Positions 1 through 64,000 of a stretch of 64,000 nucleotides of DNA are shown piece after piece (within the stretch, counting starts at the first letter, position 1; every line of letters starts with the position of its first letter). A program made the position numbers and the translations under genes. Below the pieces are notes generated by a model that did no database searches, had not been told where the DNA came from, and saw nothing but the letters and a program-made list of their open reading frames with translations. Origin of the DNA: Qipengyuania xiapuensis (GTDB lineage Bacteria; Pseudomonadota; Alphaproteobacteria; Sphingomonadales; Sphingomonadaceae); NCBI RefSeq assembly GCF_019711395.1, contig NZ_JAIGNL010000001.1, positions 744,001 to 808,000 on the forward strand, read 5' to 3'.

Positions 1-1
1 C

Positions 2-139
2 GCGGCGGTTGAGGCCATGACCCTCGACCTGACCGAGGAGGAGGTCTCCAGGCTCGAAAAGTCCTACCTGCCGAAGATGCCGGTAGGCGTCGCTTCTACC
101 GCACCGGGCTTCGGGAAAATCACGCTAGCCGAGGGCTGA
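2..139 (+). CDS. Aldo/keto reductase family protein, C-terminal end (partial)
   Basis: Only the last 45 codons are in the window; the gene starts upstream of position 1. The visible tail has a helix with the pattern 'LDLTEEEVSRLEKSYLP' followed by 'PVGV', which is how many NAD(P)-dependent aldo/keto reductases end (a last helix reading 'LT.EEI..LE..Y.P'). The catalytic Asp-Tyr-Lys-His residues lie outside the window, so activity and substrate cannot be judged. The stop at 137-139 is followed by about 100 bp before the response regulator gene on the same strand. Confidence 0.55.
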   Translation, partial: AAVEAMTLDLTEEEVSRLEKSYLPKMPVGVASTAPGFGKITLAEG

Positions 140-238
140 AAAACGCGGTTGTTACAATCCCGATGAATCGGTCACACGGCAGTCACATGTCTGGGCCATC
201 GCTGTTCGCGTATTCCAGGGGACAGGGACCGCCCGGGC

Positions 239-913
239 GTGAACGTGACAACTATTCTGCTGACCGGCGAAGATGCATCCGATTTCGCCGATTTTGACCA
301 TGGCGACACGCGTTTCGTATTCGACCGGCTGACCGAGGCCGGGCCGCAGCGCCTGCTTGACGGGCCAGTCTGCGCCTTTGTCGACTGGGTCATGGACGAG
401 CTTTCCGGCCTCGAGATGTGCCGCCGCCTGCGCGCCGACCCTCGCACAGCCGATGCCCATATCACCATGGTGCTCGAAGGCTGCGATCCCGAAGACAAGC
501 GCCGCGCGCTGGCTGCCGGTGCGGATGACTACATGGTCGGTCCGACCGACCGCACGACCGTTCTCGATCGTGTGCTGGCTCTGGGGACCGGCAGGGCGGC
601 CGCGGTGTCGACGCAGCCGTTCCAGCTGGGCGACCTGGAGATCGACCTGCCCGCCCTGCAGGCGCGCTGGCACGGCAAGCCCATTTCCCTCCGCCCGAAC
701 GAATTCCGGCTGCTTCGCTTCTTCGCTGAAAACGCCGACCGCGTGATGAGCCGCACCGAGCTGATCGACGGCCTCGGCAAGCAGGACCCACCGATCGACG
801 AGCGGACGGTCGACGTCTGGATCGGCCGCCTTCGCAGGGCCCTGCGCAAGGTCGGCGCAGGCGAACCGATCCGCACGGTCCGCTCGCTCGGCTACGTATA
901 CGACAGCCACTAG
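239..913 (+). CDS. OmpR/PhoB-type response regulator with a degenerate receiver domain
   Basis: 224 residues: an N-terminal receiver-like domain (about 1-115) and a C-terminal winged-helix DNA-binding domain (about 130-222, ending 'RTVRSLGYVY', typical of the OmpR/PhoB family). Asp49 in 'AFVDWVMDELSG' fits the phospho-acceptor position, with Gly57 at the usual +8. The conserved Lys of the 'GADDYLxKP' loop is Gly here ('GADDYMVGP'), and the usual Ser/Thr of beta-4 appears to be Glu ('MVLEG'). The acidic pair after beta-1 is displaced ('LLTGED'). It may therefore work without normal phosphorelay control. No histidine kinase is adjacent. The GTG start has a purine-rich stretch (CAGGGGACAGGGA) upstream. 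Confidence 0.85.
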   Translation: MNVTTILLTGEDASDFADFDHGDTRFVFDRLTEAGPQRLLDGPVCAFVDWVMDELSGLEMCRRLRADPRTADAHITMVLEGCDPEDKRRALAAGADDYMVGPTDRTTVLDRVLALGTGRAAAVSTQPFQLGDLEIDLPALQARWHGKPISLRPNEFRLLRFFAENADRVMSRTELIDGLGKQDPPIDERTVDVWIGRLRRALRKVGAGEPIRTVRSLGYVYDSH

Positions 914-945
914 AGCTTACGACCCTATCCCGAGGCAGACGCAAG

Positions 946-975
946 AAGGGCCGCACCTCACGGGTGCGGCCCTTT
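946..975. terminator. Bidirectional rho-independent terminator
   Basis: A 12-13 bp stem, AAGGGCCGCACC / GGTGCGGCCCTT, with a 4-base loop. It lies between the convergent response regulator (ends 913) and TonB receptor (ends 1001). A-rich and T-rich flanks allow it to act on either strand. Confidence 0.8.
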
Positions 976-1000
976 AGTTCGTTCCGAGCAGATGGGGAGC

Positions 1001-3757
1001 TCAGAACTTCAGCGAAGCACCCAGGCTTATGCTCCGGCCAACATCGTAGCTGTTGATGTCGATTCGGGTGGTGCCGTTGGTCTGGAATTCCTCGTAATCG
1101 CGGCCGGTGAGGTTGCGCGCCTCGAGCTTCATTTCGAGCTCGTTACCGCCGAACACCTCGAAGCCTTGGCGGACCACGAAATCGACCGTGAGACCCGGCT
1201 TCTCGATAATGTCGGGAAGCGGGCCTGCACCGCGGCCGGTGACCCGTTCGCTGGCATATTTGACCAGGACGGTGAACTGGCTCAGGCGATCGAGATCCTC
1301 GAGCCCGAGCTGGAAGTTCACGAGATGGTCCGACTGACCGGTGAGCGGAACGCCGTCATCGAAGAAGTTGGTTGCCGGCTGATCCGCGAAGGGGAAGACC
1401 CGCGCGATATCGTCCGGACCGACTTTGATCTCCGACTGGGTGTAGGTGTAGTTCGCGATTGCCACGAGCTGCTGGCTTTCGAACCAGCCGCCCAGGTCGA
1501 CGAGGTCGTAATTGTACTGGAACTCGACCTCGGCGCCGAACAGCTCGGCCGAAGGCGCGTTGGCGAAGCCCGACACGATCTCGTTGTCCGAGAAGCTGGT
1601 GAAGACCTCGATCGGGTTCTCGATGTCCTTGTAGAAGCCGGCAACACTCGCGCGGCTGCCACCACCGATGTAGTATTCGAGGCGTGCTTCGAAGTTGGTC
1701 AGCTCGCTGTCGACCAGACGCGGGTTACCGTTGAACTGACGGTTGGTTTCCGGATCGAAATAGGTCTGGAAGATCAGCTCGCGGAACTGCGGACGGGCAA
1801 CCGTCTTCGAGGCGCTGGCACGGAACTGTAGCGCGTCGGTCAGTTCCCAAGTCAGCGTACCGCCCGGCAGCCAGTAGTCGTTCTCGAGCAGCGTGCCCGA
1901 GGTGGAGCCGAGCGGGCTGGCGAAGACTTCGACTGCCTCGACCGACTGCACTGCGTCCTCGTAGCGCACGCCGACGTCGAGCGAGAGCGTCTCGAACGGA
2001 CGAAGGTTGATCTTGCCGTAGGCCGCGTGGATCTCGAGATCGGCCTGGAATGCCGGGTCGGCCTGCGTCGTCTCAAAGATCGTCAGGTTGTATGGGCCGA
2101 TGCCAGCTTCTGCCTGCGCCGCCGGATCGAAGGCGAAATCGATCAGAGCATCGCCGAGCAGGTTGTCCGGACGGAACGCGCCGAAGACTTCGGGGAAGCC
2201 CGAGGATGCACGAATGTCGAACTCGCGGCGGGTCGAGAAGCGGCTGGTGTCGGTATAGGCATAGCCAACCGTCGCGTTGAGCCAGTCGTTCACGAAATAG
2301 CCGACGTCGATGCCGCCGTAGTAGAGGTCTTCCGTCAGGTCAGAGAATGAGACGATGGCGCCGCCGCGCTGGGGGTCGAGCGTGTTGAGGAAGACGTCGC
2401 CGAACGGATCGTTCGCGTTGTTGGTGCGGACATACTCGAAGGTCCACTCGAACGGTGCCTCGCGCTGCGTCTGGGCGTAGCCGGCACGAAGGTCGACCGA
2501 GAGATCGCCGAATTCGAGCTCGCCGACGAACTGGCTGTTGAGCAGCTGGCGTTCGAACCACGCGGTGTCCTGGATCAGTTCTTCGTCATCGTCCTGGAAG
2601 TCGATGCCCTGTTCGAGCGACGCGCGCTTGAGCGTGTCGTGGATGAAAAGGTTGGTGAGGCGGAACTTGTGCTCGCCGATTTCCAGACCGAAGCCGAGCA
2701 GCGCGTTGGTCAGCACGCGGTTATCCGTGGTGAACTCGCGGAAGTCGGTGTCGAGGTCGAGGTCCTCGTTCACCGCGGTCTGCTTGGTGATGAAGCGGTT
2801 GCGCCACTTGTTGCTGATCGAGGCGGTGGCAATGACGCCGAGCATGCCGTCGGAGCCGACGTCGAGCGAGGTACCCGCGGTAATGCCGGCCGAGAAGTTC
2901 GCCGGAAGGTCGCCGATCTTCTGCAGCAGGTAGAGGTTGGGATCGTTGAGGTCCTGCAGGACACCCTGAACGTTGACGTCGGGATCGCCGATACGGGCGC
3001 CGCTGTCGAAGAAGCCCTGGAGGTTGGCGTAGTTCGACACGTCGCGGCGGCCCTGGTCGAAGCCGGTCCAGTCGTAGTCGCCGCCGAAATAGGTGTAGCC
3101 GGGACCGAAGGTGGTCTCGCTGTCACCGCTCAGCGAACCGCTGATGGTCACGAAGTCTTCGGTCGGAATGGCGCGAGTGGTCAGGTTGACCACACCGCCG
3201 CCGAATTCGCCGGGGAAGTTGGCCGAATAGGTCTTCTGGACGAGGCTCGAGGCGACGACGCTGGTCGGGAAGATGTCGAGCGGGACCACGCGGCTCAGCG
3301 GCTGCGGCGAGGGGAGCGGCAGGCCGTTGAGGAGTGCGAGCGAGTAGCGATCGCCGAGGCCGCGGACATAGACGAGGCCGTTCTGCTGCGAGAGGCCGGT
3401 CACGCGGCTGAGTGCGCCTGCGATGTCGCCTTCACCCGTACGGGCGATGCTCTCGGTGTCGAGGACGGTGACGACCTGCGGCGAGGCGCGCGTCACGTCG
3501 CGCGTGCGGCGACCGGTGACGATGATAGTGCCGCCGGGGATCGAAATGTCGGGCTCTGCCTGCTTTTCTTCCTCGGCGATATCGCCGGGGACGGTGTCGT
3601 TTGCCGCATCGACGTCCTCGGTCAGTTCCTGGTCGGGAACTTCCTCTTCGGTCGGCGGCGGGCCCTCTGCTCCGGTGCTCTGCGCAAGGGCGGCAGCCGG
3701 GAAAGTCAGGGCGGTGGAAAGCAGGAGCAGCCCTGCCAGCTGCTTGCCAGTGGACAT
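1001..3757 (-). CDS. TonB-dependent outer-membrane receptor
   Basis: 918 residues. A clear signal peptide ends 'FPAAALAQ'. A Pro/Glu/Asp-rich spacer and a TonB-box-like stretch 'GTIIVTGRR' precede a plug domain ('YVRGLGDRYSLALLNGLPLP') and a 22-strand-type barrel ending in 'SISLGASLKF' with a terminal Phe. The start was set at 3757 because GAGGGGG lies just upstream; a frame extending 11 codons further lacks such support. It lies 110 bp downstream of the lipoprotein gene on the same strand with a strong hairpin between them, so the two probably form one surface uptake unit with unequal expression. The substrate is unknown. The plug sequence resembles receptors that work with surface lipoproteins rather than the classical siderophore type; that is inference. 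Confidence 0.92.
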   Translation of the reverse strand: MSTGKQLAGLLLLSTALTFPAAALAQSTGAEGPPPTEEEVPDQELTEDVDAANDTVPGDIAEEEKQAEPDISIPGGTIIVTGRRTRDVTRASPQVVTVLDTESIARTGEGDIAGALSRVTGLSQQNGLVYVRGLGDRYSLALLNGLPLPSPQPLSRVVPLDIFPTSVVASSLVQKTYSANFPGEFGGGVVNLTTRAIPTEDFVTISGSLSGDSETTFGPGYTYFGGDYDWTGFDQGRRDVSNYANLQGFFDSGARIGDPDVNVQGVLQDLNDPNLYLLQKIGDLPANFSAGITAGTSLDVGSDGMLGVIATASISNKWRNRFITKQTAVNEDLDLDTDFREFTTDNRVLTNALLGFGLEIGEHKFRLTNLFIHDTLKRASLEQGIDFQDDDEELIQDTAWFERQLLNSQFVGELEFGDLSVDLRAGYAQTQREAPFEWTFEYVRTNNANDPFGDVFLNTLDPQRGGAIVSFSDLTEDLYYGGIDVGYFVNDWLNATVGYAYTDTSRFSTRREFDIRASSGFPEVFGAFRPDNLLGDALIDFAFDPAAQAEAGIGPYNLTIFETTQADPAFQADLEIHAAYGKINLRPFETLSLDVGVRYEDAVQSVEAVEVFASPLGSTSGTLLENDYWLPGGTLTWELTDALQFRASASKTVARPQFRELIFQTYFDPETNRQFNGNPRLVDSELTNFEARLEYYIGGGSRASVAGFYKDIENPIEVFTSFSDNEIVSGFANAPSAELFGAEVEFQYNYDLVDLGGWFESQQLVAIANYTYTQSEIKVGPDDIARVFPFADQPATNFFDDGVPLTGQSDHLVNFQLGLEDLDRLSQFTVLVKYASERVTGRGAGPLPDIIEKPGLTVDFVVRQGFEVFGGNELEMKLEARNLTGRDYEEFQTNGTTRIDINSYDVGRSISLGASLKF

Positions 3758-3818
3758 ATGAATGACCCCCTCAGTTAAGGTCGGTATCAAAAGTGGGGCA
3801 GTGCCCCGGAAACGGGTT

Positions 3819-3856
3819 GGGGCGGGGGTCGCGCGGCAATGCGCGACCCCCGCCCC
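3819..3856 (-). terminator. Strong intercistronic hairpin between lipoprotein and TonB receptor genes
   Basis: A perfect 16-bp stem (GGGGCGGGGGTCGCGC and its complement, loop GGCAAT) sits 12 bases beyond the lipoprotein stop and upstream of the receptor start. It has no U-tract on the minus strand, so it looks more like a partial terminator, attenuator or 3'-end stabiliser than a full terminator. It would allow more lipoprotein than receptor to be made. Confidence 0.6.
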
Positions 3857-3867
3857 CGATCATGCGA

Positions 3868-5448
3868 TCAGTTGTAGACCGGCAGGCTCGTGCAATCGGT
3901 CACGGAGCTGTCGAAGGTCACCGTGGCGGAGTTGCAGGTCCAGCCGTTCACCCAGTCTGCGTTCTCGGTGAAGACTGCGCCGATGCGGGCCGGGGTCTCG
4001 AAGAAGGCGTCCCAGGTCGACACGTCGAACACCGGCACGGCGTCTTCGTTGCTGCCGTTGAGGAACAGCATCGAGAGCGTGTTGGTGAATGCCGAGTTGT
4101 TGTTGGCGCCAGCGTTGAAGCGCGTTTCGATTTCGGTTGCCGTCACACCCGAGCTGTCACGGAATGCGGTGGCGCAATCGAGAACGAGCGAGTCGAAGGC
4201 GACCGGGCCGGCTTCGTCGATCGAAGCGTTGGCAGCGCGGTTCAGTTCTTCCGGACCGTCGATGCGCAGGCAGGGCGTGCCATCGGTCGAGACGATCACC
4301 GAGTTGGCGATCGAGTAGTCGGCGAAGCCGCGGATACGAACGACCTGGTCGTCGGCCTTCTGGTGGACGAAGGTGGCGTTCGAGATGCGCGTGTTCTGGC
4401 GCGGAGTGCTTTCGTTGAAGGCGTTGTCCGAGTCGGCCTCGATGATCGTGTCGCCGGCGCCGGGGCGCTGGATCGCGATGAGGTACTGGATGTTGGCCTT
4501 CACGCCGGTGTCGGTGTCGACGCTGTCGTCTTCCGCACCCACCACGATCATGTTCTGGACATTCACGCGGCCGCCGAAGAATTCGACGCCGTCATCCGAG
4601 CTGTTGTAGCTCATGATGTTGTTGAGAACGGTGCCCGAGCCGGTGCCGCCGGTGGTCAGCGACTGGAGCTCGCTGTCGCCCGAAAGGACGAAGCCCGAAT
4701 AACGGATCTGGACGTAGCTCATTTCGCCCGAGCTGTCGTCCGGGGTCGCGCCACCGAAGATCGCCGGCTGCGCAGCACCTTCGACCTGGCGTTCGCAGTT
4801 CACGCTGCCCGGGGTGGCGCCCGAAGCGATACAGTCGGTGACCGGAGCGCGGCCCGAAAGGACGACGCCGCCCCACTGGCCCGACGAGCTGTCGTTGTTG
4901 ATGCCGAGCACGTTGTCGCGGCTGGTGAAGATGATCGGACGGCTGGCGCTGCCAACGGCGCTGATCGTGTTGCCGCGGTTGACGTTGAGGAAGCTCGAGC
5001 CCGAAGCGTAGACGATCACGCCCGGTTCGATCGTCAGCTCGACATTGGTGTCGTCGAGGCCGTCGCTGTTGTCCGGAGCCGGACCGCCGTCGGTGCCGAC
5101 ATCGACGCGGCCGTTCATGCGATAAAGCAGGCCTTCGATGTAGGGGAGGGTCGAGCTGGCGTTGAAGCGAGCGGGCATGGTGCAGACGCGGTATTCACCG
5201 GTCGGGCCGCTGATGGTGCCCTCGTCGGTGAGGCCCTGCGCGTCGGCGATGGTCGGGCAGCCTGCTGCCGGAGTGACCAGCGTGCCCGAGGTCGGGGTCG
5301 GCGTCGGGGTCGGCGTGCCGCCACCGCCATTGCCGTTGTTGATGGTGATATTGCCGCCGGTGCCGGGCGAAACGATTTCGTCGGCGCCGCAGCCGGCAAG
5401 AGCGATTGCGGAGGCGCCAAGGATAAGCGAGCGATGGAAATTGGTCAC
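3868..5448 (-). CDS. Surface lipoprotein, probably beta-helix/repeat-rich, partner of the adjacent TonB receptor
   Basis: 526 residues, GTG start with GAGGGGA seven bases upstream. The N-terminus is a type II signal peptide with lipobox LAGC (Cys about residue 20). A low-complexity linker follows (Asn/Gly then alternating Thr-Pro, about 33-54). The rest is rich in Asn, Asp, Gly, Ser and Thr, with repeated short beta-strand patterns, as in right-handed beta-helix proteins, and has several Cys that could pair. It is upstream of, and on the same strand as, the TonB-dependent receptor at 1001-3757, which suggests a ligand-capturing partner. I do not recognise a named family; the beta-helix call is by composition only. 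Confidence 0.7.
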   Translation of the reverse strand: MTNFHRSLILGASAIALAGCGADEIVSPGTGGNITINNGNGGGGTPTPTPTPTSGTLVTPAAGCPTIADAQGLTDEGTISGPTGEYRVCTMPARFNASSTLPYIEGLLYRMNGRVDVGTDGGPAPDNSDGLDDTNVELTIEPGVIVYASGSSFLNVNRGNTISAVGSASRPIIFTSRDNVLGINNDSSSGQWGGVVLSGRAPVTDCIASGATPGSVNCERQVEGAAQPAIFGGATPDDSSGEMSYVQIRYSGFVLSGDSELQSLTTGGTGSGTVLNNIMSYNSSDDGVEFFGGRVNVQNMIVVGAEDDSVDTDTGVKANIQYLIAIQRPGAGDTIIEADSDNAFNESTPRQNTRISNATFVHQKADDQVVRIRGFADYSIANSVIVSTDGTPCLRIDGPEELNRAANASIDEAGPVAFDSLVLDCATAFRDSSGVTATEIETRFNAGANNNSAFTNTLSMLFLNGSNEDAVPVFDVSTWDAFFETPARIGAVFTENADWVNGWTCNSATVTFDSSVTDCTSLPVYN

Positions 5449-5534
5449 GGGTTCGGTCCCCTCAAAAACCGGGAAGAAAGGCGAGATTTCGAATGCGAAT
5501 TCGTTGATCGCGACTCGCCAGCTAGGGACGCCGT

Positions 5535-5639
5535 GTGACAGTTTGTGTTGGTTCGTGACCGTTGTGTTGCAGTTTCAACAGCTTTGTCGCGAAGACCGTA
5601 GATTGCAATTTTGTGACAATGTGACGGTTTTGTTGCAGT
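5535..5639. repeat. Three copies of a GTGACNGTTK-TGTTG motif in a divergent promoter region
   Basis: Near-identical motifs start at 5535 (GTGACAGTTTGTGTTGG), 5555 (GTGACCGTTGTGTTGCAGT) and 5621 (GTGACGGTTTTGTTGCAGT). The last two differ at only two of 19 positions. They lie in the 235-bp gap between the divergent lipoprotein and TPR genes, in a locally AT-rich stretch that must hold both promoters. The first two start 20 bp apart (two helical turns), which fits a regulator-binding array. The regulator is not known. Confidence 0.5.
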
Positions 5640-5683
5640 CGGTTTTCCGGCGAGGTATTTCGAGCCCATAAGTTTGGGAGAAA

Positions 5684-6073
5684 ATGCCAATGTCCTTGCT
5701 CGCAGCTGCCACCCTTCTGGTTGTCGCCGACCGCTCCGCCCTTGTCGTCACCGCACCCGAAACGGAATTCGATATCGGCTATGAAGAGCTGATCGCCGGT
5801 CACGATCACGAAGCGCTTGCCGCGATCGAGGAATGCGAGAAGTCCTCGCACCGCGATCCCGCTCGCCAGATCAATCACGGCATCGCTCTCGCGCGCCTGG
5901 GCGATTATGAAGAAGCCCGTGTTCGCTTCAGTGCCGCGGCCCGCAATGCGGAGCGTTACGATCTGGAGACTTCGACCGGAGAATGGGTGGATTCGCGGGT
6001 TCTCGGACGCCGCGGCCTCGCCATGCTCGAAAGCGGTGATTTCCAGAAACACGCAGCGCTCGCGAGCCGCTAA
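5684..6073 (+). CDS. Small exported TPR-like protein
   Basis: 129 residues. A short hydrophobic N-terminus ('LLAAATLLVVA') looks like a signal sequence. Two TPR-like helix pairs follow: 'GYEELIAGHDHEALAAIEEC' and 'INHGIALARLGDYEEARVRF'. A GGGAG ribosome-binding site sits 8 bases before the ATG at 5684; a second ATG six bases on is possible. It is transcribed divergently from the lipoprotein/TonB receptor unit and shares the repeat-bearing intergenic region, so joint regulation is plausible. Function unknown; TPR proteins of this size usually act as periplasmic scaffolds. Confidence 0.75.
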   Translation: MPMSLLAAATLLVVADRSALVVTAPETEFDIGYEELIAGHDHEALAAIEECEKSSHRDPARQINHGIALARLGDYEEARVRFSAAARNAERYDLETSTGEWVDSRVLGRRGLAMLESGDFQKHAALASR

Positions 6074-6106
6074 TTAGCGACCGCCACCGGGCCTATAGCC
6101 CCCTTG

Positions 6107-6141
6107 GCCCGCATCGCCTTTCGGTGGTGCGGGCTTTATTT
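6107..6141 (+). terminator. Rho-independent terminator after the TPR-like gene
   Basis: A 12-bp stem GCCCGCATCGCC / GGTGGTGCGGGC (two G-T wobbles) with a TTTC loop, followed by TTTATTT. Confidence 0.8.
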
Positions 6142-6159
6142 GCGCCATTTAGGGGCAAA

Positions 6160-6167
6160 TTAACCAT
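6160..6167 (+). promoter_or_regulatory. Candidate CtrA half-site upstream of virB1
   Basis: TTAACCAT matches the CtrA half-site described in Caulobacter. It lies 67 bp before the virB1 ATG in an AT-rich patch just past the preceding terminator, where the operon promoter should be. An 8-base match in one place is weak evidence. Confidence 0.35.
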
Positions 6168-6233
6168 ATTCATGCTTACGTCACCCTACTGTCATGTATG
6201 AAGGCCATTGGGGCCGCACGGAGGGTGTACGAC

Positions 6234-6866
6234 ATGATTCGCACACACCCGGCGTTGGTGACGGGATTGATTTGCACCGCGCTGGCCGCCTTCCCGGCGA
6301 AGGCGGATGTAATTGAGATCGACGATGACGGTGCACGCTGGAAGGCCGGCGGGGGCACTGCCATTGCTGCTGTCCAGCCTCCTGCAAGCACATTTGCCGC
6401 TCCGGTAGAGGACGTTCCGGCAGAGATTTACGTACCGGACGCGATCGCATCGGATCCGGCAAACCATGCTCGCGGCGTGCCGGCAGCCTACCAGGCCAAG
6501 GTCGCCGAGCTTTCGGCCAAGTACGACCTCAGCGCCTCGCTCATCGAAGCGATGGTCTGGCAGGAGAGCCGCTGGCGGCATGATGCGGTTTCCCCGGTCG
6601 GGGCGCAGGGTCTTGCCCAGCTCATGCCGGGCACTGCGCGCGACCTTGGCGTGGACCCGCGCGACCCCTTCGCCAACCTCGAAGGCGGTGCGCGGTACCT
6701 GCGCGAACAGCTCGACCGTTTCGACGGCGATTTGGAAAAGGCGCTGGCTGCCTATAATGCGGGACCCGGACGGGTCGAACGTGCGGGGGGGATCCCGCGT
6801 ATCCGCGAAACTCAGAATTACGTCGCCTCGATCATGGGGCGGCTCGCAGATCACTCACGGGAGTAA
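6234..6866 (+). CDS. virB1: VirB1-like lytic transglycosylase of a type IV secretion operon
   Basis: 210 residues. A signal peptide ends near 'FPAKA'. An SLT-type lysozyme-like domain follows (about 95-205), with catalytic Glu111 in 'AMVWQESRW' and the family motifs 'GAQGLAQLMPGTA', 'NLEGGARYL' and 'ALAAYNAGPGRV'. It cleaves peptidoglycan in the periplasm to let the secretion apparatus through. The start at 6234 was chosen because GGAGGG lies 8 bases upstream; an in-frame ATG at 6198 lacks a ribosome-binding site and would bury the signal peptide. First gene of the virB operon, 6 bp before virB2. Confidence 0.9.
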   Translation: MIRTHPALVTGLICTALAAFPAKADVIEIDDDGARWKAGGGTAIAAVQPPASTFAAPVEDVPAEIYVPDAIASDPANHARGVPAAYQAKVAELSAKYDLSASLIEAMVWQESRWRHDAVSPVGAQGLAQLMPGTARDLGVDPRDPFANLEGGARYLREQLDRFDGDLEKALAAYNAGPGRVERAGGIPRIRETQNYVASIMGRLADHSRE

Positions 6867-6872
6867 GAAAAC

Positions 6873-7178
6873 TTGAAATCGCTTTTCGCAAAGCTGGCCG
6901 TCATCCTGGCCCTTGCAAGTCCTACCGCCGCGATGGCGCAGGTGCAGACCAACGATCCGGCTGGTTCGGGCCCGATCGTCAATGCGCTCGGCTGGCTGCA
7001 GGGAACGCTGCTCGGCAACGTCGCCACTGCAGTTGCCGTCATGGCCGTGGCTGCCGTCGGCTTCATGATGCTGACCGGCCGGCTGAACTGGCGCTTCGGC
7101 GCCACCGTGATCATCGGCGTTTTCATCCTCTTCGGCGCGGCATCGATCGTCGCCGGCATCCAGCAGGTTGCCGCATAA
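6873..7178 (+). CDS. virB2: VirB2 pilin (TrbC/VirB2 family)
   Basis: 101 residues, TTG start with CGGGAG just upstream. A long signal peptide ends 'PTAAMAQ', followed by two hydrophobic helices ('LLGNVATAVAVMAVAAVGFMM' region and 'ATVIIGVFILFGAASIVAGI' region) separated by a short basic loop. That is the layout of the VirB2 major pilus subunit. It lies between virB1 and virB3, as in Agrobacterium. Whether the mature pilin is cyclised cannot be told. Confidence 0.88.
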   Translation: MKSLFAKLAVILALASPTAAMAQVQTNDPAGSGPIVNALGWLQGTLLGNVATAVAVMAVAAVGFMMLTGRLNWRFGATVIIGVFILFGAASIVAGIQQVAA

Positions 7179-7179
7179 G

Positions 7180-7464
7180 ATGACCGCCCTCGTTCGCCAC
7201 CCCGTCCACAGAGCGCTCACGCGTCCGCAGATGTTTGCGGGCGTGACGTTCAACTATTTCATCATCAACGGGGTGGTGACGACCGAGATATTCCTGATCA
7301 CCGGCAGTTTCTGGGCGCTGTTCGCAGCGCTCGTCATGCACGGTGTCGGCTACTTCGCATGCCTTCGCGAGCCGCGCATCTTCGACCTCTGGATCACCAA
7401 GGTCTCGAAGTGCCCCCGCGTGAAGAACTACAAGCATTGGGGGTGCAACAGTTATGCCGCGTAA
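7180..7464 (+). CDS. virB3: VirB3 inner-membrane protein
   Basis: 94 residues. The N-terminal 'HPVHRALTRPQMFAGV' segment and two adjacent transmembrane segments (about 22-60) match the VirB3 family, which links the inner-membrane complex to VirB4. The ATG at 7180 begins one base after the virB2 stop. The gene overlaps virB4 by 11 bp. Confidence 0.88.
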   Translation: MTALVRHPVHRALTRPQMFAGVTFNYFIINGVVTTEIFLITGSFWALFAALVMHGVGYFACLREPRIFDLWITKVSKCPRVKNYKHWGCNSYAA

Positions 7465-9898
7465 CGGCAAATGGATCGGCCCTGCCGCCTGGAGTTCGAA
7501 GGAAGCCCGTGCCGGCGACCGCCTGCCCTATGCGCGGCTGGTCGACGAGAACACAGTGCTGCTGCGCGACGGCAGCGTGATGACCGCCATCCAGGTCCCC
7601 GGCCTCCTGTTCGAGACCGAGGATAGCGAGGCGCTCAATGCCCATGCGGCGACGCGCGAGGTCATGCTCCGCTCGACGCTCGATGCGCGCTTCGTGCTCT
7701 ATCACCACGTCATCCGCCGCCGCGTGTCGGTCGAGCTCGATGGCACCTTCCCCGATCCGATCAGCCGCCATATCGATGCGCGCTGGAAGGAGCGCCTTGG
7801 TTCGGGCCAGCTGTTCGTGAACGACCAGTTCATCACGCTGATCCGCCGCCCGGCACGCGGCAAGGCCGGACTTGTCGAGCGTGTCGGCAAGACGCTGCGC
7901 CGCCAGAAGGACCGGCTCGAAGCCGATCCCAAGGACCTGCGTTCACTGCGTGCCGCAGCGCAAGGCCTCGTCGCCTCGCTCCAGTCCTACGGGGCGAGCG
8001 TGCTCGGAGAATACACGGGGCCGCAGGGCAATGTGAATTCGGAAATGCTCGAGCTGCTCTCCGCGCTCTACAACGGCGAGATGCGCCCGGTGCGCAAGCC
8101 GAGCGAAGATGTCGATCTCGGCATGATGCTGCCCTATCGCCGCGTGAGCTTCGGCCTCGACGCGATCGAGCAGCGCGGTTCGGGCTCGCCCGATTTCGCC
8201 GCCATCCTCGGCCTCAAGGACTACCCGGAAGCAACCACTCCCGGTCTGCTCGACGGCCTGCTGCGTCTCCCGTTCGAGATGATCGTGTCGGAAAGCTATG
8301 CGCCGACCGAACGCCAGACCGCACGTGAACGCATGGACCTCGCGATCCGCCGCCTGAAGAGCGCGGACGAAGAAGCCGCCGCCGAACGCGCAGACATGAT
8401 GGCCGCGCGTGACGAACTTGGTGCGGGTGCCGTCGGTTTCGGCGACCACCACCTCACCGTCATGGTCAAGGAACGCGACCTCGGCCGCCTCGACGATGCA
8501 ACTGCCGCTTGTGCCGCCGCGCTCGCGGACACTGGCGCGATCGCCGTGCGCGAAGATACCAATCTCGAGCCTGCGTTCTGGGGCCAGTTCCCCGGCAATG
8601 AAGGGTATCTCGTACGCCGCGCGCTGATCTCCAGCGCGAACATGGCAAGCTTTGGAAGCCTGCACGGCTTCGCGCTCGGCCAGGCCTATGACAATCACTG
8701 GGGCGACGCGGTCACACTGCTGGAAACCACCAGCGCGACGCCGTTCTTCTTCAATTTCCACCACGGCGACCTCGGCAACTTCTCGGTCATCGGTCCCTCG
8801 GGTTCGGGTAAGACGGTGGTGATGAACTTCCTCGCCGCGCAGGCGCAGAAGTTCGCGCCCCGCACGATCCTGTTCGACAAGGATCGCGGTGCAGAGCTGT
8901 TCGTGCGCGGCATCGGCGGGCGCTACGACAGCATCCGTGCAGGCCACCCTACCGGCTTCAACCCGATGGCGCTCGAAGATACGCCGACCAACCGCGCCTT
9001 CCTGCGCGACTGGCTGGGCGTGCTGCTCAAGGCCAATGGTCCGGAGGAGGAGGCGACGATCGCACATGCGGTCGATGCTGCCTATGCGAACGATGCTTCG
9101 CTGCGCCGCCTGCGTCACTTCAAGGAACTGCTTTCGGGCAGCCGTCGTCCGATGCCTGGCGATCTTGCGGACCGCCTCGGCGCATGGATCGGCGCCGATA
9201 ATGGTGAAGGGGGCGAGAACGCCTGGCTGTTCGACAACCCGCAAGACAAGCTCGATCTCGATGCCCGCGTGCTCGGCTTCGACATGACCGCGCTGCTCGA
9301 AAACCCCAAGCTGCGCACTCCGACCATGATGTATCTCTTCCACCGCATCGAGGAGCGTCTGGACGGCAAGCCGACCATGATCCTCATCGACGAGGGGTGG
9401 AAGGCGCTCGACGACGAGGTCTTTGCCGCACGCATTCGCGACTGGCTGAAGACGCTGCGTAAGCGCAATGCGCTGGTCGGTTTCGCCACGCAGAGCGCGC
9501 GCGATGCCCTCGAAAGCCGCATCTCTACCGCGCTGGTCGAACAGACCGCGACGATGGTCTTCATGCCCAACTCGCGTGCACGGCCCGAAGATTACTGCGA
9601 CGGCTTCGGCCTCACCAGCCACGAGCTGGCGCTGATCCGTACGTTGCCCGCGCACAGCCGCTGCTTCCTCGTGCGCCAGCCCGATGCGAGCGTCGTCGTG
9701 CGTCTCGACCTTTCGGGTGCGCCTGAAGTGCTCACGCTGCTTTCGGGCCGTGAAAGCTCGGTCCGCCGCCTCGACACCCTGCGCCAGGCGATGGGCGATG
9801 CGCCCGCCGACTGGTTCCCCGCGCTCACCGGCACCGCGTGGCCGGGCGGGGCGAACGAGGCCAATGACGATATCGAGATCGGACTGGCTGCGGAATGA
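7454..9898 (+). CDS. virB4: VirB4 ATPase of the type IV secretion system
   Basis: 814 residues, the normal length for VirB4/CagE/TrbE. The C-terminal ATPase domain has Walker A 'GPSGSGKT' at about 447-454 and Walker B 'MILIDEGW' at about 642-649. The N-terminal CagE/VirB4 domain fills the first 400 residues. It powers assembly and transport at the inner membrane. The start overlaps the end of virB3 by 11 bp and the stop overlaps virB6 in an ATGA, which indicates translational coupling. Confidence 0.95.
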   Translation: MPRNGKWIGPAAWSSKEARAGDRLPYARLVDENTVLLRDGSVMTAIQVPGLLFETEDSEALNAHAATREVMLRSTLDARFVLYHHVIRRRVSVELDGTFPDPISRHIDARWKERLGSGQLFVNDQFITLIRRPARGKAGLVERVGKTLRRQKDRLEADPKDLRSLRAAAQGLVASLQSYGASVLGEYTGPQGNVNSEMLELLSALYNGEMRPVRKPSEDVDLGMMLPYRRVSFGLDAIEQRGSGSPDFAAILGLKDYPEATTPGLLDGLLRLPFEMIVSESYAPTERQTARERMDLAIRRLKSADEEAAAERADMMAARDELGAGAVGFGDHHLTVMVKERDLGRLDDATAACAAALADTGAIAVREDTNLEPAFWGQFPGNEGYLVRRALISSANMASFGSLHGFALGQAYDNHWGDAVTLLETTSATPFFFNFHHGDLGNFSVIGPSGSGKTVVMNFLAAQAQKFAPRTILFDKDRGAELFVRGIGGRYDSIRAGHPTGFNPMALEDTPTNRAFLRDWLGVLLKANGPEEEATIAHAVDAAYANDASLRRLRHFKELLSGSRRPMPGDLADRLGAWIGADNGEGGENAWLFDNPQDKLDLDARVLGFDMTALLENPKLRTPTMMYLFHRIEERLDGKPTMILIDEGWKALDDEVFAARIRDWLKTLRKRNALVGFATQSARDALESRISTALVEQTATMVFMPNSRARPEDYCDGFGLTSHELALIRTLPAHSRCFLVRQPDASVVVRLDLSGAPEVLTLLSGRESSVRRLDTLRQAMGDAPADWFPALTGTAWPGGANEANDDIEIGLAAE

Positions 9899-11076
9899 CC
9901 AGCGCGAACTGCCAGCAGGTCACCGAACAGGTAGGCAACGGCGTCGCAGCAGCACTGCGCGGCGTCGATTGCGTTGCCGGTGAAGCGAGCGCGGCTGCCT
10001 TCGGCAAGCTGTTTGCACCCGGCGGCGCGCTTGGCACGACGCTCACGATCCTTCTCACGCTTTACGTCGCGATCTTCGGCTACCTGCTGCTGACGGGCCG
10101 CACCAATATCGGCGTTCGCGCGCTGATCCCGCGCATGATGACGCTCGGCCTCGTGCTGACCTTCGCCACCAGCTGGGTCGCATACCAGAGCGTCGTATGG
10201 AACATCTTCGTCGGCACGCCCGACTACCTCGCCGGCATCCTGACCGGCACGCAGGGCTCGGCGACGGACGTCTTCGCTCAGAAGATCGACGTGGTCTTCA
10301 TCGCGATACAGGAAGCCAGCGGCAACAATTCCGACTTCTCGGCATTCTCGCCGCACGGCCTCATGTGGCTCGGCGCCATGCTGTTCATGCTCGGGACGGT
10401 CGGCCTGCTGGTCACGACCAAGATCGCGCTCGGTATCCTCGTGGCGCTCGGCCCGATCTTCGTGGTCCTCGCGCTGTTCAACGGTACGCGCGGCCTGTTT
10501 ACGGGCTGGCTCAAGGGCCTGGTCATGTGCGCGCTCGCACCGCTCTTCGCGGTGCTGGGCGGCTCCATCATGCTCGAGCTTTCCGTCCCGATCCTTTCGG
10601 CCCTGACCCAGCAGCCGGGGGTTGTCCCTGCGCAGGCCGGCATGGCATTCTTCATGATCGGCGCGGTGCACGTCGCGCTGATGGTGATCGTCTTCAAGGT
10701 CGCAGGCGCGATGGTTTCGGGCTGGACCGTGTTCGGCCTCGTCCCTTCGAAGGAAGACGGCGGCAAGGCTACCGAGCCCGCTTCGGCTCCCATCGTCACG
10801 AACCAGCAGCAACCGCTCGTGCAGGCGCAGGCGGCGACGCAGGCCAGCGACCAGGCGCGCCGCATCGACGTCTCGGCGCTTTCGACCGGCTCGGCCGCGA
10901 ACGACAGCGGCGCGGGCGGCGAAGGTTCGCGCGCCACCAAGGTCTATGCCACCGCTTCAGGTGGCGCTCAGCTCTCGCCCGCTAGCAGCGGGCCCAGCCG
11001 CACGGCAGGGATCGGCAGTCGCTTCAAGTCCGCCCCGCCGCGCAGCCTCGATGCTTCTACGGAGAAAAAGTCATGA
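9895..11076 (+). CDS. virB6: VirB6 polytopic inner-membrane channel protein
   Basis: 393 residues. An N-terminal periplasmic stretch with two Cys is followed by about six hydrophobic segments between residues 40 and 285, including the family-typical 'GLLVTTKIALGILVALGPIF'. The C-terminal 100 residues are a low-complexity Ala/Ser/Gln/Gly-rich tail. It starts in an ATGA overlap with virB4 and ends in an ATGA overlap with virB9. The virB8 gene usually found after virB6 is absent. Confidence 0.9.
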   Translation: MTSANCQQVTEQVGNGVAAALRGVDCVAGEASAAAFGKLFAPGGALGTTLTILLTLYVAIFGYLLLTGRTNIGVRALIPRMMTLGLVLTFATSWVAYQSVVWNIFVGTPDYLAGILTGTQGSATDVFAQKIDVVFIAIQEASGNNSDFSAFSPHGLMWLGAMLFMLGTVGLLVTTKIALGILVALGPIFVVLALFNGTRGLFTGWLKGLVMCALAPLFAVLGGSIMLELSVPILSALTQQPGVVPAQAGMAFFMIGAVHVALMVIVFKVAGAMVSGWTVFGLVPSKEDGGKATEPASAPIVTNQQQPLVQAQAATQASDQARRIDVSALSTGSAANDSGAGGEGSRATKVYATASGGAQLSPASSGPSRTAGIGSRFKSAPPRSLDASTEKKS

Positions 11077-11840
11077 AACGCGCGCTGATTCCCGCGCTCG
11101 CGCTCGCTGTCCTTGCGGTCCCGGCACAGGCCGATCCGCGCCTGCAGGAAGTCGTCTATGACGAGTACTCTGTGGTCACGCTGCCCGGGCGCGTGAACGT
11201 ACAGGCCAGCATCGTCTTCGGTGAAGACGAGGTGATCGAGAATGTCGCCATCGGCAATTCGCAGACCTGGCAAGTGACGCCCAACAAGCGGGCCAACATC
11301 CTTTTCGTGAAGCCGCTCGAAGTTCGCGCCGCGACCAACCTCACGGTCGTCACCAGCAAGCGCACCTACCTCTTCGACCTCGTGGCCAGCCCGAATGCGA
11401 AGCCGGTCTACGTGCTGCGCTTCGACTATCCGGTCGATCCGGAGGAGGAAGCCCGCAAGGCCGAGCTGGCGCAGGCGGAACCCGCTGCGCCGGAAGATCC
11501 GTTCGCTTCGGTCGATCCGGCCGATCTCAACTTCGCCTGGAACGGCGAGGGTAACGAGGCACTCCTGCCCGAACGTGCCTTCGACGACGGCGAAGCGACC
11601 TTCCTCACCTGGACCAATGGCCGCGACGTGCCGGCCATCCTCGTCACCAATGCCAAGGGCGCTGAAGGACCGGTCAACTACACCGTTCGCGGCGACACTG
11701 TCGTCATCGACGGCGTGCCGCGCTCGATCATCCTGCGGTCGGGCGAGGAAAGTGCCACGCTGGTCAATTCCGGACCAGTGCGGAGTACCGAAAGCCGCAA
11801 CCTCGGCGATACGTCGCTTGCCCAGAAGGGAGAAAGCTGA
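11073..11840 (+). CDS. virB9: VirB9 outer-membrane core-complex protein
   Basis: 255 residues. A signal peptide ends 'VLAVPAQA'. The N-terminal domain contains 'ANILFVKPLEVRAATNLTVVTSKRTYLFDL', the hallmark region of VirB9/CagX. An acidic linker then leads to the C-terminal VirB7/VirB10-contacting domain ('ILVTNAKGAEGPVNY...IDGVPRSIILR'). No virB7 lipoprotein gene is seen near it. It starts in an ATGA overlap with virB6 and its stop shares one base with the virB10 ATG. Confidence 0.92.
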   Translation: MKRALIPALALAVLAVPAQADPRLQEVVYDEYSVVTLPGRVNVQASIVFGEDEVIENVAIGNSQTWQVTPNKRANILFVKPLEVRAATNLTVVTSKRTYLFDLVASPNAKPVYVLRFDYPVDPEEEARKAELAQAEPAAPEDPFASVDPADLNFAWNGEGNEALLPERAFDDGEATFLTWTNGRDVPAILVTNAKGAEGPVNYTVRGDTVVIDGVPRSIILRSGEESATLVNSGPVRSTESRNLGDTSLAQKGES

Positions 11841-12937
11841 TGCGCAGTGCCCTGAAGACTTCGACCAAGGGTGTCGCAAACGACATCGATCCGCGTGACG
11901 AGAGTGATGCGGAGGTCATCGATCTCGCGCAGCGCAACGCCTTCCCGGCGGTAGCACGCCCCGGCGGTAAGAGCGATGCGCTCGGCATGGTGGCGGGCAT
12001 CGCCATCGTTGCAGGTCTTGGCGCGGTGACTCTCTGGAGCATGAACGCCGCGCGCACGCCGGCAACCGAAGGCATCGGCAATCCCGATGTCGCGGCGCCG
12101 GTGCCCATCGTGGCGCCGGTTCAGCCGCCCGTTGCGGAACCCGTCCAGCAAGCGGCCGAGGCGCCGGTAATGGCACCGGCGCCCGTTCTTGCTGCATCGC
12201 CCGAGGCGGTGCCGGCCGGCAATCCGTTCAACAATCCGACTGTCGTCTTCGATGCCGGCTCTGCTGTCGGCCTCGTCGATCCGACCGCCGATGGCGTCGC
12301 TGCAGCAGCAGGTGAAGCCACCGGCAACTCGGCGACCGATTTCGCCAGCCGCGTCGGCGGCGTCGGCGGCGCTCCGGCGCAGGCCAAGGCGATGACCAAT
12401 CCCTCGACCACTGTCACGCAGGGTACGCTCATCCCCGCAATCCTCGAGACCGCGATCGATACCAACGTGCCCGGCTATGTCCGCGCCGTGGTGAGCCAGG
12501 ATGTGCGCAGCTTCGATGGTTCGCGCATCCTCGTGCCGCGTTCGAGCCGCCTCATCGGCCAGTACCAGTCGGGCATGCAGAACGGCCAGAAGCGCGCCTA
12601 TGTCATCTGGACCCGCCTGATCCGTCCGGACGGTGCATCGGTCAATCTCGCATCCCCCGCCATCGGCTTCGACGGCACGACAGGCCTCGCGGGCAAGGTG
12701 TCCGGCAACGGCTTTTTCAACCGCTTCGGTTCGGCGCTGCTGCTGTCGGTCGTCGGCGGCCTCGGCACCATCGCGACCGGCGGAGCAGGCGGCATCGTGC
12801 TGGGCGGGGCGAGCCAGTCGGCTGCCGCTACCGCAGCCCAGCAGGATGGCGAACGCAGTCCCACGGTCCGGGTGAAGATCGGCGAACCGATCCGTATCTT
12901 TACTGCCCGCGACCTCGACTTCTCGCGCGTCAACTAA
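11840..12937 (+). CDS. virB10: VirB10 transenvelope core-complex protein
   Basis: 365 residues. A cytoplasmic N-terminus, one transmembrane helix (about residues 47-68), a long Pro/Ala/Val-rich periplasmic linker (about 70-130), and a C-terminal TrbI/VirB10 beta-barrel domain with 'GTLIPAILETAIDTNVPGYVRAVV' and 'ILVPRSSRLIGQY'. The antenna helices fall near 'FFNRFGSALLLSVVGGLG'. It spans inner and outer membranes and couples ATP use to channel opening. Start overlaps the virB9 stop (TGATG). Confidence 0.94.
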   Translation: MRSALKTSTKGVANDIDPRDESDAEVIDLAQRNAFPAVARPGGKSDALGMVAGIAIVAGLGAVTLWSMNAARTPATEGIGNPDVAAPVPIVAPVQPPVAEPVQQAAEAPVMAPAPVLAASPEAVPAGNPFNNPTVVFDAGSAVGLVDPTADGVAAAAGEATGNSATDFASRVGGVGGAPAQAKAMTNPSTTVTQGTLIPAILETAIDTNVPGYVRAVVSQDVRSFDGSRILVPRSSRLIGQYQSGMQNGQKRAYVIWTRLIRPDGASVNLASPAIGFDGTTGLAGKVSGNGFFNRFGSALLLSVVGGLGTIATGGAGGIVLGGASQSAAATAAQQDGERSPTVRVKIGEPIRIFTARDLDFSRVN

Positions 12938-12953
12938 GGCAGGCGGAAGAGAC

Positions 12954-13979
12954 GTGAGCGCCGATATCCATCCTTTCCTGCCGGACGACCATCCGGAAGA
13001 GGATGCGCCGAACGTCGACCTTCACGGCGAGCGCAGCGTCTATCTCGATGCCTATCTCAAGCCCTTCGCCGAATGGCTCGAGCGCGACACCGTTACCGAA
13101 ATCCTCGTCAACAAGCCGGGCGAGGTCTGGGTGGAAGATGCAGCCGCCGGCGGGATGCAGCGCATAGAGCGGCCCGACATCGATGACCGGCTGATCCAGC
13201 GGCTTGCCGAGCAGGTCGCGCGTGTCAGCCACCAGGGCATCAACCGCGAACACCCGCTGCTCGGCGCCACGCTTCCCGATGGCGCTCGCGTCCAGTTCTG
13301 CGGCCCGCCTGCCGCGCGCAAGCACTGGGCCATGGCGATCCGTCGCCATCGCCGCCTCGACCTGCCGCTCGATGCTTATGATTCCGGCCCGCTCGGCAAG
13401 GGCGCGGCAGCGCCGATGCCCGATCCGCAGGCCGAACCGGTCGCCTTCCTTCGCGAGGCCATTCGTCAGCGCAAGACGATCCTTGTCTCGGGTGGTACCA
13501 GCACCGGCAAGACCACATTCCTCAATGCCATGCTTGGCGAAATCCCGAAGCATGAGCGCGTCGTGCTCGTCGAGGATACGCCCGAGCTCAAGCTGCCGGG
13601 CAAGAACGGCGTCGGCCTCGTCGCGGTCAAGGGCGAACTGGGCGAAGCCAAGGTGACCGCCAACGAGCTGCTTCAGGCGGCACTACGCCTCAGACCCGAC
13701 CGGATCGTGCTGGGCGAACTGCGCGGCGCGGAAAGCGTCAGCTTCCTGCGCGCCATCAACACCGGCCACCCCGGCAGCTTCTCGACGATCCACGCCAACA
13801 GCCTGAGCGGGGCGCTCGAACAATTGTCGCTGATGGTCATGCAGACCGGCATCGGCCTGACGCGTGCGGATACCATCGCTTACGCGGCAAGCGTGATCGA
13901 TGTCGTCGTGCAGCTGAGCCGCGATTCGAGCGGCAAGCGCGGCATTTCCCAGATCGCACAGAGCGCCGACCTCATTTGA
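12954..13979 (+). CDS. virB11: VirB11 traffic ATPase
   Basis: 341 residues, GTG start with AGGCGGAAGAGA upstream. Walker A 'GGTSTGKTTF' begins near residue 180. The Asp box ('VVLVEDTPEL'), Walker B ('PDRIVLGELRGAE') and His box ('NTGHPGSFSTIHANS') follow in the order expected for hexameric secretion ATPases. It ends the visible virB operon. A small dyad GTGCCG-TAG-CGGCAC at 13991-14005 follows but has no T-tract. Confidence 0.94.
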   Translation: MSADIHPFLPDDHPEEDAPNVDLHGERSVYLDAYLKPFAEWLERDTVTEILVNKPGEVWVEDAAAGGMQRIERPDIDDRLIQRLAEQVARVSHQGINREHPLLGATLPDGARVQFCGPPAARKHWAMAIRRHRRLDLPLDAYDSGPLGKGAAAPMPDPQAEPVAFLREAIRQRKTILVSGGTSTGKTTFLNAMLGEIPKHERVVLVEDTPELKLPGKNGVGLVAVKGELGEAKVTANELLQAALRLRPDRIVLGELRGAESVSFLRAINTGHPGSFSTIHANSLSGALEQLSLMVMQTGIGLTRADTIAYAASVIDVVVQLSRDSSGKRGISQIAQSADLI

Positions 13980-14091
13980 CATCTCTGACGCGTGCCGTAG
14001 CGGCACCCTCTGGCTTTCGGCCATGCCGTAACGTCAATTGCATTTCGTGAAATTGCTGCACTGCAACATAGCATCGCGAAAGGCCCGTTTT

Positions 14092-14120
14092 GCGCAAGAT
14101 TCATGCGTGAAAACTTGCGC
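14092..14120. promoter_or_regulatory. Inverted repeat GCGCAAG-N15-CTTGCGC upstream of a TonB receptor
   Basis: Perfect 7-bp arms at 14092-14098 and 14114-14120, centres 22 bp apart (two helical turns). It lies 69-97 bp before the receptor ATG at 14189, a usual operator position. The 209-bp gap 13980-14188 otherwise holds only AT-rich patches and a GGCCT/AGGCC dyad near the start codon. Confidence 0.45.
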
Positions 14121-14188
14121 GCATACGAATGTGTGATAGCCTCCCGCGCAGGCCTCCATAGAGAAGGCCATCGGAGAGGAGAGGGATT

Positions 14189-17128
14189 ATGAGGATCAGG
14201 GCTTCCCTGATGGCCGGTATCTGTGCCGGTGCGATTGCCGTTCCTGCCTATGCGCAGGATGTCACCGGAGACAGTGACGAATCCGGCATCGCAGAAGAAA
14301 CGACCACCGAACGCGTCATTATCGTGACCGCTCAGCGCCAGGCGCAGAGCCTCCAGGAAGTGCCGATCGCGGTGAGCGCATTCGACACCGAGGCACTCGA
14401 GGCACAGCAGATCGAAAACGCCAGCGACCTTCAGCTGACGCTGCCGAACGTCTCTTTCACCAAGTCCAACTTCACGGCATCAAGCTTCACCATCCGCGGT
14501 ATCGGCGATCTTTGCGTCGGCGTCTCCTGCGACAGCGCGACAGCTATCCACCTCAACTCCGCACCCCTGTTCGGAACGCGTCTCTTCGAGACCGAGTATT
14601 TCGATCTCGAGCGCGTCGAAGTGCTGCGCGGTCCGCAGGGCACCCTGTTCGGCCGCAACGCGACCTCGGGCGTGGTCAACGTCGTGACCGCCAAGCCCGA
14701 TTTGTCGGGCTTCTCGGCCTCGGCTGATCTCGAGTACGGCAACTACAACTCGATGAAGGCCAAGGGCATGATCAACCTGCCGATCGGTGACTCGATCGGC
14801 CTGCGTGTCGCTGGCTTCTGGCTCGACCGTGACGGTTACACGGAGAACCTTTACGACGGCAACGATATCGACGACCGCGAAATGTTCGCGATCCGTGGTT
14901 CGCTACGCTTCGAACCGGGTCCGGACACCACTCTCGACCTGATGGGCTACTACTTCGAAGAGGATGACAACCGTCTCCGCATTCAGAAGCAGCTGTGTCA
15001 GCGCGATCCTACCGGCGTCCTGGGCTGTCTCAACAACAGGCGCGACTTTGCGAAAACCAACTCGAACTCGACCTTTACCGGTACGCTCGGTTCGCAGGAA
15101 TTCTTCAACATCGCGCTGGGCGCATTCGGACCGCTGGTGAACAACCTCGGGCTCAACAGCCTCTACGGCCCCGATGCCTACGCCAACTTCCAGGAACCGG
15201 CCGACGTTCGCAAGGTGAACACCCAGTTCACTCCGGAATACTATTCCGACGAACTGCAGCTTCAGGCCCATCTCGAGCACAGCTTCGGCGATATCAACCT
15301 GAGCCTGACCGGTACCTACCAGGAAACCAGCGTCGATTCCCGGCAGGACTACAACCTGGGCGTGGGTGAAATTCCCAACCAGGTTGCGGCCTTCGGTACC
15401 ATCCAGGCCTATGCCGCCGGCGCGGTTCCCGGCCTCGAGCCGTATTTCCAGCCGATCGTGGACGCCCTTTTCGACAGTTCAGGCAACCTCTGCGTTTCCG
15501 ACACCAGGCTGGACAACCGCGGCGCCTTCGAAGGCTTCTCGGTCTGTACGCCTGACGGCACGCAGTTCGACCGCTCGAACCAGGAGAACGAGAGCTACTC
15601 GGTCGAAGCAATCGTTTCTTCCGATTTCGACGGCTCGTTCAACTTCCTGCTCGGCGGGATCTACGCAAATTCGAAGGTGCTGGAGAACAGCTACTTCGTG
15701 AACGCATTTGCGATCGACTACGTTACCGGTGTGATCGGCTCGCTGATCAGCTTCGGCGGCGGTCTGCCGCCTGCCTATGGCGGCACCTCGTTCTTCCGCA
15801 ACAACACGCAGGACTTCGAGCTCGAAAGCTTCGGTATCTTCGGTGAAGCCTACATCGACGTGACCGACAGGCTGAAGATCACGGCAGGCCTGCGCTACAA
15901 TGACGACACCAAGTCGATCAGGGCGCGTTCGACGCTGCTGAGCTTCTTCAACCCCTATGCCAACGACGGCGATCCATTCGATCCGACCGCGAACCCGCTC
16001 TATCCGAACGGGCCTTTCGGACCGTTCGATGCCGATCCGGGCACTGCGGGTCTGCAGGATGTCCAGGAACGCAATGTCGCATTCGACGAGATAACCGGCC
16101 GCTTCGTGGTCGATTACGAGCTGTCACCCGACAACCATCTCTATGCGTCCTATTCGCGCGGTTACAAATCCGGCGGTATCAACCCGCCGCTGCAACCGAT
16201 CTTCGCAGTGCCGGACAGCTTCGGTCCGGAGTCGATCGACGCCTTCGAAATCGGTTCGAAGAACTCGTTCCTCGACGGTGCGCTGCAGTTCAACGCGACG
16301 GCCTTCTACTACAAGTACAAGGATCTTCAGCTGAGCCGCATTATCGCGCGTACCTCGGTCAACGACACCATCGACGCCGATATCTGGGGTCTCGAGTTCG
16401 AAACGATCATCCGGCCGGACTACAACTGGCTGGTCAACATGAACGTCTCGTTCCTCAATGCCGAGGTTGCTGGCGACCAGTTCTTCTCCAATCCGCGTGA
16501 TCCGGGCGGCGGTGACCCCGACGCCGTGATCATCAAGGACATCACCAATGGCGCGCTTTGCGCAGTCACTGGTGCAGGGGCGAATGCCTTCGTGGCAGCC
16601 GTGAATGGCGGTCTTGGTCTCCAGGGGCCGACCGCATTCCCGAGCGATGGCGGCATCGCCTCGACCGGTGCCTTCAGCATCTGTAGCGCCCTCGATGCGC
16701 AGGCGACTGCGATCGGCGCCCTGTTCGGCGGGGTTCAGGTCCTGAGCCCGGGTGTCCAGGTCAACCTGAAGGGCAACAAGCTGCCTCAGGCACCTGAGAT
16801 GAAGGCCTCGCTGGGTGTCCAGTACACGGCCGAGTTCGACAACGGCATGACGCTGGTCCCGCGTTTCGACATCGCCTTCACCGGCGAGCAGTACGGCAAC
16901 GTGTTCAACGGACCGGTCAACCGCATCGAGCCGTTCGTCCAGGCGAATGCCCAGATCCAGCTCAATAGCGCCGACGAAAACTGGTACGTTCGCGGCTGGG
17001 TCCAGAACATCTTCGACTCTGACTCGGTGACCGGCCTCTACGTCACCGACGCGAGCTCGGGCCTGTTCAGCAACATCTTCACTCTCGACCCGCGGCGCTA
17101 CGGCATCGCGGTGGGTGCCAAGTTCTAA
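14189..17128 (+). CDS. TonB-dependent outer-membrane receptor
   Basis: 979 residues. Signal peptide ends 'AVPAYAQ'. A TonB-box-like 'RVIIVTAQRQAQSLQEVP', plug domain ('FTIRGIGD', 'VEVLRGPQGTLFGRNATSGVVNVVT') and a long beta-barrel ending 'RRYGIAVGAKF' with terminal Phe follow. The ribosome-binding site CGGAGAGGAGAGGG is strong. The plug variant ('LQEVPIAVSAFD', 'GPQGTLFGRNA') is the one greatly expanded in sphingomonads, usually for organic substrates; the ligand here is unknown. Monocistronic: its own promoter region upstream and a terminator downstream. A Cys pair in the plug ('LCVGVSC') may form a disulfide. Confidence 0.93.
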   Translation: MRIRASLMAGICAGAIAVPAYAQDVTGDSDESGIAEETTTERVIIVTAQRQAQSLQEVPIAVSAFDTEALEAQQIENASDLQLTLPNVSFTKSNFTASSFTIRGIGDLCVGVSCDSATAIHLNSAPLFGTRLFETEYFDLERVEVLRGPQGTLFGRNATSGVVNVVTAKPDLSGFSASADLEYGNYNSMKAKGMINLPIGDSIGLRVAGFWLDRDGYTENLYDGNDIDDREMFAIRGSLRFEPGPDTTLDLMGYYFEEDDNRLRIQKQLCQRDPTGVLGCLNNRRDFAKTNSNSTFTGTLGSQEFFNIALGAFGPLVNNLGLNSLYGPDAYANFQEPADVRKVNTQFTPEYYSDELQLQAHLEHSFGDINLSLTGTYQETSVDSRQDYNLGVGEIPNQVAAFGTIQAYAAGAVPGLEPYFQPIVDALFDSSGNLCVSDTRLDNRGAFEGFSVCTPDGTQFDRSNQENESYSVEAIVSSDFDGSFNFLLGGIYANSKVLENSYFVNAFAIDYVTGVIGSLISFGGGLPPAYGGTSFFRNNTQDFELESFGIFGEAYIDVTDRLKITAGLRYNDDTKSIRARSTLLSFFNPYANDGDPFDPTANPLYPNGPFGPFDADPGTAGLQDVQERNVAFDEITGRFVVDYELSPDNHLYASYSRGYKSGGINPPLQPIFAVPDSFGPESIDAFEIGSKNSFLDGALQFNATAFYYKYKDLQLSRIIARTSVNDTIDADIWGLEFETIIRPDYNWLVNMNVSFLNAEVAGDQFFSNPRDPGGGDPDAVIIKDITNGALCAVTGAGANAFVAAVNGGLGLQGPTAFPSDGGIASTGAFSICSALDAQATAIGALFGGVQVLSPGVQVNLKGNKLPQAPEMKASLGVQYTAEFDNGMTLVPRFDIAFTGEQYGNVFNGPVNRIEPFVQANAQIQLNSADENWYVRGWVQNIFDSDSVTGLYVTDASSGLFSNIFTLDPRRYGIAVGAKF

Positions 17129-17157
17129 TCCGCTTGGATCTCAAAAGGGGAGAGGAA

Positions 17158-17186
17158 GGGGCGGCTTTCGGGCCGCCCCTTTTTTC
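17158..17186 (+). terminator. Rho-independent terminator after the TonB receptor
   Basis: Stem GGGGCGGC / GCCGCCCC with loop TTTCGG, followed by seven T. It also separates the receptor from the convergent transporter gene. Confidence 0.88.
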
Positions 17187-17196
17187 TTGCCCGCTC

Positions 17197-17934
17197 CTAT
17201 GTGTCGCCGCGGCTCGTGGCGAAGGGCGAGAAATCGGTGTCGGTGTCGAAGATCTCGACCTGCTCTGTCTGCTTAAGCTTGCCGACCACGAGATAGGTCA
17301 CCGGCGTCAGCAGGGCCTCCCAGGCCGTCTTGATGAGCCACTGGGAGAGGACCACCTGCCAAAGAAGCTCGACCGGCCAGCCGGCAAGGCCCCAGAAGGC
17401 GAGCGGATAGAAGATCAGGCTGTCGAGCCCCTGTCCGACTACCGTCGAGCCGATCGTGCGCATCCACAGGTGCTTGCCCTGCGTCCACACTTTCATCTTG
17501 GCGAGCACGAAGCTGTTGGCGAATTCGCCCGCCCAGAAGGCGACCATCGAGGCAAGCACGATGCGCCAGCTGTTGCCGAAGACGAACTCGTAGGATTCCT
17601 GCCCCGGCCAGCCTTCGGCAGGCGGCAATTGCACCACCACCCAGGCCATAAAGGCCATGAAGAGCAGCGCGGCAAACCCGGTCCAGATGACCCGCCGCGC
17701 GCGGGCATAGCCATAGACCTCGGTCAGGATGTCGCCGATGATGTAGCTCACGGGGAAGAACAGCACGCCTGCCCCGAAGGACCACTGGCCGATGACCGGC
17801 AGGTCGACATAACTCGGCTTGGACGCACCGATCAGGTTGGACAGCAGCAGGATGGTGACGAATGCCGCCATCACGAGATCGTAATAGCGGAAACGGTGTC
17901 CTTGCGGCACGGCGTGGCTCTCGGGCTTTTCCAT
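17197..17934 (-). CDS. yhhQ: Queuosine precursor transporter (YhhQ/VUT family)
   Basis: 245 residues with about six transmembrane segments. Family motifs visible: 'NLIGASK', 'FPVSYIIGDILTEVYGYARARRVIW', 'EFANSFVLAKMK', and 'GSTVVGQGLDSLIFY'. These match the COG1738 family, which imports pre-queuosine precursors (queuine/preQ0) for tRNA modification. It stands alone, convergent with the TonB receptor and 60 bp from a tRNA-Arg gene. Confidence 0.9.
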   Translation of the reverse strand: MEKPESHAVPQGHRFRYYDLVMAAFVTILLLSNLIGASKPSYVDLPVIGQWSFGAGVLFFPVSYIIGDILTEVYGYARARRVIWTGFAALLFMAFMAWVVVQLPPAEGWPGQESYEFVFGNSWRIVLASMVAFWAGEFANSFVLAKMKVWTQGKHLWMRTIGSTVVGQGLDSLIFYPLAFWGLAGWPVELLWQVVLSQWLIKTAWEALLTPVTYLVVGKLKQTEQVEIFDTDTDFSPFATSRGDT

Positions 17935-17994
17935 AGCGCGCTGCCTATCCTTGATTGGCGCTCGCGCAAAGCCGCGTTATGGCGACGCTGGCGC

Positions 17995-18071
17995 GCGCCC
18001 GTAGCTCATCTGGATAGAGCGCGAGACTTCTAATCTTGAGGCAGCAGGTTCGAGTCCTGCCGGGCGCGCCA
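17995..18071 (+). tRNA. tRNA-Arg (anticodon UCU)
   Basis: 77 nt with encoded CCA. Acceptor stem GCGCCCG / CGGGCGC, D arm GCTC...GAGC, anticodon stem CGAGA / TCTTG with loop CTTCTAA (anticodon TCT), and T arm GCAGG-TTCGAGT-CCTGC all pair as expected. Confidence 0.96.
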
Positions 18072-18112
18072 TCTTTTCGCCCTATCGCTTCAATGCTTGG
18101 GGGCAGTTGGCA

Positions 18113-18895
18113 CTAACCGCGTGCGACGGTGTCGAGCGGCTCACCGGTCACCGGATATCCCAGGTCTTCGCCGATCTCGAGCCAGCTCTTGCCCTCGCGT
18201 TCGCCCATGAAGGGCGTGATGGTGCGCACGGGGATGCGATCGGCCTGTTCCTTGGCAGCGGCGAAGTCGTCGAACAGGGCGAGCCGTTCGAGATTGCGGC
18301 GGGTGGGGAAGATCAGCTTGATGTCGCCGCGCTCTGCCGCATCGAGCGCACCCTGCGCGGTGCTCCAGAACAGGTGGGTGTTCTCGGACAGGTCGGCCTC
18401 TATCTCGACTGCCCCGGTGCCAAGGTCCGCGATGTAGAAGCGGGTGTCGTAGACGCGCGGAATGTTCTCGTTCTTGGGAAACCAGCGCGCGAAGGGCGTC
18501 AGCTGGTCGAGATCGAGCGACCAGTCGAAATGATCTAGAACGCTTGCCAGATCGCCTGTCTCGAGCAGATAGCGGCGCGCCGCGCGGGCCTTCTCGGCGT
18601 CGATCTCTCCCGAAAGACCGATGACGAGGCCGGTTTCCTCGAGTGTTTCGCGCACGACGGCGATCTGGTGGGCCGCTTCGTCGGGCTCTAGCGAACCGCC
18701 CATCATCGCGCCGAGATCGAAATCGGCCGGATCGACGCGCCCTCCCGGGAAAACGGCCATGCCGCCTGCGAAAACCATGTCGCGGGACCGGATCGTCATG
18801 AGGACTTCCGGAGGGCCATTGTCCGGCCCTCTGCGGAAGATCACGACGGTAGCTGCGGGAATGCCTTCGGGACTGTCGCCAGGGTTAATCGTCAT
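18113..18895 (-). CDS. Nudix hydrolase family protein
   Basis: 260 residues. The Nudix signature ends as expected ('RETLEETGL'), but its first half, 'GGRVDPAD', is separated from the REUXEEXGU part by a longer insert than usual, as in NUDT7/NUDT19-like (CoA-diphosphatase-like) proteins. 'FARWFPKNENIPRVYDTRFYIA' is also typical of that group. The start was set at the ATG at 18895; an in-frame TTG at 18931 would add 12 residues. Likely hydrolyses a nucleoside-diphosphate-linked metabolite; the substrate is not clear. Confidence 0.85.
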   Translation of the reverse strand: MTINPGDSPEGIPAATVVIFRRGPDNGPPEVLMTIRSRDMVFAGGMAVFPGGRVDPADFDLGAMMGGSLEPDEAAHQIAVVRETLEETGLVIGLSGEIDAEKARAARRYLLETGDLASVLDHFDWSLDLDQLTPFARWFPKNENIPRVYDTRFYIADLGTGAVEIEADLSENTHLFWSTAQGALDAAERGDIKLIFPTRRNLERLALFDDFAAAKEQADRIPVRTITPFMGEREGKSWLEIGEDLGYPVTGEPLDTVARG

Positions 18896-18940
18896 GAGGA
18901 CCTGTGTGGCGCGATTGCGCGCGAATGCCAAGCACGAGAA

Positions 18941-19000
18941 GGTTAACGCCTTCTGTCGGGAATTTTTACAAAAGCCGGACGCGGAAAGTTGGCGTTAACC
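18941..19000. promoter_or_regulatory. Perfect inverted repeat GGTTAACGCC ... GGCGTTAACC
   Basis: Ten-base arms at 18941-18950 and 18991-19000, starts exactly 50 bp apart, upstream of the Nudix gene on the minus strand. Each arm contains GTTAAC, which overlaps CtrA-like half-sites (TTAACC). The 289-bp gap 18896-19184 has no protein gene; besides this repeat it holds the candidate sRNA described below. Confidence 0.45.
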
Positions 19001-19035
19001 ACCGCAAGACAGGCAGCGTGCGGCATCGGCCTTTT

Positions 19036-19050
19036 TGGCACGCGGCGTGC
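19036..19050 (+). promoter_or_regulatory. Candidate sigma-54 promoter for a small RNA
   Basis: TGGCACG-N4-GTGC keeps the essential -24 GG and -12 GC ten bases apart; the -12 element differs from TTGC by one base. The site is also a dyad (GCACGC-G-GCGTGC), so it could instead be an operator. Confidence 0.35.
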
Positions 19051-19061
19051 ATATCCTTCTG

Positions 19062-19165
19062 CGTCCCATTAGTCTTCGAGAGGCGGACCCTCCTGGTCTC
19101 CCGGTCCGCCTCCCCGAACGAACAAAAAAGGCCCGCCCGGCAGTCCCCCGGGCGGGCCTTTCCCG
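19062..19165 (+). ncRNA. Candidate small RNA with CUCC-containing loop
   Basis: No ORF. Two hairpins follow the promoter-like element: a 10-bp stem GAGGCGGACC / GGTCCGCCTC (19080-19112) whose 13-base loop contains CTCCT and CTCCC, then an A-rich linker and a terminator hairpin (19127-19161). A hairpin with a CUCC (anti-Shine-Dalgarno) loop plus a terminator is the architecture of several alphaproteobacterial trans-acting sRNAs. The ends are estimated from the promoter and terminator. The first hairpin could also be an extra 3' element for grxD on the other strand. Confidence 0.4.
19127..19161 (-). terminator. Rho-independent terminator of the grxD operon
   Basis: A 14-bp stem AAAGGCCCGCCCGG / CCGGGCGGGCCTTT. 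On the minus strand it is followed by TTTTTTGTTCG, so it ends the grxD transcript. On the plus strand it is followed by CCCGTTTC and could also end the candidate sRNA. Confidence 0.88.
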
Positions 19166-19184
19166 TTTCTGGTTGGGCTGAGTA

Positions 19185-19517
19185 TTAGCCTTCGGCCTTG
19201 GCGACCTGCTTTTCGTCCATCAGCTGCTGGAGTTCGCCGGCCTCGAACATCTCCATCATGATGTCGCTGCCGCCGAGGAATTCGCCCTTCACATAGAGCT
19301 GGGGAATGGTCGGCCAGTCCGAATAGGCCTTGATGCCCTGGCGGATTTCCATGTCCTGCAGCACGTCGACGCTGTCGTAGGCGACGCCGCAATGGTCGAG
19401 GATGGCAACTGCACGGCTGGAGAAGCCGCACTGGGGGAAGAGCGGGGTGCCCTTCATGAAGAGAACGACGTCGTTGCTGCCAACGATGTCGGAAATGCGC
19501 GAGTTTACGTCGGACAT
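19185..19517 (-). CDS. grxD: Monothiol glutaredoxin (Grx4 type)
   Basis: 110 residues, one glutaredoxin domain with the CGFS active site (Cys30-Ser33) preceded by 'MKGTPLFPQ' and followed by 'WPTIPQLYVKGEFLGGSDI', the glutathione-binding region. CGFS glutaredoxins carry [2Fe-2S] clusters and work with BolA proteins in iron-sulfur delivery and iron sensing. bolA lies immediately upstream on the same strand, 38 bp away, which supports that pairing. Confidence 0.96.
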   Translation of the reverse strand: MSDVNSRISDIVGSNDVVLFMKGTPLFPQCGFSSRAVAILDHCGVAYDSVDVLQDMEIRQGIKAYSDWPTIPQLYVKGEFLGGSDIMMEMFEAGELQQLMDEKQVAKAEG

Positions 19518-19555
19518 GGGTGTCCTGCCTTTGCTTTAGCGAAAATGTCTGGCTG

Positions 19556-19789
19556 TCAGTTGGGTGCTTGCGTGGTCAGTTGCAAGGCGTGGAGTTCACC
19601 GCCCATGCGTTCACCCAGCGCTTCGTAGACCATCTTGTGCTGGGCGACGCGGGTCTTGCCGGCGAATTGCGGCGCGGTGACCTTGGCCGCCCAGTGATCG
19701 TTGTCGCCCGCAAGGTCGCGCATTTCGACCACCGCGCCGGGAAGCGCGGCCTCGATCAGCGCGACGATGTCTTCGGCTGGCATCGGCAT
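19556..19789 (-). CDS. bolA: BolA family protein
   Basis: 77 residues, the length of short BolA/IbaG proteins. It has the central 'DNDHWAAKVTAPQFAGKTRVAQHKMVYEAL' region with the invariant His of 'QHKMVY'. It binds Fe-S clusters together with CGFS glutaredoxins; grxD is the next gene downstream. A second in-frame ATG lies six bases into the gene. Confidence 0.93.
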   Translation of the reverse strand: MPMPAEDIVALIEAALPGAVVEMRDLAGDNDHWAAKVTAPQFAGKTRVAQHKMVYEALGERMGGELHALQLTTQAPN

Positions 19790-19795
19790 GACGGG

Positions 19796-20122
19796 TTACT
19801 TCTGGTCGCTCATGAACTGGCGACGCGCTTCGACGGCGCATTCTTCCAGCTTCGCGCGGATGTCGGCTTCGCTGACATCGCATTCGGCAGCGGTAAGGTC
19901 GCCGAGCAGCTTGCGGATCACGTCCTCGTCACCTGCTTCCTCGAAATCGGCCTGCACGACCGCTTTCTTGTAAGCGTCGGTTTCCTCTTCGGTCAGGCCC
20001 ATGAGACCAGCGGCCCATTCGCCAAGCAGGCGATTGCGGCGCGCAGCGATCTTGAATTCGGTTTCCTGGTCGAAAGCGTATTTGGTTTCTTCGCCGCGTT
20101 CGCGGTCCTTGAAGTCGGTCAT
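19796..20122 (-). CDS. ATPase inhibitor subunit zeta-like protein (DUF1476)
   Basis: 108 residues beginning 'MTDFKDRERGEETKYAFD', the conserved N-terminus of the DUF1476 family. The Paracoccus member of this family (zeta subunit) inhibits F1-ATPase with its N-terminus. The rest is a helical bundle with 'AARRNRLLGEWAAGLMGL'. The start at 20122 was chosen because this sequence is where the family begins; the frame stays open 20 codons further upstream without similarity. In an operon with bolA (6 bp) and grxD. The inhibitor role here is by family only. Confidence 0.88.
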   Translation of the reverse strand: MTDFKDRERGEETKYAFDQETEFKIAARRNRLLGEWAAGLMGLTEEETDAYKKAVVQADFEEAGDEDVIRKLLGDLTAAECDVSEADIRAKLEECAVEARRQFMSDQK

Positions 20123-20197
20123 GTCCTGTCCCCTTGGAGGTTGGTTGCCCTGCCGAATAGGCATCACACGGCATAGCGGCAAGGGTATGGCGACGGA

Positions 20198-21196
20198 TTA
20201 GTCCATCGTGACGACAAGTTTTCCGATCGCGCCGCGGTTCTCCAGCTTGGCGATGGCTTCATGTGCGCGCTCGAGCGGGTAGGTCTCGCTGACCAGCGGG
20301 TTGATCTTGCCCGCCTTCCACAGATCGAACAGCTCGGCGATGTTCTGGTTGTTGCGCTCCGGCTCGCGCGCGGTGAACGCACCCCAGAAGACGCCGCGAA
20401 TGTCGCAGCTTTTCAGCAGGGTGAGGTTGAGCGGCATCTTGGCGATACCTGCCGGGAAGCCGATCACGAGGAAGCGGCCCTCCCAGGCGATCGAGCGCAG
20501 GGCAGGCTCGGAATAGTCGCCGCCCACGATGTCGTAGACGATGTCCGCACCATTGGGGCCGACGGCAGCCTTGAAGTCGTTGGCCAGCTGCTTGGAGGTG
20601 TCCTTGTCGAAGGGCGCGCGCGGGTAGATCACGACCTCGTCGGCACCGGCCTTCTTCGCGACCTCGCCTTTTTCCTCGGTCGAGACGGCAGCGACAACGC
20701 GGCAGCCATAGGCCTTGGCGAGTTCGACAGCCGAAAGGCCCACGCCGCCTGCAGCGCCCAGCACGAGAACGGTCTCGCCCTCCTTGATGTCGCCGCGGTC
20801 CTTGAGGCCATGGATCGTGGTGCCATAGGTCATCAGCAGCGCCGATGCCTGCACGAGGTCGATGCCTTCAGGCACCTTGAACAGGCGCGCGGCGGCTACC
20901 GCGACCTTTTCCTGCAGGCCGCCATTGCCGACGCCGCAGATCACCTTGTCGCCGACCGCGAAGCCTTCGACGCCTTCGCCCAGCGCCTCGATCGTGCCCG
21001 AGATCTCGCCGCCCGGCGCGAAGGGGCGCGGGGGCTTGAACTGGTACATGTCGCGGATGATCAGCGTGTCGGGAAAGTTGATCGCGCAGGCTGCCACGTC
21101 GATCAGGACTTCGCCCTTGCCGGGCGTGGGGGCTTCGATGTCCTCGACAACGAGGGTTTCGGGGCCGCCGGTTTCTTTCGACAGGACAGCTTTCAT
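20198..21196 (-). CDS. NADPH:quinone oxidoreductase-like zinc-free MDR enzyme
   Basis: 332 residues, medium-chain dehydrogenase/reductase fold. It begins '[20 protein letters not shown]', has '[18 protein letters not shown]' and a nucleotide-binding loop '[22 protein letters not shown]', and lacks the zinc ligands of alcohol dehydrogenases. It resembles NADPH:quinone oxidoreductase/acryloyl-CoA reductase-like proteins. The ATG overlaps the leuD stop (ATGA) and GGAGAGAAC lies upstream, so it is the last gene of the leuC-leuD unit. A role in leucine synthesis is not implied. Confidence 0.9.
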
Positions 21197-21804
21197 GCGG
21201 GTTCTCTCCGGTGTTTTCTGGGCGCATCGAGCCATGGGAGGCTTCCGGCGCGCTGTTTTTCGTGGGTTTCGATAGTCTCGTCGCGCTCGAGCGTCAGCCC
21301 GATCTCGTCGAGGCCGTTGAGCAGGCAATGCTTGCGGAAAGGATCGATTTCGAATCCGAAGCGATCCTGGAATGGCGTGGTGACGACCTGGTTTTCCAGA
21401 TCGATGGTAATCGGGTGCTCTTTCGCGACTTCGAGCAGGCGGTCGACCTGCTCCTGCGACAGTTCGACCGCGAGGATGCCGTTCTTGAACGCATTGCCCG
21501 AAAATATGTCCGAGAAGCTCGGCGCGATGACTGCGGTCAGTCCCATGTCGAGCATGGCCCAAGCCGCGTGTTCACGGCTCGAACCACAACCGAAATTGTC
21601 GCCCGCGATCAGGATCGGGGCGCCGGCGAAGTCCTCGACATCGAAGGGATTTCCCGGGGCCGCGCGGATCGTCTCGAAGGCGCCCTTGCCGAGCCCTTCG
21701 CGGCTGACCGTTTTGAGCCAGTGCGCGGGAATGATGACATCGGTATCGACGTTCTTGAGGCCCAGCGGGATCGCCCGGCCGGAAATCGTCGATACCTTGT
21801 CCAT
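21193..21804 (-). CDS. leuD: 3-isopropylmalate dehydratase small subunit
   Basis: 203 residues, full length for LeuD. Typical motifs: '[22 protein letters not shown]', '[15 protein letters not shown]', and '[19 protein letters not shown]'. With LeuC it isomerises 2-isopropylmalate to 3-isopropylmalate in leucine synthesis. ATG chosen at 21804; it overlaps the stop of the 52-residue ORF upstream by one base (TGATG). The gene is separated from leuC by that small ORF. Confidence 0.97.
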
Positions 21805-21962
21805 CAATCAGTCTCCGGCTTCTCACCCGAGGGGATCGGCCCGGGCTGCGTGGGTTTGTTCTTCTTTTCGCGGCGCTTGTTCGCATAGAGCAGCGCGGCG
21901 GCGATGGCGGCGGAGCCGATGGCTCCTGCGATGGCGGCCTTGCCTTTGGGTAGTTTGGTCAT
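21804..21962 (-). CDS. Small single-pass membrane protein between leuC and leuD
   Basis: 52 residues, with GAGGGGG 4 bases before the ATG at 21962. Layout: short basic N-terminus ('MTKLPKGK'), one Ala/Gly/Ile-rich hydrophobic helix (about 9-26), a very basic patch ('NKRREKKNK') and a Pro-rich tail. It is coupled to leuD by a TGATG overlap and lies 39 bp after leuC. I do not recognise a family. The ribosome-binding site and tight coupling argue that it is real. Confidence 0.65.
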
Positions 21963-22001
21963 GACCCCCTCATGGGATTTGACGCGGGCAAGGGCAAGAG
22001 G

Positions 22002-23438
22002 TCACTCGCTCATCAACTTGCGAACATCGGTGAGCCGACCGGTTACCGCGGCGGCAGCGGCCATGGCGGGGCTGAGCAAATGGGTGCGCGAGCCCGGCCC
22101 CTGGCGCCCGACGAAATTACGGTTGGAGGTCGATGCACAGCGTTCGCCCGGCGGGACCTTGTCGGGGTTCATCGCGAGGCAGGCCGAACAACCCGGTTCG
22201 CGCCATTCGAAACCGGCCTCGGTGAAAATGCGGTCGAGCCCCTCTTCCTCGGCTTGCAGCTTGACGAGGCCCGAGCCCGGCACGGCGATGGCCCAGCGCA
22301 CATTCGCCGCTTTCTTGCGGCCCTTGAGGATCTCGGCCGCTGCGCGCAGGTCTTCGATCCGGCTGTTGGTGCAAGAGCCGATGAAGATGTTCTCGACCTC
22401 GACCTCTTCCAGCGGAGTGCCGGGGGCGAGGCCCATGTAATCGAGGCTCTTGCGGGCCGCTTCCTGTTTGGAGGGATCCGAGAAACTCTCGGGCGAGGGG
22501 ACGCTGCCGCCGATCGCGACCACGTCTTCCGGGCTGGTACCCCAGCTAACCGTCGGCTCGACGTCGGCGGCGTCGATCACGACGGACTTGTCGAAGCTCG
22601 CACCGGGATCGGTCGCGAGCGATCGCCACCATGCGACCGCCTTGCCCCATGCTTCACCGCTCGGCGCGTAAGGGCGCCCTTTCAGGTAGTCGAAGACCAC
22701 ATCGTCGGGCGCGATCAAACCGGCGCGCGCGCCGCCCTCGATGCTCATGTTGCACACGGTCAGGCGGCCCTCGACGCTCATGCGCTCGAAGACCTTGCCG
22801 CGATATTCGATGACGTGGCCTGTACCGCCCGCGGTGCCGATCACGCCGATGATGTGGAGGATGAGGTCCTTGGGCGTGACGCCCGGGCCGAGTTCGCCCT
22901 CGACGCGGACTTCCATGGTCCTCGAAGGCCGCAACAATAGCGTCTGCGTGGCGAGTACATGCTCGACTTCGCTCGTGCCGATGCCGAAAGCCAGCGCGCC
23001 GATCCCGCCATGCGCCGCGGTGTGGCTGTCGCCGCATACAATAGTCGCACCGGGAAGCGAGAAGCCTTGTTCGGGCCCGACGACATGGACGATGCCCTGC
23101 TCGGGCGCGACCGCGTCTATATAGTCGATACCGAAAGAGGGCGCATTGCGTTCAAGAGCGGCGAGCTGCGCCGCGCTCTGCTTGTCCTCGATCGGCAGGC
23201 GCGAACCGTCCGGGGCCTTTCGCGCGGTCGTGGGGAGATTGTGGTCCGGGACTGCCAGCGTCAGGTCCGGGCGCCTGACCTTGCGTCCAGCGAGGCGCAG
23301 CGCCTCGAATGCCTGCGGACTGGTGACTTCGTGAACCAGGTGCCGGTCGATATAGACGAGACAGGTGCCATCGTCCTGTCGTTCGACCACGTGGGCGTCC
23401 CAGATCTTCTCGTAAAGTGTGCGCGGTTTGCTCGCCAT
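22002..23438 (-). CDS. leuC: 3-isopropylmalate dehydratase large subunit
   Basis: 478 residues, the aconitase-superfamily catalytic subunit. The [4Fe-4S] cysteines are visible in '[13 protein letters not shown]' (first Cys region), '[13 protein letters not shown]' and '[13 protein letters not shown]'. It begins '[12 protein letters not shown]', as LeuC proteins do. Works with LeuD downstream. Divergent from a thioesterase gene, with 89 bp between them. Confidence 0.97.
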
Positions 23439-23527
23439 GGGCGTGGTTTGGCCTCACTTTGGGACAGGCGCAAAAAGGCAAATCCAGAGTCTTCCAAACT
23501 TCATCTTTCTATGCTTTACTTACACTC

Positions 23528-23950
23528 ATGTCAGCAAAGCCATTCTCTTTTCCGATCAAAGTCCTGCCCGCGGATATCGATTTCATGGGGCACGTGAACA
23601 ATGCGCGCTATCTCAACTGGGTGCAGGACACTGTCCTTGCGCACTGGCAGAAACTCGCGCCGGCAGAGGAAGTGGCGAGCAAGGCCTGGGTCGCGCTCAA
23701 GCACGAGATCACCTATCGCAAGCCCGCCTTCCTCGACGACGAGGTGATCGCAGAGACAGTTCTCGAGAAGATCAAGGGCGCGCGCAGCTTCTACAACACG
23801 GTGATTCGCCGCGGAGAGGATGTTCTCGCCGAGGTGAAGAGCATGTGGTGCTGCCTTGATGCGAAAAGCCATATGCCCGCGCGGATCAGCCGCGAAGTGG
23901 CACGCGACTATTTCGGTATCGATACGCGCAAGACATCGCCCGACGCCTAG
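23528..23950 (+). CDS. Acyl-CoA thioesterase, 4HBT/YbgC-like hotdog fold
   Basis: 140 residues. A hotdog thioesterase with the catalytic region 'DIDFMGHVNNARYLNWVQD' (Asp plus 'GHVNNARY'). The start at ATG 23528 matches the family N-terminus; the frame stays open further upstream without similarity. There is no Shine-Dalgarno sequence, but TATGCT lies 13 bases upstream, so a leaderless or very short-leader mRNA is possible. It is 42 bp ahead of crtZ on the same strand and may be co-transcribed. Confidence 0.85.
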   Translation: MSAKPFSFPIKVLPADIDFMGHVNNARYLNWVQDTVLAHWQKLAPAEEVASKAWVALKHEITYRKPAFLDDEVIAETVLEKIKGARSFYNTVIRRGEDVLAEVKSMWCCLDAKSHMPARISREVARDYFGIDTRKTSPDA

Positions 23951-23992
23951 TCAGGCTTTGCGCTGCCCCTGTGCAGCGCCTATATTGCGACC

Positions 23993-24511
23993 ATGGAAAT
24001 CATCGCACCGATCCTGATTGTCCTTGCGACCGTCGCTGCCATGGAATGGGTGGCGTGGGCGAGCCACAAGTACATCATGCACGGCTTCGGCTGGGGATGG
24101 CACCGCGACCATCACGAGCCGCACGACAATGTGCTCGAAAAGAACGACCTCTACGCGATCGTCGGTGCCGCGATGAGCATTTCGATGTTTGCGCTCGGCA
24201 GCGAATGGGTTCTTGGTGCGAGTGCCTGGTGGCCAGCGACCTGGATCGGGCTCGGCATCCTGTTCTACGGCGTCATCTACACGCTGGTGCACGACGGGCT
24301 GGTCCATCAGCGCTATTTCAAATGGGTGCCCAAGAAGGGCTACGCGAAGCGCCTGGTCCAGGCCCACAAGCTGCACCATGCCACCATCGGCAAGGAAGGC
24401 GGCGTAAGCTTCGGTTTCGTCTTCGCGCAGGACCCTGCCAAGCTGAAAGCCGAACTCAAACGTCAGCGCGAAGCGGGCGAAGCGGTCGTTCGCGACAGCG
24501 CCGGGGCCTGA
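23993..24511 (+). CDS. crtZ: Beta-carotene hydroxylase
   Basis: 172 residues, membrane-bound non-haem di-iron hydroxylase. All His clusters are present: H25-x4-H30 ('HKYIMH'), H37-x2-HH ('HRDHH'), 'HDGLVH' and 'HKLHH'. Two to four transmembrane helices surround them. It adds 3-hydroxyl groups to beta-ionone rings, giving zeaxanthin-type carotenoids, and so predicts a pigmented organism. The other crt genes are not in this window. Confidence 0.96.
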   Translation: MEIIAPILIVLATVAAMEWVAWASHKYIMHGFGWGWHRDHHEPHDNVLEKNDLYAIVGAAMSISMFALGSEWVLGASAWWPATWIGLGILFYGVIYTLVHDGLVHQRYFKWVPKKGYAKRLVQAHKLHHATIGKEGGVSFGFVFAQDPAKLKAELKRQREAGEAVVRDSAGA

Positions 24512-24515
24512 TCAC

Positions 24516-24926
24516 ATCGCCGATCCGCTCGACCTGACAGGGGACTGGGACGGCAGCTTTTCCTATCCGGGCGGCGAGGCGACGACGCCTTTCCGCGTCA
24601 GGATATCCGAAACCTCGGGCAGGTTCTCAGGCTCGGTGATCGAGCCCGACATCTTTCGCCCGACTGCGACGATCGAGGCCGAGATTTCCGGTCACCGGAC
24701 GGCCCGCTCGGTCGATTTCACCAAGGTCTATTTCGATGCGCCCCGCGGCTATGAAAACCCGGTCGATTACGTCGGCCAGATATCGAGCGACGGGCTGGAG
24801 GTAACCGGCGTCTGGAGCCTGCTCGACATGAACGGCACGTTCGAAATGCAACGCGAGCAGGGCATGGCCGAAACGGAAGAGGCCGAGACCGCTGAAACGG
24901 TCCCGGCCCCGGCCGAACTCGATTAA
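24516..24926 (+). CDS. Small beta-rich hypothetical protein with unclear start codon
   Basis: The reading frame encodes a continuous beta-strand pattern from about 24522 ('DPLDLTGDWDGSFSYPGG') to the stop at 24926, including 'VDFTKVYFD' and 'VWSLLDMNGTFEMQRE'. No ATG, GTG or TTG occurs in frame between the upstream stop (24444) and the GTG at 24636. That GTG would cut off the first strands. Possible starts are ATC at 24516, CTG at 24534 (both unusual) or the GTG. The coordinate given is the earliest plausible one. It lies 4 bp after crtZ, so coupling to crtZ is likely. Acidic C-terminal tail (Glu/Ala/Thr). Function unknown. Confidence 0.6.
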   Translation: MADPLDLTGDWDGSFSYPGGEATTPFRVRISETSGRFSGSVIEPDIFRPTATIEAEISGHRTARSVDFTKVYFDAPRGYENPVDYVGQISSDGLEVTGVWSLLDMNGTFEMQREQGMAETEEAETAETVPAPAELD

Positions 24927-24938
24927 TCTGTCGCCGCC

Positions 24939-25097
24939 TTACCTGGCGTAGTTCACGTAAAGACCGTGGATCAGGCCCGGAATGAATCCGAGCAGGGTCA
25001 GCACGAGATTCAGCAGCGTCGTACCACCAAGTCCGTGCTTGGCAGCAACGCCGAGCGGGGGAAGCAGGATGGTCGCGATCAGAATCAGAATTGCCAT
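24939..25097 (-). CDS. YqaE/Pmp3 family small membrane protein
   Basis: 52 residues, two transmembrane helices: 'MAILILIATILLPPLGVAAK' then 'LLNLVLTLLGFIPGLIHGLY'. The 'PPLGV' turn and the 'GFIPGLIHGLYV' C-terminus are the signature of the Pmp3/YqaE family, linked to membrane potential and salt or cold stress. AAAGGACA ribosome-binding site upstream. Convergent with the hypothetical gene ending at 24926. Confidence 0.92.
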   Translation of the reverse strand: MAILILIATILLPPLGVAAKHGLGGTTLLNLVLTLLGFIPGLIHGLYVNYAR

Positions 25098-25260
25098 GGA
25101 GAGTGTCCTTTCGTCAGCCCTCCCGTCGTATGGCTTATCAACGGCTTGACCGGGTCTGGGTTCCGAAAAGACGGCCGTTTAGCGCTCCTCGCGGCCACTC
25201 CGCGCGGCCTATACGTTTGCGTTATTGGACAAGCGTGAAATTGATGGCACATTGCCCGCA

Positions 25261-27222
25261 ATGGGGGATGTCTTCCTTTCCTATGCGCGGGCCGACCGGG
25301 AGCAGGCCGAGCGGCTGGCTGCCGAGATCGAGGCTGCCGGATATTCGGTCTGGTGGGATCGCCATATCGATGGCGGATCGGAATTTGCTGCAGAGATCGA
25401 ACGCCGGCTGGAAGAAGCCCAGGTCGTGCTTGTCCTCTGGTCCAAGGACGGTGTCGCATCGCGCTGGGTTCGCGACGAGGCCGGAATAGGTCTCGAAGCG
25501 GGCAAGCTGGTCGCGACGAGCCTCGACGGGACGCCTCCTCCGATAGGTTTCAAGCAGATCCATGCGATCGACATGACCGACGAGCGGGGACACTCGGACC
25601 TGCTGCGCGCTTTGGGTCACAGGCTCACGAGCCTGCCGGGAACGCCCGCCCCAGAAGTCGAACGACCGGCGGCCAACAGGGCGATCGCCATACTGATGGT
25701 AGCCATGGCTCTCGTTGTGGTTGCCGCGGGCTTCTGGTGGACCAACCGGTCCAGCGACAGCGAGGCCCTGGCCAGCGAACAGGCAAGCGAGCAGACCGGC
25801 GTCGCCGTCCTTCCCTTCCGGTCGCTGTCCGACGACGAGGACGACAAGTACTTCGCGGAAGGCGTTGCCGAGGAAATCCTCAACCGGCTCAGCGCACTCG
25901 CGGAACTCAGGGTCACCGCACGGTCCTCGAGTTTCCAGCTTGCCGGCACCGACCTGCCGGTCGGGGAGGTGGCGAAGCAGCTCGGCGTCACCCACCTCGT
26001 CGACGGTACGGTGCGCAGGAATGGCAATGACTGGCGGGTGACCGCGCAACTCGTCCGTGCGGAAGACGGTAGCCAGCTATGGAGCGATACCTATGATGTG
26101 ACCGGCTCCGACATCCTGGCGGTGCAATCGGAAATAGCCGAGCGTGCAGCCGAAGCTCTCGGCGTCCTGCTCGATGGCGACAAGCGGTCACGGATGGCCG
26201 AGGCGGGTATCGACAATCCCGAGGCCTATGCACTTTTCGCACGCGGCATGGAGCTGTTCGGCAAGGTGCACAACCAGGGCGCGACATACGAAAACCTTGC
26301 CGAGGCTAACGAGTATTTCGACCGTGCCTTCGCACTTGAACCACGGTTCTGGAACGCGCAGGTCGCGGCGATTGACCGCTTCAGCCATTTGCTGACCGAT
26401 CACAGTATCGGCTTCCCCGTGGGTGGGCCCGAAGTGGCTGAGGAAGCGCGGCTCGAGATCGAGCGCAGACTGGCCGCCGCGCGCGCCAATGCGCCACGTT
26501 GGGCATACGCCGTGCTCGACCAGCAGGCGATCCAGTATTCGAACGATTGGTCGGATGCGCGCGAAATCGTCGAGCGTATGCTGCGGGAGGAAAGCGGCTG
26601 CAGCGTGCTCACGAGCTACAACGACTGGCTGGTCATCCGGCTGGGCCTGGTCGACGAATACATCGACTATTCAAGGCGCCTCCAGAAATGCGACCCTCTC
26701 ACCAGCCGCACACCGCTCGTCGCCATGCTGATCTATTCGGGGAAAGTGGACGAGGCGATCGAGATCGCAGAGACGTCGGGCGACAATTCGGAAGCCATGC
26801 ACCGTATCCATGTGCTCGCGCTTGTCGCAGCAGGCCGTACGGAAGATGCACGCGAAGTGCTCGATCGCATGGACCCCCAAGCGTATTATCACGGGCAGGC
26901 GGAGACTTGGATACTTGCCGCCGAAGGCGACCGCGAGGGGCTGGAAAACCAATTCGAGAAATATCAGCAGCAGGGCGCCCCCGACGTTGCCCTGTTGCAC
27001 GTGGCGACGCTCATGGGCGACCGCGAGACAGCCAATAAATACGCGGCGCGGATCGATGCGCGGCCTGCCGGGCCGATCTGGTTTGCAAACAGCGGGATCG
27101 TTACCTGCCATTGCGGCAACGGCTTCGATCTCGATGCCACGCCGCGCTTCAAGGCCCGGCTGATCGAGGCCGGCGCCTCGCTCGATTTGCCATCGCCAGT
27201 CGACTGGCCGCTTCAGCGGTAG
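25261..27222 (+). CDS. Membrane-anchored TIR domain protein with TolB-like and TPR regions
   Basis: 653 residues from the ATG at 25261 (a TTG at 25225 would add 12). Order: TIR domain (1-120; 'GDVFLSYARADREQAERLA', 'GYSVWWDRHID', and Glu73 in 'SRWVRDEAG', a fair match to the catalytic Glu of TIR NADases), one transmembrane helix (about 141-160), a TolB/FlgO-like domain ('GVAVLPFRSLSDDEDDKYFAEGVAEEIL...HLVDGTVRRNGNDWRVTAQLV'), then a degenerate TPR array to the end. Similar TIR- or CadC-headed proteins are common in sphingomonads. The TIR head is predicted to be cytoplasmic and the sensor periplasmic. NADase activity is not assured. Confidence 0.8.
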   Translation: MGDVFLSYARADREQAERLAAEIEAAGYSVWWDRHIDGGSEFAAEIERRLEEAQVVLVLWSKDGVASRWVRDEAGIGLEAGKLVATSLDGTPPPIGFKQIHAIDMTDERGHSDLLRALGHRLTSLPGTPAPEVERPAANRAIAILMVAMALVVVAAGFWWTNRSSDSEALASEQASEQTGVAVLPFRSLSDDEDDKYFAEGVAEEILNRLSALAELRVTARSSSFQLAGTDLPVGEVAKQLGVTHLVDGTVRRNGNDWRVTAQLVRAEDGSQLWSDTYDVTGSDILAVQSEIAERAAEALGVLLDGDKRSRMAEAGIDNPEAYALFARGMELFGKVHNQGATYENLAEANEYFDRAFALEPRFWNAQVAAIDRFSHLLTDHSIGFPVGGPEVAEEARLEIERRLAAARANAPRWAYAVLDQQAIQYSNDWSDAREIVERMLREESGCSVLTSYNDWLVIRLGLVDEYIDYSRRLQKCDPLTSRTPLVAMLIYSGKVDEAIEIAETSGDNSEAMHRIHVLALVAAGRTEDAREVLDRMDPQAYYHGQAETWILAAEGDREGLENQFEKYQQQGAPDVALLHVATLMGDRETANKYAARIDARPAGPIWFANSGIVTCHCGNGFDLDATPRFKARLIEAGASLDLPSPVDWPLQR

Positions 27223-27225
27223 CGG

Positions 27226-27576
27226 CTATTCGTTGCGGGTGGCGATCCAGCTGCCGGCAATCACGAGGATGGCGACGGAAATCCAGTACCACGGGTATCC
27301 GAGGGTGAAGTAGGTCACCACCGCGCCGGTTGCCATGGCACCGATAGCCATTGTCTTTGCGCGGCGGCTGATCGCGCGGCGCTCGGTCCAGTCGCGGACC
27401 TGCGGGCCCCAAGTCGGGTGATCGAGGATCTTCTGCTCGAGCTCGGGGCTTGAGCGAGCGAAGAAGTATACCGCCAGCAGGAGGAAGGGGACGGTCGGCA
27501 TGATCGGAAGCGCTGCCCCGATCGCGCCAAGGCCCACGCTGATGAAGCCGAGGGCGCGGTAGACCGTCCGCTTCAT
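27226..27576 (-). CDS. DUF454 (YbaN-like) inner-membrane protein
   Basis: 116 residues with about four hydrophobic segments. It begins 'MKRTVYRALGFISVGLGAIGAALPIMPTVPFLLLA', the hallmark of the DUF454/YbaN family, followed by 'PELEQKILDHPTWGPQVRDW'. Function of the family is unknown. It starts one base after the sufE stop, so it is co-transcribed with sufE; it converges on the TIR gene with 3 bp between stops. Confidence 0.9.
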   Translation of the reverse strand: MKRTVYRALGFISVGLGAIGAALPIMPTVPFLLLAVYFFARSSPELEQKILDHPTWGPQVRDWTERRAISRRAKTMAIGAMATGAVVTYFTLGYPWYWISVAILVIAGSWIATRNE

Positions 27577-27577
27577 G

Positions 27578-27985
27578 TCAGCTGGCCGCGATCCTGGCAG
27601 CGTGATCCTTCACCAGCGCGATCATGTTGGGCACGCCCTGTGTCCGGTTGCTCGAAAGCTGGTTCTTCAGGTCGAACGGCTCGAGCGCTGCGTGGATGTC
27701 CATGCCGGCAACTTCCGCGGCGGCCTTGTCCTGCACGGCCGAGATCACGAGCGCGACGATGCCCTTGGTAATCGCGGCGTTGCTGTCGGCGAGGAAATGG
27801 AGCTTGCCGCTATCGCCCGTGGGATAGACCCAGACGCTGGCCGAGCAGCCGCGCACCAGCGTGGCGTCGGTCTTGAGCGCGTCGGGCATCTCGTCGAGCT
27901 CGCGGCCGAGTTCGATCAGCAGGCGATAACGCTCGTCGCCTTCGAGGAACTCGTATTCTTCTTGGATATCGGAGAGAGAACGCAT
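27578..27985 (-). CDS. sufE: Cysteine desulfuration protein SufE
   Basis: 135 residues, usual length. Cys47 in 'LVRGCSASVWV' is the sulfur-accepting residue and 'SNRTQGVPNMIALVKDHA' is the typical C-terminus. SufE takes persulfide sulfur from SufS for Fe-S cluster assembly. No other suf gene is nearby. It lies 43 bp downstream of the last gene of the expanded psp operon, on the same strand, and could receive read-through from it. Confidence 0.94.
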   Translation of the reverse strand: MRSLSDIQEEYEFLEGDERYRLLIELGRELDEMPDALKTDATLVRGCSASVWVYPTGDSGKLHFLADSNAAITKGIVALVISAVQDKAAAEVAGMDIHAALEPFDLKNQLSSNRTQGVPNMIALVKDHAARIAAS

Positions 27986-28028
27986 GGCCGCGCCATCTAG
28001 CGGTGCGCGGCGCCCGCGTCCATCGGGC

Positions 28029-28205
28029 TCAGCCCATCAGCCCGCCGGGGCGGGTAAATGCATGGTAGATGACGTAAATCCAGCTGATAAAGCCGTGAAA
28101 TATGGCCCAGAGGATCGACTGGTTCTTGGTCCAGGAGATCGCGATGGCGATCGCGCTGCCCATGCCGATCCCGACCTTGGCGACTTCACCGCCGCGCTCG
28201 ATCAC
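28029..28205 (-). CDS. 58-residue two-helix membrane protein, last gene of the expanded psp operon
   Basis: GTG start at 28205 overlapping the previous gene's stop (GTGA), 58 residues. Two hydrophobic segments: 'GIGMGSAIAIAISW' and 'ILWAIFHGFISWIYVIYHAF', ending 'TRPGGLMG'. It has no coiled-coil motif, unlike its upstream neighbours. I do not recognise a family. The overlap, the clean membrane topology and the position in the operon support it as real. Confidence 0.7.
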   Translation of the reverse strand: MIERGGEVAKVGIGMGSAIAIAISWTKNQSILWAIFHGFISWIYVIYHAFTRPGGLMG

Positions 28206-28438
28206 AGGTCGACCCCGCTGGCGATGGCCTCGAGCTTCTTGATGCGCTCTTTCAGGTCGGCGAGCTCGATGCGCGCTGCGCCCATCGACGAGCCTTCTTC
28301 CTGCCGCGGGCCGGAATGCTCTTCCAGCTCACGCCGCTTGAGGTCAAGCCAGCCCTGCCAGCCGCGCAGCATGGCGGCAGCCACGATGACCAGCCCGGTC
28401 AGGCTTGCCGCTGCAATGATCATTGTCGGTTCGAACAT
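28202..28438 (-). CDS. PspB-like small membrane/coiled-coil protein (array member 6)
   Basis: 78 residues. N-terminal transmembrane helix ('MIIAAASLTGLVIVAAAML'), a basic/Trp segment ('RGWQGWLDLKRR'), then a short coiled coil 'ELADLKERIKKLEAIAS' that matches the shared 'L..R...LE.I' motif of this array and of PspB. It is the shortest and most divergent coiled-coil member: the 'D..Y...EI..LRD' extension is missing. Follows member 5 after 33 bp and is coupled to the 58-residue gene downstream. Confidence 0.75.
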   Translation of the reverse strand: MFEPTMIIAAASLTGLVIVAAAMLRGWQGWLDLKRRELEEHSGPRQEEGSSMGAARIELADLKERIKKLEAIASGVDL

Positions 28439-28471
28439 TTCCCCATGTCCTCCTTGAACCAGTGCCTATCC

Positions 28472-28768
28472 CTATTCGCCTTTGCCGGGCTGCTTGTCGC
28501 GCAGCGCCTCGATCTCGGCGGATATTCTCTTCGTTTCCTGCGCATCGAGCGAGTTGCCGTCGGTGGCGATACGCTCGAGCACCTTGATGCGCTCACGCAG
28601 GTCCTCGATTTCATGCTCGGTCTCGGCATCGCGTAGCGCATTGCCGAAGCTTTCCTTGCCGGTCTCATCCACGATGATGCCGCGCTCCGCGCGGTGGCGG
28701 GCCTTGACCATCTGGACCACGCCCCACACCACGATGGCGACGACTGCGACGATGGCCCATCCACTCAC
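28472..28768 (-). CDS. PspB-like small membrane/coiled-coil protein (array member 5)
   Basis: 98 residues, GTG start overlapping the stop of member 4 (GTGA). Transmembrane helix at 3-20 ('WAIVAVVAIVVWGVVQMV'), then charged coiled coil 'IEDLRERIKVLERIATDGN' and 'ISAEIEALRDKQ'. An 11-residue insert separates the two halves of the shared motif. The same topology as PspB (short periplasmic end, one helix, cytoplasmic coiled coil) suggests an interaction with PspA or PspC; that is inference. Confidence 0.8.
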   Translation of the reverse strand: MSGWAIVAVVAIVVWGVVQMVKARHRAERGIIVDETGKESFGNALRDAETEHEIEDLRERIKVLERIATDGNSLDAQETKRISAEIEALRDKQPGKGE

Positions 28769-29070
28769 GATGCCGGCTCCCGCTTGTCCTCGACCGCGTC
28801 GAGGGCGCGCAGTTCGTCAATCTGCGAGGCGAGCGCATGGTTGCTGTCGGTCGCGATGCGTTCGAGTACCCGGAGGCGCTCCTCCATCTTGGAGTAGTCG
28901 CCCTTCTGGAAGCGGGCCTGTTCGGCGCGTGCCTGCTCGATCTGTGCCTTGAGTTCGAGCTTGCGCTCGTCGGCACGGATCTGACTGCGATGGATCAGGA
29001 TGCCCGTCACCATGCCAAGGCTGGCGATGGTCAGGATGAACCCGAAAATGAGTATAAGATCGGCGTCCAT
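28765..29070 (-). CDS. PspB-like small membrane/coiled-coil protein (array member 4)
   Basis: 101 residues. Transmembrane helix at about 5-27 ('LILIFGFILTIASLGMVTGI'), a long Glu/Lys/Gln/Ala-rich coiled coil ('RKLELKAQIEQARAEQARF'), then the array motif 'MEERLRVLERIATDSN' followed by 'ASQIDELRALD'. It starts with one base overlapping the stop of member 3 and ends overlapping the GTG of member 5. Confidence 0.8.
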   Translation of the reverse strand: MDADLILIFGFILTIASLGMVTGILIHRSQIRADERKLELKAQIEQARAEQARFQKGDYSKMEERLRVLERIATDSNHALASQIDELRALDAVEDKREPAS

Positions 29071-29381
29071 CAGTTTGCCTCCGACTTGTCACGCAGGCGA
29101 TCGATTTCGCTAGTGAGGTGGTAGCCGCTGTCGGTCACGATGCGCTCGACATTGCCGAGGCGATCCTTGAGCGAACCGAGTTCGGCACGCAGTTCGGCGT
29201 TTTCCTGGGTGAGCAGCTTTACGCGCTCCACCGCCTGGTCGTTCTTCGGGTAGACGGCCTTGCCCCAGCTGTTTTCCAGCGGGTAGCCGTTCTTGATCCG
29301 AAGCCAGGTGTTTACGATCCAGCCGCCGGTCATGATCGCAACACCTGCAATGATCGCGGTTTCGGAAAGAAATTCCATCAT
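29070..29381 (-). CDS. PspB-like small membrane/coiled-coil protein (array member 3)
   Basis: 103 residues. Hydrophobic helix at about 8-28 ('AIIAGVAIMTGGWIVNTWLR'), a segment 'IKNGYPLENSWGK' shared with member 2 ('AKHGYSLEDEWGG'), then coiled coil and motif 'LKDRLGNVERIVTDSGYHLT' ending 'EIDRLRDKSEAN'. The shared segment and motif show that members 2 and 3 are close paralogues. ATGA overlap with member 2. Confidence 0.82.
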   Translation of the reverse strand: MMEFLSETAIIAGVAIMTGGWIVNTWLRIKNGYPLENSWGKAVYPKNDQAVERVKLLTQENAELRAELGSLKDRLGNVERIVTDSGYHLTSEIDRLRDKSEAN

Positions 29382-29707
29382 GCCTTCTCCGAGGTCTTGA
29401 TATCGAGCGGCACGCCGGTGCCGGTGTCGCGCAGGGCTTCGATCTCGTCGCTGAGTGAGTAGCCGCGATCGGTGACGATCTTCTCGAGCACGATCATGCG
29501 GTCCTGCATGGAGTCGAGCTTGTCATGCAGTTCGCGGTTTTCCTCGCGCAGGCGCTTGGTTTCCGCGCTGTCGCTGCGCTCGGTCTTGCCGCCCCACTCG
29601 TCTTCGAGCGAGTAGCCGTGCTTGGCGCGGATCCAGTTGTTGATCAGCCAGCCAGCCGTGCTGAGCGCCACGATGGCGATGACAAAGGAGGGGCCACCCC
29701 AGTCCAT
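29378..29707 (-). CDS. PspB-like small membrane/coiled-coil protein (array member 2)
   Basis: 109 residues. One helix at about 6-26 ('SFVIAIVALSTAGWLINNWI'), 'AKHGYSLEDEWGG', then coiled coil and motif 'MQDRMIVLEKIVTDRGYSLS' / 'EIEALRDTG'. The C-terminus 'GVPLDIKTSEKA' is nearly the same as that of member 1 ('GVPLDIKQGEKA'), a sign of recent duplication or shared binding function. Start overlaps the stop of member 1 by one base (TAATG). Confidence 0.83.
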   Translation of the reverse strand: MDWGGPSFVIAIVALSTAGWLINNWIRAKHGYSLEDEWGGKTERSDSAETKRLREENRELHDKLDSMQDRMIVLEKIVTDRGYSLSDEIEALRDTGTGVPLDIKTSEKA

Positions 29708-30012
29708 TATGCTTTTTCTCCCTGTTTGATATCGAGCGGCACGCCGCTGCCCTTTTCTTCGACCTGGCGCTGGTCACGCAGCGCCTCGATCTGAGTGGCA
29801 ACGTCGTAGCCCTTGTCGGTCACGATGCGCTCCAGCACCTGGACTCGGTCTTCGAGCTGCTGCACCCGGCTGGCGTATTGCGCGGCCTTTTCGGAACTCG
29901 CTTCGGCGGTGGCCGAGATGCGCTTTTCCTCGAGCTTGCGCTGGTTCACCAGGTAGATGATGCCCAGAACCATGATGAAGGGTGCAAGCGGGATCAGTAT
30001 TGCCAGATCCAT
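29707..30012 (-). CDS. PspB-like small membrane/coiled-coil protein (array member 1)
   Basis: 101 residues. N-terminal transmembrane helix ('AILIPLAPFIMVLGIIYLV'), basic 'NQRKLEEKR', coiled coil with motif 'LEDRVQVLERIVTDKGYDVA' and 'QIEALRDQRQ', and C-terminal 'GVPLDIKQGEKA'. Begins 24 bp after pspC. In PspB itself the matching stretch is 'LDDRMDTVERLVASDN', so the similarity lies in the cytoplasmic coiled coil. Confidence 0.83.
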   Translation of the reverse strand: MDLAILIPLAPFIMVLGIIYLVNQRKLEEKRISATAEASSEKAAQYASRVQQLEDRVQVLERIVTDKGYDVATQIEALRDQRQVEEKGSGVPLDIKQGEKA

Positions 30013-30036
30013 GGTCTTTCCTCCCCTCTTCGCGGC

Positions 30037-30414
30037 TTAGCGCAGGCGCTCGATTTCGGCGTTCAGGCGCGGGTTGTTGCTGACGTAGAAGGTCTCGACG
30101 TCGGCCAGGCGGCGATCGATGTCCTTCATGCGGCTGCGGATTTCGCGAGCGGTGCGCTTCGGGTTCTGGCGCACGCCCTGCCAGTACTTCTGCTCGGCAG
30201 GCTCCGAATAGAGATGCGCGGGCTTCTTGTTCAGCAGCAGGCCGGCGAGGAAGTAGAACGGGATGGTCGAGCCGCCGGTCATGAACGTCAGGCCGAGGAA
30301 GCCGAGGCGAACCCAGAAGGCATCGACGCCGGTATAGTCGGCGATGCCCGAGCACACGCCCATCAGCTTCGCATTGCTCTTGTCGCGATAGAGGGTCGTA
30401 CGGGGGGAGTTCAC
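30037..30414 (-). CDS. pspC: Phage shock protein C
   Basis: 125 residues. The PspC domain (about 8-67) has 'TTLYRDKSNAKLMGVCSGIADYTGVDAFWVRLGFL' followed by a second hydrophobic stretch. The C-terminal cytoplasmic part holds a coiled coil, 'RMKDIDRRLADVETFYVSNN...NAEIERLR', that echoes the motif of the neighbouring small proteins. PspC senses envelope stress with PspB and draws PspA to the membrane. ATGA overlap with pspB. Confidence 0.94.
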   Translation of the reverse strand: MNSPRTTLYRDKSNAKLMGVCSGIADYTGVDAFWVRLGFLGLTFMTGGSTIPFYFLAGLLLNKKPAHLYSEPAEQKYWQGVRQNPKRTAREIRSRMKDIDRRLADVETFYVSNNPRLNAEIERLR

Positions 30415-30707
30415 TTCGAGGCTCCTTTCTTCTCGGAAATCAGCTGTTCGAGTTCGCGCAGCTGCTGGTTGTCCTGCTCGCTGTCATGGACGAGGCGTGC
30501 GGGACGGAAATCGGGGTTATCGGAAGCGACCAGGCGCTCGACAGTGTCCATGCGGTCATCGAGGCGCTTGGCGAGGTTGTAGAGTTCCTCCAGCAGCGCT
30601 TCGTCATCGGTGGTGATGGTGGCCGAGGTCTTCCACTTCGTGATGTAGTGGAGAATGATCCACGGCAGCGCGATGAAAATCGATACGATTGCAAAAATCT
30701 CGTCCAC
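30411..30707 (-). CDS. pspB: Phage shock protein B
   Basis: 98 residues. A single N-terminal helix 'IFAIVSIFIALPWIILHYITKW', then the cytoplasmic leucine-zipper region 'ALLEELYNLAKRLDDRMDTVERLVASDN', which is the PspB signature. The C-terminal 30 residues (Gln/Glu/Lys-rich) make it longer than the E. coli protein (about 74 residues). Lies 3 bp after pspA and overlaps pspC. Confidence 0.93.
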   Translation of the reverse strand: MDEIFAIVSIFIALPWIILHYITKWKTSATITTDDEALLEELYNLAKRLDDRMDTVERLVASDNPDFRPARLVHDSEQDNQQLRELEQLISEKKGASK

Positions 30708-30710
30708 GGA

Positions 30711-31400
30711 TCAGTCCTCTTTCTTGGCGCTGTCCTTACCGAGCGCCTTCTTCATCTGTTCAAGTTCGTCGTCGATCGCATCGGCACCTTCGAGGGCAGC
30801 GATTTCGTCGGCGAGGCTGGGCTTTTCCTTGCCATCGGTGATGGCGAGGGCGTCGGCACGGCCTTCGGCGTAGTCGACGCGGCGTTCGAGCTGGTCGAAG
30901 CGGCTGAGCGCGTCGTCGACCCGGTCTTCGGTCATCAGCGTGCGCAGTTTAACACGGTTTTCCGCGCTCTCGAGACGCGCCGCGATGGCGGTCTGGCGGC
31001 TGCGGGCTTCGCGCAGGCGGTTCTGCAGCTTCTGGATGTCCTGTTCGTAGGCGCGCAGCGCATCGTCGAGCACTGCGATTTCCTGCTTGAGCTGGTCGGC
31101 CATGTCGCCGGCCTTTTTCTTCTCGACCAGGGCTGCACGGGCCAGGTCTTCGCGGTCCTTCGACAGCGCGAGCTGTGCCTTCTCGCCCCAGTCTGCCTGG
31201 AGCTTGTCCAGCTTGACGGTGTGGCGGTGCATTTCCTTCTGGTCGGCGATGGTGCGTGCGGCACTCGCGCGGACCTCGACCAGCGTTTCCTCCATTTCGA
31301 GGATGATCATGCGGATCATCTTCTGCGGATCGTCCGCCTTGTCGAGCATGTCATTGAAGTTGGCCGCGATGATGTCACGGGTACGGCTGAAGATTCCCAT
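30711..31400 (-). CDS. pspA: Phage shock protein A
   Basis: 229 residues from the ATG at 31400, almost entirely coiled coil, with the family start 'MGIFSRTRDIIAANFNDMLDKADDPQKMIRMIILEMEETL'. PspA is an ESCRT-III-like membrane-repair protein that binds PspF in unstressed cells and moves to the membrane under stress. GGAG lies 8 bases before the ATG. The frame stays open upstream to a GTG at 31607 that overlaps the previous gene's stop, so a 298-residue form with a 69-residue N-terminal extension could also be made. The normal start fits the family better. Confidence 0.95.
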   Translation of the reverse strand: MGIFSRTRDIIAANFNDMLDKADDPQKMIRMIILEMEETLVEVRASAARTIADQKEMHRHTVKLDKLQADWGEKAQLALSKDREDLARAALVEKKKAGDMADQLKQEIAVLDDALRAYEQDIQKLQNRLREARSRQTAIAARLESAENRVKLRTLMTEDRVDDALSRFDQLERRVDYAEGRADALAITDGKEKPSLADEIAALEGADAIDDELEQMKKALGKDSAKKED

Positions 31401-31607
31401 CAAAGGTGCTCCACTAGAGAAAAAGTCGGCGGCGCGCTGGCCTGTGTCCTTGGTCGGCGTCGGCGAACGACGGAGCCGTTCTACCTCGCTATCGAGCCGC
31501 GACAAGGTTACGCGGTTGGGGCGGGCCGAAGCGTCCTTGCGCGATGAAGCGCGGGGGGGACTGTCGGGAGTAGAACGCTCCGGCCCGAGGGGATCGAAAT
31601 TGCTCAC
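31401..31607 (-). other. In-frame upstream extension of pspA
   Basis: From the GTG at 31607 (overlapping the previous stop as GTGA) there is no stop before the pspA ATG. The 69 extra residues are basic, Pro/Ser/Arg-rich, with one helix-like segment 'LSRLDSEVERLRRS'. It may be a translated N-terminal extension of PspA or simply untranslated spacer that is open by chance; codon use does not decide. Confidence 0.4.
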
Positions 31608-31756
31608 GCGATCTCCACATGATCGATCGATGCCACCAGCGGCATCGGGGTGGTAACCGCAATCTGTGAGCTCAAGGCGACGAATGCCGTCATCATTGCG
31701 ATGCTGGCGAGGGCTGCCTTGCCGAGTTGGGTGCTGAAGAACTTGCGGTCGTACAT
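31604..31756 (-). CDS. 50-residue membrane/exported protein, first gene of the psp operon
   Basis: 50 residues from the ATG at 31756, preceded by an excellent ribosome-binding site (GGGAGGA, 5 bases upstream). Basic N-terminus 'MYDRKFFSTQLGKA', then one hydrophobic helix 'ALASIAMMTAFVALSSQIAV' and a short tail. It starts about 30 bases downstream of the predicted sigma-54 transcription start. A longer in-frame start at 31813 would overlap the promoter and was rejected. It resembles no family known to me, but its position makes it a stress-induced small protein. Confidence 0.75.
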   Translation of the reverse strand: MYDRKFFSTQLGKAALASIAMMTAFVALSSQIAVTTPMPLVASIDHVEIA

Positions 31757-31797
31757 GGTGTCCTCCCTGGACTGAAACTGTTGTTGTCCCATGTTCA

Positions 31798-31812
31798 GCA
31801 AGCAGTGTGCCA
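31798..31812 (-). promoter_or_regulatory. Sigma-54 promoter of the psp operon
   Basis: On the minus strand TGGCACA-CTGC-TTGCT (-24 TGGCAC at 31812-31807, -12 TTGC at 31801-31798) is a near-exact sigma-54 consensus. Transcription should begin near 31787. The divergent pspF gene encodes the matching activator. PspF binding sites should lie in 31813-31880, which is AT-rich. Confidence 0.88.
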
Positions 31813-31876
31813 AACTCGAAAAACGGGAGAAAACCGCGCCGTTTGCGGAGATTGGTGATTTTTCCCATGGCGGGGA

Positions 31877-31906
31877 TTGCCAAGGCTTGGTGAAAATTCC
31901 TATATA
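31877..31906 (+). promoter_or_regulatory. Sigma-70-type promoter of pspF
   Basis: TTGCCA (31877-31882), 18-bp spacer, TATATA (31901-31906). The predicted start of transcription falls at or within a few bases of the pspF ATG (31913), and no Shine-Dalgarno sequence is present, so the mRNA is probably leaderless. The promoter overlaps the likely PspF-binding region, which fits autoregulation. Confidence 0.6.
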
Positions 31907-31912
31907 TTGGCC

Positions 31913-32947
31913 ATGGAGCGGGAAAATCAGTTTCTCGGGCAGTCAGGCGCCTTCCTCGATGCGGTCGAGCGGACCAGCCGTGCGGCCCCCATGCGCAGGC
32001 CCGTGCTGGTTATCGGCGAGCGCGGTACCGGCAAGGAGCTGATTGCCGAACGCCTGCATCGCCTGTCGACCCGTTGGGACGAGCCTCTCGTCACTATGAA
32101 CTGCGCCGCGCTCCCCGAAACGCTGATTGAGGCGGAGCTGTTCGGCCACGAGGCCGGGGCATTCACGGGTGCTACCAAACAACGCGCCGGAAGGTTCGAG
32201 GAAGCCGACAAGGGCACTCTATTCCTCGACGAACTGGGTACTTTGTCGATGGGCGCACAAGAACGCCTGTTGCGCGCCGTCGAATATGGCGAGGTCACCC
32301 GCATCGGTTCCTCTCGCCCGATCCGTGTCGACGTTCGCATCGTGGCGGCGACCAATGAGGATTTGCCCGCCAAGGCGGAGCGCGGCGAATTCCGCGCCGA
32401 CCTGCTCGACCGGCTGAGTTTCGAGGTCATTACCTTGCCGCCGCTGCGCGTGCGCGAAGGCGATATCGAGGTGCTGGCAGACTATTTCGGGCGCCGCATG
32501 GGCGCAGAGCTCGGCTGGGAAGCCTGGCCCGGTTTCGCCGATCACGTGGCCGAAGAACTGGAGAACCACCAGTGGCCGGGCAATGTGCGCGAGCTGCGCA
32601 ACGTGGTCGAGCGCGCGGTCTATCGCTGGGACGACTGGAGCGCGCCCATCGGGCATGTCGTGTTCGATCCCTTCGACAGCCCGTGGAAGCCGGTGTCGAT
32701 GCCGTCCTCGCGTCCGAAGGCGGAGCAACCTGCGGCCCAGCCGGCGCCTGCCGCCGCGGCCACGCCCGATCTCGAGCATGTCGACGATCTCAAGGCGGCA
32801 GTCGAGGAGCACGAGCGCGCCATCGTCGAGCACGCACTCGGCAAGCATCGCTGGAACCAGCGCCAGACCGCCAAGGCGCTCGGCCTTAGCTACGACCAGC
32901 TGCGCCACTGCATCAAGAAGCATGGATTGATGGAAGAGGCCGAGTAG
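31913..32947 (+). CDS. pspF: PspF, sigma-54-dependent activator of the psp operon
   Basis: 344 residues. No N-terminal receiver domain; the AAA+ domain begins almost at once. Walker A 'GERGTGKE' (35-42), the sigma-54 contact loop GAFTGA (82-87), 'GTLFLDELG' and 'GNVRELRNVVER' are all present. A Pro/Ala linker leads to a Fis-type helix-turn-helix ('RWNQRQTAKALGLSYDQLRHCIKKHGL'). This is the PspF layout, held inactive by PspA. Divergent from the psp operon and its sigma-54 promoter. The start at 31913 was chosen over 31877, which falls in the promoter. Confidence 0.95.
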   Translation: MERENQFLGQSGAFLDAVERTSRAAPMRRPVLVIGERGTGKELIAERLHRLSTRWDEPLVTMNCAALPETLIEAELFGHEAGAFTGATKQRAGRFEEADKGTLFLDELGTLSMGAQERLLRAVEYGEVTRIGSSRPIRVDVRIVAATNEDLPAKAERGEFRADLLDRLSFEVITLPPLRVREGDIEVLADYFGRRMGAELGWEAWPGFADHVAEELENHQWPGNVRELRNVVERAVYRWDDWSAPIGHVVFDPFDSPWKPVSMPSSRPKAEQPAAQPAPAAAATPDLEHVDDLKAAVEEHERAIVEHALGKHRWNQRQTAKALGLSYDQLRHCIKKHGLMEEAE

Positions 32948-33025
32948 CCAAGCCCTTATTTATTAGGCTTTTCTTCAGTTTCGCGAGCTATTTCGCCCCT
33001 GTTCAAATGCCAGGGGGAAAATCAG

Positions 33026-33313
33026 ATGGGCTTTTCGCTACTCGATTTGCATGATGCCTACGAAATCGCGCGCAATGCGTCCGAAACCGACGAGCAGCGT
33101 GCCGAACGTGAACGGCACGAGCGACAGACTTTCCCTCTCCGGCTAATCGTCGCTGGCGTGCTCGCCGGCATCTTCCTCATCGGCATGTTCACCATGGTCT
33201 CGTCCATGGACGCAGAGGGGGCGAAGCCGAAGGCCGAGGCGGCACCGGCCGCCGTCGCCCCCAAGCCGGCTGTGGACTGCAACAAGAACCCCTGGGGTCT
33301 AGGCTGTCCCTGA
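33026..33313 (+). CDS. Hypothetical single-pass membrane protein
   Basis: 95 residues with AGGGGGAAAA before the ATG. A charged N-terminal 35 residues ('EIARNASETDEQRAERERHER') precede one transmembrane helix (about 38-60, 'LIVAGVLAGIFLIGMFTMVS'). An Ala/Pro/Lys-rich periplasmic tail then ends 'DCNKNPWGLGCP' with two Cys that could form a disulfide. Follows pspF by 78 bp on the same strand. No family recognised. Confidence 0.7.
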   Translation: MGFSLLDLHDAYEIARNASETDEQRAERERHERQTFPLRLIVAGVLAGIFLIGMFTMVSSMDAEGAKPKAEAAPAAVAPKPAVDCNKNPWGLGCP

Positions 33314-33332
33314 GCGGCCATTTCCAACCGCG

Positions 33333-33809
33333 TCAGGCTTCTGCCTCGTCGCGGCGACAGGTAAGCTCGTCCGCTCCTATATATAGGACCACGTTCTCGC
33401 CCACAGGTTCGATCCAGAGGTCGTCCATACCCTGGCGCACGGCCACGACAGGTCGTGAATGCATGAAGGCCGACTCGATGAAGCCTTCGCCCCGACGGTG
33501 CTCGAGCGTGTCGCGCGGCGTGTAGAGGTCGAGGTTTCCGCTCCAGGCGGTCAGAACATATTCGGCCGGCCGGTCCTTTGGCGGTTTCTCGGTGAAGTCG
33601 CAGGCATCGCTTTGCTGTGGCTCGAGGCGGTTGATCCATGTCCCTATCCCCGGATTGGGGTCCTGCCGGTCGGCAAACTCGGGCAGCCCTTCCTCGGGCG
33701 TCCAGGCCGCATCGCGTTCGCGCGGGCCGGTGTCGGGCGCTTCTTCGACGGTTTCGCCGCAGGCGCTCAGCGTCAGCAAGGCGGCGATGGTTGAAATGAC
33801 AAGTCTCAT
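33333..33809 (-). CDS. Putative lipoprotein
   Basis: 158 residues. Type II signal peptide with lipobox LSAC (Cys17), then an acidic segment 'GETVEEAPDTGPRERDAAW' and a small domain with 'DLYTPRDTLEHRRGEGFIESAFMHSRPVVAVRQ'. GAGGGGA ribosome-binding site. Convergent with the 95-residue membrane protein. No family recognised. The 265-bp gap 33810-34074 to rimP has no gene; it must hold the lipoprotein and rimP promoters and contains a tandem GCGACATTGT-like repeat near 33977-33992. Confidence 0.75.
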   Translation of the reverse strand: MRLVISTIAALLTLSACGETVEEAPDTGPRERDAAWTPEEGLPEFADRQDPNPGIGTWINRLEPQQSDACDFTEKPPKDRPAEYVLTAWSGNLDLYTPRDTLEHRRGEGFIESAFMHSRPVVAVRQGMDDLWIEPVGENVVLYIGADELTCRRDEAEA

Positions 33810-34074
33810 CTCGCATCCCCTCGTTCAAGGGCTCTCCCGGCCAATTTGGCTGAACGGGAAGACCGGGGAGCACGGCGCGGCCTTGTTGACCGCGAGTCGA
33901 TCATACCACGAAGCCGCGCGAATGCAGAACTGTGTTGCTTTTTGCAGGACTCGCCCCTATCTGCCTCCCATCCCGACATTGTCGCGACATTGTAGGGGCT
34001 GGCGCCGCAAGGGGCCGGCCGAAAAGCCTTTGAGCAACCCGGATGTCGCATTGCATGTCTAAGACGGAGTACGA

Positions 34075-34632
34075 ATGGCTGATCTTGAGCGCTTGAACGA
34101 AGTGATCGAACCCGAAGCGAAGGCGCTGGGTTTCGAACTCGTGCGCGTCAAGATGATGCCTTCGGAAGCCGGCGACGGCGGCGAAGCGCTCCAGATCATG
34201 GCGGAAGACCCGGCAACTGGGCAGCTGGTGATCGAACAGTGTGCCGCCCTCTCGCGCCGCGTTTCGGAAAAGCTCGATCAGCTCGAAGAGCAGGGCGAGG
34301 TGCTGATCGAAGGCGCCTACCACCTCGAGGTGAGTTCGCCCGGCATCGACCGTCCGCTGACCCGCGCCAAGGATTTCGCCAACTGGGCAGGGCACGAGGC
34401 CAAGATTTCCATGGCCAAGGGCTTTGACGGCCAGCGCAATTACAAGGGCGAACTCAAGGGTATCGAAGGTGACGACGTCGTCATCGAGGATGCCAAGGCG
34501 GGCGAGGTCAAACTCGATCGCAACCAGATCCACTCGGCAAAGCTCGTCTTGACCGACGAGCTTATTGCCGCCACCCAGCCGCTCGATACGAGCGGTGCCG
34601 ACGACATCGAAGAAGAAAAGGCAGACGACTGA
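34075..34632 (+). CDS. rimP: Ribosome maturation factor RimP
   Basis: 185 residues. Two-domain RimP with 'EAKALGFELVRVKMM' and 'YHLEVSSPGIDRPLTRAKDFANWAG', the family signature. Needed for 30S subunit maturation. The acidic C-terminal tail is longer than in E. coli. First gene of the rimP-nusA-ylxR-infB operon; its stop overlaps the nusA ATG (TGATG). Confidence 0.96.
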   Translation: MADLERLNEVIEPEAKALGFELVRVKMMPSEAGDGGEALQIMAEDPATGQLVIEQCAALSRRVSEKLDQLEEQGEVLIEGAYHLEVSSPGIDRPLTRAKDFANWAGHEAKISMAKGFDGQRNYKGELKGIEGDDVVIEDAKAGEVKLDRNQIHSAKLVLTDELIAATQPLDTSGADDIEEEKADD

Positions 34633-36299
34633 TGGCCAGCGCCATTTCCGCCAACAAGGCTGAACTCCTTGCAATCGCGAACGCGGTCGCATCGGAAAAG
34701 ATGATCGACAAGTCCATCGTGATCGAAGCGATGGAAGAGGCGATCCAGAAGTCCGCCCGCAACCGGTACGGCGCGGAGAACGACATTCGTGCCAAGCTCG
34801 ACCCGCAGACCGGCGATCTTCGCCTGTGGCGTGTCGTCGAGGTCGTCGAAGAAGTTGAAGACTACTTCAAGCAGGTCGATCTCAAGCAGGCCCAGAAGCT
34901 TCAGGACGATGCCAAGATCGGCGATTTCATCGTTGACCCGCTGCCCCCGGTCGACCTCGGTCGTATCGATGCGCAGTCGGCCAAGCAGGTCATCTTCCAG
35001 AAGGTCCGCGACGCTGAGCGCGAGCGCCAGTATGAAGAGTTCAAGGACCGCGCAGGCGAAGTCATCACCGGCGTGATCAAGTCGGTCGAATTCGGCCACG
35101 TGATCGTGAACCTCGGCCGTGCCGAAGGCGTCATCCGCCGCGACCAGCAGATCCCGCGCGAAGCCGCCCGTGTCGGCGAGCGTGTCCGCGCGCTGATCAC
35201 CAAGGTGGAGCGCAACAACCGCGGTCCGCAGATCTTCCTGAGCCGCGCGCACCCCGATTTCATGCGCAAGCTGTTCGCGCAAGAAGTGCCCGAAATCTAC
35301 GACGGCATCATCGAGATCAAGGCCGCCGCCCGCGACCCGGGCAGCCGCGCCAAGATCGGCGTCATCAGCCACGACAGCAGCATCGATCCCGTCGGCGCCT
35401 GCGTCGGCATGAAGGGTAGCCGCGTCCAGGCCGTCGTGCAGGAACTGCAGGGCGAGAAGATCGACATCATTCCCTGGTCGGAAGATGGCGCGACCTTCAT
35501 CGTGAACGCGCTCCAGCCGGCCACCGTCAGCCGCGTCGTCCTCGACGAGGAAGACGGCCGCATCGAAGTCGTCGTTCCCGACGACCAGCTGTCGCTCGCG
35601 ATCGGCCGCCGCGGCCAGAACGTGCGCCTCGCCAGCCAGCTGACCGGCAACCAGATCGACATCATGACCGAGGAAGAAGCCTCGGAGAAGCGCCAGAAGG
35701 AATTCGCCGAGCGTTCGAAGATGTTCGAAGAGGAACTGGACGTCGACGAAACGCTCTCGCAGCTGCTCGTCGCCGAAGGCTTCGCCGAGCTCGAGGAAGT
35801 CGCCTATGTCGAGCTGGACGAACTCGCCAGCATCGAAGGCTTCGACGAGGAACTGGCCGAAGAACTCCAGAACCGCGCCAAGGAAGCGCTCGATCGCCAG
35901 GAAGCTGCGCACCGCGAGGCACGCCGCGAACTGGGTGTCGAGGACGACCTTGCGGAACTGCCGCACATCACCGAAGCGATGCTCGTCACGCTCGGCAAGG
36001 CAGGCCTCAAGACGCTCGACGACGTGGCCGACCTCGCCACCGACGAACTGATCGCCAAGAAGCGCGAGGCTCCGCGCCGCCGGAACAACAATCCCGACGG
36101 CCCGCCGATGCGCCGCGATCGCCCCATGCGCGAGCAGGACAAGGGCGGTGTGCTTGGCGAATACGGTCTGACCGAAGAGCAGGGCAACGAGATCATCATG
36201 GCTGCCCGCGCCCATTGGTTCGAAGACGAAGAGGAAGCTCCGGCAGCCGCCGACGCGACCGACACGCAGGAGGCCGCCGATGCGGACTCCACCCAATGA
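34632..36299 (+). CDS. nusA: Transcription termination/antitermination factor NusA
   Basis: 555 residues. N-terminal RNA polymerase-binding domain (1-125), S1 domain (about 135-200, 'GEVITGVIKSVEFGHVIVNLGRAEGVI'), two KH domains ('GACVGMKGSRVQAVVQELQGEKIDII' and 'LAIGRRGQNVRLASQLTG') and C-terminal helix-hairpin-helix repeats ending in an acidic Ala-rich tail. It binds RNA polymerase and nascent RNA. The end overlaps the ylxR-like gene by 20 bp. Confidence 0.97.
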   Translation: MASAISANKAELLAIANAVASEKMIDKSIVIEAMEEAIQKSARNRYGAENDIRAKLDPQTGDLRLWRVVEVVEEVEDYFKQVDLKQAQKLQDDAKIGDFIVDPLPPVDLGRIDAQSAKQVIFQKVRDAERERQYEEFKDRAGEVITGVIKSVEFGHVIVNLGRAEGVIRRDQQIPREAARVGERVRALITKVERNNRGPQIFLSRAHPDFMRKLFAQEVPEIYDGIIEIKAAARDPGSRAKIGVISHDSSIDPVGACVGMKGSRVQAVVQELQGEKIDIIPWSEDGATFIVNALQPATVSRVVLDEEDGRIEVVVPDDQLSLAIGRRGQNVRLASQLTGNQIDIMTEEEASEKRQKEFAERSKMFEEELDVDETLSQLLVAEGFAELEEVAYVELDELASIEGFDEELAEELQNRAKEALDRQEAAHREARRELGVEDDLAELPHITEAMLVTLGKAGLKTLDDVADLATDELIAKKREAPRRRNNNPDGPPMRRDRPMREQDKGGVLGEYGLTEEQGNEIIMAARAHWFEDEEEAPAAADATDTQEAADADSTQ

Positions 36300-37005
36300 G
36301 CGCCTGAGCCCCGACATCGCTGAAGCCCCCCGGCCCCGTAAATCGGAGCCCGAAAGGCGCTGCATCCTTTCCGGAGAGACGGACACGCGCGACGCGCTTG
36401 TCCGCCTCGCCGTCTCGCCTTCCGGCCTGGTCCTGCCCGATGCGCAGGAAAAGGCACCGGGGCGGGGTGCCTGGGTGTGCTCCTCGCGCCAGCAGATCGA
36501 ACAGGCGCTTGCCGACGGCAAGCTGAAGGGCGGCCTCTCGCGCGCCTTCAAGACCGGCGACCTCGAGATCCCGGAGAACCTGCCCGAGAAGATCGAGGAG
36601 GCGCTCACTCGCGTCCTGCTCGACCGGCTGGGGCTCGAAATGCGCGTCGGAGCCCTTATCTTGGGGACGCAGCGCATTGCCGAGACGGCGCGGATGGGCG
36701 GCGTGGCGCTTCTGCTACACGCTAGTGATGCCAGCGAGGACGGGCGCAAGAAGCTCGACCAGGCCTGGCGCGTCGGCCGCGAGGCCGAAGGCTCGGGCGA
36801 GAGGGGCTGGACGCTACCACTGGACCGCGACGCTTTGTCTGTGGCATTGGGCCGCGACAATGTCGTCCATCTCGGTCTGACACATGATGCTTCTGCCGCG
36901 CGGGTGCTCAAGCCCTTGAAGCGGCTGATGCATTACCTGGGGCAAGACATCCCGACTGAATATGGGCGTGCCGAGATGCGCGCCGCTGACGATACGAACG
37001 ATTGA
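36280..37005 (+). CDS. YlxR/DUF448 RNA-binding protein fused to an L7Ae-like domain
   Basis: 241 residues. N-terminal DUF448 domain ('ERRCILSGETDTRDALVRLAVSPSGLVLPDAQEKAPGRGAWVC'), then a region resembling an L7Ae/L30e RNA-binding fold ('LILGTQRIAETARMGGVALLLHASDASEDG'). This fusion between nusA and infB is normal in alphaproteobacteria. Begins inside the last 20 bp of nusA. The C-terminal part is Arg/Ala-rich. Exact role unknown; likely nucleic-acid binding tied to transcription or translation. Confidence 0.9.
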   Translation: MRTPPNERLSPDIAEAPRPRKSEPERRCILSGETDTRDALVRLAVSPSGLVLPDAQEKAPGRGAWVCSSRQQIEQALADGKLKGGLSRAFKTGDLEIPENLPEKIEEALTRVLLDRLGLEMRVGALILGTQRIAETARMGGVALLLHASDASEDGRKKLDQAWRVGREAEGSGERGWTLPLDRDALSVALGRDNVVHLGLTHDASAARVLKPLKRLMHYLGQDIPTEYGRAEMRAADDTND

Positions 37006-37025
37006 ACGAAGAGAAACGAGCAAGA

Positions 37026-39533
37026 ATGAGCGACGACGACAAGAAACCTGCCCGCAAACCGCTGACCCTTAAGGGCGCGCAGTCGGGCGAGGTCAAGCAG
37101 ACCTTCAGCCACGGCCGCACCAACAAGGTCGAGGTCGAGGTGAAGCGCCGCCGCAAGCTCGTGAAACCGGGCGAGGCGCCGCCGCCTCCCCCGCCGCCTG
37201 CGCCCGAGCCGACGCCGGAACCCGCACCTGCGCCTGCGGCCAAGAAGGCTGCGCCCAAGAAGCCCGCTCCGCCCAAGGAAACTCCGCAGGAACGCGTCGC
37301 GCGTCTCCAGCGCGAGGCCGAGGAAGAGCGCCTGCGTCTCGCCGAAGAAGCGCGCAAGCGCGACGAGGAGAACGCCAAGAAGGCTGCCGAGGACGAGAAG
37401 AAGCGCGCCGAGGAAAACAAGAAGGCCGAAGCCGAGGCTGCCAAGAAGGCCAAGGAAGAGGCGAAGAAGGCCAAGGAAGAGCCTGCTGCAGCTGCAGAGG
37501 AAGAGGCGCCTGCCGAAAAGGGCACGCCCACGCCTGCCGCGCGCAAGTTCACGCCGGTCAAGCGCCCCGAAATCAAGAAGCCGGAACGCGCCAAGAAGAA
37601 GGACGACAAGGCCGCCCGCACTGCAGAAAAGCCGGACAAGCGCCGTTCGGGCAAGCTTACCGTCAAGAAGGCTCTCAACGAGGACGAAGGCCGCCGTGCA
37701 CGCAGCCTCGCCGCGCTCAAGCGCGCCCGCGAGAAGGAGCGCCGCCTGCAGGGTGGTGGCTCGAACAAGCCGCGTGAGAAGCAGGTCCGCGACGTGGTCG
37801 TCCCCGAGGCGATCACCGTCGGCGAACTGGCCAAGCGCATGGGCGAGAAGGGCGCCGACCTCGTGAAGGAGCTCTTCAATCTCGACATGATGGTCACCGT
37901 CAACCAGACGATCGACCAGGACACCGCGGAACTGCTCGTCGAACAGTTCGGTCATAACATCCAGAAGGTCTCGGAAGCCGATGTCGACATCCAGGCCGAA
38001 GAGGACGTCGATCCGGAAGACACGCTGAAGCCGCGTCCGCCGGTCGTCACCATCATGGGCCATGTCGACCACGGCAAGACCAGCCTGCTCGACGCGCTTC
38101 GCGGCGCCAATGTCGTGAAGGGCGAAGCCGGCGGCATCACGCAGCACATCGGCAGCTACCAGGTGAAGACGAAGGGCGGCGACACGATCACCTTCCTCGA
38201 CACGCCGGGCCACGCAGCCTTTACCGAGATGCGCCAGCGCGGTGCCAATGTCACCGATATCGTGGTGCTGGTGGTCGCTGCCGACGACGGCATCATGCCG
38301 CAGACGATCGAGGCCATCAATCACACCAAGGCCGCGGGCGTCCCGATGATCGTGGCGATCAACAAGATGGACAAGCCCGAGGCGGATCCGAACAACATCC
38401 GCAGCCGCCTGCTCGAACACGAAGTCATCGTGGAAGCGATGTCGGGCGATGTGCAGGACGTCGAGATCTCCGCCAAGGAGAAGACCAATCTCGACGAACT
38501 GCTCGAGAAGATCGCGCTCCAGGCCGAACTGCTCGAACTCAAGGCGAACCCCGACCGCATGGCCGAGGCAACCGTCATCGAGGCACAGCTCGACAAGGGC
38601 CGCGGCCCGGTCGCGACCGTCCTCATCACGCGCGGTACGCTCAAGCGCGGCGACACCTTCGTCGTCGGTACGGAAAGCGGCCGTGTCCGCGCGATCGTCA
38701 ACGACCAGGGCAAGCAGATCAAGGAAGCCGGTCCTTCGATGCCGGTCGAGGTCCTTGGCCTCGGCGGCGTACCGAGCGCCGGTGATACGCTGACCGTCGT
38801 CGAGAACGAACAGCGTGCCCGCGAAGTGGCGGCCTACCGTCAGGAAAAGGCGACCGAAAAGCGCACTGCGCTTGCCCCGACCAGCTTCGACACGATGTTC
38901 AACAATCTCGCGGCGAACATCATCGAGTTCCCGGTACTGGTGAAGGCCGACGTACAAGGCTCGGTCGAGGCAATCACGACCGCGCTGCACAACCTCTCGA
39001 ACGACGAGATCAAGGTCCGCGTCCTGCATGCAGGCGTGGGGGCGATCACCGAGAGCGACGTCAGCCTCGCATCGGCCTCGAACGCGCCGATCATCGGCTT
39101 CAACGTGCGTCCCAATGCGAAGGCGCGCGAGCTGGTGAAGCGCGACGGCGTGGAGATGAAGTATTACGACGTCATCTACCACCTGACCGAGGAAATCGCG
39201 AAGGAGATGGCAGGCGAGCTTGGTCCGGAGCGGATCGAGAACGTCGTCGGCCGTGCCGCCGTCAAGGAAGTGTTCCGCTCGGGCAAGAAGGACAAGGCCG
39301 CCGGCCTGCTGGTCGAGGAAGGCGTCATCCGCAAGGGACTGCATGCACGTCTCACGCGCGAAGACGTCATCGTCTCGGCGACGACCATCGCCTCGCTGCG
39401 CCGCTTCAAGGACGACGTGGACGAAGTCCGCGCCGGTCTCGAATGTGGTGTGGTCCTTGCCGACACCAACGACATCCAGCCGGGCGACCAGCTCGAGGTG
39501 TTCGAGGTCGAGGAGCGTGAACGCACGCTTTGA
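37026..39533 (+). CDS. infB: Translation initiation factor IF-2
   Basis: 835 residues. The N-terminal 55-260 region is a long, highly charged Lys/Glu/Ala stretch with Pro repeats. The IF2 N-domain ('[21 protein letters not shown]') comes before the G domain with G1 'GHVDHGKTS' (from about residue 345), G3 'DTPGHAAF' and G4 'NKMD'. Domains II-IV follow and end '[16 protein letters not shown]'. The ATG at 37026 is preferred to an in-frame TTG at 37002 because GAAGAGAAACGAG precedes it. Confidence 0.97.
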
Positions 39534-39547
39534 GGGGAGCCGGGTGA

Positions 39548-39979
39548 ATGGCTAAGATCTACGAAGGCCAGCGCTCGCCCTCTGCCGAACTGATGGGTTC
39601 CGAGTTCGTCTCTTTCGACAAGGAAAGGGGCGAACTCACCACGCGCTATTCCCCTCCTCCGAGCTTCGCGTCTCCGCGCGGCGCGGTGCAGGGCGGGCTC
39701 ATCGCGGGCTTCCTCGACGAGGTGATGGGCGGCGCGCTGCTGGCCGTCACGCAAGAGAAATTCGGCGAGGAGGGCGTGCGTCTCCCGCTCAATCTCGACA
39801 TGAACCTCACCTTCCTGCGGATGGTCCCGCTCGAACCCATCACGGCCAAGGGCCGGGTGGTGAAGGCGGGCAGGCGCGTCGTATTCCTCGAAGGCGAATT
39901 GCTCGACAGCGAGGGCAATGTCCTTGCCCGTGCGACCTCGACCGCAATCCCGACCCCGCTTCCGGGCAAGGCGGAATGA
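39548..39979 (+). CDS. PaaI-like hotdog thioesterase (copy 1)
   Basis: 143 residues. Hotdog fold with 'SPRGAVQGGLIAGFLDEVMGGAL' (the 'QGG..AG.LDE' active-site helix of PaaI-type acyl-CoA thioesterases) and 'KGRVVKAGRRVVFLEGELLD'. Inserted between infB (14 bp upstream) and rbfA together with a second copy. ATGA overlap with copy 2. Substrate unknown. Confidence 0.88.
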   Translation: MAKIYEGQRSPSAELMGSEFVSFDKERGELTTRYSPPPSFASPRGAVQGGLIAGFLDEVMGGALLAVTQEKFGEEGVRLPLNLDMNLTFLRMVPLEPITAKGRVVKAGRRVVFLEGELLDSEGNVLARATSTAIPTPLPGKAE

Positions 39980-40395
39980 ACTCGACCGTGGAACAGTTCC
40001 CGCATGCAAAGCTCATGGGCGTGGAGTTCGAGAGCTTCGACAAGGCGCGCGAGGAGATCGTGCTGCGTTTCACCGCGCCCGAGCATTTCCGCACCCCGCG
40101 CGGCTTCTGCCAAGGCGGGCTGGTGGCAGGCTTCCTCGACGAGGTGATGGGCTGGGCGCATGTTTGGGCGACCGACCACGCAGAGGCCCCGCTCAATCTA
40201 GAGATCAACATGACGCTGGTGCGCGCCGTGCCGATCGGCCCGCTCAAGGCGAAGGGCCGGGTGGTGAAGCGCGGTCGCCGGGTGACCTATCTGGAGAGCG
40301 AGCTCTTCGATCTCGACGGTGAGCTGCTGGCGCGTGCGACCAGCACGGCGCTTGTGACCGAGCGCCCCGGTCCGCCTAGCGAGAACGCTGGATAA
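39976..40395 (+). CDS. PaaI-like hotdog thioesterase (copy 2)
   Basis: 139 residues, clearly a tandem duplicate of the previous gene: shared 'TPRG..QGGL.AGFLDEVMG', 'PLNLEINMTLVRAVPIGPLKAKGRVVKRGRRVTYLE' and 'LLARATSTA'. The two may form heterodimers. The stop overlaps the next start by one base (TAATG). Confidence 0.87.
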   Translation: MNSTVEQFPHAKLMGVEFESFDKAREEIVLRFTAPEHFRTPRGFCQGGLVAGFLDEVMGWAHVWATDHAEAPLNLEINMTLVRAVPIGPLKAKGRVVKRGRRVTYLESELFDLDGELLARATSTALVTERPGPPSENAG

Positions 40396-40949
40396 TGGCG
40401 ACTTACCTTGCGTTTCTCGGATCGATCAATGTGGGTGGCAACCGGATCAAGATGGTCGACCTCGTGTCGGCGCTGACCGAGGCGGGTTTCTCGAACGTGT
40501 CGACGGTCGCTGCGAGCGGCAATGTCATCTTCTCCGACGAGCGCGATCCCGCCCTGCTGGAAATCCAGCTCGAAAGCGTGGTCGAGCGCAGCTTCGGTTT
40601 CAAATCCTGCGCCATGGTTCGCACGGCTGAGGAAGTTCGCGCCGCGATCGACGAGAACCCCTTTCACGGCACCGGGCCCGAGCACGGTTCGGACAAGATG
40701 GTCCACTCCATCTTCCTCAGCCAGCAGCCGGATTCCGTGGCGGTCGATGCTCTCATCGAGGAGCATAGCCGGAAGGGCAGCGAGCGGCTCGCGCTGGGCA
40801 ATGGCGTGCTGTTCCTCGACTACGTCCACGGCGTGGGCGTATCCGACCTGTCGAACAAGGTGCTGGAGCGGCGGCTGCGCTGCAAGGGTACCGCCCGCAA
40901 CATGACCTCGCTAAAGCGCATTCTCAGCAAGATGGAAGAAACCGCCTGA
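40395..40949 (+). CDS. DUF1697 family protein
   Basis: 184 residues. It begins '[46 protein letters not shown]', which is the DUF1697 signature ('LRGINVGG..KM'), and has the late motif '[12 protein letters not shown]' ('T.RNW.T...L'). Biochemical function of the family is unknown. One-base overlaps with the thioesterase upstream and rbfA downstream (TGATG). Confidence 0.92.
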
Positions 40950-41350
40950 TGTCCCGCAACCAGTCCACGCCCGAACAGCAGTCCGTACGCGTCCTGAAAG
41001 TGGGCGAGCGGGTGCGCCACATCCTGTCCGAATTGCTCGCGCGGGGCGAAGCGCATGACGACGTCCTGCGCGCCAGTCACATTTCCGTGACCGAAGTCCG
41101 CATGACGCCCGACCTCAGGAATGCAAAGGCCTATGTGAAGCCGCTGCTGGGCGAGGACGAGGCGATCGTCCTCAAGGCACTGCGTACGAACACCGCCTTC
41201 TTCCAGAAGGAAGTCGCCAAGCGGCTGGGCCTGAAATTCGCGCCCAAGCTTGCCTTCAAGCCCGACGAGAGCTTCGACGAGGCCGACCGGATCGAGCGAC
41301 TGCTCTCCGACCCCAAGGTCGCACGCGACCTCGGGGACGAAGAGGAATAG
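40949..41350 (+). CDS. rbfA: Ribosome-binding factor A
   Basis: 133 residues. KH-like RbfA fold with '[16 protein letters not shown]', '[22 protein letters not shown]' and '[22 protein letters not shown]', all family-typical. It assists 16S 5'-end maturation and cold adaptation. Separated from infB by three inserted genes, and from truB by the abgT-tdk-protease block. Converges on the abgT gene with 4 bp between stops. Confidence 0.95.
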
Positions 41351-41354
41351 TCGC

Positions 41355-42974
41355 TTACGGCGTTACCGTCGGCATCGTGTAGCCGACCGGGGCATCGGGC
41401 CCCAGCGGAATGCCGAGGTAGAACCAGATCACGATCAGCAGCGTGCCCGAGACGAGCAGCCATACCGAGTAGGGCAGCATCATCGCGGTGAGGCTGCCGA
41501 GGCCGAAGTCCTTCTTCCAGCGCTGTGCAAAGACGAGGATCAGCGGGAAGTACACCATCAGCGGCGTGATGATGTTGGTCGCGCTGTCGCCGACGCGGTA
41601 GGCAGCGGTCGCACCTTCCGGGCTGATGCCGAGCAGCATGAGCATCGGCACGAGGATCGGGGCCAGCAGCGCCCACTTTGCCGAGGCCGAACCCACGAAC
41701 AGGTTCAACAAGCCCGCGAACAGCACCATCAAGCCGAGAACCAGCGGCAGCGGCAGGCCGGTGCTCTCGATGCCGGCAGCGCCGTGGACCGCGGTGATGA
41801 GGCCGAGGTTCGACCAGCCGAACATCGCCACGAAGTGCGCAGCGGCAAAGGCGAGGACGAGGTAGTAACCCATGTCCTTCATGCTCTCGGCCATCATGTT
41901 CACCAGGTCGCGGTGATCCTTGATCGTGCCGGCAGCACGGCCATAGGCCCATCCGGTCAGCAGGAAGAGCAGGAAGAAGGCCGCTACGAGCGACTGGTAA
42001 AGCGGGCGCAGTTCGGAATGGATCGAGCAATCGGCTGCGGGGATTGCCTCACAGGCGGCTTCGTCGATCAGCGGAGTGCCCGGTGCGAAGACCATCAGCA
42101 CCCACAGGGCGACAACGAACAGCGCGGCGAGGCCTGCTGCGCGAAGGCCCTTGCTAGCGGCCGCCTCGTCCTGGGTTTCGATTTCCTCGCCACTACCGGC
42201 GCCAGCGGTCGCGCCGCCGGTCCATGCGCCGAGGCGGGGTTCGATGATCTTGTCGGTGACGTACCAGATGATCGGCAGGAACAGCACGGTCATAGCGGTG
42301 ATGAAGTACCAGTTGCCGGCGATGTTGGCGGTCCACGAGGGATCGAGCGCGCTTGCGCCGACCGCTTCCTCGGTAATCCCGAACAGCAATGCGTCGAGCT
42401 GGCCCGGCGAGATATTGGCCGAGAAGCCGCCCGATACGCCTGCAAAGGCCGCAGCGATACCGGCCAGCGGATGGCGACCGGCGGCTGCGAACAGGATGCC
42501 TGCAAGCGGGATGAGGACGACGTAGCCTGCGTCGGCTGCGTGGTTGCCGATCATGGCAACCAGCGCGACAACCGGCGTGAGCAGCGCCTTGGGAGCGCTC
42601 TTCACCGCCTTGGACATGCCTGCGGCAAAGAAACCGGAACGTTCGGCAACGCCTGCGCCGAGCATCACCACCAGCACGTATCCCAGCGGGTGGAAGTGGG
42701 TGAAGGTCTTGGGCATTTCGACCCAGAGGCGCTGGATATTGTCGGCAGCCAGCAGGCTCACGGCCTCGATCCGCAGCGCGCCGCCGGTTTCGGCGTCGAC
42801 GGCAGTCGGATGCAGCGCCGAAACGCCGGTCATCGCGGCGATCACCGAGATCACGACCAGTGCGATGATCAGGTAGAAGAAGATGAAAACCGGATCGGGC
42901 AGCTTGTTGCCCGTTCTCTCGACCCAACCGAGAATGCCTGTCTGCGCGTTCGACGCGGTGCTTGCCTCTGCCAT
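41355..42974 (-). CDS. abgT: AbgT family transporter
   Basis: 539 residues with about 12 transmembrane segments. Family motifs include 'ERTGNKLPDPVFIFFYLIIALVV', 'FTHFHPLGYVLVVMLGAGVAERSGFF' and 'IGNHAADAGYVVLIPLAG'. The AbgT family includes p-aminobenzoyl-glutamate importers and sulfonamide exporters; which applies here cannot be told. It runs opposite to its neighbours and is divergent from tdk (99 bp). Confidence 0.92.
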   Translation of the reverse strand: MAEASTASNAQTGILGWVERTGNKLPDPVFIFFYLIIALVVISVIAAMTGVSALHPTAVDAETGGALRIEAVSLLAADNIQRLWVEMPKTFTHFHPLGYVLVVMLGAGVAERSGFFAAGMSKAVKSAPKALLTPVVALVAMIGNHAADAGYVVLIPLAGILFAAAGRHPLAGIAAAFAGVSGGFSANISPGQLDALLFGITEEAVGASALDPSWTANIAGNWYFITAMTVLFLPIIWYVTDKIIEPRLGAWTGGATAGAGSGEEIETQDEAAASKGLRAAGLAALFVVALWVLMVFAPGTPLIDEAACEAIPAADCSIHSELRPLYQSLVAAFFLLFLLTGWAYGRAAGTIKDHRDLVNMMAESMKDMGYYLVLAFAAAHFVAMFGWSNLGLITAVHGAAGIESTGLPLPLVLGLMVLFAGLLNLFVGSASAKWALLAPILVPMLMLLGISPEGATAAYRVGDSATNIITPLMVYFPLILVFAQRWKKDFGLGSLTAMMLPYSVWLLVSGTLLIVIWFYLGIPLGPDAPVGYTMPTVTP

Positions 42975-43073
42975 CGATAGTCCCTGTATCGTCTTTTGCT
43001 TGATCGGGTGTCATCCCCAATCCTGTCTGACGGTCTCCTTAACAGCCTCGCCATGTCAGGCTAGGCCCCATCA

Positions 43074-43652
43074 ATGGCCAAGCTCTATTTCTATTTTGCC
43101 AGCATGAACGCGGGGAAGAGCTCGACGCTACTCCAGACCGCTTTCAACTATGGCGAACGCGGGATGACGGTGTCCCTGTGGACCGCCGCGCTCGACGACC
43201 GACCGGGCTTCGGCGCGATCTCGAGCCGCATCGGCCTGTCGAGCGATGCACACCGCTACGAGGCGGACACCGATATCGAGGCGCGGGTGCTCGAAGAGCA
43301 TGCCGAGAACCCGCTCGCCTGCGTTCTGGTCGACGAGGCGCAGTTCCTCACCAAGGAGCAGGTCTGGCAGCTGGCGAGCCTTGCCGACAAGGCTGGCATC
43401 CCGGTGCTTTGCTATGGCCTTCGCACGGATTTCCAGGGCGAGCTGTTCCCCGGCTCTGCGGCGTTGCTGGGCATTGCCGACAAGCTGATCGAGATGAAAG
43501 CGGTCTGCGACTGCGGGAAAAAGGCGACGATGAACCTGCGCGTCGACGAGACCGGCAAGGCCGTGAGCGAGGGCGCGCAGACCGAGATCGGCGGCAACGA
43601 CCGCTATGTCGCAATGTGCCGCAAACATTTTTCCGAGGCGCTCGAAGGCTAG
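43074..43652 (+). CDS. tdk: Thymidine kinase
   Basis: 192 residues, type II thymidine kinase. Walker A 'ASMNAGKSS' near the N-terminus, Walker B 'CVLVDEAQFL' with the catalytic Glu, lasso/zinc region 'CDCGKKATMN' with a later 'CRKHF', and 'YVAMCRKHF' at the C-terminus. It phosphorylates thymidine in the salvage pathway. Starts 99 bp from the divergent abgT gene. Confidence 0.95.
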   Translation: MAKLYFYFASMNAGKSSTLLQTAFNYGERGMTVSLWTAALDDRPGFGAISSRIGLSSDAHRYEADTDIEARVLEEHAENPLACVLVDEAQFLTKEQVWQLASLADKAGIPVLCYGLRTDFQGELFPGSAALLGIADKLIEMKAVCDCGKKATMNLRVDETGKAVSEGAQTEIGGNDRYVAMCRKHFSEALEG

Positions 43653-43691
43653 AGGGTGCGCAGGGGCCTGAGCGTTCCTAGATAGTCCCGC

Positions 43692-44381
43692 ATGTTCGAC
43701 ACGCTTACTCTCGCGCTGATCCTGATCCCCTGCCTGATCGTGGCCATTGTTTTCCACGAGGTTGCGCACGGTTGGACCGCCCTCGCGCTCGGCGACACGA
43801 CCGCGCGCGACATGGGGCGGCTGACGCTCAATCCGATCAAGCATGTCGATCCGATCGGCACACTGCTGGTGCCGGGCGCGCTTGCGTTGTTCGGTGGTCC
43901 GATCTTCGGTTGGGCCAAGCCCGTGCCGGTCAACGCTCGGCGGCTCGACAATCCGCGCTACGGCATGATGGCTGTGGCGGCGGCAGGGCCGGGGACCAAT
44001 ATCGTACTCTCGCTACTTGGCGCGGTGGTCTTCGGCATTATCGCCGGTTTCGCGACGAACTGGGGCGTGGCGCTTCCCGAATGGCTGATGACGGCATTCG
44101 GCGCGTTCATCCTGATCAACGCCTTTCTCGCGCTGTTCAACCTGCTGCCGATCCCGCCCTTCGACGGCTCGCACATCGTCGGCGGGTTGATGCCGCGTCG
44201 GTGGGCGCGCCATTGGCAGAGGCTGCAGGCGATGGGCATGTTGCTGCTGGCCGTGCTGATCGCTGCGACCTGGGCCTTTCCCGATGCGCGCTGGATCGAG
44301 AACACGGTCTACCCACCAGTCGAATGGCTGACCGGTGTGTTTTACTCGGTGGCCGACAGTATCGCGGGCATGATCGCATGA
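43692..44381 (+). CDS. Site-2 protease-like membrane metalloprotease (M50 family)
   Basis: 229 residues with about five transmembrane segments. HEVAH at 22-26 is the zinc-binding HExxH motif, and 'NLLPIPPFDGSHI' supplies the third ligand (Asp), as in the short cytoplasmic M50B/S2P group. 'GPIFGWAKPVPVN' is also typical. It cleaves transmembrane substrates; target unknown. The stop overlaps the truB start (ATGA). Confidence 0.93.
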   Translation: MFDTLTLALILIPCLIVAIVFHEVAHGWTALALGDTTARDMGRLTLNPIKHVDPIGTLLVPGALALFGGPIFGWAKPVPVNARRLDNPRYGMMAVAAAGPGTNIVLSLLGAVVFGIIAGFATNWGVALPEWLMTAFGAFILINAFLALFNLLPIPPFDGSHIVGGLMPRRWARHWQRLQAMGMLLLAVLIAATWAFPDARWIENTVYPPVEWLTGVFYSVADSIAGMIA

Positions 44382-45379
44382 CCGAACGCACCAAACCCGC
44401 ACCGCACGGCTGGCTGCTGCTCGACAAGCCGCGCGGGCTCGGCTCGACGCAGGCGGTCGGCATGGTCAAGCGCGTGCTGCGGCAGGGCGGCTACAAGAAG
44501 ACCAAGGTCGGCCACGGGGGCACGCTCGACCCGCTGGCCGAGGGCGTGCTTCCCATTGCGCTGGGCGAGGCGACGAAGCTCGCTGGCCGGATGCTCGATT
44601 CCGACAAGATCTACGAGTTCACGATCCAGTTCGGCGAGGAGACCGACACGCTCGACACAGAAGGCGAAATCGTCGAGCGGACCGACCGGCGCCCTCCCAT
44701 GGCAGCGATTGCCGCCGTGCTCGAACACTTCACCGGTCTCATCGAGCAGGCGCCGCCCGCCTATTCGGCGATCAAGGTCGACGGCAAACGTGCCTATGAT
44801 CGCGCGAGGGCGGGCGAAGAGGTCGAGATGAAGACCCGCGCGGTCACCATCCACGAGCTGGGTTTCGCAGGCGAGCGCGAAGACGCGGAGCTGCGGTCTT
44901 CCTTTGCCACGACAGCCGGCAGGCCCGATCCCTACGACCCGCAGGCCCCGCTCGAACTGGCGGACTCCGTCACGCTCGTCGCGCATGTCTCCAAGGGCAC
45001 TTACATCCGCTCGCTTGCACGGGATATCGCACGCGCACTTGGGACGCTGGGCCATGTTACCTATCTAAGGCGCGTGAAGGCCGGTCCCTTCCTCGAAAAC
45101 GAGGCGATTTCGCTGGACAAGCTCGAGGAAATCGCTAAGGGCGCGGCCATTGAAAACCTTCTCCTGCCGCTAGAGGCGGGACTGGACGACATCCCGGTCC
45201 TTCCCCTCGAACCCGACAGCGCGCAGGCGGTCCGCCAGGGCCGGGTATTGTCGGACCTGCCCCAAACCGATGGGCTCCACTTGGCGAAACTGGGCGAAAC
45301 CCCGGTAGCGCTCATGGAACTCGAAGGTGGGACGGCCAAGGTCGTCAGGGGTTTCAACCTACCGGATGTCGCGGAGTAA
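44378..45379 (+). CDS. truB: tRNA pseudouridine(55) synthase
   Basis: 333 residues. Catalytic Asp51 in '[17 protein letters not shown]', '[22 protein letters not shown]', '[25 protein letters not shown]' and '[16 protein letters not shown]' are the TruB signatures. It makes pseudouridine 55 in the T loop of tRNAs. The ATG overlaps the protease stop; the frame is open further upstream but lies inside the protease gene. rpsO begins 5 bp after its stop. Confidence 0.96.
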
Positions 45380-45384
45380 ATACT

Positions 45385-45654
45385 ATGTCGGTTGCACCCG
45401 ATACGAAGCAGAAGATCATCAAGGACAACGCCCAGAGCAAGGGTGATACCGGTTCGCCGGAAGTCCAGGTTGCCATCCTCACCGAGCGCATCAAGAACCT
45501 GACCGAGCACTTCAAGTCCAACCACAAGGACAACCACTCGCGTCGCGGCCTCCTGATGATGGTCAACAAGCGCCGTAATCTCCTCGCCTATCTCAAAAAG
45601 AAGGATGTGGAGCGTTACAACGCCCTGATCGCGAAGCTGGGTCTTCGTAAGTAA
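45385..45654 (+). CDS. rpsO: 30S ribosomal protein S15
   Basis: 89 residues, normal length. '[51 protein letters not shown]' is the S15 core. It binds the central domain of 16S rRNA. The order truB-rpsO-pnp is conserved in proteobacteria. A terminator hairpin follows at 45663. Confidence 0.98.
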
Positions 45655-45662
45655 GAGTTTCA

Positions 45663-45691
45663 AGAGGGGCGGCCACGAAGGTCGCCCCTCT
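45663..45691 (+). terminator. Hairpin terminator between rpsO and pnp
   Basis: A 12-bp stem AGAGGGGCGGCC / GGTCGCCCCTCT (one wobble) with loop ACGAA, followed by TACTATTT, so it is probably leaky. The remaining leader 45692-45830 upstream of pnp is GC-rich and can form further hairpins (CCCCGCGCGG / CCCCGCGGG region, 45789-45815). It may be an RNase III/PNPase autoregulation target, as in other bacteria. Confidence 0.7.
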
Positions 45692-45830
45692 TACTATTTG
45701 GCACCCGCGCAATCCGGCGCGGCCTGCCAGTCAAGGGGGCTAAGGAAAGCCCGAACCGGACCGGGACGGAATACCCGGCACAGTAGGCCCCGCGCGGCAA
45801 TGTGGCCCCGCGGGTTCATAAGGAAAATAC

Positions 45831-48116
45831 ATGTTCGACAAGAAAACCGTATCGATTGAGTGGGGCGGAAAGACCCTCACCCTCGAAACCGGTCAGATCG
45901 CCCGTCAGGCAGACGGCGCCGTTCTGGCCACCTATGGCGAAACCGTGGTGCTGTGCGCCGTGACCGCCGCCAAGAGCGTCAAGGAAGGACAGGACTTCTT
46001 CCCGCTGACCGTTCACTACCAGGAAAAATTCTCCGCCGCGGGCCGTATCCCGGGTGGCTTCTTCAAGCGCGAAGGCCGCGCCACGGAGAAGGAAACGCTG
46101 ACCTCCCGCCTGATCGACCGCCCCGTGCGTCCGCTCTTCCCGGAAGGCTTCTACAACGAAATCAACGTGATCGCGCAGGTCCTGTCCTATGACGGCGAGA
46201 CCGAACCCGATATCGTCGCGATGATCGCTGCTTCGGCCGCGCTGACCATCTCGGGCGTGCCCTTCATGGGCCCGATCGGCGCTGCACGCGTCGGCTTCCG
46301 CAATGGCGAATACGAACTGAACCCGAGCCTGCAGACCGCGCTCGACGAAGAAGGTCGCCTCGACCTCGTCGTCGCCGCCACGCAGGACGCGGTGATGATG
46401 GTCGAATCCGAAGCCAAGGAGCTGACCGAAGAGGAAATGCTCGGCGCCGTCATGTTCGCGCATGAGGAAAGCCGCAAGGTCATCGGTGCGATCATCGATC
46501 TGGCCGAACAGGCTGCCAAGGATCCGTGGGAAATCGACACCTCGGACGACACTTCGGCCATCAAGGAAAAGCTGCGCGGCCTCATCGGCGACGATATCGC
46601 TGCCGCTTACAAGCTGACCGACAAGTCGGCCCGCTCGGACGCGCTCAACGCAGCACGTGCCAAGGCCAAGGAAGCTTTCGCGGAAGAAGAAGCGCAGACG
46701 CAGCTCGTCGCCAACAAGGCGGTGAAGAAGCTCGAAGCGGAAATCGTCCGCGGCGCCATCATCAAGGACGGCACCCGCATCGACGGCCGCAAGCTCGACC
46801 AGGTTCGCCCGATCGAGGCGATGGTCGGCCTGCTTCCGCGTACGCACGGTTCGGCGCTGTTCACCCGCGGTGAAACGCAGGCGATCTGCACCACCACGCT
46901 GGGCACCAAGGATGCCGAGCAGATGATCGATGGTCTGGAGGGTCTCTCCTACAACCACTTCATGCTGCACTATAACTTCCCGCCGTATTCGGTCGGTGAA
47001 GTCGGCCGCTTCGGTTTCACCGGTCGCCGCGAAACGGGTCACGGCAAGCTCGCATGGCGCGCTCTGCACCCCGTCCTGCCCGACCACGAGGACTTCCCCT
47101 ACACGATCCGCGTCCTGTCGGACATCACCGAGTCGAACGGCTCGAGCTCGATGGCGACCGTTTGCGGTGGCTGTCTGTCGATGATGGACGCAGGCGTTCC
47201 GATCGAACGTCCGGTCTCCGGCATCGCCATGGGCCTGATCCTCGAAGGCGACGACTTCGCGGTCCTGTCGGACATCCTGGGTGACGAAGATCACCTCGGC
47301 GACATGGACTTCAAGGTTGCCGGTTCGGAAGCTGGTATCACCACCATGCAGATGGACATCAAGGTTGCCGGCATCACGCAGGAAATCATGGCCAAGGCGC
47401 TGGAGCAGGCGAAAGCCGGCCGCCAGCATATCCTCGGCGAGATGGCCAAGGCGCTGTCGACCTCGCGTTCCGGCGTTTCGAAGCACGCTCCGCGCATCGA
47501 GACCATGCAGATCGACAAGTCGAAGATCCGCGACGTCATCGGTACGGGCGGCAAGGTGATCCGCGAGATCGTCGCGGAAACCGGCGCCAAGGTCGACATC
47601 GACGACGAAGGCGTGATCAAGATTTCGTCGAGCAATGCCGACGAGATCGAAGCCGCGAAGAAGTGGATCGAAGGCATCGTCGAAGAGGCGGAAGTCGGCA
47701 AGATCTACACCGGCAAGGTCGTCAATATCGTCGACTTCGGTGCATTCGTGAACTTCATGGGCGGCAAGGACGGTCTCGTCCACGTCAGCGAAATGAAGAA
47801 CGAGCGCGTAGAAAAGCCGACCGACGTCGTGTCGGAAGGCCAGGAAGTGAAGGTCAAGGTCCTCGAGATCGACCAGCGCGGCAAGGTCCGCCTGTCGATG
47901 CGCGTGGTCGACCAGGAAACCGGCGAAGAGCTGGAAGACACCCGTCCGCCGCGCGAACCGCGCGGTGACCGTGGCCCGCGTGGCGGCGGTCGTGGCGGTG
48001 ATCGTCGTGGCGGTGGCCGTGGCCCGCGTGGTGGCGGTCGTGACCGCGGCGGCGACCGTGGCGGGAACAAGGACGGGGGCGGTGAGGCCCACGTGCCGGA
48101 CTTCCTGAAGGACTAA
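45831..48116 (+). CDS. pnp: Polyribonucleotide nucleotidyltransferase (PNPase)
   Basis: 761 residues. Two RNase PH domains (about 10-210 and 315-540, with '[18 protein letters not shown]' and '[14 protein letters not shown]'), KH domain ('[21 protein letters not shown]') and S1 domain ('[32 protein letters not shown]'). It ends with about 45 residues of Arg/Gly/Asp repeats (RGG-like) that E. coli PNPase lacks. It degrades RNA 3'-5' and can also add tails. Long structured leader upstream. Confidence 0.97.
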
Positions 48117-48139
48117 GTCTTTCCGGACCCAAATCGAAG

Positions 48140-48171
48140 AGGGGCCGCGGGGAAACCTGCGGCCCCTTTTT
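48140..48171 (+). terminator. Rho-independent terminator after pnp
   Basis: A 12-bp stem AGGGGCCGCGGG / CCTGCGGCCCCT (one wobble) with loop GAAA, then TTTTT. The rest of the gap to 48305 shows no gene. Confidence 0.9.
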
Positions 48172-48305
48172 CGTGCGCGCCACATTCGCACGCGCGCTGT
48201 GCTATGATGCGAGACACTTCCTGAAGTTGCACCGCCCAAGAGCGAGTCGCAGGAACAATCATCCGGATCGCATCGGGTCGCTTGTCCTCAAGACAGGAGA
48301 GCGAA

Positions 48306-49367
48306 ATGAGCGAAGAGATCGACATGACGAAAGTGGAGGAGCTCGCCGGCAAGGTGATCGGCGACGTTGCGGGCGCGCTGAGCCTTTTCATGGCCTATAT
48401 CGGTGACCAGGCGGGCGTGTTCGACGCCCTGGACGGCGAAGGGCGGCTGACGCTGGCGCAGATCGCCGCGAAGACCGGCTTCAACGAGAAGTACCTCCAC
48501 CAGTGGCTCGGTTCGGTCAGTGCCGCGGGCTATGTCACCTACCATCCCGAAGACGACACTTTCTCCCTCTCGCCAGAACAGGCGTTGATCATGGCGCGCG
48601 AGGGCCAGCCGGCTTGCATGCAGGGCTTCATACAGGCGGTCGTCTCGCAATATGAAGAACACGAAAAGTCGGTCGATACCTTCAAGTCGGGCAAGGGGCG
48701 GCCATGGGGCGAGCATTCGCAATGCCTGTTCTGCGGCACCGATCGCTTCTTCCGTCCCGGCTACCAGGCAAACCTCGTCGACAACTGGATACCCTCGCTC
48801 GACGGGGTGGAGGCGAAGCTCAACAAGGGCGCGAAGGTGGCCGATATCGGCTGCGGTCACGGCTCCTCGACCGTGCTGATGGCGAAGGCCTATCCGTCAT
48901 CGACGATCCACGGCATCGATTTCCACGAACCCTCGATCGAGGAAGCACGCAAGAAGGCCGCGGAAGCGGGTGTCACCAATGTCGAATTCCATGTCGCCAC
49001 GGCGCAGGATTTCGACGGTGAGGACTATGACTTCGCCTGCATCTTCGATGCCTTGCACGACATGGGCGATCCGGTCGGTGCAGCGAAGCATATCCGCGAG
49101 GCACTGAAGGATGACGGCACGCTCATGCTGGTCGAACCCATGGCTGGCGATACGATGGCGGAAAACATGCATCCGCTCGGCCAGATCTTCTATGCCTTCT
49201 CGACAACGGTCTGCACGCCGGCCTCGCTGTCGCAGCCGGTCGGGCTGGGCCTCGGCGCACAGGCGGGACAGAAGCGGCTGACCGAAGTGCTCGAAGAAGC
49301 CGGCTTCGGGAATGTCCGCCGTTCGGCCGAAACGCCGACAAACATGGTGCTCGAAGTCACGGGCTGA
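48306..49367 (+). CDS. SAM-dependent methyltransferase with N-terminal winged helix
   Basis: 353 residues from the ATG at 48306 (AGGAGAG upstream). N-terminal helical/winged-helix dimerisation part ('LTLAQIAAKTGFNEKYLHQWLGSVSAAGYV'), then a class I methyltransferase domain with motif I 'VADIGCGHGSSTVLMAKAYP', post-I Asp ('IDFHEPSIEEA') and motif IV region 'DFACIFDALHDMG'. The layout is like that of small-molecule O-methyltransferases. 'CLFCGTDRFFRPGY' is a distinctive insert. Substrate unknown. Confidence 0.88.
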   Translation: MSEEIDMTKVEELAGKVIGDVAGALSLFMAYIGDQAGVFDALDGEGRLTLAQIAAKTGFNEKYLHQWLGSVSAAGYVTYHPEDDTFSLSPEQALIMAREGQPACMQGFIQAVVSQYEEHEKSVDTFKSGKGRPWGEHSQCLFCGTDRFFRPGYQANLVDNWIPSLDGVEAKLNKGAKVADIGCGHGSSTVLMAKAYPSSTIHGIDFHEPSIEEARKKAAEAGVTNVEFHVATAQDFDGEDYDFACIFDALHDMGDPVGAAKHIREALKDDGTLMLVEPMAGDTMAENMHPLGQIFYAFSTTVCTPASLSQPVGLGLGAQAGQKRLTEVLEEAGFGNVRRSAETPTNMVLEVTG

Positions 49368-49428
49368 CTATCGGGAGCGGCGAAGGACCGCTAACGGGGC
49401 AGGCGAACCGGTTGAAACAGGATTGCCG

Positions 49429-50109
49429 ATGCTCCCGCGCGAAGAACTTGCCACTGCCGAAATCCCCGGAGGCGACACGCTGACGCTGGTCAGCCATGGC
49501 CGCGATTTCATCATCATGCTCGGCCGGAACGAGCTGATGGGTACGCGCATGCAGTTCAGCGAGGAACAGCTTGCCGAGCTGACGCTGGCCGAGCTGCGCA
49601 CCTCCGCGCCACGTGTCCTGATCGGTGGCTATGGGATGGGCTTCACCTTCCGCAAGGCGCTGGAGAAGGGCGGCGTGAAAGCCGAGATCGTTGTGGCGGA
49701 AGTCGTGCCCGAGATTCTCGAATGGGCGCAGGGGCCCTTGAAGCACCTCACCGGAGACACGCTCGACGATCCTCGCGGTGACGTGGTGCTGTGCGATGTC
49801 GCGGCGCTGATCGACGATGCCAATGACGGAACCTGCGACAAGTGGGACGCCATCCTGCTCGATGTCGACAACGGGCCGGACGGTATCGTGCGCGACGGCA
49901 ACGAGCGGCTCTATTCGCGCACCGGGCTCGGCAAGGCACGCGATGCGCTCAAGCCGGGCGGCGTGCTGGCCGTGTGGTCGGCAGCACCCGATCACCGGTT
50001 CCGCATCCGCCTTAAGGAAGCGGGTTTCGAGGTCGAGGAGCGCACCGTGCGCGCCCGCCCCAACAACAAGGGGCCGCGTCACACGATCTGGTTTGCGCGC
50101 AAGCCCTGA
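49429..50109 (+). CDS. Spermidine synthase-like Rossmann-fold protein
   Basis: 226 residues from the ATG at 49429. 'PRVLIGGYGMGFTFRKALE' is a SAM/dcSAM-binding motif I. 'EIVVAEVVPEILEWAQGPL' matches the acidic strand of spermidine synthases, and 'WDAILLDVDNGPDGIV' the catalytic Asp strand. It lacks the N-terminal beta domain of true spermidine synthases, so its reaction is uncertain. Follows the methyltransferase by 61 bp and converges with the diguanylate cyclase. Confidence 0.82.
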   Translation: MLPREELATAEIPGGDTLTLVSHGRDFIIMLGRNELMGTRMQFSEEQLAELTLAELRTSAPRVLIGGYGMGFTFRKALEKGGVKAEIVVAEVVPEILEWAQGPLKHLTGDTLDDPRGDVVLCDVAALIDDANDGTCDKWDAILLDVDNGPDGIVRDGNERLYSRTGLGKARDALKPGGVLAVWSAAPDHRFRIRLKEAGFEVEERTVRARPNNKGPRHTIWFARKP

Positions 50110-50113
50110 GGCG

Positions 50114-51295
50114 TCAGGCGACTTCGCCGATCTTCGAGGGAGGGCGGAATTCGGTGAGCGACAGGCTGCGGTTCCGGCCGCTTTCCTTGGCGGCATAGAG
50201 CGCCTTGTCGGCGCGCTTCATCGCGCAGGTCAGCGTGTCGCCCTCGCTGATGGACGTGAGGCCCGCGCTTGCCGTGACCGGGTAGGGCAGGTCCGGCACA
50301 TAGGCCCGTACGGCCAGCGTGATGCATCGACGCGCCTGTTCGGCACGTTCCTGCCAATCATCACCGTAGATCAGGACGACGAACTCTTCCCCGCCAAGAC
50401 GGGCAACGAAGGTGTGGTCGATCTTCAGCCCCTGCGCGATCCCGACAAGGACCCTGTCGCCGGTCTCGTGACCGAACTGGTCGTTGATCCGCTTGAAATG
50501 GTCGCAATCGATCAATGCGAGACCCGACAGGTTGGATCGGTCCGCATTCTCGAAATGCTGGTCGAGCCCGCGGCGATTGGCGATTTCGGTCAGCGGATCG
50601 GTCACGGTCATGAGCTCTGCGGCTTTCATGTCCGCCATGGCACGATCACGCTCCTTCTGGATGATCACGAACCCGTCCACGATACCCGTTGCCGAGACCA
50701 CGAAATCGATCACCAGGCCGGCCAGCAGGAGGTAGGGCCAGTAAGGTAGGTGGCCCCGTGTCACCAGTTCGTAGCTGAATGCCACAAGCCCGATCAGGAT
50801 CAGGGGGCCCCAGCCGATCAACTGGAAGCGCGCCGCCCTGCTTCCTGCCTTGATTGCGGCATAAAGCCCGCTGGCGAGCAGGACGGTGCAGGCCAGAAGG
50901 GTGAGGTCATGCAGCTGGTTGTACAGAGGCAGTGTCTGACCGATCGCACTCGCCGCCGCGGCAAACAGCCCGAGCGGGAGCATCCAGTAGAGCAGGCGCC
51001 GTGCCTTCCCGAGCTTGATGTGCGGTTCGACGTAATTGGCAAGGAAGGGGCCGGTCATCGCTGCCCCGAGTGCAAGGGCAGCTTCCGCCAGCCAGAGGTT
51101 GGTACCGACGACCGGTTCGCCATTGGAGAGTTCGATCGGGAAGAGTGCGATCACCATGCAGGTGAAGAAGATTGCCCGCGCCACGCCCCAGAGCAGGTAG
51201 CTCCGCTGGACGAGCGGGTAGATCGCTGCGGCCGTGAGACCGAAGACCCCTGCAATCCCCAAGAATGCGCCGAAGGTGACGCTCTCCACATCCAT
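50114..51295 (-). CDS. Membrane-bound diguanylate cyclase (GGDEF)
   Basis: 393 residues. The N-terminal half has about seven transmembrane segments (5-215). The GGDEF domain (about 245-385) has an intact active site GGEEF in 'ARLGGEEFVVL', plus 'DCDHFKRINDQFGHETGD'. The RxxD inhibitory site normally just before the active site is absent ('IDHTFVA'). It should make cyclic di-GMP from two GTP without that product feedback. The ATG at 51295 is preferred; a TTG at 51385 would add 30 residues. An imperfect dyad TTGGT...ACCAA at 51378-51401 lies upstream. Confidence 0.9.
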   Translation of the reverse strand: MDVESVTFGAFLGIAGVFGLTAAAIYPLVQRSYLLWGVARAIFFTCMVIALFPIELSNGEPVVGTNLWLAEAALALGAAMTGPFLANYVEPHIKLGKARRLLYWMLPLGLFAAAASAIGQTLPLYNQLHDLTLLACTVLLASGLYAAIKAGSRAARFQLIGWGPLILIGLVAFSYELVTRGHLPYWPYLLLAGLVIDFVVSATGIVDGFVIIQKERDRAMADMKAAELMTVTDPLTEIANRRGLDQHFENADRSNLSGLALIDCDHFKRINDQFGHETGDRVLVGIAQGLKIDHTFVARLGGEEFVVLIYGDDWQERAEQARRCITLAVRAYVPDLPYPVTASAGLTSISEGDTLTCAMKRADKALYAAKESGRNRSLSLTEFRPPSKIGEVA

Positions 51296-51502
51296 GACAG
51301 TCTCTTGTCCTCTCGATCCTGCTGCTTGCTTTAAGGGCAAAACAGCAGCCTCCCTTATCGCTTCAAGGCGTGACAGCTTGGTCAACCGAAATGGTAACCA
51401 ACAGGAAAACTTTTAATCCAATCTCGATCCATTTCAGACAGTTACGCGAGCTAATACTTTGCCGGCGAGAAGTAAACGCGCTCGAACGAACCGCAATAAC
51501 AA

Positions 51503-51528
51503 AGGCCCCCGGGCAATCCCGAGGGCCT
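51503..51528 (-). terminator. Terminator after gcrA
   Basis: Stem AGGCCCCCGGG / CCCGAGGGCCT (one mismatch), loop CAAT. On the minus strand it is followed by TTGTTATT. The gap 51296-51554 holds this and the promoter region of the diguanylate cyclase. Confidence 0.7.
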
Positions 51529-51554
51529 CTTGTGTTCGTTTGCCTGTGGCCGGA

Positions 51555-52235
51555 TCAGCGCACGCGCGGACCGCCGAAGGGCAGCGGCGGAGGGGGACGG
51601 CGCGCACCGCGGGGCAGCTGTGCCTGGTAGGCCCTGCCGCAATGCTCGACGCAATAGGGGAAGCCAGGGTTCACGGCTTCGCCGCAGAAGTGGAAATCGG
51701 GTTCGCCCGGATGGCCCATCGGCCAGCGGCAGACCTTGTCCGAAAGATCGAGCAGGCTGGTCTTGTCGGCGATCTCGGGGCTGGGCTTTGCCGGCACGAG
51801 GCGGCGCGGCGGGGCGGGCGGGATCGGTGCCTGCTGGTCGCCGGGACCCTGGCGCAGGAAGCCACCCGGTCCAACCGAGACGATCTTGGGCAGGTCGGGC
51901 GTCTTGTTGGGCAGGGGCTGCGACGGCGTGGTGCCACCACCCGCCTTGGCGGCGGGCTTCGGCGCAGCGGCAGCCGGTGCGGGCGTCGGCTTGGGGGCCG
52001 GGCGCGGCGCGGCCTTCTTGGCGGCGGGCTTGGGTGCCGGTTTCGCCTTGGGGGCAGCCTTCTTCTTCTCGGCAGCCTTTACGGGCGAGGGGCGCGATTT
52101 GAGACCAAGCCGGTGGGCCTTGCCGATAACCGCATTGCGGCTGACGCCGCCCAGTTCTTCGGCAATCTGGCTGGCGGTCGAGCCGCCTTCCCACATCTTC
52201 TTCAGCGTCGCGATCCGTTCGTCGGTCCAGCTCAT
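51555..52235 (-). CDS. gcrA: GcrA cell-cycle regulator
   Basis: 226 residues from the ATG at 52235. It begins 'MSWTDERIATLKKMWEGGSTASQIAEELGGVSRNAVIGKAHRLGL', the DNA-binding helix-turn-helix of GcrA. The C-terminal sigma-interacting part has 'CRWPMGHPGEPDFHFCGEAVNPGFPYCVEHC', with the conserved Cys/His. A long Ala/Pro/Lys linker lies between. In Caulobacter GcrA acts with sigma-70 at methylated GANTC sites. Divergent from an ABC-2 permease (73 bp). Confidence 0.95.
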   Translation of the reverse strand: MSWTDERIATLKKMWEGGSTASQIAEELGGVSRNAVIGKAHRLGLKSRPSPVKAAEKKKAAPKAKPAPKPAAKKAAPRPAPKPTPAPAAAAPKPAAKAGGGTTPSQPLPNKTPDLPKIVSVGPGGFLRQGPGDQQAPIPPAPPRRLVPAKPSPEIADKTSLLDLSDKVCRWPMGHPGEPDFHFCGEAVNPGFPYCVEHCGRAYQAQLPRGARRPPPPLPFGGPRVR

Positions 52236-52308
52236 GCGCAATCCGTATCCTTCGTGTCTCCACCGGCCATGCTTGCCAGCGGAAGTGCTTGGCCCTAGGC
52301 GCACGCCC

Positions 52309-53226
52309 ATGGCCGATCAAGTCCAACCCTCTCCTGCCGCCGGTCCTGTCGAGAAACAGGGCAGCGAAGATGCCTCTTTCACCGAGAATACGGGCAAGGG
52401 GAGGGGCAGTTTCCCGAAACGTGGAGAGCCGGTGATCACCGGTATCAACCGCGTGGGACTATGGAGCCTCTATATTAAGGAGGTTCGCCGTTTTCTCAAG
52501 GTCCAGACGCAGACGATCTGGGCTCCGGCGGTCACGACCCTGCTGTTTCTGGTGATCTTCACGGTCGCACTGGGTCGCGAGGGGCGCGAGGTGCTCGGCG
52601 TGAATTTCGCCACCTTCGTCGCGCCGGGACTGATCGTGATGGGCATGATGCAGAATGCCTTCGCCAATTCGAGCTTTTCGCTGCTCTCGGGCAAGATCCA
52701 GGGGACGATCATCGACCTGCTCATGCCGCCGCTTTCCACCGGTGAGCTTATGACCGGCATCGTCGCGGCGGCTGTAACCCGCGCAATCGCGGTGGGCGGA
52801 GCCGTCGCACTGGCAATGCTGTTCTACCCTGGTGTTAGCCTGTCGATGGCTCATCCCTGGGCAGTGGCGTGGTTCGGCCTGATGGGCGCAATCATGCTCG
52901 CGCTGATGGGCCTGCTCGCATCGATCTGGGCGGAGAAATTCGATCACAACGCGGCGGTCTCGAATTTCGTGATCGCCCCGCTGAGCCTGCTGTCGGGCAC
53001 GTTCTACGTGATCGACAACCTTGCGCCCGCCTTCCAGGCGATCAGCCGCGCCAACCCCTTCTTCTATGTCATCAGCGGCTTCCGCTTCGGTTTCCTCGGC
53101 CAGAGCGATATCGGAGACACCAATGGCGCACTGGTGCAGGCGGCTCTCGGTCTCGGCATCTTCAACATCATCTTTGGCTTCATCGTCTATCGCATTCTCG
53201 CATCGGGCTGGAAGATCCGCAGCTAG
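52309..53226 (+). CDS. ABC-2 type transporter permease
   Basis: 305 residues. A 40-residue Ser/Gly/Glu-rich cytoplasmic N-terminus, then six transmembrane segments with the ABC-2 motif 'GKIQGTIIDLLMPPLSTGELMTGIV' and 'FVIAPLSLLSGTFYVIDNLAP'. No ATP-binding subunit gene is adjacent in the window, so the partner must be encoded elsewhere. Substrate unknown; relatives export polysaccharides, lipids or drugs. Confidence 0.88.
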   Translation: MADQVQPSPAAGPVEKQGSEDASFTENTGKGRGSFPKRGEPVITGINRVGLWSLYIKEVRRFLKVQTQTIWAPAVTTLLFLVIFTVALGREGREVLGVNFATFVAPGLIVMGMMQNAFANSSFSLLSGKIQGTIIDLLMPPLSTGELMTGIVAAAVTRAIAVGGAVALAMLFYPGVSLSMAHPWAVAWFGLMGAIMLALMGLLASIWAEKFDHNAAVSNFVIAPLSLLSGTFYVIDNLAPAFQAISRANPFFYVISGFRFGFLGQSDIGDTNGALVQAALGLGIFNIIFGFIVYRILASGWKIRS

Positions 53227-53268
53227 CGGGACTTGCCCTGCGGCCTGCCTGTTGCGATGCTGGGCCGC

Positions 53269-53718
53269 ATGCAGACGTTGATCGTTTCGCTCCTGCTGGT
53301 CGCAGCAACGATTGCGATCCACTACGAAGTGCTCCGCTTCACTTCGCAGCGCGTGACGCATGTCCGGATCTATCCTCGCATGCGCATCATCCTGATGCTG
53401 GTCGCGGCGCTGGTATCGCATACGGTTCACGTGTTGCTCTATGCAGGCGCATTCCTGCTGCTCGAAGAGATCGGGGGTTTCGGCTCGATCGACGGTGATC
53501 GCGGGCATTCGCTCGAGGATGCCTTCTATTTCTCGATCACCAGTTACACGACGCTCGGGATCGGGGACCTCTATCCGACTGGATCGCTGCGCATCATCAG
53601 CGGGATCGAGGCATTGAACGGCCTCGTGATGGTCGGCTGGACCGCGTCGATGACCTATCTCTACATGGAAAAGTTCTGGCACATCGAGGGCCAGTTTCTC
53701 GCGCGCCGGCGCAAATAG
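53269..53718 (+). CDS. Two-pore-helix potassium-channel-like membrane protein
   Basis: 149 residues from the ATG at 53269 (an ATG at 53257 is also possible; neither has a clear ribosome-binding site). Three hydrophobic segments, with 'FSITSYTTLGIGDLYPTG' between the second and third. This matches the pore loop and selectivity filter of ion channels (TxGxGD, here TLGIGD), flanked by two helices. It has no RCK or sensor domain. Could be a small K+ channel or a relative that has lost conduction. Confidence 0.75.
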   Translation: MQTLIVSLLLVAATIAIHYEVLRFTSQRVTHVRIYPRMRIILMLVAALVSHTVHVLLYAGAFLLLEEIGGFGSIDGDRGHSLEDAFYFSITSYTTLGIGDLYPTGSLRIISGIEALNGLVMVGWTASMTYLYMEKFWHIEGQFLARRRK

Positions 53719-53721
53719 AGC

Positions 53722-55524
53722 TCAGCCCGGCAGGCTCATCGGGCGCGTTTCGAAATGCAGCTGCCATTGCTGCACGTCGACCAGCAGGATTTCGCTCAGC
53801 CGCCGCGAACGCTCGACGAGGCGGTCGTAGCGCAGCGGGTCGGCCTCGAGCGCCACCTTCAGACCGTCGAGCATGCGTGCGATCAGCGCGGAGCGTTCGC
53901 TTGTGGCGGCAAAGTCACCCTGCATCCTTATGCCGTAAAGGGCAGCAGCGAGCGCGGGGAACAGCGCGGTAAGAAGTGTGACGATCTCGGCCATGCCAAA
54001 CCCCATGAGGCCTGCGTCCTTGCCGACTGTAAAAGACACGATGAGGTAGGCCAGGCAGGCGAGGATCGTGCCGCCGAAGAAGGCGTCGCCGATGAGGTGA
54101 AGCCGGTGATTCGCTCGGTGCATCGAATGCTTGTTGGCACGGTGGTAGTTCGCCTGGTCCTCGATCAGGTCGAGCATCGTCTGGCGCAGACGCGATAGGT
54201 AGGCCTCGTCCATCCGTGCGCCCGCAAGGCCGAGCTCGCGCGCGCTGGCGCGGGCATACCAGCTGGCCCAGCCCGGCTCGCGGGTCCCGTTCTCGACCTC
54301 GCGCAGGCCGAGGCGGCCGAGCATGGAGACGATCATCAGCTGCCTCAGCCTTTCCGCGAGGTGTCTCCGGTCGATCCAGCGGCGGTGAAAGTCGACGCGG
54401 GTTGCGCGCCTCGTGTTGATGATGATGACCAGGATCACCAGCAACTCGGCGCCGATCAGGATCTTCTTGTATTCGGGAAACAGCAGCCCGGAGAGCGCCA
54501 GCAGCACCGCGAGGCCCGACAGGGCGAAGTTCACGACGAAGCTCGACCGGAACCGCAGGGCGAACAGGCTCGCCTGCGCATCGGCGCGCGCATAGCGGTC
54601 GAGCAGGTCCGTATTGAGGAAGTGGCCGTAGTGACCGACATCGGTAAAGGGCCTGACGAGACCCTTCGCCTGGTCGGCCGAGTCTTCGGCCAGCACCGAT
54701 GACAGGCTGAGCCGCGAGAGGGGCTTCGCGCCGGTGATCCACAGGAGCAGCGGCCAGGCGACAGCATGGCTGCGACGCTTCACTCGCGGATGCACGAAGT
54801 GGAGCAGGGCCTCGCGTTGTTCGCCGACCGGCGGGGCGCACAGGGCATCGATGAGCGCGGGCAGGGCATCGACGGCGCGCGCCCGCTCTACCCCGTCGAT
54901 CGTCGGCCTGTCGGGAATGGCCGCGTGGAGCCCGCTCCATAGAAGCTGGGGCTCTTCCTTGCCGTCCGCATCGATATGGATGACCGGCTGGTGGCGCGCG
55001 ACGGCTTCGGCAATCACCTGAGTGGTGCCGCCGCGCCCGCGGGCAGCTTCGCCGTCCCAGATCGCTATCAGGATATCGCACTGGCTCAGCACGATCTGGC
55101 CAGCCATCTCGTAGCCCGCTTCCGCACCGCTCGAATAGCCTTCGAGTACCATGGTGGAGCTTGCCTGTTCGATCAGCGCTGCGCTTCGCTGCCAGTCCTT
55201 GTCGGCAAAATCGCGTGCGTAGACCTCCGGCGGGAAAGGAAGGCAGACCGACAGGCTCGCCCCGCTGTCGATCGCGGCTTCCGCAGCAATCGTGTCTGCG
55301 CCCTCGGCCAGCGAGGATACCATTTTCAGGAGCGGTTCGTCGTCGTTGAACGCGTCCGAATGTGATTCCTTCAACTCCGACAGGGTCTTTCGGGCGATGT
55401 CGAAAAGCTCGCCGACCTCGGCCTTGATGCGTCCTTCATGACTGCTGCCGAGCCGGGGCGGGCGATGGCCGGTTACGCCGAAGCGCAGGGTCAGCCGCGG
55501 CTCGAAGCGGTCGTACTGTTTCAA
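53722..55524 (-). CDS. SLOG-like nucleotide-sensor protein with C-terminal membrane domain
   Basis: 600 residues, TTG start with GGAGG upstream. The N-terminal 200 residues form a Rossmann-like fold: 'LRFGVTGHRPPRL', 'LLKMVSSLAEGADTIAAEAAIDSGASLSVCLPF' and 'QCDILIAIWDGEAARGRGGT', as in SLOG/LOG-type ligand-binding proteins. Two hydrophobic hairpins (about 325-370 and 490-540) flank a helical region, similar to SLATT-type membrane effectors. Such pairings have been proposed to sense nucleotides in bacterial conflict systems. Alone on its strand, convergent with the channel-like gene. Family call is from pattern only. Confidence 0.65.
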   Translation of the reverse strand: MKQYDRFEPRLTLRFGVTGHRPPRLGSSHEGRIKAEVGELFDIARKTLSELKESHSDAFNDDEPLLKMVSSLAEGADTIAAEAAIDSGASLSVCLPFPPEVYARDFADKDWQRSAALIEQASSTMVLEGYSSGAEAGYEMAGQIVLSQCDILIAIWDGEAARGRGGTTQVIAEAVARHQPVIHIDADGKEEPQLLWSGLHAAIPDRPTIDGVERARAVDALPALIDALCAPPVGEQREALLHFVHPRVKRRSHAVAWPLLLWITGAKPLSRLSLSSVLAEDSADQAKGLVRPFTDVGHYGHFLNTDLLDRYARADAQASLFALRFRSSFVVNFALSGLAVLLALSGLLFPEYKKILIGAELLVILVIIINTRRATRVDFHRRWIDRRHLAERLRQLMIVSMLGRLGLREVENGTREPGWASWYARASARELGLAGARMDEAYLSRLRQTMLDLIEDQANYHRANKHSMHRANHRLHLIGDAFFGGTILACLAYLIVSFTVGKDAGLMGFGMAEIVTLLTALFPALAAALYGIRMQGDFAATSERSALIARMLDGLKVALEADPLRYDRLVERSRRLSEILLVDVQQWQLHFETRPMSLPG

Positions 55525-55665
55525 CCCCGATGACCTCCATCACACGGCCGGCGCGCACTGGCCTGACCTGCCCTCGGCCAGCAGACCACCATATTCAGGC
55601 GCGGTTGCCAAGCTTGCAATAACTAACGTCTTGGTATTTTATTACTGCGGGTCAGAGGAGGGGTA

Positions 55666-55728
55666 ATGGATGATTCCATGAATTCTGGCTGTTTTGCTTT
55701 CCCTTTACGCTCGGGGAGCACCCGCTAG
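55666..55728 (+). CDS. 20-residue leader ORF before the isoprenoid-like cluster
   Basis: ATG at 55666 has a very strong ribosome-binding site (GAGGAGGGG, 55655-55663). The ORF encodes 'MDDSMNSGCFAFPLRSGSTR' and stops at 55726-55728, directly abutting the GTG start of the FAD oxidoreductase. The arrangement suggests a leader peptide or translational coupling. No attenuator hairpin was found. AT-rich promoter-like sequence (TTGCAATAACTAACG...TATTTTATTAC) lies just upstream (55613-55645). Confidence 0.5.
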   Translation: MDDSMNSGCFAFPLRSGSTR

Positions 55729-57852
55729 GTGGCGTCCGACAAGACCCGCGTTGCCGTGATTGGTGGCGGGTGCGCTGCGATGGCGCTCGCATGGGAACTC
55801 ACCCAGCCGGAACTCCAGGATCGCTATGAAGTCACCGTCTACCAGGAAGGCTGGAGACTTGGCGGCAAGGGCGCGTCCGGACGCGGTCCCAGCGGACGGA
55901 TCGAGGAGCACGGCCTCCATATCTGGCTCGGCTTTTACGACAACTCCTTCCGCATGATGCGCGAATGCCATGCCGAACTCGAAGCCAGGGGCATGGGCGA
56001 GATCTACGGGACCTGGCGTGATGCCTGGACGCCGGAAAACGACATCGCGCTGTGCAGTCCGCGCGAAGGTGGCGGTTTCGAGAAATGGACCGTACGTATG
56101 CCCCCGCGAGACGGGCTGCCGGGCGATCCAAGGCCAGCGGACGAAGCGTTTACGCTGCCCTATTACATGGCGCGCGCATTCGATCTCTACCGCGCACTGA
56201 TCCTCGATACTTCGCGCGACGGGAACACCGTCCTGTCCGGCTTTGACAAGCCTGCGGAAGGCGATGTCTCGGCACGCATCGCCTATCTCATCAAGCTCGG
56301 CACATTCGCCTCCGCCGCCGCGATTGCCGAGGGGCTGGGTATCCTTGCCGCGCTTCTGCGTTCGGTCAGCCCGCAAGGCGCAGAGGGCATCATGCAATCC
56401 GCCGAAGGGCTCTTGTCGCAGCTTCGCCAGTGGATCGAGGACCGCTGGATTGCCGACGATCCCAACCGCTTCCTGTGGGAAGTGGCCGATCTCACGCTGG
56501 CGACGATCACCGGCCTTGCCCGCTACAATGTCATGAGCGATCCGCGCGGTCTCGACGCGATCGACGACTATGAATGCCGTGAGTGGATGCGGATCAACGG
56601 CGCATCGGTGCGCGCTCTCCAGTCGCCCTTCCTGCGCGGGCTCTACGATCTCTCTATGGGCTATGTAGACGGCGACCCGGACAGGCCCTCGCTCTCTGCA
56701 GGGCAAGGGCTGCGCGGTACACTGCGCACCTTCTTCGGCTATCGCGGCGCCTTCATGTGGCGGATGCGGGCGGGCATGGGCGACGTCGTCTTCGCCCCGC
56801 TCTACACCGCGCTGAAAGAGCGCGGCGTGAAGTTCGAATTCTTCCACCGGCTGACCGACATGCGGCTTGGCTCGGACGGCAAGCATGTCGCCGAGCTCGA
56901 TTTCGATGTGCAGGCCAAAGTGAAACGCGGCGCGGCCTACGATCCGCTGGTCGATGTGCAGGGCAAGCCGTGCTGGCCCTCCGATCCGCAATTCGACCAG
57001 CTGGTCGGCGGGGCGAAGATGCAGAAGGAAGGCTGGCAGCTGGAATCGCACTGGGACCGCCGCCATGCCGAGGAAAAGACGCTCAAGGTCGGCAAGGAAT
57101 TCGACTTTGTCGCACTCACTGTCGGCGTTGCCGCCGTGCCTCATGTGGCGAGCGAGATCGTCGCACGCGACCCGCGCTGGCAGGCGATGTGCGATAATGT
57201 CGCAACGGTCGCTTCGCAGGCATTCCAGCTGTGGCTCACCGAAGACCTGCACCAGCTCGGCTGGCCGGGTCCGACCTACATCACCGGCGCGTTCGCCAAG
57301 CCCTTCGATACCTGGTGCGACATGGCGCATGTCGTCCCCGAAGAGGACTGGAAAGAGCCTCCCGCGACCTCGGTCTACTTCTGCGCCGCGCTGCAGGACC
57401 CGCCGTCGCCTCCGGCCGATGACGACACCGGCTACCAGGCGCTCCGCTCGGAGGAAGTGCGGCTGAACGCCGAAGGCTATCTCAAGGGGCCCATCAGCCA
57501 TATCTGGCCCGGCGCTTTCGGCGCGGATGGCGAGTTCCGCTGGGACATTCTCAAGGCGCCCGAGGGTTCGGAGAACGAGAATGCGACCGGCGAGCTGCGC
57601 TTCTCGACGCAGTATTGGCGCGCCAACGTCAATCCATCCGATCGCTATGTGATCCACACGCCGGGCAGCTGGCGGCACCGGATTTCACCGCTCGACGACA
57701 CGTACGACAATTTGACTCTCGCAGGGGACTGGACCGATAGTGGATTCCACTCGGGTTGCGTCGAAGGCGCAGTAATGTCCGGCCGATTAGCGGCGCACGC
57801 GCTGTCTGGTTCCCCTCGGTTGGAGGAGATTACGGCTTATGACCACCCGTAA
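55729..57852 (+). CDS. FAD-dependent amine-oxidase/desaturase-like oxidoreductase
   Basis: 707 residues, GTG start. N-terminal dinucleotide fold 'RVAVIGGGCAAMALAWELTQ' and 'YEVTVYQEGWRLGGKGASGRG' (the R.GGK/R segment of phytoene-desaturase/amine-oxidase proteins). The C-terminal FAD motif is 'NLTLAGDWTDSGFHSGCVEGAVMSGRLAA'. It is longer than usual carotenoid desaturases (about 500), with a large middle part. First full gene of a coupled cluster with a polyprenyl synthase, so a prenoid substrate is plausible. Overlaps the next gene by 14 bp. Confidence 0.85.
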   Translation: MASDKTRVAVIGGGCAAMALAWELTQPELQDRYEVTVYQEGWRLGGKGASGRGPSGRIEEHGLHIWLGFYDNSFRMMRECHAELEARGMGEIYGTWRDAWTPENDIALCSPREGGGFEKWTVRMPPRDGLPGDPRPADEAFTLPYYMARAFDLYRALILDTSRDGNTVLSGFDKPAEGDVSARIAYLIKLGTFASAAAIAEGLGILAALLRSVSPQGAEGIMQSAEGLLSQLRQWIEDRWIADDPNRFLWEVADLTLATITGLARYNVMSDPRGLDAIDDYECREWMRINGASVRALQSPFLRGLYDLSMGYVDGDPDRPSLSAGQGLRGTLRTFFGYRGAFMWRMRAGMGDVVFAPLYTALKERGVKFEFFHRLTDMRLGSDGKHVAELDFDVQAKVKRGAAYDPLVDVQGKPCWPSDPQFDQLVGGAKMQKEGWQLESHWDRRHAEEKTLKVGKEFDFVALTVGVAAVPHVASEIVARDPRWQAMCDNVATVASQAFQLWLTEDLHQLGWPGPTYITGAFAKPFDTWCDMAHVVPEEDWKEPPATSVYFCAALQDPPSPPADDDTGYQALRSEEVRLNAEGYLKGPISHIWPGAFGADGEFRWDILKAPEGSENENATGELRFSTQYWRANVNPSDRYVIHTPGSWRHRISPLDDTYDNLTLAGDWTDSGFHSGCVEGAVMSGRLAAHALSGSPRLEEITAYDHP

Positions 57853-58729
57853 GAAGGCCCCTGCAAAGAAGGCGCCTCCCAAGAAGCAGGCCAAGGCCGC
57901 GGCAAAGCGCAAGACGAGACCGACGCCTGCGCGAAAGGCACCCGATCGTTCGGGAGCGGTCGCCGCGGAAGAGGCCGCCAAGCGCGCCGCCGAGGTCACC
58001 GCAAGCAATTCGGCAGACCTGATTTCCCACCCGGCATCGCAGCATGGAGCGGAAGGCGCCATCCCCGTGGCCGGCGTGGACGAAGCGATCGCCGATGCGG
58101 TGAAGTCGGGATACGACGTGCTCGCGCAATCGATCGCGCAGGGACGCGAAGCGGCAGCGCGCTTCCGCCAGGGCGAATACAACATGCGCGAGGTCCCCAA
58201 GGACGTGGAGACCGCGGCCAAGCGCGTGATCGACCTCGCGCGGCAGATCAGCGTGACCACTTTCGACCTTTGCGAGGAGATGCTCGGCCAGATCGGCAAG
58301 GTCACAGGCGGTCCGCCTCCGCCCGGCGAAGTGGCTTCCGGCTTGCCGCCGTTCCGCAATCTCGAACCGGCCAAGCAGGGCGGTCCTGCCGGCGGCCTCG
58401 GTGCTGCACCGCCTTCCCACCGCACGATCGAGGGCATGGTACTCAGCGTGGAGTTCACAGGGCCGCCGGCGAAGTCCCTGACCCACCACCTCGCCCGTCC
58501 CGACAACCCGACGAGCCCGGACCAGATCAGCGCCGCGCCGCTGCAGTCACGCCATCCCGGCGCCGATGCGATCCCGGTCGCGAGGTTCTCGGTCGATTTC
58601 TCGCGCGGGGGCCTGCTTGCCCATATCGACGTACCGAAAGGTCAGAAGCCCGGGATTTACGCGGGCCTTGTCTTTGCAGAAGGTCAGGACATCCCTCTCG
58701 GGACACTCGTGATCGAGGTCGAGGGCTAA
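57839..58729 (+). CDS. Lys/Ala/Pro-tailed protein of unknown function in the isoprenoid-like cluster
   Basis: 296 residues, GGAGGAG before the ATG. Residues 1-40 are histone H1-like ('KKAPAKKAPPKKQAKAAAKR'). A helical middle (about 70-150, 'AIADAVKSGYDVLAQSIAQGREAAARF') resembles phasin-type coiled helices. A beta-rich C-terminus ends 'GIYAGLVFAEGQDIPLGTLVIEVEG'. The pattern could suit binding to a granule, membrane or DNA surface. No family recognised with confidence. Coupled to the FAD enzyme upstream; the next gene starts 4 bp after its stop. Confidence 0.75.
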   Translation: MTTRKKAPAKKAPPKKQAKAAAKRKTRPTPARKAPDRSGAVAAEEAAKRAAEVTASNSADLISHPASQHGAEGAIPVAGVDEAIADAVKSGYDVLAQSIAQGREAAARFRQGEYNMREVPKDVETAAKRVIDLARQISVTTFDLCEEMLGQIGKVTGGPPPPGEVASGLPPFRNLEPAKQGGPAGGLGAAPPSHRTIEGMVLSVEFTGPPAKSLTHHLARPDNPTSPDQISAAPLQSRHPGADAIPVARFSVDFSRGGLLAHIDVPKGQKPGIYAGLVFAEGQDIPLGTLVIEVEG

Positions 58730-58733
58730 GGGC

Positions 58734-59789
58734 GTGGGAGCCGAAGCGGCCACCACCTTTGCGCCAGCCCAGGGCGGGCTGCCCAAGCACCTGCTCGAAC
58801 GCTACGCCAAGGCCACGCGCGAGCAGCTCGAATTCTACCTCGATCCGCCGAGCGATGCGCCCTTCCTCGACGCCTTGCTGGAGGATTATCCCGCCCGCGG
58901 CGGCAAGATGCTGCGACCCTCGATCTGCATCGCCAATGCCTGCCAGTTCGGCGGTTCGCTGGAAGGGGCGGTGAAATGTGCCGCCGCCATCGAACTGCTG
59001 CACAATGCGCTGCTCATCCATGACGACGTGCAGGACGGCAGCGACATGCGGCGCGGACGGCCGACGCTGCACGCGCTCCATGGGATACCGCTGGCGATCA
59101 ACGCCGGAGACGCGTTGCTCTTCACCGCGTTCCGCCCGCTGCTCGACGCGATCGCACCCCTCGGGGGAGAAGCGGCGCGGCAGGTCATCGATGTCACCAT
59201 TGCGATGGCTCGGCAGACGGCCGAGGGGCAGGCGCTCGAACTCGGCTGGCGCGATCACAATGTCACCGACCTCTGCGCAGCCGACTACATCGGCATGGCG
59301 CTCAAGAAAACATCGTGGATGGGCATGATCTGGCCGGCGCAGCTCGGTGTGATCGTGGGCGGCAGGGGCAAGGTCGATCCGGGCCGCGTGGTGAAATTCG
59401 GCCACTTCCTCGGCGTCGCTTTCCAGATCGAGGACGACCTTCGCAACCTTTCGGACGATCCCGGGTACGGCAAGGAGATGAACGGCGACCTCTACGAGGC
59501 GAAGCGCACGCTCATGCTGATCCACGTGCTCGATGCCGCCACGAGGGCGGAACGCAGCCGGATCGAGGATTTCCTCGCGCTCACCCGCGAAGAGCGCAGC
59601 GACGACGAAGTCCTGTGGCTGGCGGGCCTGATGGAGGAGAAGGGATCTATCGAACATGCTCGCAAGGTCGCCGCAGCCATGGCCGGATGCGCGCTGGAGG
59701 AATTCGAACGCACGTATGCGGGATGCCCGCAAGACGATAACCACGCCTTCCTGCACGGTCTCGTGCGCTGGATATTCGATCGCAAATGA
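58734..59789 (+). CDS. Polyprenyl (geranylgeranyl-type) diphosphate synthase-like protein
   Basis: 351 residues, GTG start. All-helical trans-prenyltransferase with 'GGKMLRPSICIANA', first Asp-rich motif DDVQD (97-101) followed by 'GSDMRRGRPTLH', and 'GQALEL'. The second motif is 'FQIEDDLRNL' (DD at 234-235 but Asn at 238 instead of the last Asp). The first site looks intact, the second altered, so chain-elongation activity is probable but not certain. ATGA overlap with the reductase downstream. Confidence 0.88.
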   Translation: MGAEAATTFAPAQGGLPKHLLERYAKATREQLEFYLDPPSDAPFLDALLEDYPARGGKMLRPSICIANACQFGGSLEGAVKCAAAIELLHNALLIHDDVQDGSDMRRGRPTLHALHGIPLAINAGDALLFTAFRPLLDAIAPLGGEAARQVIDVTIAMARQTAEGQALELGWRDHNVTDLCAADYIGMALKKTSWMGMIWPAQLGVIVGGRGKVDPGRVVKFGHFLGVAFQIEDDLRNLSDDPGYGKEMNGDLYEAKRTLMLIHVLDAATRAERSRIEDFLALTREERSDDEVLWLAGLMEEKGSIEHARKVAAAMAGCALEEFERTYAGCPQDDNHAFLHGLVRWIFDRK

Positions 59790-60853
59790 GCGGCCGGGTC
59801 CTCCTCTACGGCGCCACGGGCTATTCGGGCAGCGAGATCGCGCAGCGGCTGGTGGGTCATGTCGACCTCGTCATCGCTGGCCGGAATGCAGAGGCGCTGC
59901 AGGAGCTCAGCACCCATCTCGGCGTGCCATGGCGAAGCTTCGAAGTGGCCGACACCGCAGCAGCCACGGCTGCGCTCGCCGATGCGGACGTGCTGCTCAA
60001 TGCGGCGGGGCCCTATGCCGATACGGCCATGCCGCTCGCGCATGCCTGTCTCCATGCACGCACGCACTACCTCGATATCGGCGGCGAATGGCCGGTATTC
60101 GCAGCGCTGATGGAACTGGACGAAGTGGCCGAAAAGGCCGGGGTCATGCTCCTGCCCGGCGTAGGCCTGACGATCGCTGCGAGCGATTGCCTGCTGGCGC
60201 GCGCGGTCGAGCTCTGGCCCGATACGAAGGCTCTGCACCTCGGCATTTCGCGCGCGCACGCCATGTCGCGGGGTAGTGCAAAGAGCGCCGCTCGCCTGTT
60301 CGAACGCGGTGTCATCATGCGCGAGGATGGCCAGTTGCAAGCGGTCCCTCTGGGCGCCGCGCCGCGCTCATTCGATTTCGGTGAGGGCCTGCGCGACACG
60401 GTCGCCATGAGCTGGGCGGATGTCGTCACGGGCGAAAAGACGACTGGTGTCGCCAGCATCTCGGTCTATTCCGAACTGCCCTGGTGGCAGCGCGCTGCCT
60501 ATCGTGCGTCCGGTCTCTACGCCTCGCTCGCCGGCGCCGGTGCCTTGCGCAAGGCTGGCGCGCGCATGGCGGATAGCTGGCCGCGCTCGCCGGGAGAGGA
60601 AACCCGCAACGAGGGCGAATACGTCATGGTGGTCGAGGCGCTCGATCCCTGGCGTCGGAGCCGCAGCCTGCGGCTCAAGACGCTCGATGGCTACGGAACC
60701 ACCGTGCTGACCGCGAGCGCAGCGGCGGAAGGCGTGGCCATGGGACAGGCAGAGGCGGGCTTCAGGACACCTGCAGCAATATTCGGATCGCGCTTCATCG
60801 AGACGTGCGGTGCAGGAGTGTTCGAGCCGGTGACGGGAGTTCACGCGGCATGA
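59786..60853 (+). CDS. Saccharopine dehydrogenase-like NAD(P)-binding reductase
   Basis: 355 residues. N-terminal Rossmann fold 'RVLLYGATGYSGSEIAQRLV', then 'LVIAGRNAEALQELS' and 'DVLLNAAGPYADTAMPLAHACL...YLDIGGEW', the signature of the saccharopine-dehydrogenase/trans-acting enoyl reductase family. In its context it may reduce a double bond of a prenyl or acyl intermediate; that is inference. ATGA overlaps on both sides. Confidence 0.85.
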   Translation: MSGRVLLYGATGYSGSEIAQRLVGHVDLVIAGRNAEALQELSTHLGVPWRSFEVADTAAATAALADADVLLNAAGPYADTAMPLAHACLHARTHYLDIGGEWPVFAALMELDEVAEKAGVMLLPGVGLTIAASDCLLARAVELWPDTKALHLGISRAHAMSRGSAKSAARLFERGVIMREDGQLQAVPLGAAPRSFDFGEGLRDTVAMSWADVVTGEKTTGVASISVYSELPWWQRAAYRASGLYASLAGAGALRKAGARMADSWPRSPGEETRNEGEYVMVVEALDPWRRSRSLRLKTLDGYGTTVLTASAAAEGVAMGQAEAGFRTPAAIFGSRFIETCGAGVFEPVTGVHAA

Positions 60854-62001
60854 ACGGGGCACATGGCCAGATCCCGTACACCCAGTCGGCGGCCAGCCTC
60901 GACGTCCCGCCGCCGTATCATTTCCCCGGCGTCAACGTGAACACGTTCATCTGGGAAATGGATGTCAGCCTGATCAAGCATTACTGCGACACCTATCTCA
61001 ACATCGGGACGCCGGAGGAGCGCGGCTATACCTACCGGCCCGCCGTATTCTGGCCCTATGCGACCCTTCTGGTGCTCCAGTACCCGGTGATGATCAGCGC
61101 GGCCGTCGGTACCGACATGCCGCACGAGGTGCCATACTGCGATCGCGGCGTGATTTCGCAGACCGAGGTCTTCATCGCGCTTCCGGTCGTCCGCTACGGG
61201 CGCGGCCCCCTCGGCCTGCTGACCGAAAGCGCGCTCGAATGGGCGCTGCCCTTCATCGTCGTGGGCAACCCGATGTCATGCGTTTGCGGGCGCGAGATGC
61301 TGGGGCTCGGAAAGCTGCTTGCCGGGATCGAGTGCGGCCAGTCGACCTACCCGCGCAGTTTCAGGACACACATGACCCTGCCTGGCTGGGCGAACGACAA
61401 GCCCGACACGATGCAGGAGAACCTGACGATCCTCGACATCACGACGGGGCCGACGCTGCCGACCTTCCGCAAGCATTCGCCCAGCGTGGAATCGCTCGCC
61501 ACGGCGCTGTCGAGCAGGGACATGGGCTGGCTCATGGGGCAGATGCAGAGCGTCTCCAATATGATCGACCAAGCATCGATGGAGATGATCCCGACCGAAA
61601 TGCGCACGATCGGCCTCAAGCAGTATCGCGACGCAGCCGATCCGAACCGCGCGGTCTACCAGGCGCTGACCTCGTGCCGCTCGCACTATTCGAACATCCG
61701 CAATTTCGAGTTCTATGACGAGAAGGATGTCACGATCGAGTTCAACGACGAGGGCAGCTTCCACGAGCTACTCAACCTGTTCTTCCGCCTGCCGAAAGAG
61801 CCCACCGGGGAGAAGATCAAAGTCGATGCTCAGGCAGCTTTCAAGTTCGAGGCCGACATCGATTTCGACCAGATGCGCATCATCCGCAATGTCCCGATCC
61901 AGGATCGTTTCGGCCATTACGTCACCGAGGGCAGCGAGGACCTTGCCTCCCCGTGGTTCAGGCCGTGGCGCGGCTTTTTTGCGGGAAGGAAGGGCCGATG
62001 A
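60850..62001 (+). CDS. Acetoacetate decarboxylase-like protein (copy 1)
   Basis: 383 residues. The region 'TEVFIALPVVRYGRGPLGLLTE...VGNPMSCVCGREMLGLGKLLAGIECG' resembles the acetoacetate decarboxylase superfamily, where 'GRE..G.PK' lines the active site and the Lys forms a Schiff base. Here that stretch is 'GREMLGLGKLLA', keeping a Lys. It is longer than classical ADC (about 250) with an extra C-terminal part. ATGA overlaps with both neighbours. Activity not assured. Confidence 0.65.
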   Translation: MNGAHGQIPYTQSAASLDVPPPYHFPGVNVNTFIWEMDVSLIKHYCDTYLNIGTPEERGYTYRPAVFWPYATLLVLQYPVMISAAVGTDMPHEVPYCDRGVISQTEVFIALPVVRYGRGPLGLLTESALEWALPFIVVGNPMSCVCGREMLGLGKLLAGIECGQSTYPRSFRTHMTLPGWANDKPDTMQENLTILDITTGPTLPTFRKHSPSVESLATALSSRDMGWLMGQMQSVSNMIDQASMEMIPTEMRTIGLKQYRDAADPNRAVYQALTSCRSHYSNIRNFEFYDEKDVTIEFNDEGSFHELLNLFFRLPKEPTGEKIKVDAQAAFKFEADIDFDQMRIIRNVPIQDRFGHYVTEGSEDLASPWFRPWRGFFAGRKGR

Positions 62002-63152
62002 CCGAATTCATCAGCTCCTTCTGGTTCAACCAGCTCCTACCGCCATGGAAATCGGACGGCGCGCGCGGGTGGGTCTTCGTCATCGAAGTCCCGCACGAGG
62101 ACGTGCAGGGATATCTCGACCGCGAGTTCAACCTGGCGGCCCCCGACCGGGCACCCTATTACTACGAGGCCTTTCCCGGGCGCACCTTCGGCATCCTTCG
62201 TTTCATCGACCATCCCTGCTTCTACAGCGGGAAGGCGACCGAAGAGGGGCGCAACCGCATCCAGCACAAGGAACTGACCTGGACCTTCCCGGCCTACCGG
62301 CACCCGGTCACGAAGGACAATCTGGTCCATCGCGATACGGCGGTCGTCTGGATCCAGCCCTTCTCGTTCGACAACAACAGCTACTTCATGTTCTCGAGCC
62401 GCGAGGTGCTGGGGAACGAGACCCAGATGGCCGTGATCGACAGCCAGGAGGCGATGGGCGGGCCCGGGCTGCGCGTCGATGTCGGCGTGCAGGGCATGCG
62501 CAAGTTCAAGCCGAGCGCGACCAGCCACAAGATCGGTGCCTTCGCGATCGAAGTCGACAACAAGGCGAAGACCGAGGACGGACAGAAGATCATCGAATCC
62601 AGCCCCGATCTCGATCGCTTCATCGGGACGCTTTCCGGCTCGGTGAACTTCGCACCGCCGCCCGAAGCGGAAGGCACGCTCCAGACTGGTGGTGTCAGCC
62701 CCTTCGCGGTGTTCCAGGGCGCGATACAGGATACGGTCAAGCAATTCCGCGACGTGTTCGACTGGGACGTAGCGGCCTATCGCGCGCTGGTGTCCTCGAG
62801 GCTGCGCTATACCGACGTGAAAGACCCCAAATTCTACGACGGGAAATATATCGATATCCGTCTCATGTGGTCGGACAGCCTCAAGGAAACCTTCACCTCG
62901 TTCTTTTCGGTCGAAGCCCCCGAAAGCCCGCCCGAACAGGAAGACGCCGTTCCCGGATATGGCGGGGGCTGGGGCGACAACGGGATCGGCTATCCGCTCG
63001 GCAAGGAACTGCCGAAAGACGATCTGATCGACTGGCAGATGCCCTCGGTGAAGCTGGATGTCGCGCTGGCGATTTCCTTTACTGCCAATGCGGAGATTTC
63101 AGCCGAGGGGACGCTCTTTACCTATGGCCACGATGGCACTCACGCCGGCTGA
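61998..63152 (+). CDS. Acetoacetate decarboxylase-like protein (copy 2)
   Basis: 384 residues, apparent distant paralogue of the previous gene: same length and domain order, with 'WIQPFSFDNNSYFMFSSREVLGNETQMAVID' where copy 1 has its 'GREMLG' stretch. The Lys of that motif is not seen here, so this copy may be a non-catalytic partner. The C-terminal part is 'LALAISFTANAEISAEGTLF'-like beta structure. Last gene of the cluster; its end overlaps the convergent TPR gene by 13 bp. Confidence 0.6.
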   Translation: MTEFISSFWFNQLLPPWKSDGARGWVFVIEVPHEDVQGYLDREFNLAAPDRAPYYYEAFPGRTFGILRFIDHPCFYSGKATEEGRNRIQHKELTWTFPAYRHPVTKDNLVHRDTAVVWIQPFSFDNNSYFMFSSREVLGNETQMAVIDSQEAMGGPGLRVDVGVQGMRKFKPSATSHKIGAFAIEVDNKAKTEDGQKIIESSPDLDRFIGTLSGSVNFAPPPEAEGTLQTGGVSPFAVFQGAIQDTVKQFRDVFDWDVAAYRALVSSRLRYTDVKDPKFYDGKYIDIRLMWSDSLKETFTSFFSVEAPESPPEQEDAVPGYGGGWGDNGIGYPLGKELPKDDLIDWQMPSVKLDVALAISFTANAEISAEGTLFTYGHDGTHAG

Positions 63153-64000
63153 GCTTTCTGCGCATCGCGTGCGCTGCGCATTTCTCTCTTGAAATCGTAC
63201 GGTACCCAGCCTGCCGTATCCGGCCACTTGCCGGTGGCGATCCAGTAGTCCGCAAGCCCCAGCTGCGCGCACAATTCAGCAAAGCGTGGCAGCTTCGCCA
63301 CCTCGCTCCAGGGTCCGAGAAGGACGCCGGGATAGTAGCCCCCGGGACGCGCTCCCTGCGGGTGGAAAACGAAGCTGTAGTCCGACTTGAGGGCCACATC
63401 GAGCGCGAATTCTCCTCCCTTCAGGTCGGCGAGCGACTGGATAAGGTTGAGCGGTACCGAGCCGATCTTGTCCAGCAGGCCGACATACCGCTCCACACGC
63501 CGCTCGACGAGTTCGGGGTCCTTGGTGCGGGCAGCTTCGGCAAAGGCTATGGTCGCGCGCAGGTCGCGGGCCGTCCAACCCTCGAATCGGTCGACGTCCT
63601 GCAGCGTCTCGTCGTGAAGGTCCCAGAAACCCAGCGATGCGGAAAAGCCCATTAGTGAGATCATGATGCCGGCATTGTCGGGCCAGCGCCGATGCAGCTC
63701 GCGGTGCATCTGCATGCTGGTTTCGTAATTACCGACGTAGGTATGCATCTGCGCGACGTGCAGCCGCGCGGCGGGCATCAGCGGATTGAGCTCGCTCGCC
63801 TTCAGCGCCATCTCCAGCGCTTCCTTGAAACGGCCCACGGTCCAGTAGAAATGGCTCATCTCGGTGAGCGCCGAGGGATCGTTGGGCGAGACGGTAATCG
63901 CCTTGGTGAGCAGCTTCTCGCGCTCGCGATAGGCTCCCCAGGGTTCGAGCAGCGCCTGCGCGAGATAGGCTTCGCCGCGATTGTGATCGAGCGCGAGCGC
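63140..64000 (-). CDS. TPR-repeat protein (partial, start outside the window)
   Basis: The last 286 codons are visible; the frame is open to the window edge. TPR-like helix pairs are seen: 'AYLAQALLEPWGAYREREKLLTKAITVSPNDPSALTEMSHFYW', 'GRFKEALEMALKASELNPLMPAARLHVAQ', and a more divergent C-terminal helical region ending 'WVPYDFKREMRSARDAQKAQPA'. Similar C-termini occur behind winged-helix (CadC-type) or TIR N-termini in this group; the N-terminus here is unknown. Confidence 0.75.
   Translation of the reverse strand, partial: ALALDHNRGEAYLAQALLEPWGAYREREKLLTKAITVSPNDPSALTEMSHFYWTVGRFKEALEMALKASELNPLMPAARLHVAQMHTYVGNYETSMQMHRELHRRWPDNAGIMISLMGFSASLGFWDLHDETLQDVDRFEGWTARDLRATIAFAEAARTKDPELVERRVERYVGLLDKIGSVPLNLIQSLADLKGGEFALDVALKSDYSFVFHPQGARPGGYYPGVLLGPWSEVAKLPRFAELCAQLGLADYWIATGKWPDTAGWVPYDFKREMRSARDAQKAQPA

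Follow-up and report, generated by a model that had tools for sequence, protein, structure and literature searches.

How PspB and PspC relay the stress signal to PspA is a question on which the locus described here may bear. In Escherichia coli, residues 69–119 of PspC together with PspB bind PspA and induce psp (PMC3068692), and in Yersinia the C-terminal cytoplasmic domain of PspC binds PspA in the on state (PMC5596341). The survey of Ravi et al. (2024) views the tail of PspC as a PspB domain that has diverged and reports 'PspB duplicates' in psp operons, with AOL22920.1 as an example (PMC11237479). These duplicates resemble the genes of our locus in being extra PspB-like genes within a pspF/pspABC operon, but the accessible portion of the survey gives them a single clause, without copy number, lineage, solitary relatives or mechanism. 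Our searches of the psp literature found no description of a six-copy array, of its relatives or of a match to the PspC tail, and no psp study in sphingomonads. Given this partial precedent and the lack of sphingomonad psp studies among the literature found, the operon appears from its sequence to be a new, well-conserved variant of the known psp operon, for which a plausible mechanism can be proposed.

The window, a stretch of 64,000 nucleotides from Qipengyuania xiapuensis, carries the operon on its minus strand in the order leader ORF, pspA, pspB, pspC, six array genes (b1–b6) and a gene for a 58-aa protein, with pspF running in the opposite direction. The divergent sigma-54 activator gene pspF spans 31913–32947 on the plus strand (TIGR02974, 478.9 bits against a cut-off of 443.55). 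From its canonical start, MGIFSR, pspA occupies 30711–31400 (PF04012, 9.4e-37) and is contiguous with the single-copy pspB at 30411–30707 (TIGR02976, 92.0 bits, cut-off 51.7) and with pspC at 30037–30414 (TIGR02978, 122.2 bits, cut-off 104), whose residues 66–125 form a C-terminal domain resembling the array proteins; all four Psp products lie above the curated cut-offs of Pfam or NCBIfam. The array follows on the same strand with b1 (101 aa, 29707–30012), b2 (109 aa, 29378–29707), b3 (103 aa, 29070–29381), b4 (101 aa, 28765–29070), b5 (98 aa, 28472–28768) and b6 (78 aa, 28202–28438). The run ends, as first described, with a 58-aa protein that has two predicted membrane helices (28029–28205, minus strand) and occurs in 42 family members; neither a Pfam search nor profile comparison with the array gave a match, so it is not counted as an array homologue. 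The first-pass annotation had the coordinates and identities of these genes right and their number wrong: it listed ten, and there are eleven ORFs because a 50-aa leader ORF with one predicted membrane helix (31604–31756, minus strand) precedes pspA.

A single sigma-54 promoter had been proposed for the whole run, and the sequence bears this out. The site TGGCACACTGCTTGCT (31797–31812, minus strand) matches the -24/-12 consensus TGGCAC-N5-TTGCT exactly. The window has no second exact site on this strand, the whole genome has four, and 65 of 74 relatives tested have kept the site upstream of the operon; RpoN is encoded in the genome. Neighbouring genes share 1 or 4 bases or are separated by gaps of 24–33 bases, and each array gene is preceded by a purine-rich stretch resembling a ribosome site. 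The operon genes are, on this layout, predicted to be translationally coupled, and layout and coupling together predict their co-transcription. Between promoter and pspA sits the leader ORF, which has no Pfam match, was recovered at 64 of the 80 related loci, follows the pattern MYxRxFFxxxLGxAAxAS... and in most relatives ends in VEIA or VELA. Downstream of the array, sufE and a DUF454 gene lie on the same strand (27226–27985). As sufE is found no more than 200 bases from the array in 64 of the 80 loci, the psp transcript may continue into Fe-S cluster genes. Farther downstream, and convergent with the operon, lies the gene of a 665-aa protein (25225–27222, plus strand). It has a TIR domain at the N-terminus (PF13676, 1.2e-23) and a membrane helix, and its TPR matches are weak.

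Do the six small proteins belong to one family? They had been said to share an N-terminal membrane helix followed by the pattern L..R...LE.I.TD, which is true of b1–b5 and only partly of b6, where the first half of the motif alone is present. Among 56 aligned b1–b5 sequences the R, E, I, L and R positions are invariant and the I/T/D positions nearly so. Two finer likenesses noticed earlier, the 'GvPL' tail common to b1 and b2 and the GY.LE..WG segment common to b2 and b3, are each conserved across about 80 loci. The b1–b5 family HMMs detect one another at 1e-6 to 1e-30, profile comparison of b1–b5 and their solitary relatives gives pairwise values of 96.7–99.8%, and b6 reaches 93–95% against b4, b5 and the solitary family (hhalign). 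Searched against the whole genome, a profile of b4 and its relatives recovers only the six array ORFs at E ≤ 1e-3. By these profile matches, b1–b5 are one homologous family, of which b6 is a divergent, truncated member. A search of PDB sequences with the array and solitary alignments returned generic coiled coils only, nothing convincing. The single-chain AF2 models, of moderate confidence, place helices at residues 3–31 and 48–102 of b3 (pLDDT 69) and at 85–112 and 115–124 of the PspC tail; the pairing in b3 of a membrane helix with a long helix is weakly consistent with a module shared with that tail.

That PspB and the PspC C-terminus carry the same pattern was also proposed at the outset, and broad profiles agree. 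The broad PspB profile matches the combined array at 90.7% over about 21 columns and the solitary relatives at 94.4%; the broad profile of the PspC C-terminal domain matches the array at 95.8% over 43 columns, reaching the last PspC residue. The controls FtsB and AtpF, real membrane-plus-coiled-coil proteins of the same bacterial family, and the 58-aa protein give at most 10% in the same comparison, and b6 alone gives 3% against broad PspB. The best match to the PspC tail is b3 (95.1% against its own PspC, 95.9% against the broad profile, hhalign), and the end-to-end match to the tail profile was found for b1–b5 and not for b6. A narrow PspB profile built from close relatives stays below 10% against each array member, within control noise; this result is misleading by itself, hence the need for broader profiles. 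In the curated PspB models b1 comes closest, with scores below the cut-off (20.6 of 25.6 in Pfam; 27.1 of 51.7 bits, 3.7e-6, in NCBIfam), and b2–b6 score lower or not at all. None of the array proteins matches the PspC domain PF04024 in Pfam; matches of several array and solitary members to the NCBIfam PspC model finish at its last position. In several whole genomes, those of Gammaproteobacteria included, the profile of b4 and its relatives ranks the relatives first, and after them comes PspB or the PspC tail; in the E. coli proteome of 4,300 proteins PspB is matched at 1.3e-4 and PspC weakly, with E between 0.06 and 2.

On these profiles the array is a true, if distant, homologue of PspB, and it matches the PspC tail more fully; the matched part is a short helical module, and the link is one of profiles, not of pairwise identity. 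Like PspB (PF06667/TIGR02976), the array proteins have one N-terminal membrane helix, a place in the psp operon, a similar size and a cytoplasmic helix with an R..x(V/L)E(R/K)(I/L) core; unlike PspB, they lack HY.TKWK, score below its cut-offs, have only about 21 columns in common with it and fall outside its branch. With the PspC C-terminal cytoplasmic domain (the end of TIGR02978) they align over about 43 columns and have the same EIxxLR end residues, although PF04024 is absent from them and each has its own single membrane helix. A widespread, unannotated small-protein family forms a link between PspB and the tail of PspC, domains whose direct comparison gives no match (6.8%).

The array is a constant feature of related loci. 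In all 80 relatives retrieved with b2 as query it is present, in 5–9 copies with a mode of 6 (5 copies in 20 loci, 6 in 37, 7 in 18, 8 in 4 and 9 in 1), and the gene order is stable: pspB-pspC-b1-b2-b3-(variable b4 type)-b5-b6. The b1–b6 types are kept as distinct orthologues across the 80 loci, which argues for specialisation. Third-codon-position bias is 0.54–0.62 in every array gene and similar to that of pspB (0.59) and pspC (0.57), so the array ORFs are proteins under codon-level selection.

Could the similarity be no more than that of generic coiled coils, in small membrane proteins without kinship that stand behind pspC by chance? The proteins are indeed short and helical, and individual Pfam matches include unrelated coiled coils. 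However, when the window's 753 six-frame segments are ranked with a profile drawn solely from relatives beyond the window's family, exactly the six array ORFs come out on top, with E-values from 3e-16 to 1.4e-5 (the latter for b6) and PspB seventh at 0.002. FtsB and AtpF fail as they should, with at most 31% in the profile comparison of the family members, and the synteny holds at every related locus. Such an origin is already contradicted by these sequence data and we consider it extremely improbable, so that the first-pass annotation was right to see more than heptads. Its further proposal, that PspB was duplicated several times to give alternative sensors or adaptors for PspA and PspC, perhaps for different stresses, has fared worse, and we now think it unlikely. 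The real if distant homology to PspB speaks for it, as do the common topology and the mention of 'PspB duplicates' in the part of the 2024 survey available (PMC11237479), but true PspB is single-copy in the genomes sampled, and both solitary genes and the PspC tail lie closer to b1–b5 than PspB does. In a tree built from 41 columns only, hence of limited resolution, PspB stands alone on a fully supported branch (100/100) apart from all others, b2 is the sister of b3, b5 joins b6, and single-copy b-type genes of psp operons mix with solitary copies. The closest relatives of b1–b5, at 97.9–99.4%, are those solitary genes, which other Alpha- and Gammaproteobacteria carry outside psp operons and to which b4 is the nearest type. 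Their products (73–100 aa) have the membrane helix and the pattern LEERV.VLERI.TD...L..EI..L in common with the array, but their genes number one or two and lie away from psp operons, adjoining rpoD for example. Their surroundings are rpoD-adjacent in one family and otherwise mixed; this absence of a common context gives no functional clue and means that PspA binding need not be general for the module. With solitary genes as nearest kin, a fuller match to the PspC tail and a separate PspB branch, we read the array, at the modest resolution of the tree, as a separate small-protein family recruited to the psp operon and amplified there, rather than as the product of repeated PspB duplication.

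What would such a recruited family do? Since the homologous PspC tail acts on PspA, we infer that the array proteins may be membrane-anchored PspA-docking modules. The operon would then be a PspF/sigma-54-controlled psp operon with amplified PspC-type docking modules that act as hetero-oligomer partners, a reading that we hold with about even confidence. Each array protein would combine an N-terminal membrane helix with a helical module in the cytoplasm that corresponds to the C-terminal domain of PspC. Upon envelope stress PspF would drive the operon, and the array would anchor many PspC-tail-like modules at the inner surface of the membrane. There they would bind PspA, either by themselves or in mixed coiled coils with PspB and PspC; PspA would thereby be held at the membrane for repair and away from PspF. 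The gain would be extra capacity for PspA recruitment, for anti-repression or for both upon induction, and the distinct copies would be specialised hetero-oligomer partners instead of redundant repeats. The resemblance of five to nine small proteins to the PspC tail suggests many extra docking points for a membrane-repair protein; PspA binding by this module is known for PspC only and would extend to the array by likeness. The case of b6, in which the second half of the module is missing, speaks against this reading. Alternatively, the array proteins could be effectors or parts of a scaffold, for example nucleating PspA rods or forming mixed membrane rafts, with no part in PspF regulation. By its layout the array would be made only downstream of PspF, distinct conserved types would suit a scaffold, and Yersinia PspB and PspC protect cells apart from regulation (PMC9239133); as the E. 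coli counterpart of the module is tied both to PspA binding and to psp induction (PMC3068692), we regard this as a tentative possibility. If the array proteins are PspA-docking modules, a PspA-binding tail multiplied as separate proteins would provide natural variants for testing whether docking capacity or sensing sets the response. The array may also bear on the stress tolerance of sphingomonads, which are used in bioremediation.

PspA itself may differ from the canonical form in this lineage. Its frame stays open upstream as far as a GTG start that overlaps the stop of the leader ORF, adding a predicted in-frame N-terminal extension of 69 residues (31401–31607, minus strand) with a third-position bias of 0.50. 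The extension has a motif, SRLDxE(V/I)ExLRxSPTPT (here SRLDxEVERLRRSPTPT), conserved in most close relatives, where the frame is likewise open; over 11 columns it matches the PspC tail at 89.7% with narrow profiles and at 43% with broad ones. Within the family, only the Erythrobacter-like part has the extension with its motif. That the array needs the extension as its partner was rejected as a general rule, since in most of the wider family the array occurs and the motif does not. A more speculative and rather improbable scheme has a rewired switch in sphingomonads, in which a hetero-oligomer of PspC-tail modules would compete with PspF for PspA, and the 'RLxxEIExLR' copy in the Erythrobacter-like extension would set PspA self-binding against docking to the array.

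Beyond the 80 loci, 198 genomes of the order were searched. The window's family accounted for 114 of the matching genomes, a figure counted by hand from the table, and all but five of them, hence at least 109, gave a minimum of three matches; other families of the order mostly have one or two, and a class-level search found matches in only 12 of 385 genomes. Shortened arrays occur within the window's family as pspA-B-C-b or pspA-B-C-b-b6, and one member genome (G053, L165:3806-5407) has pspA-pspC-b1-b4-type genes with no pspB found in the genome and no pspF at the locus. Sister families encode the b-type protein in a solitary gene, beside rpoD for instance, but in one of them a single b-type gene ends a pspA-pspB-pspC-pspC2 operon; at the sister-family loci L153, L155, L160 and L169 a second short PspC-domain gene (75–84 aa) follows pspC, and one array-type gene comes after it. 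In a gammaproteobacterium (L306:2468-3017), two solitary genes of the array type stand in tandem outside the psp operon.
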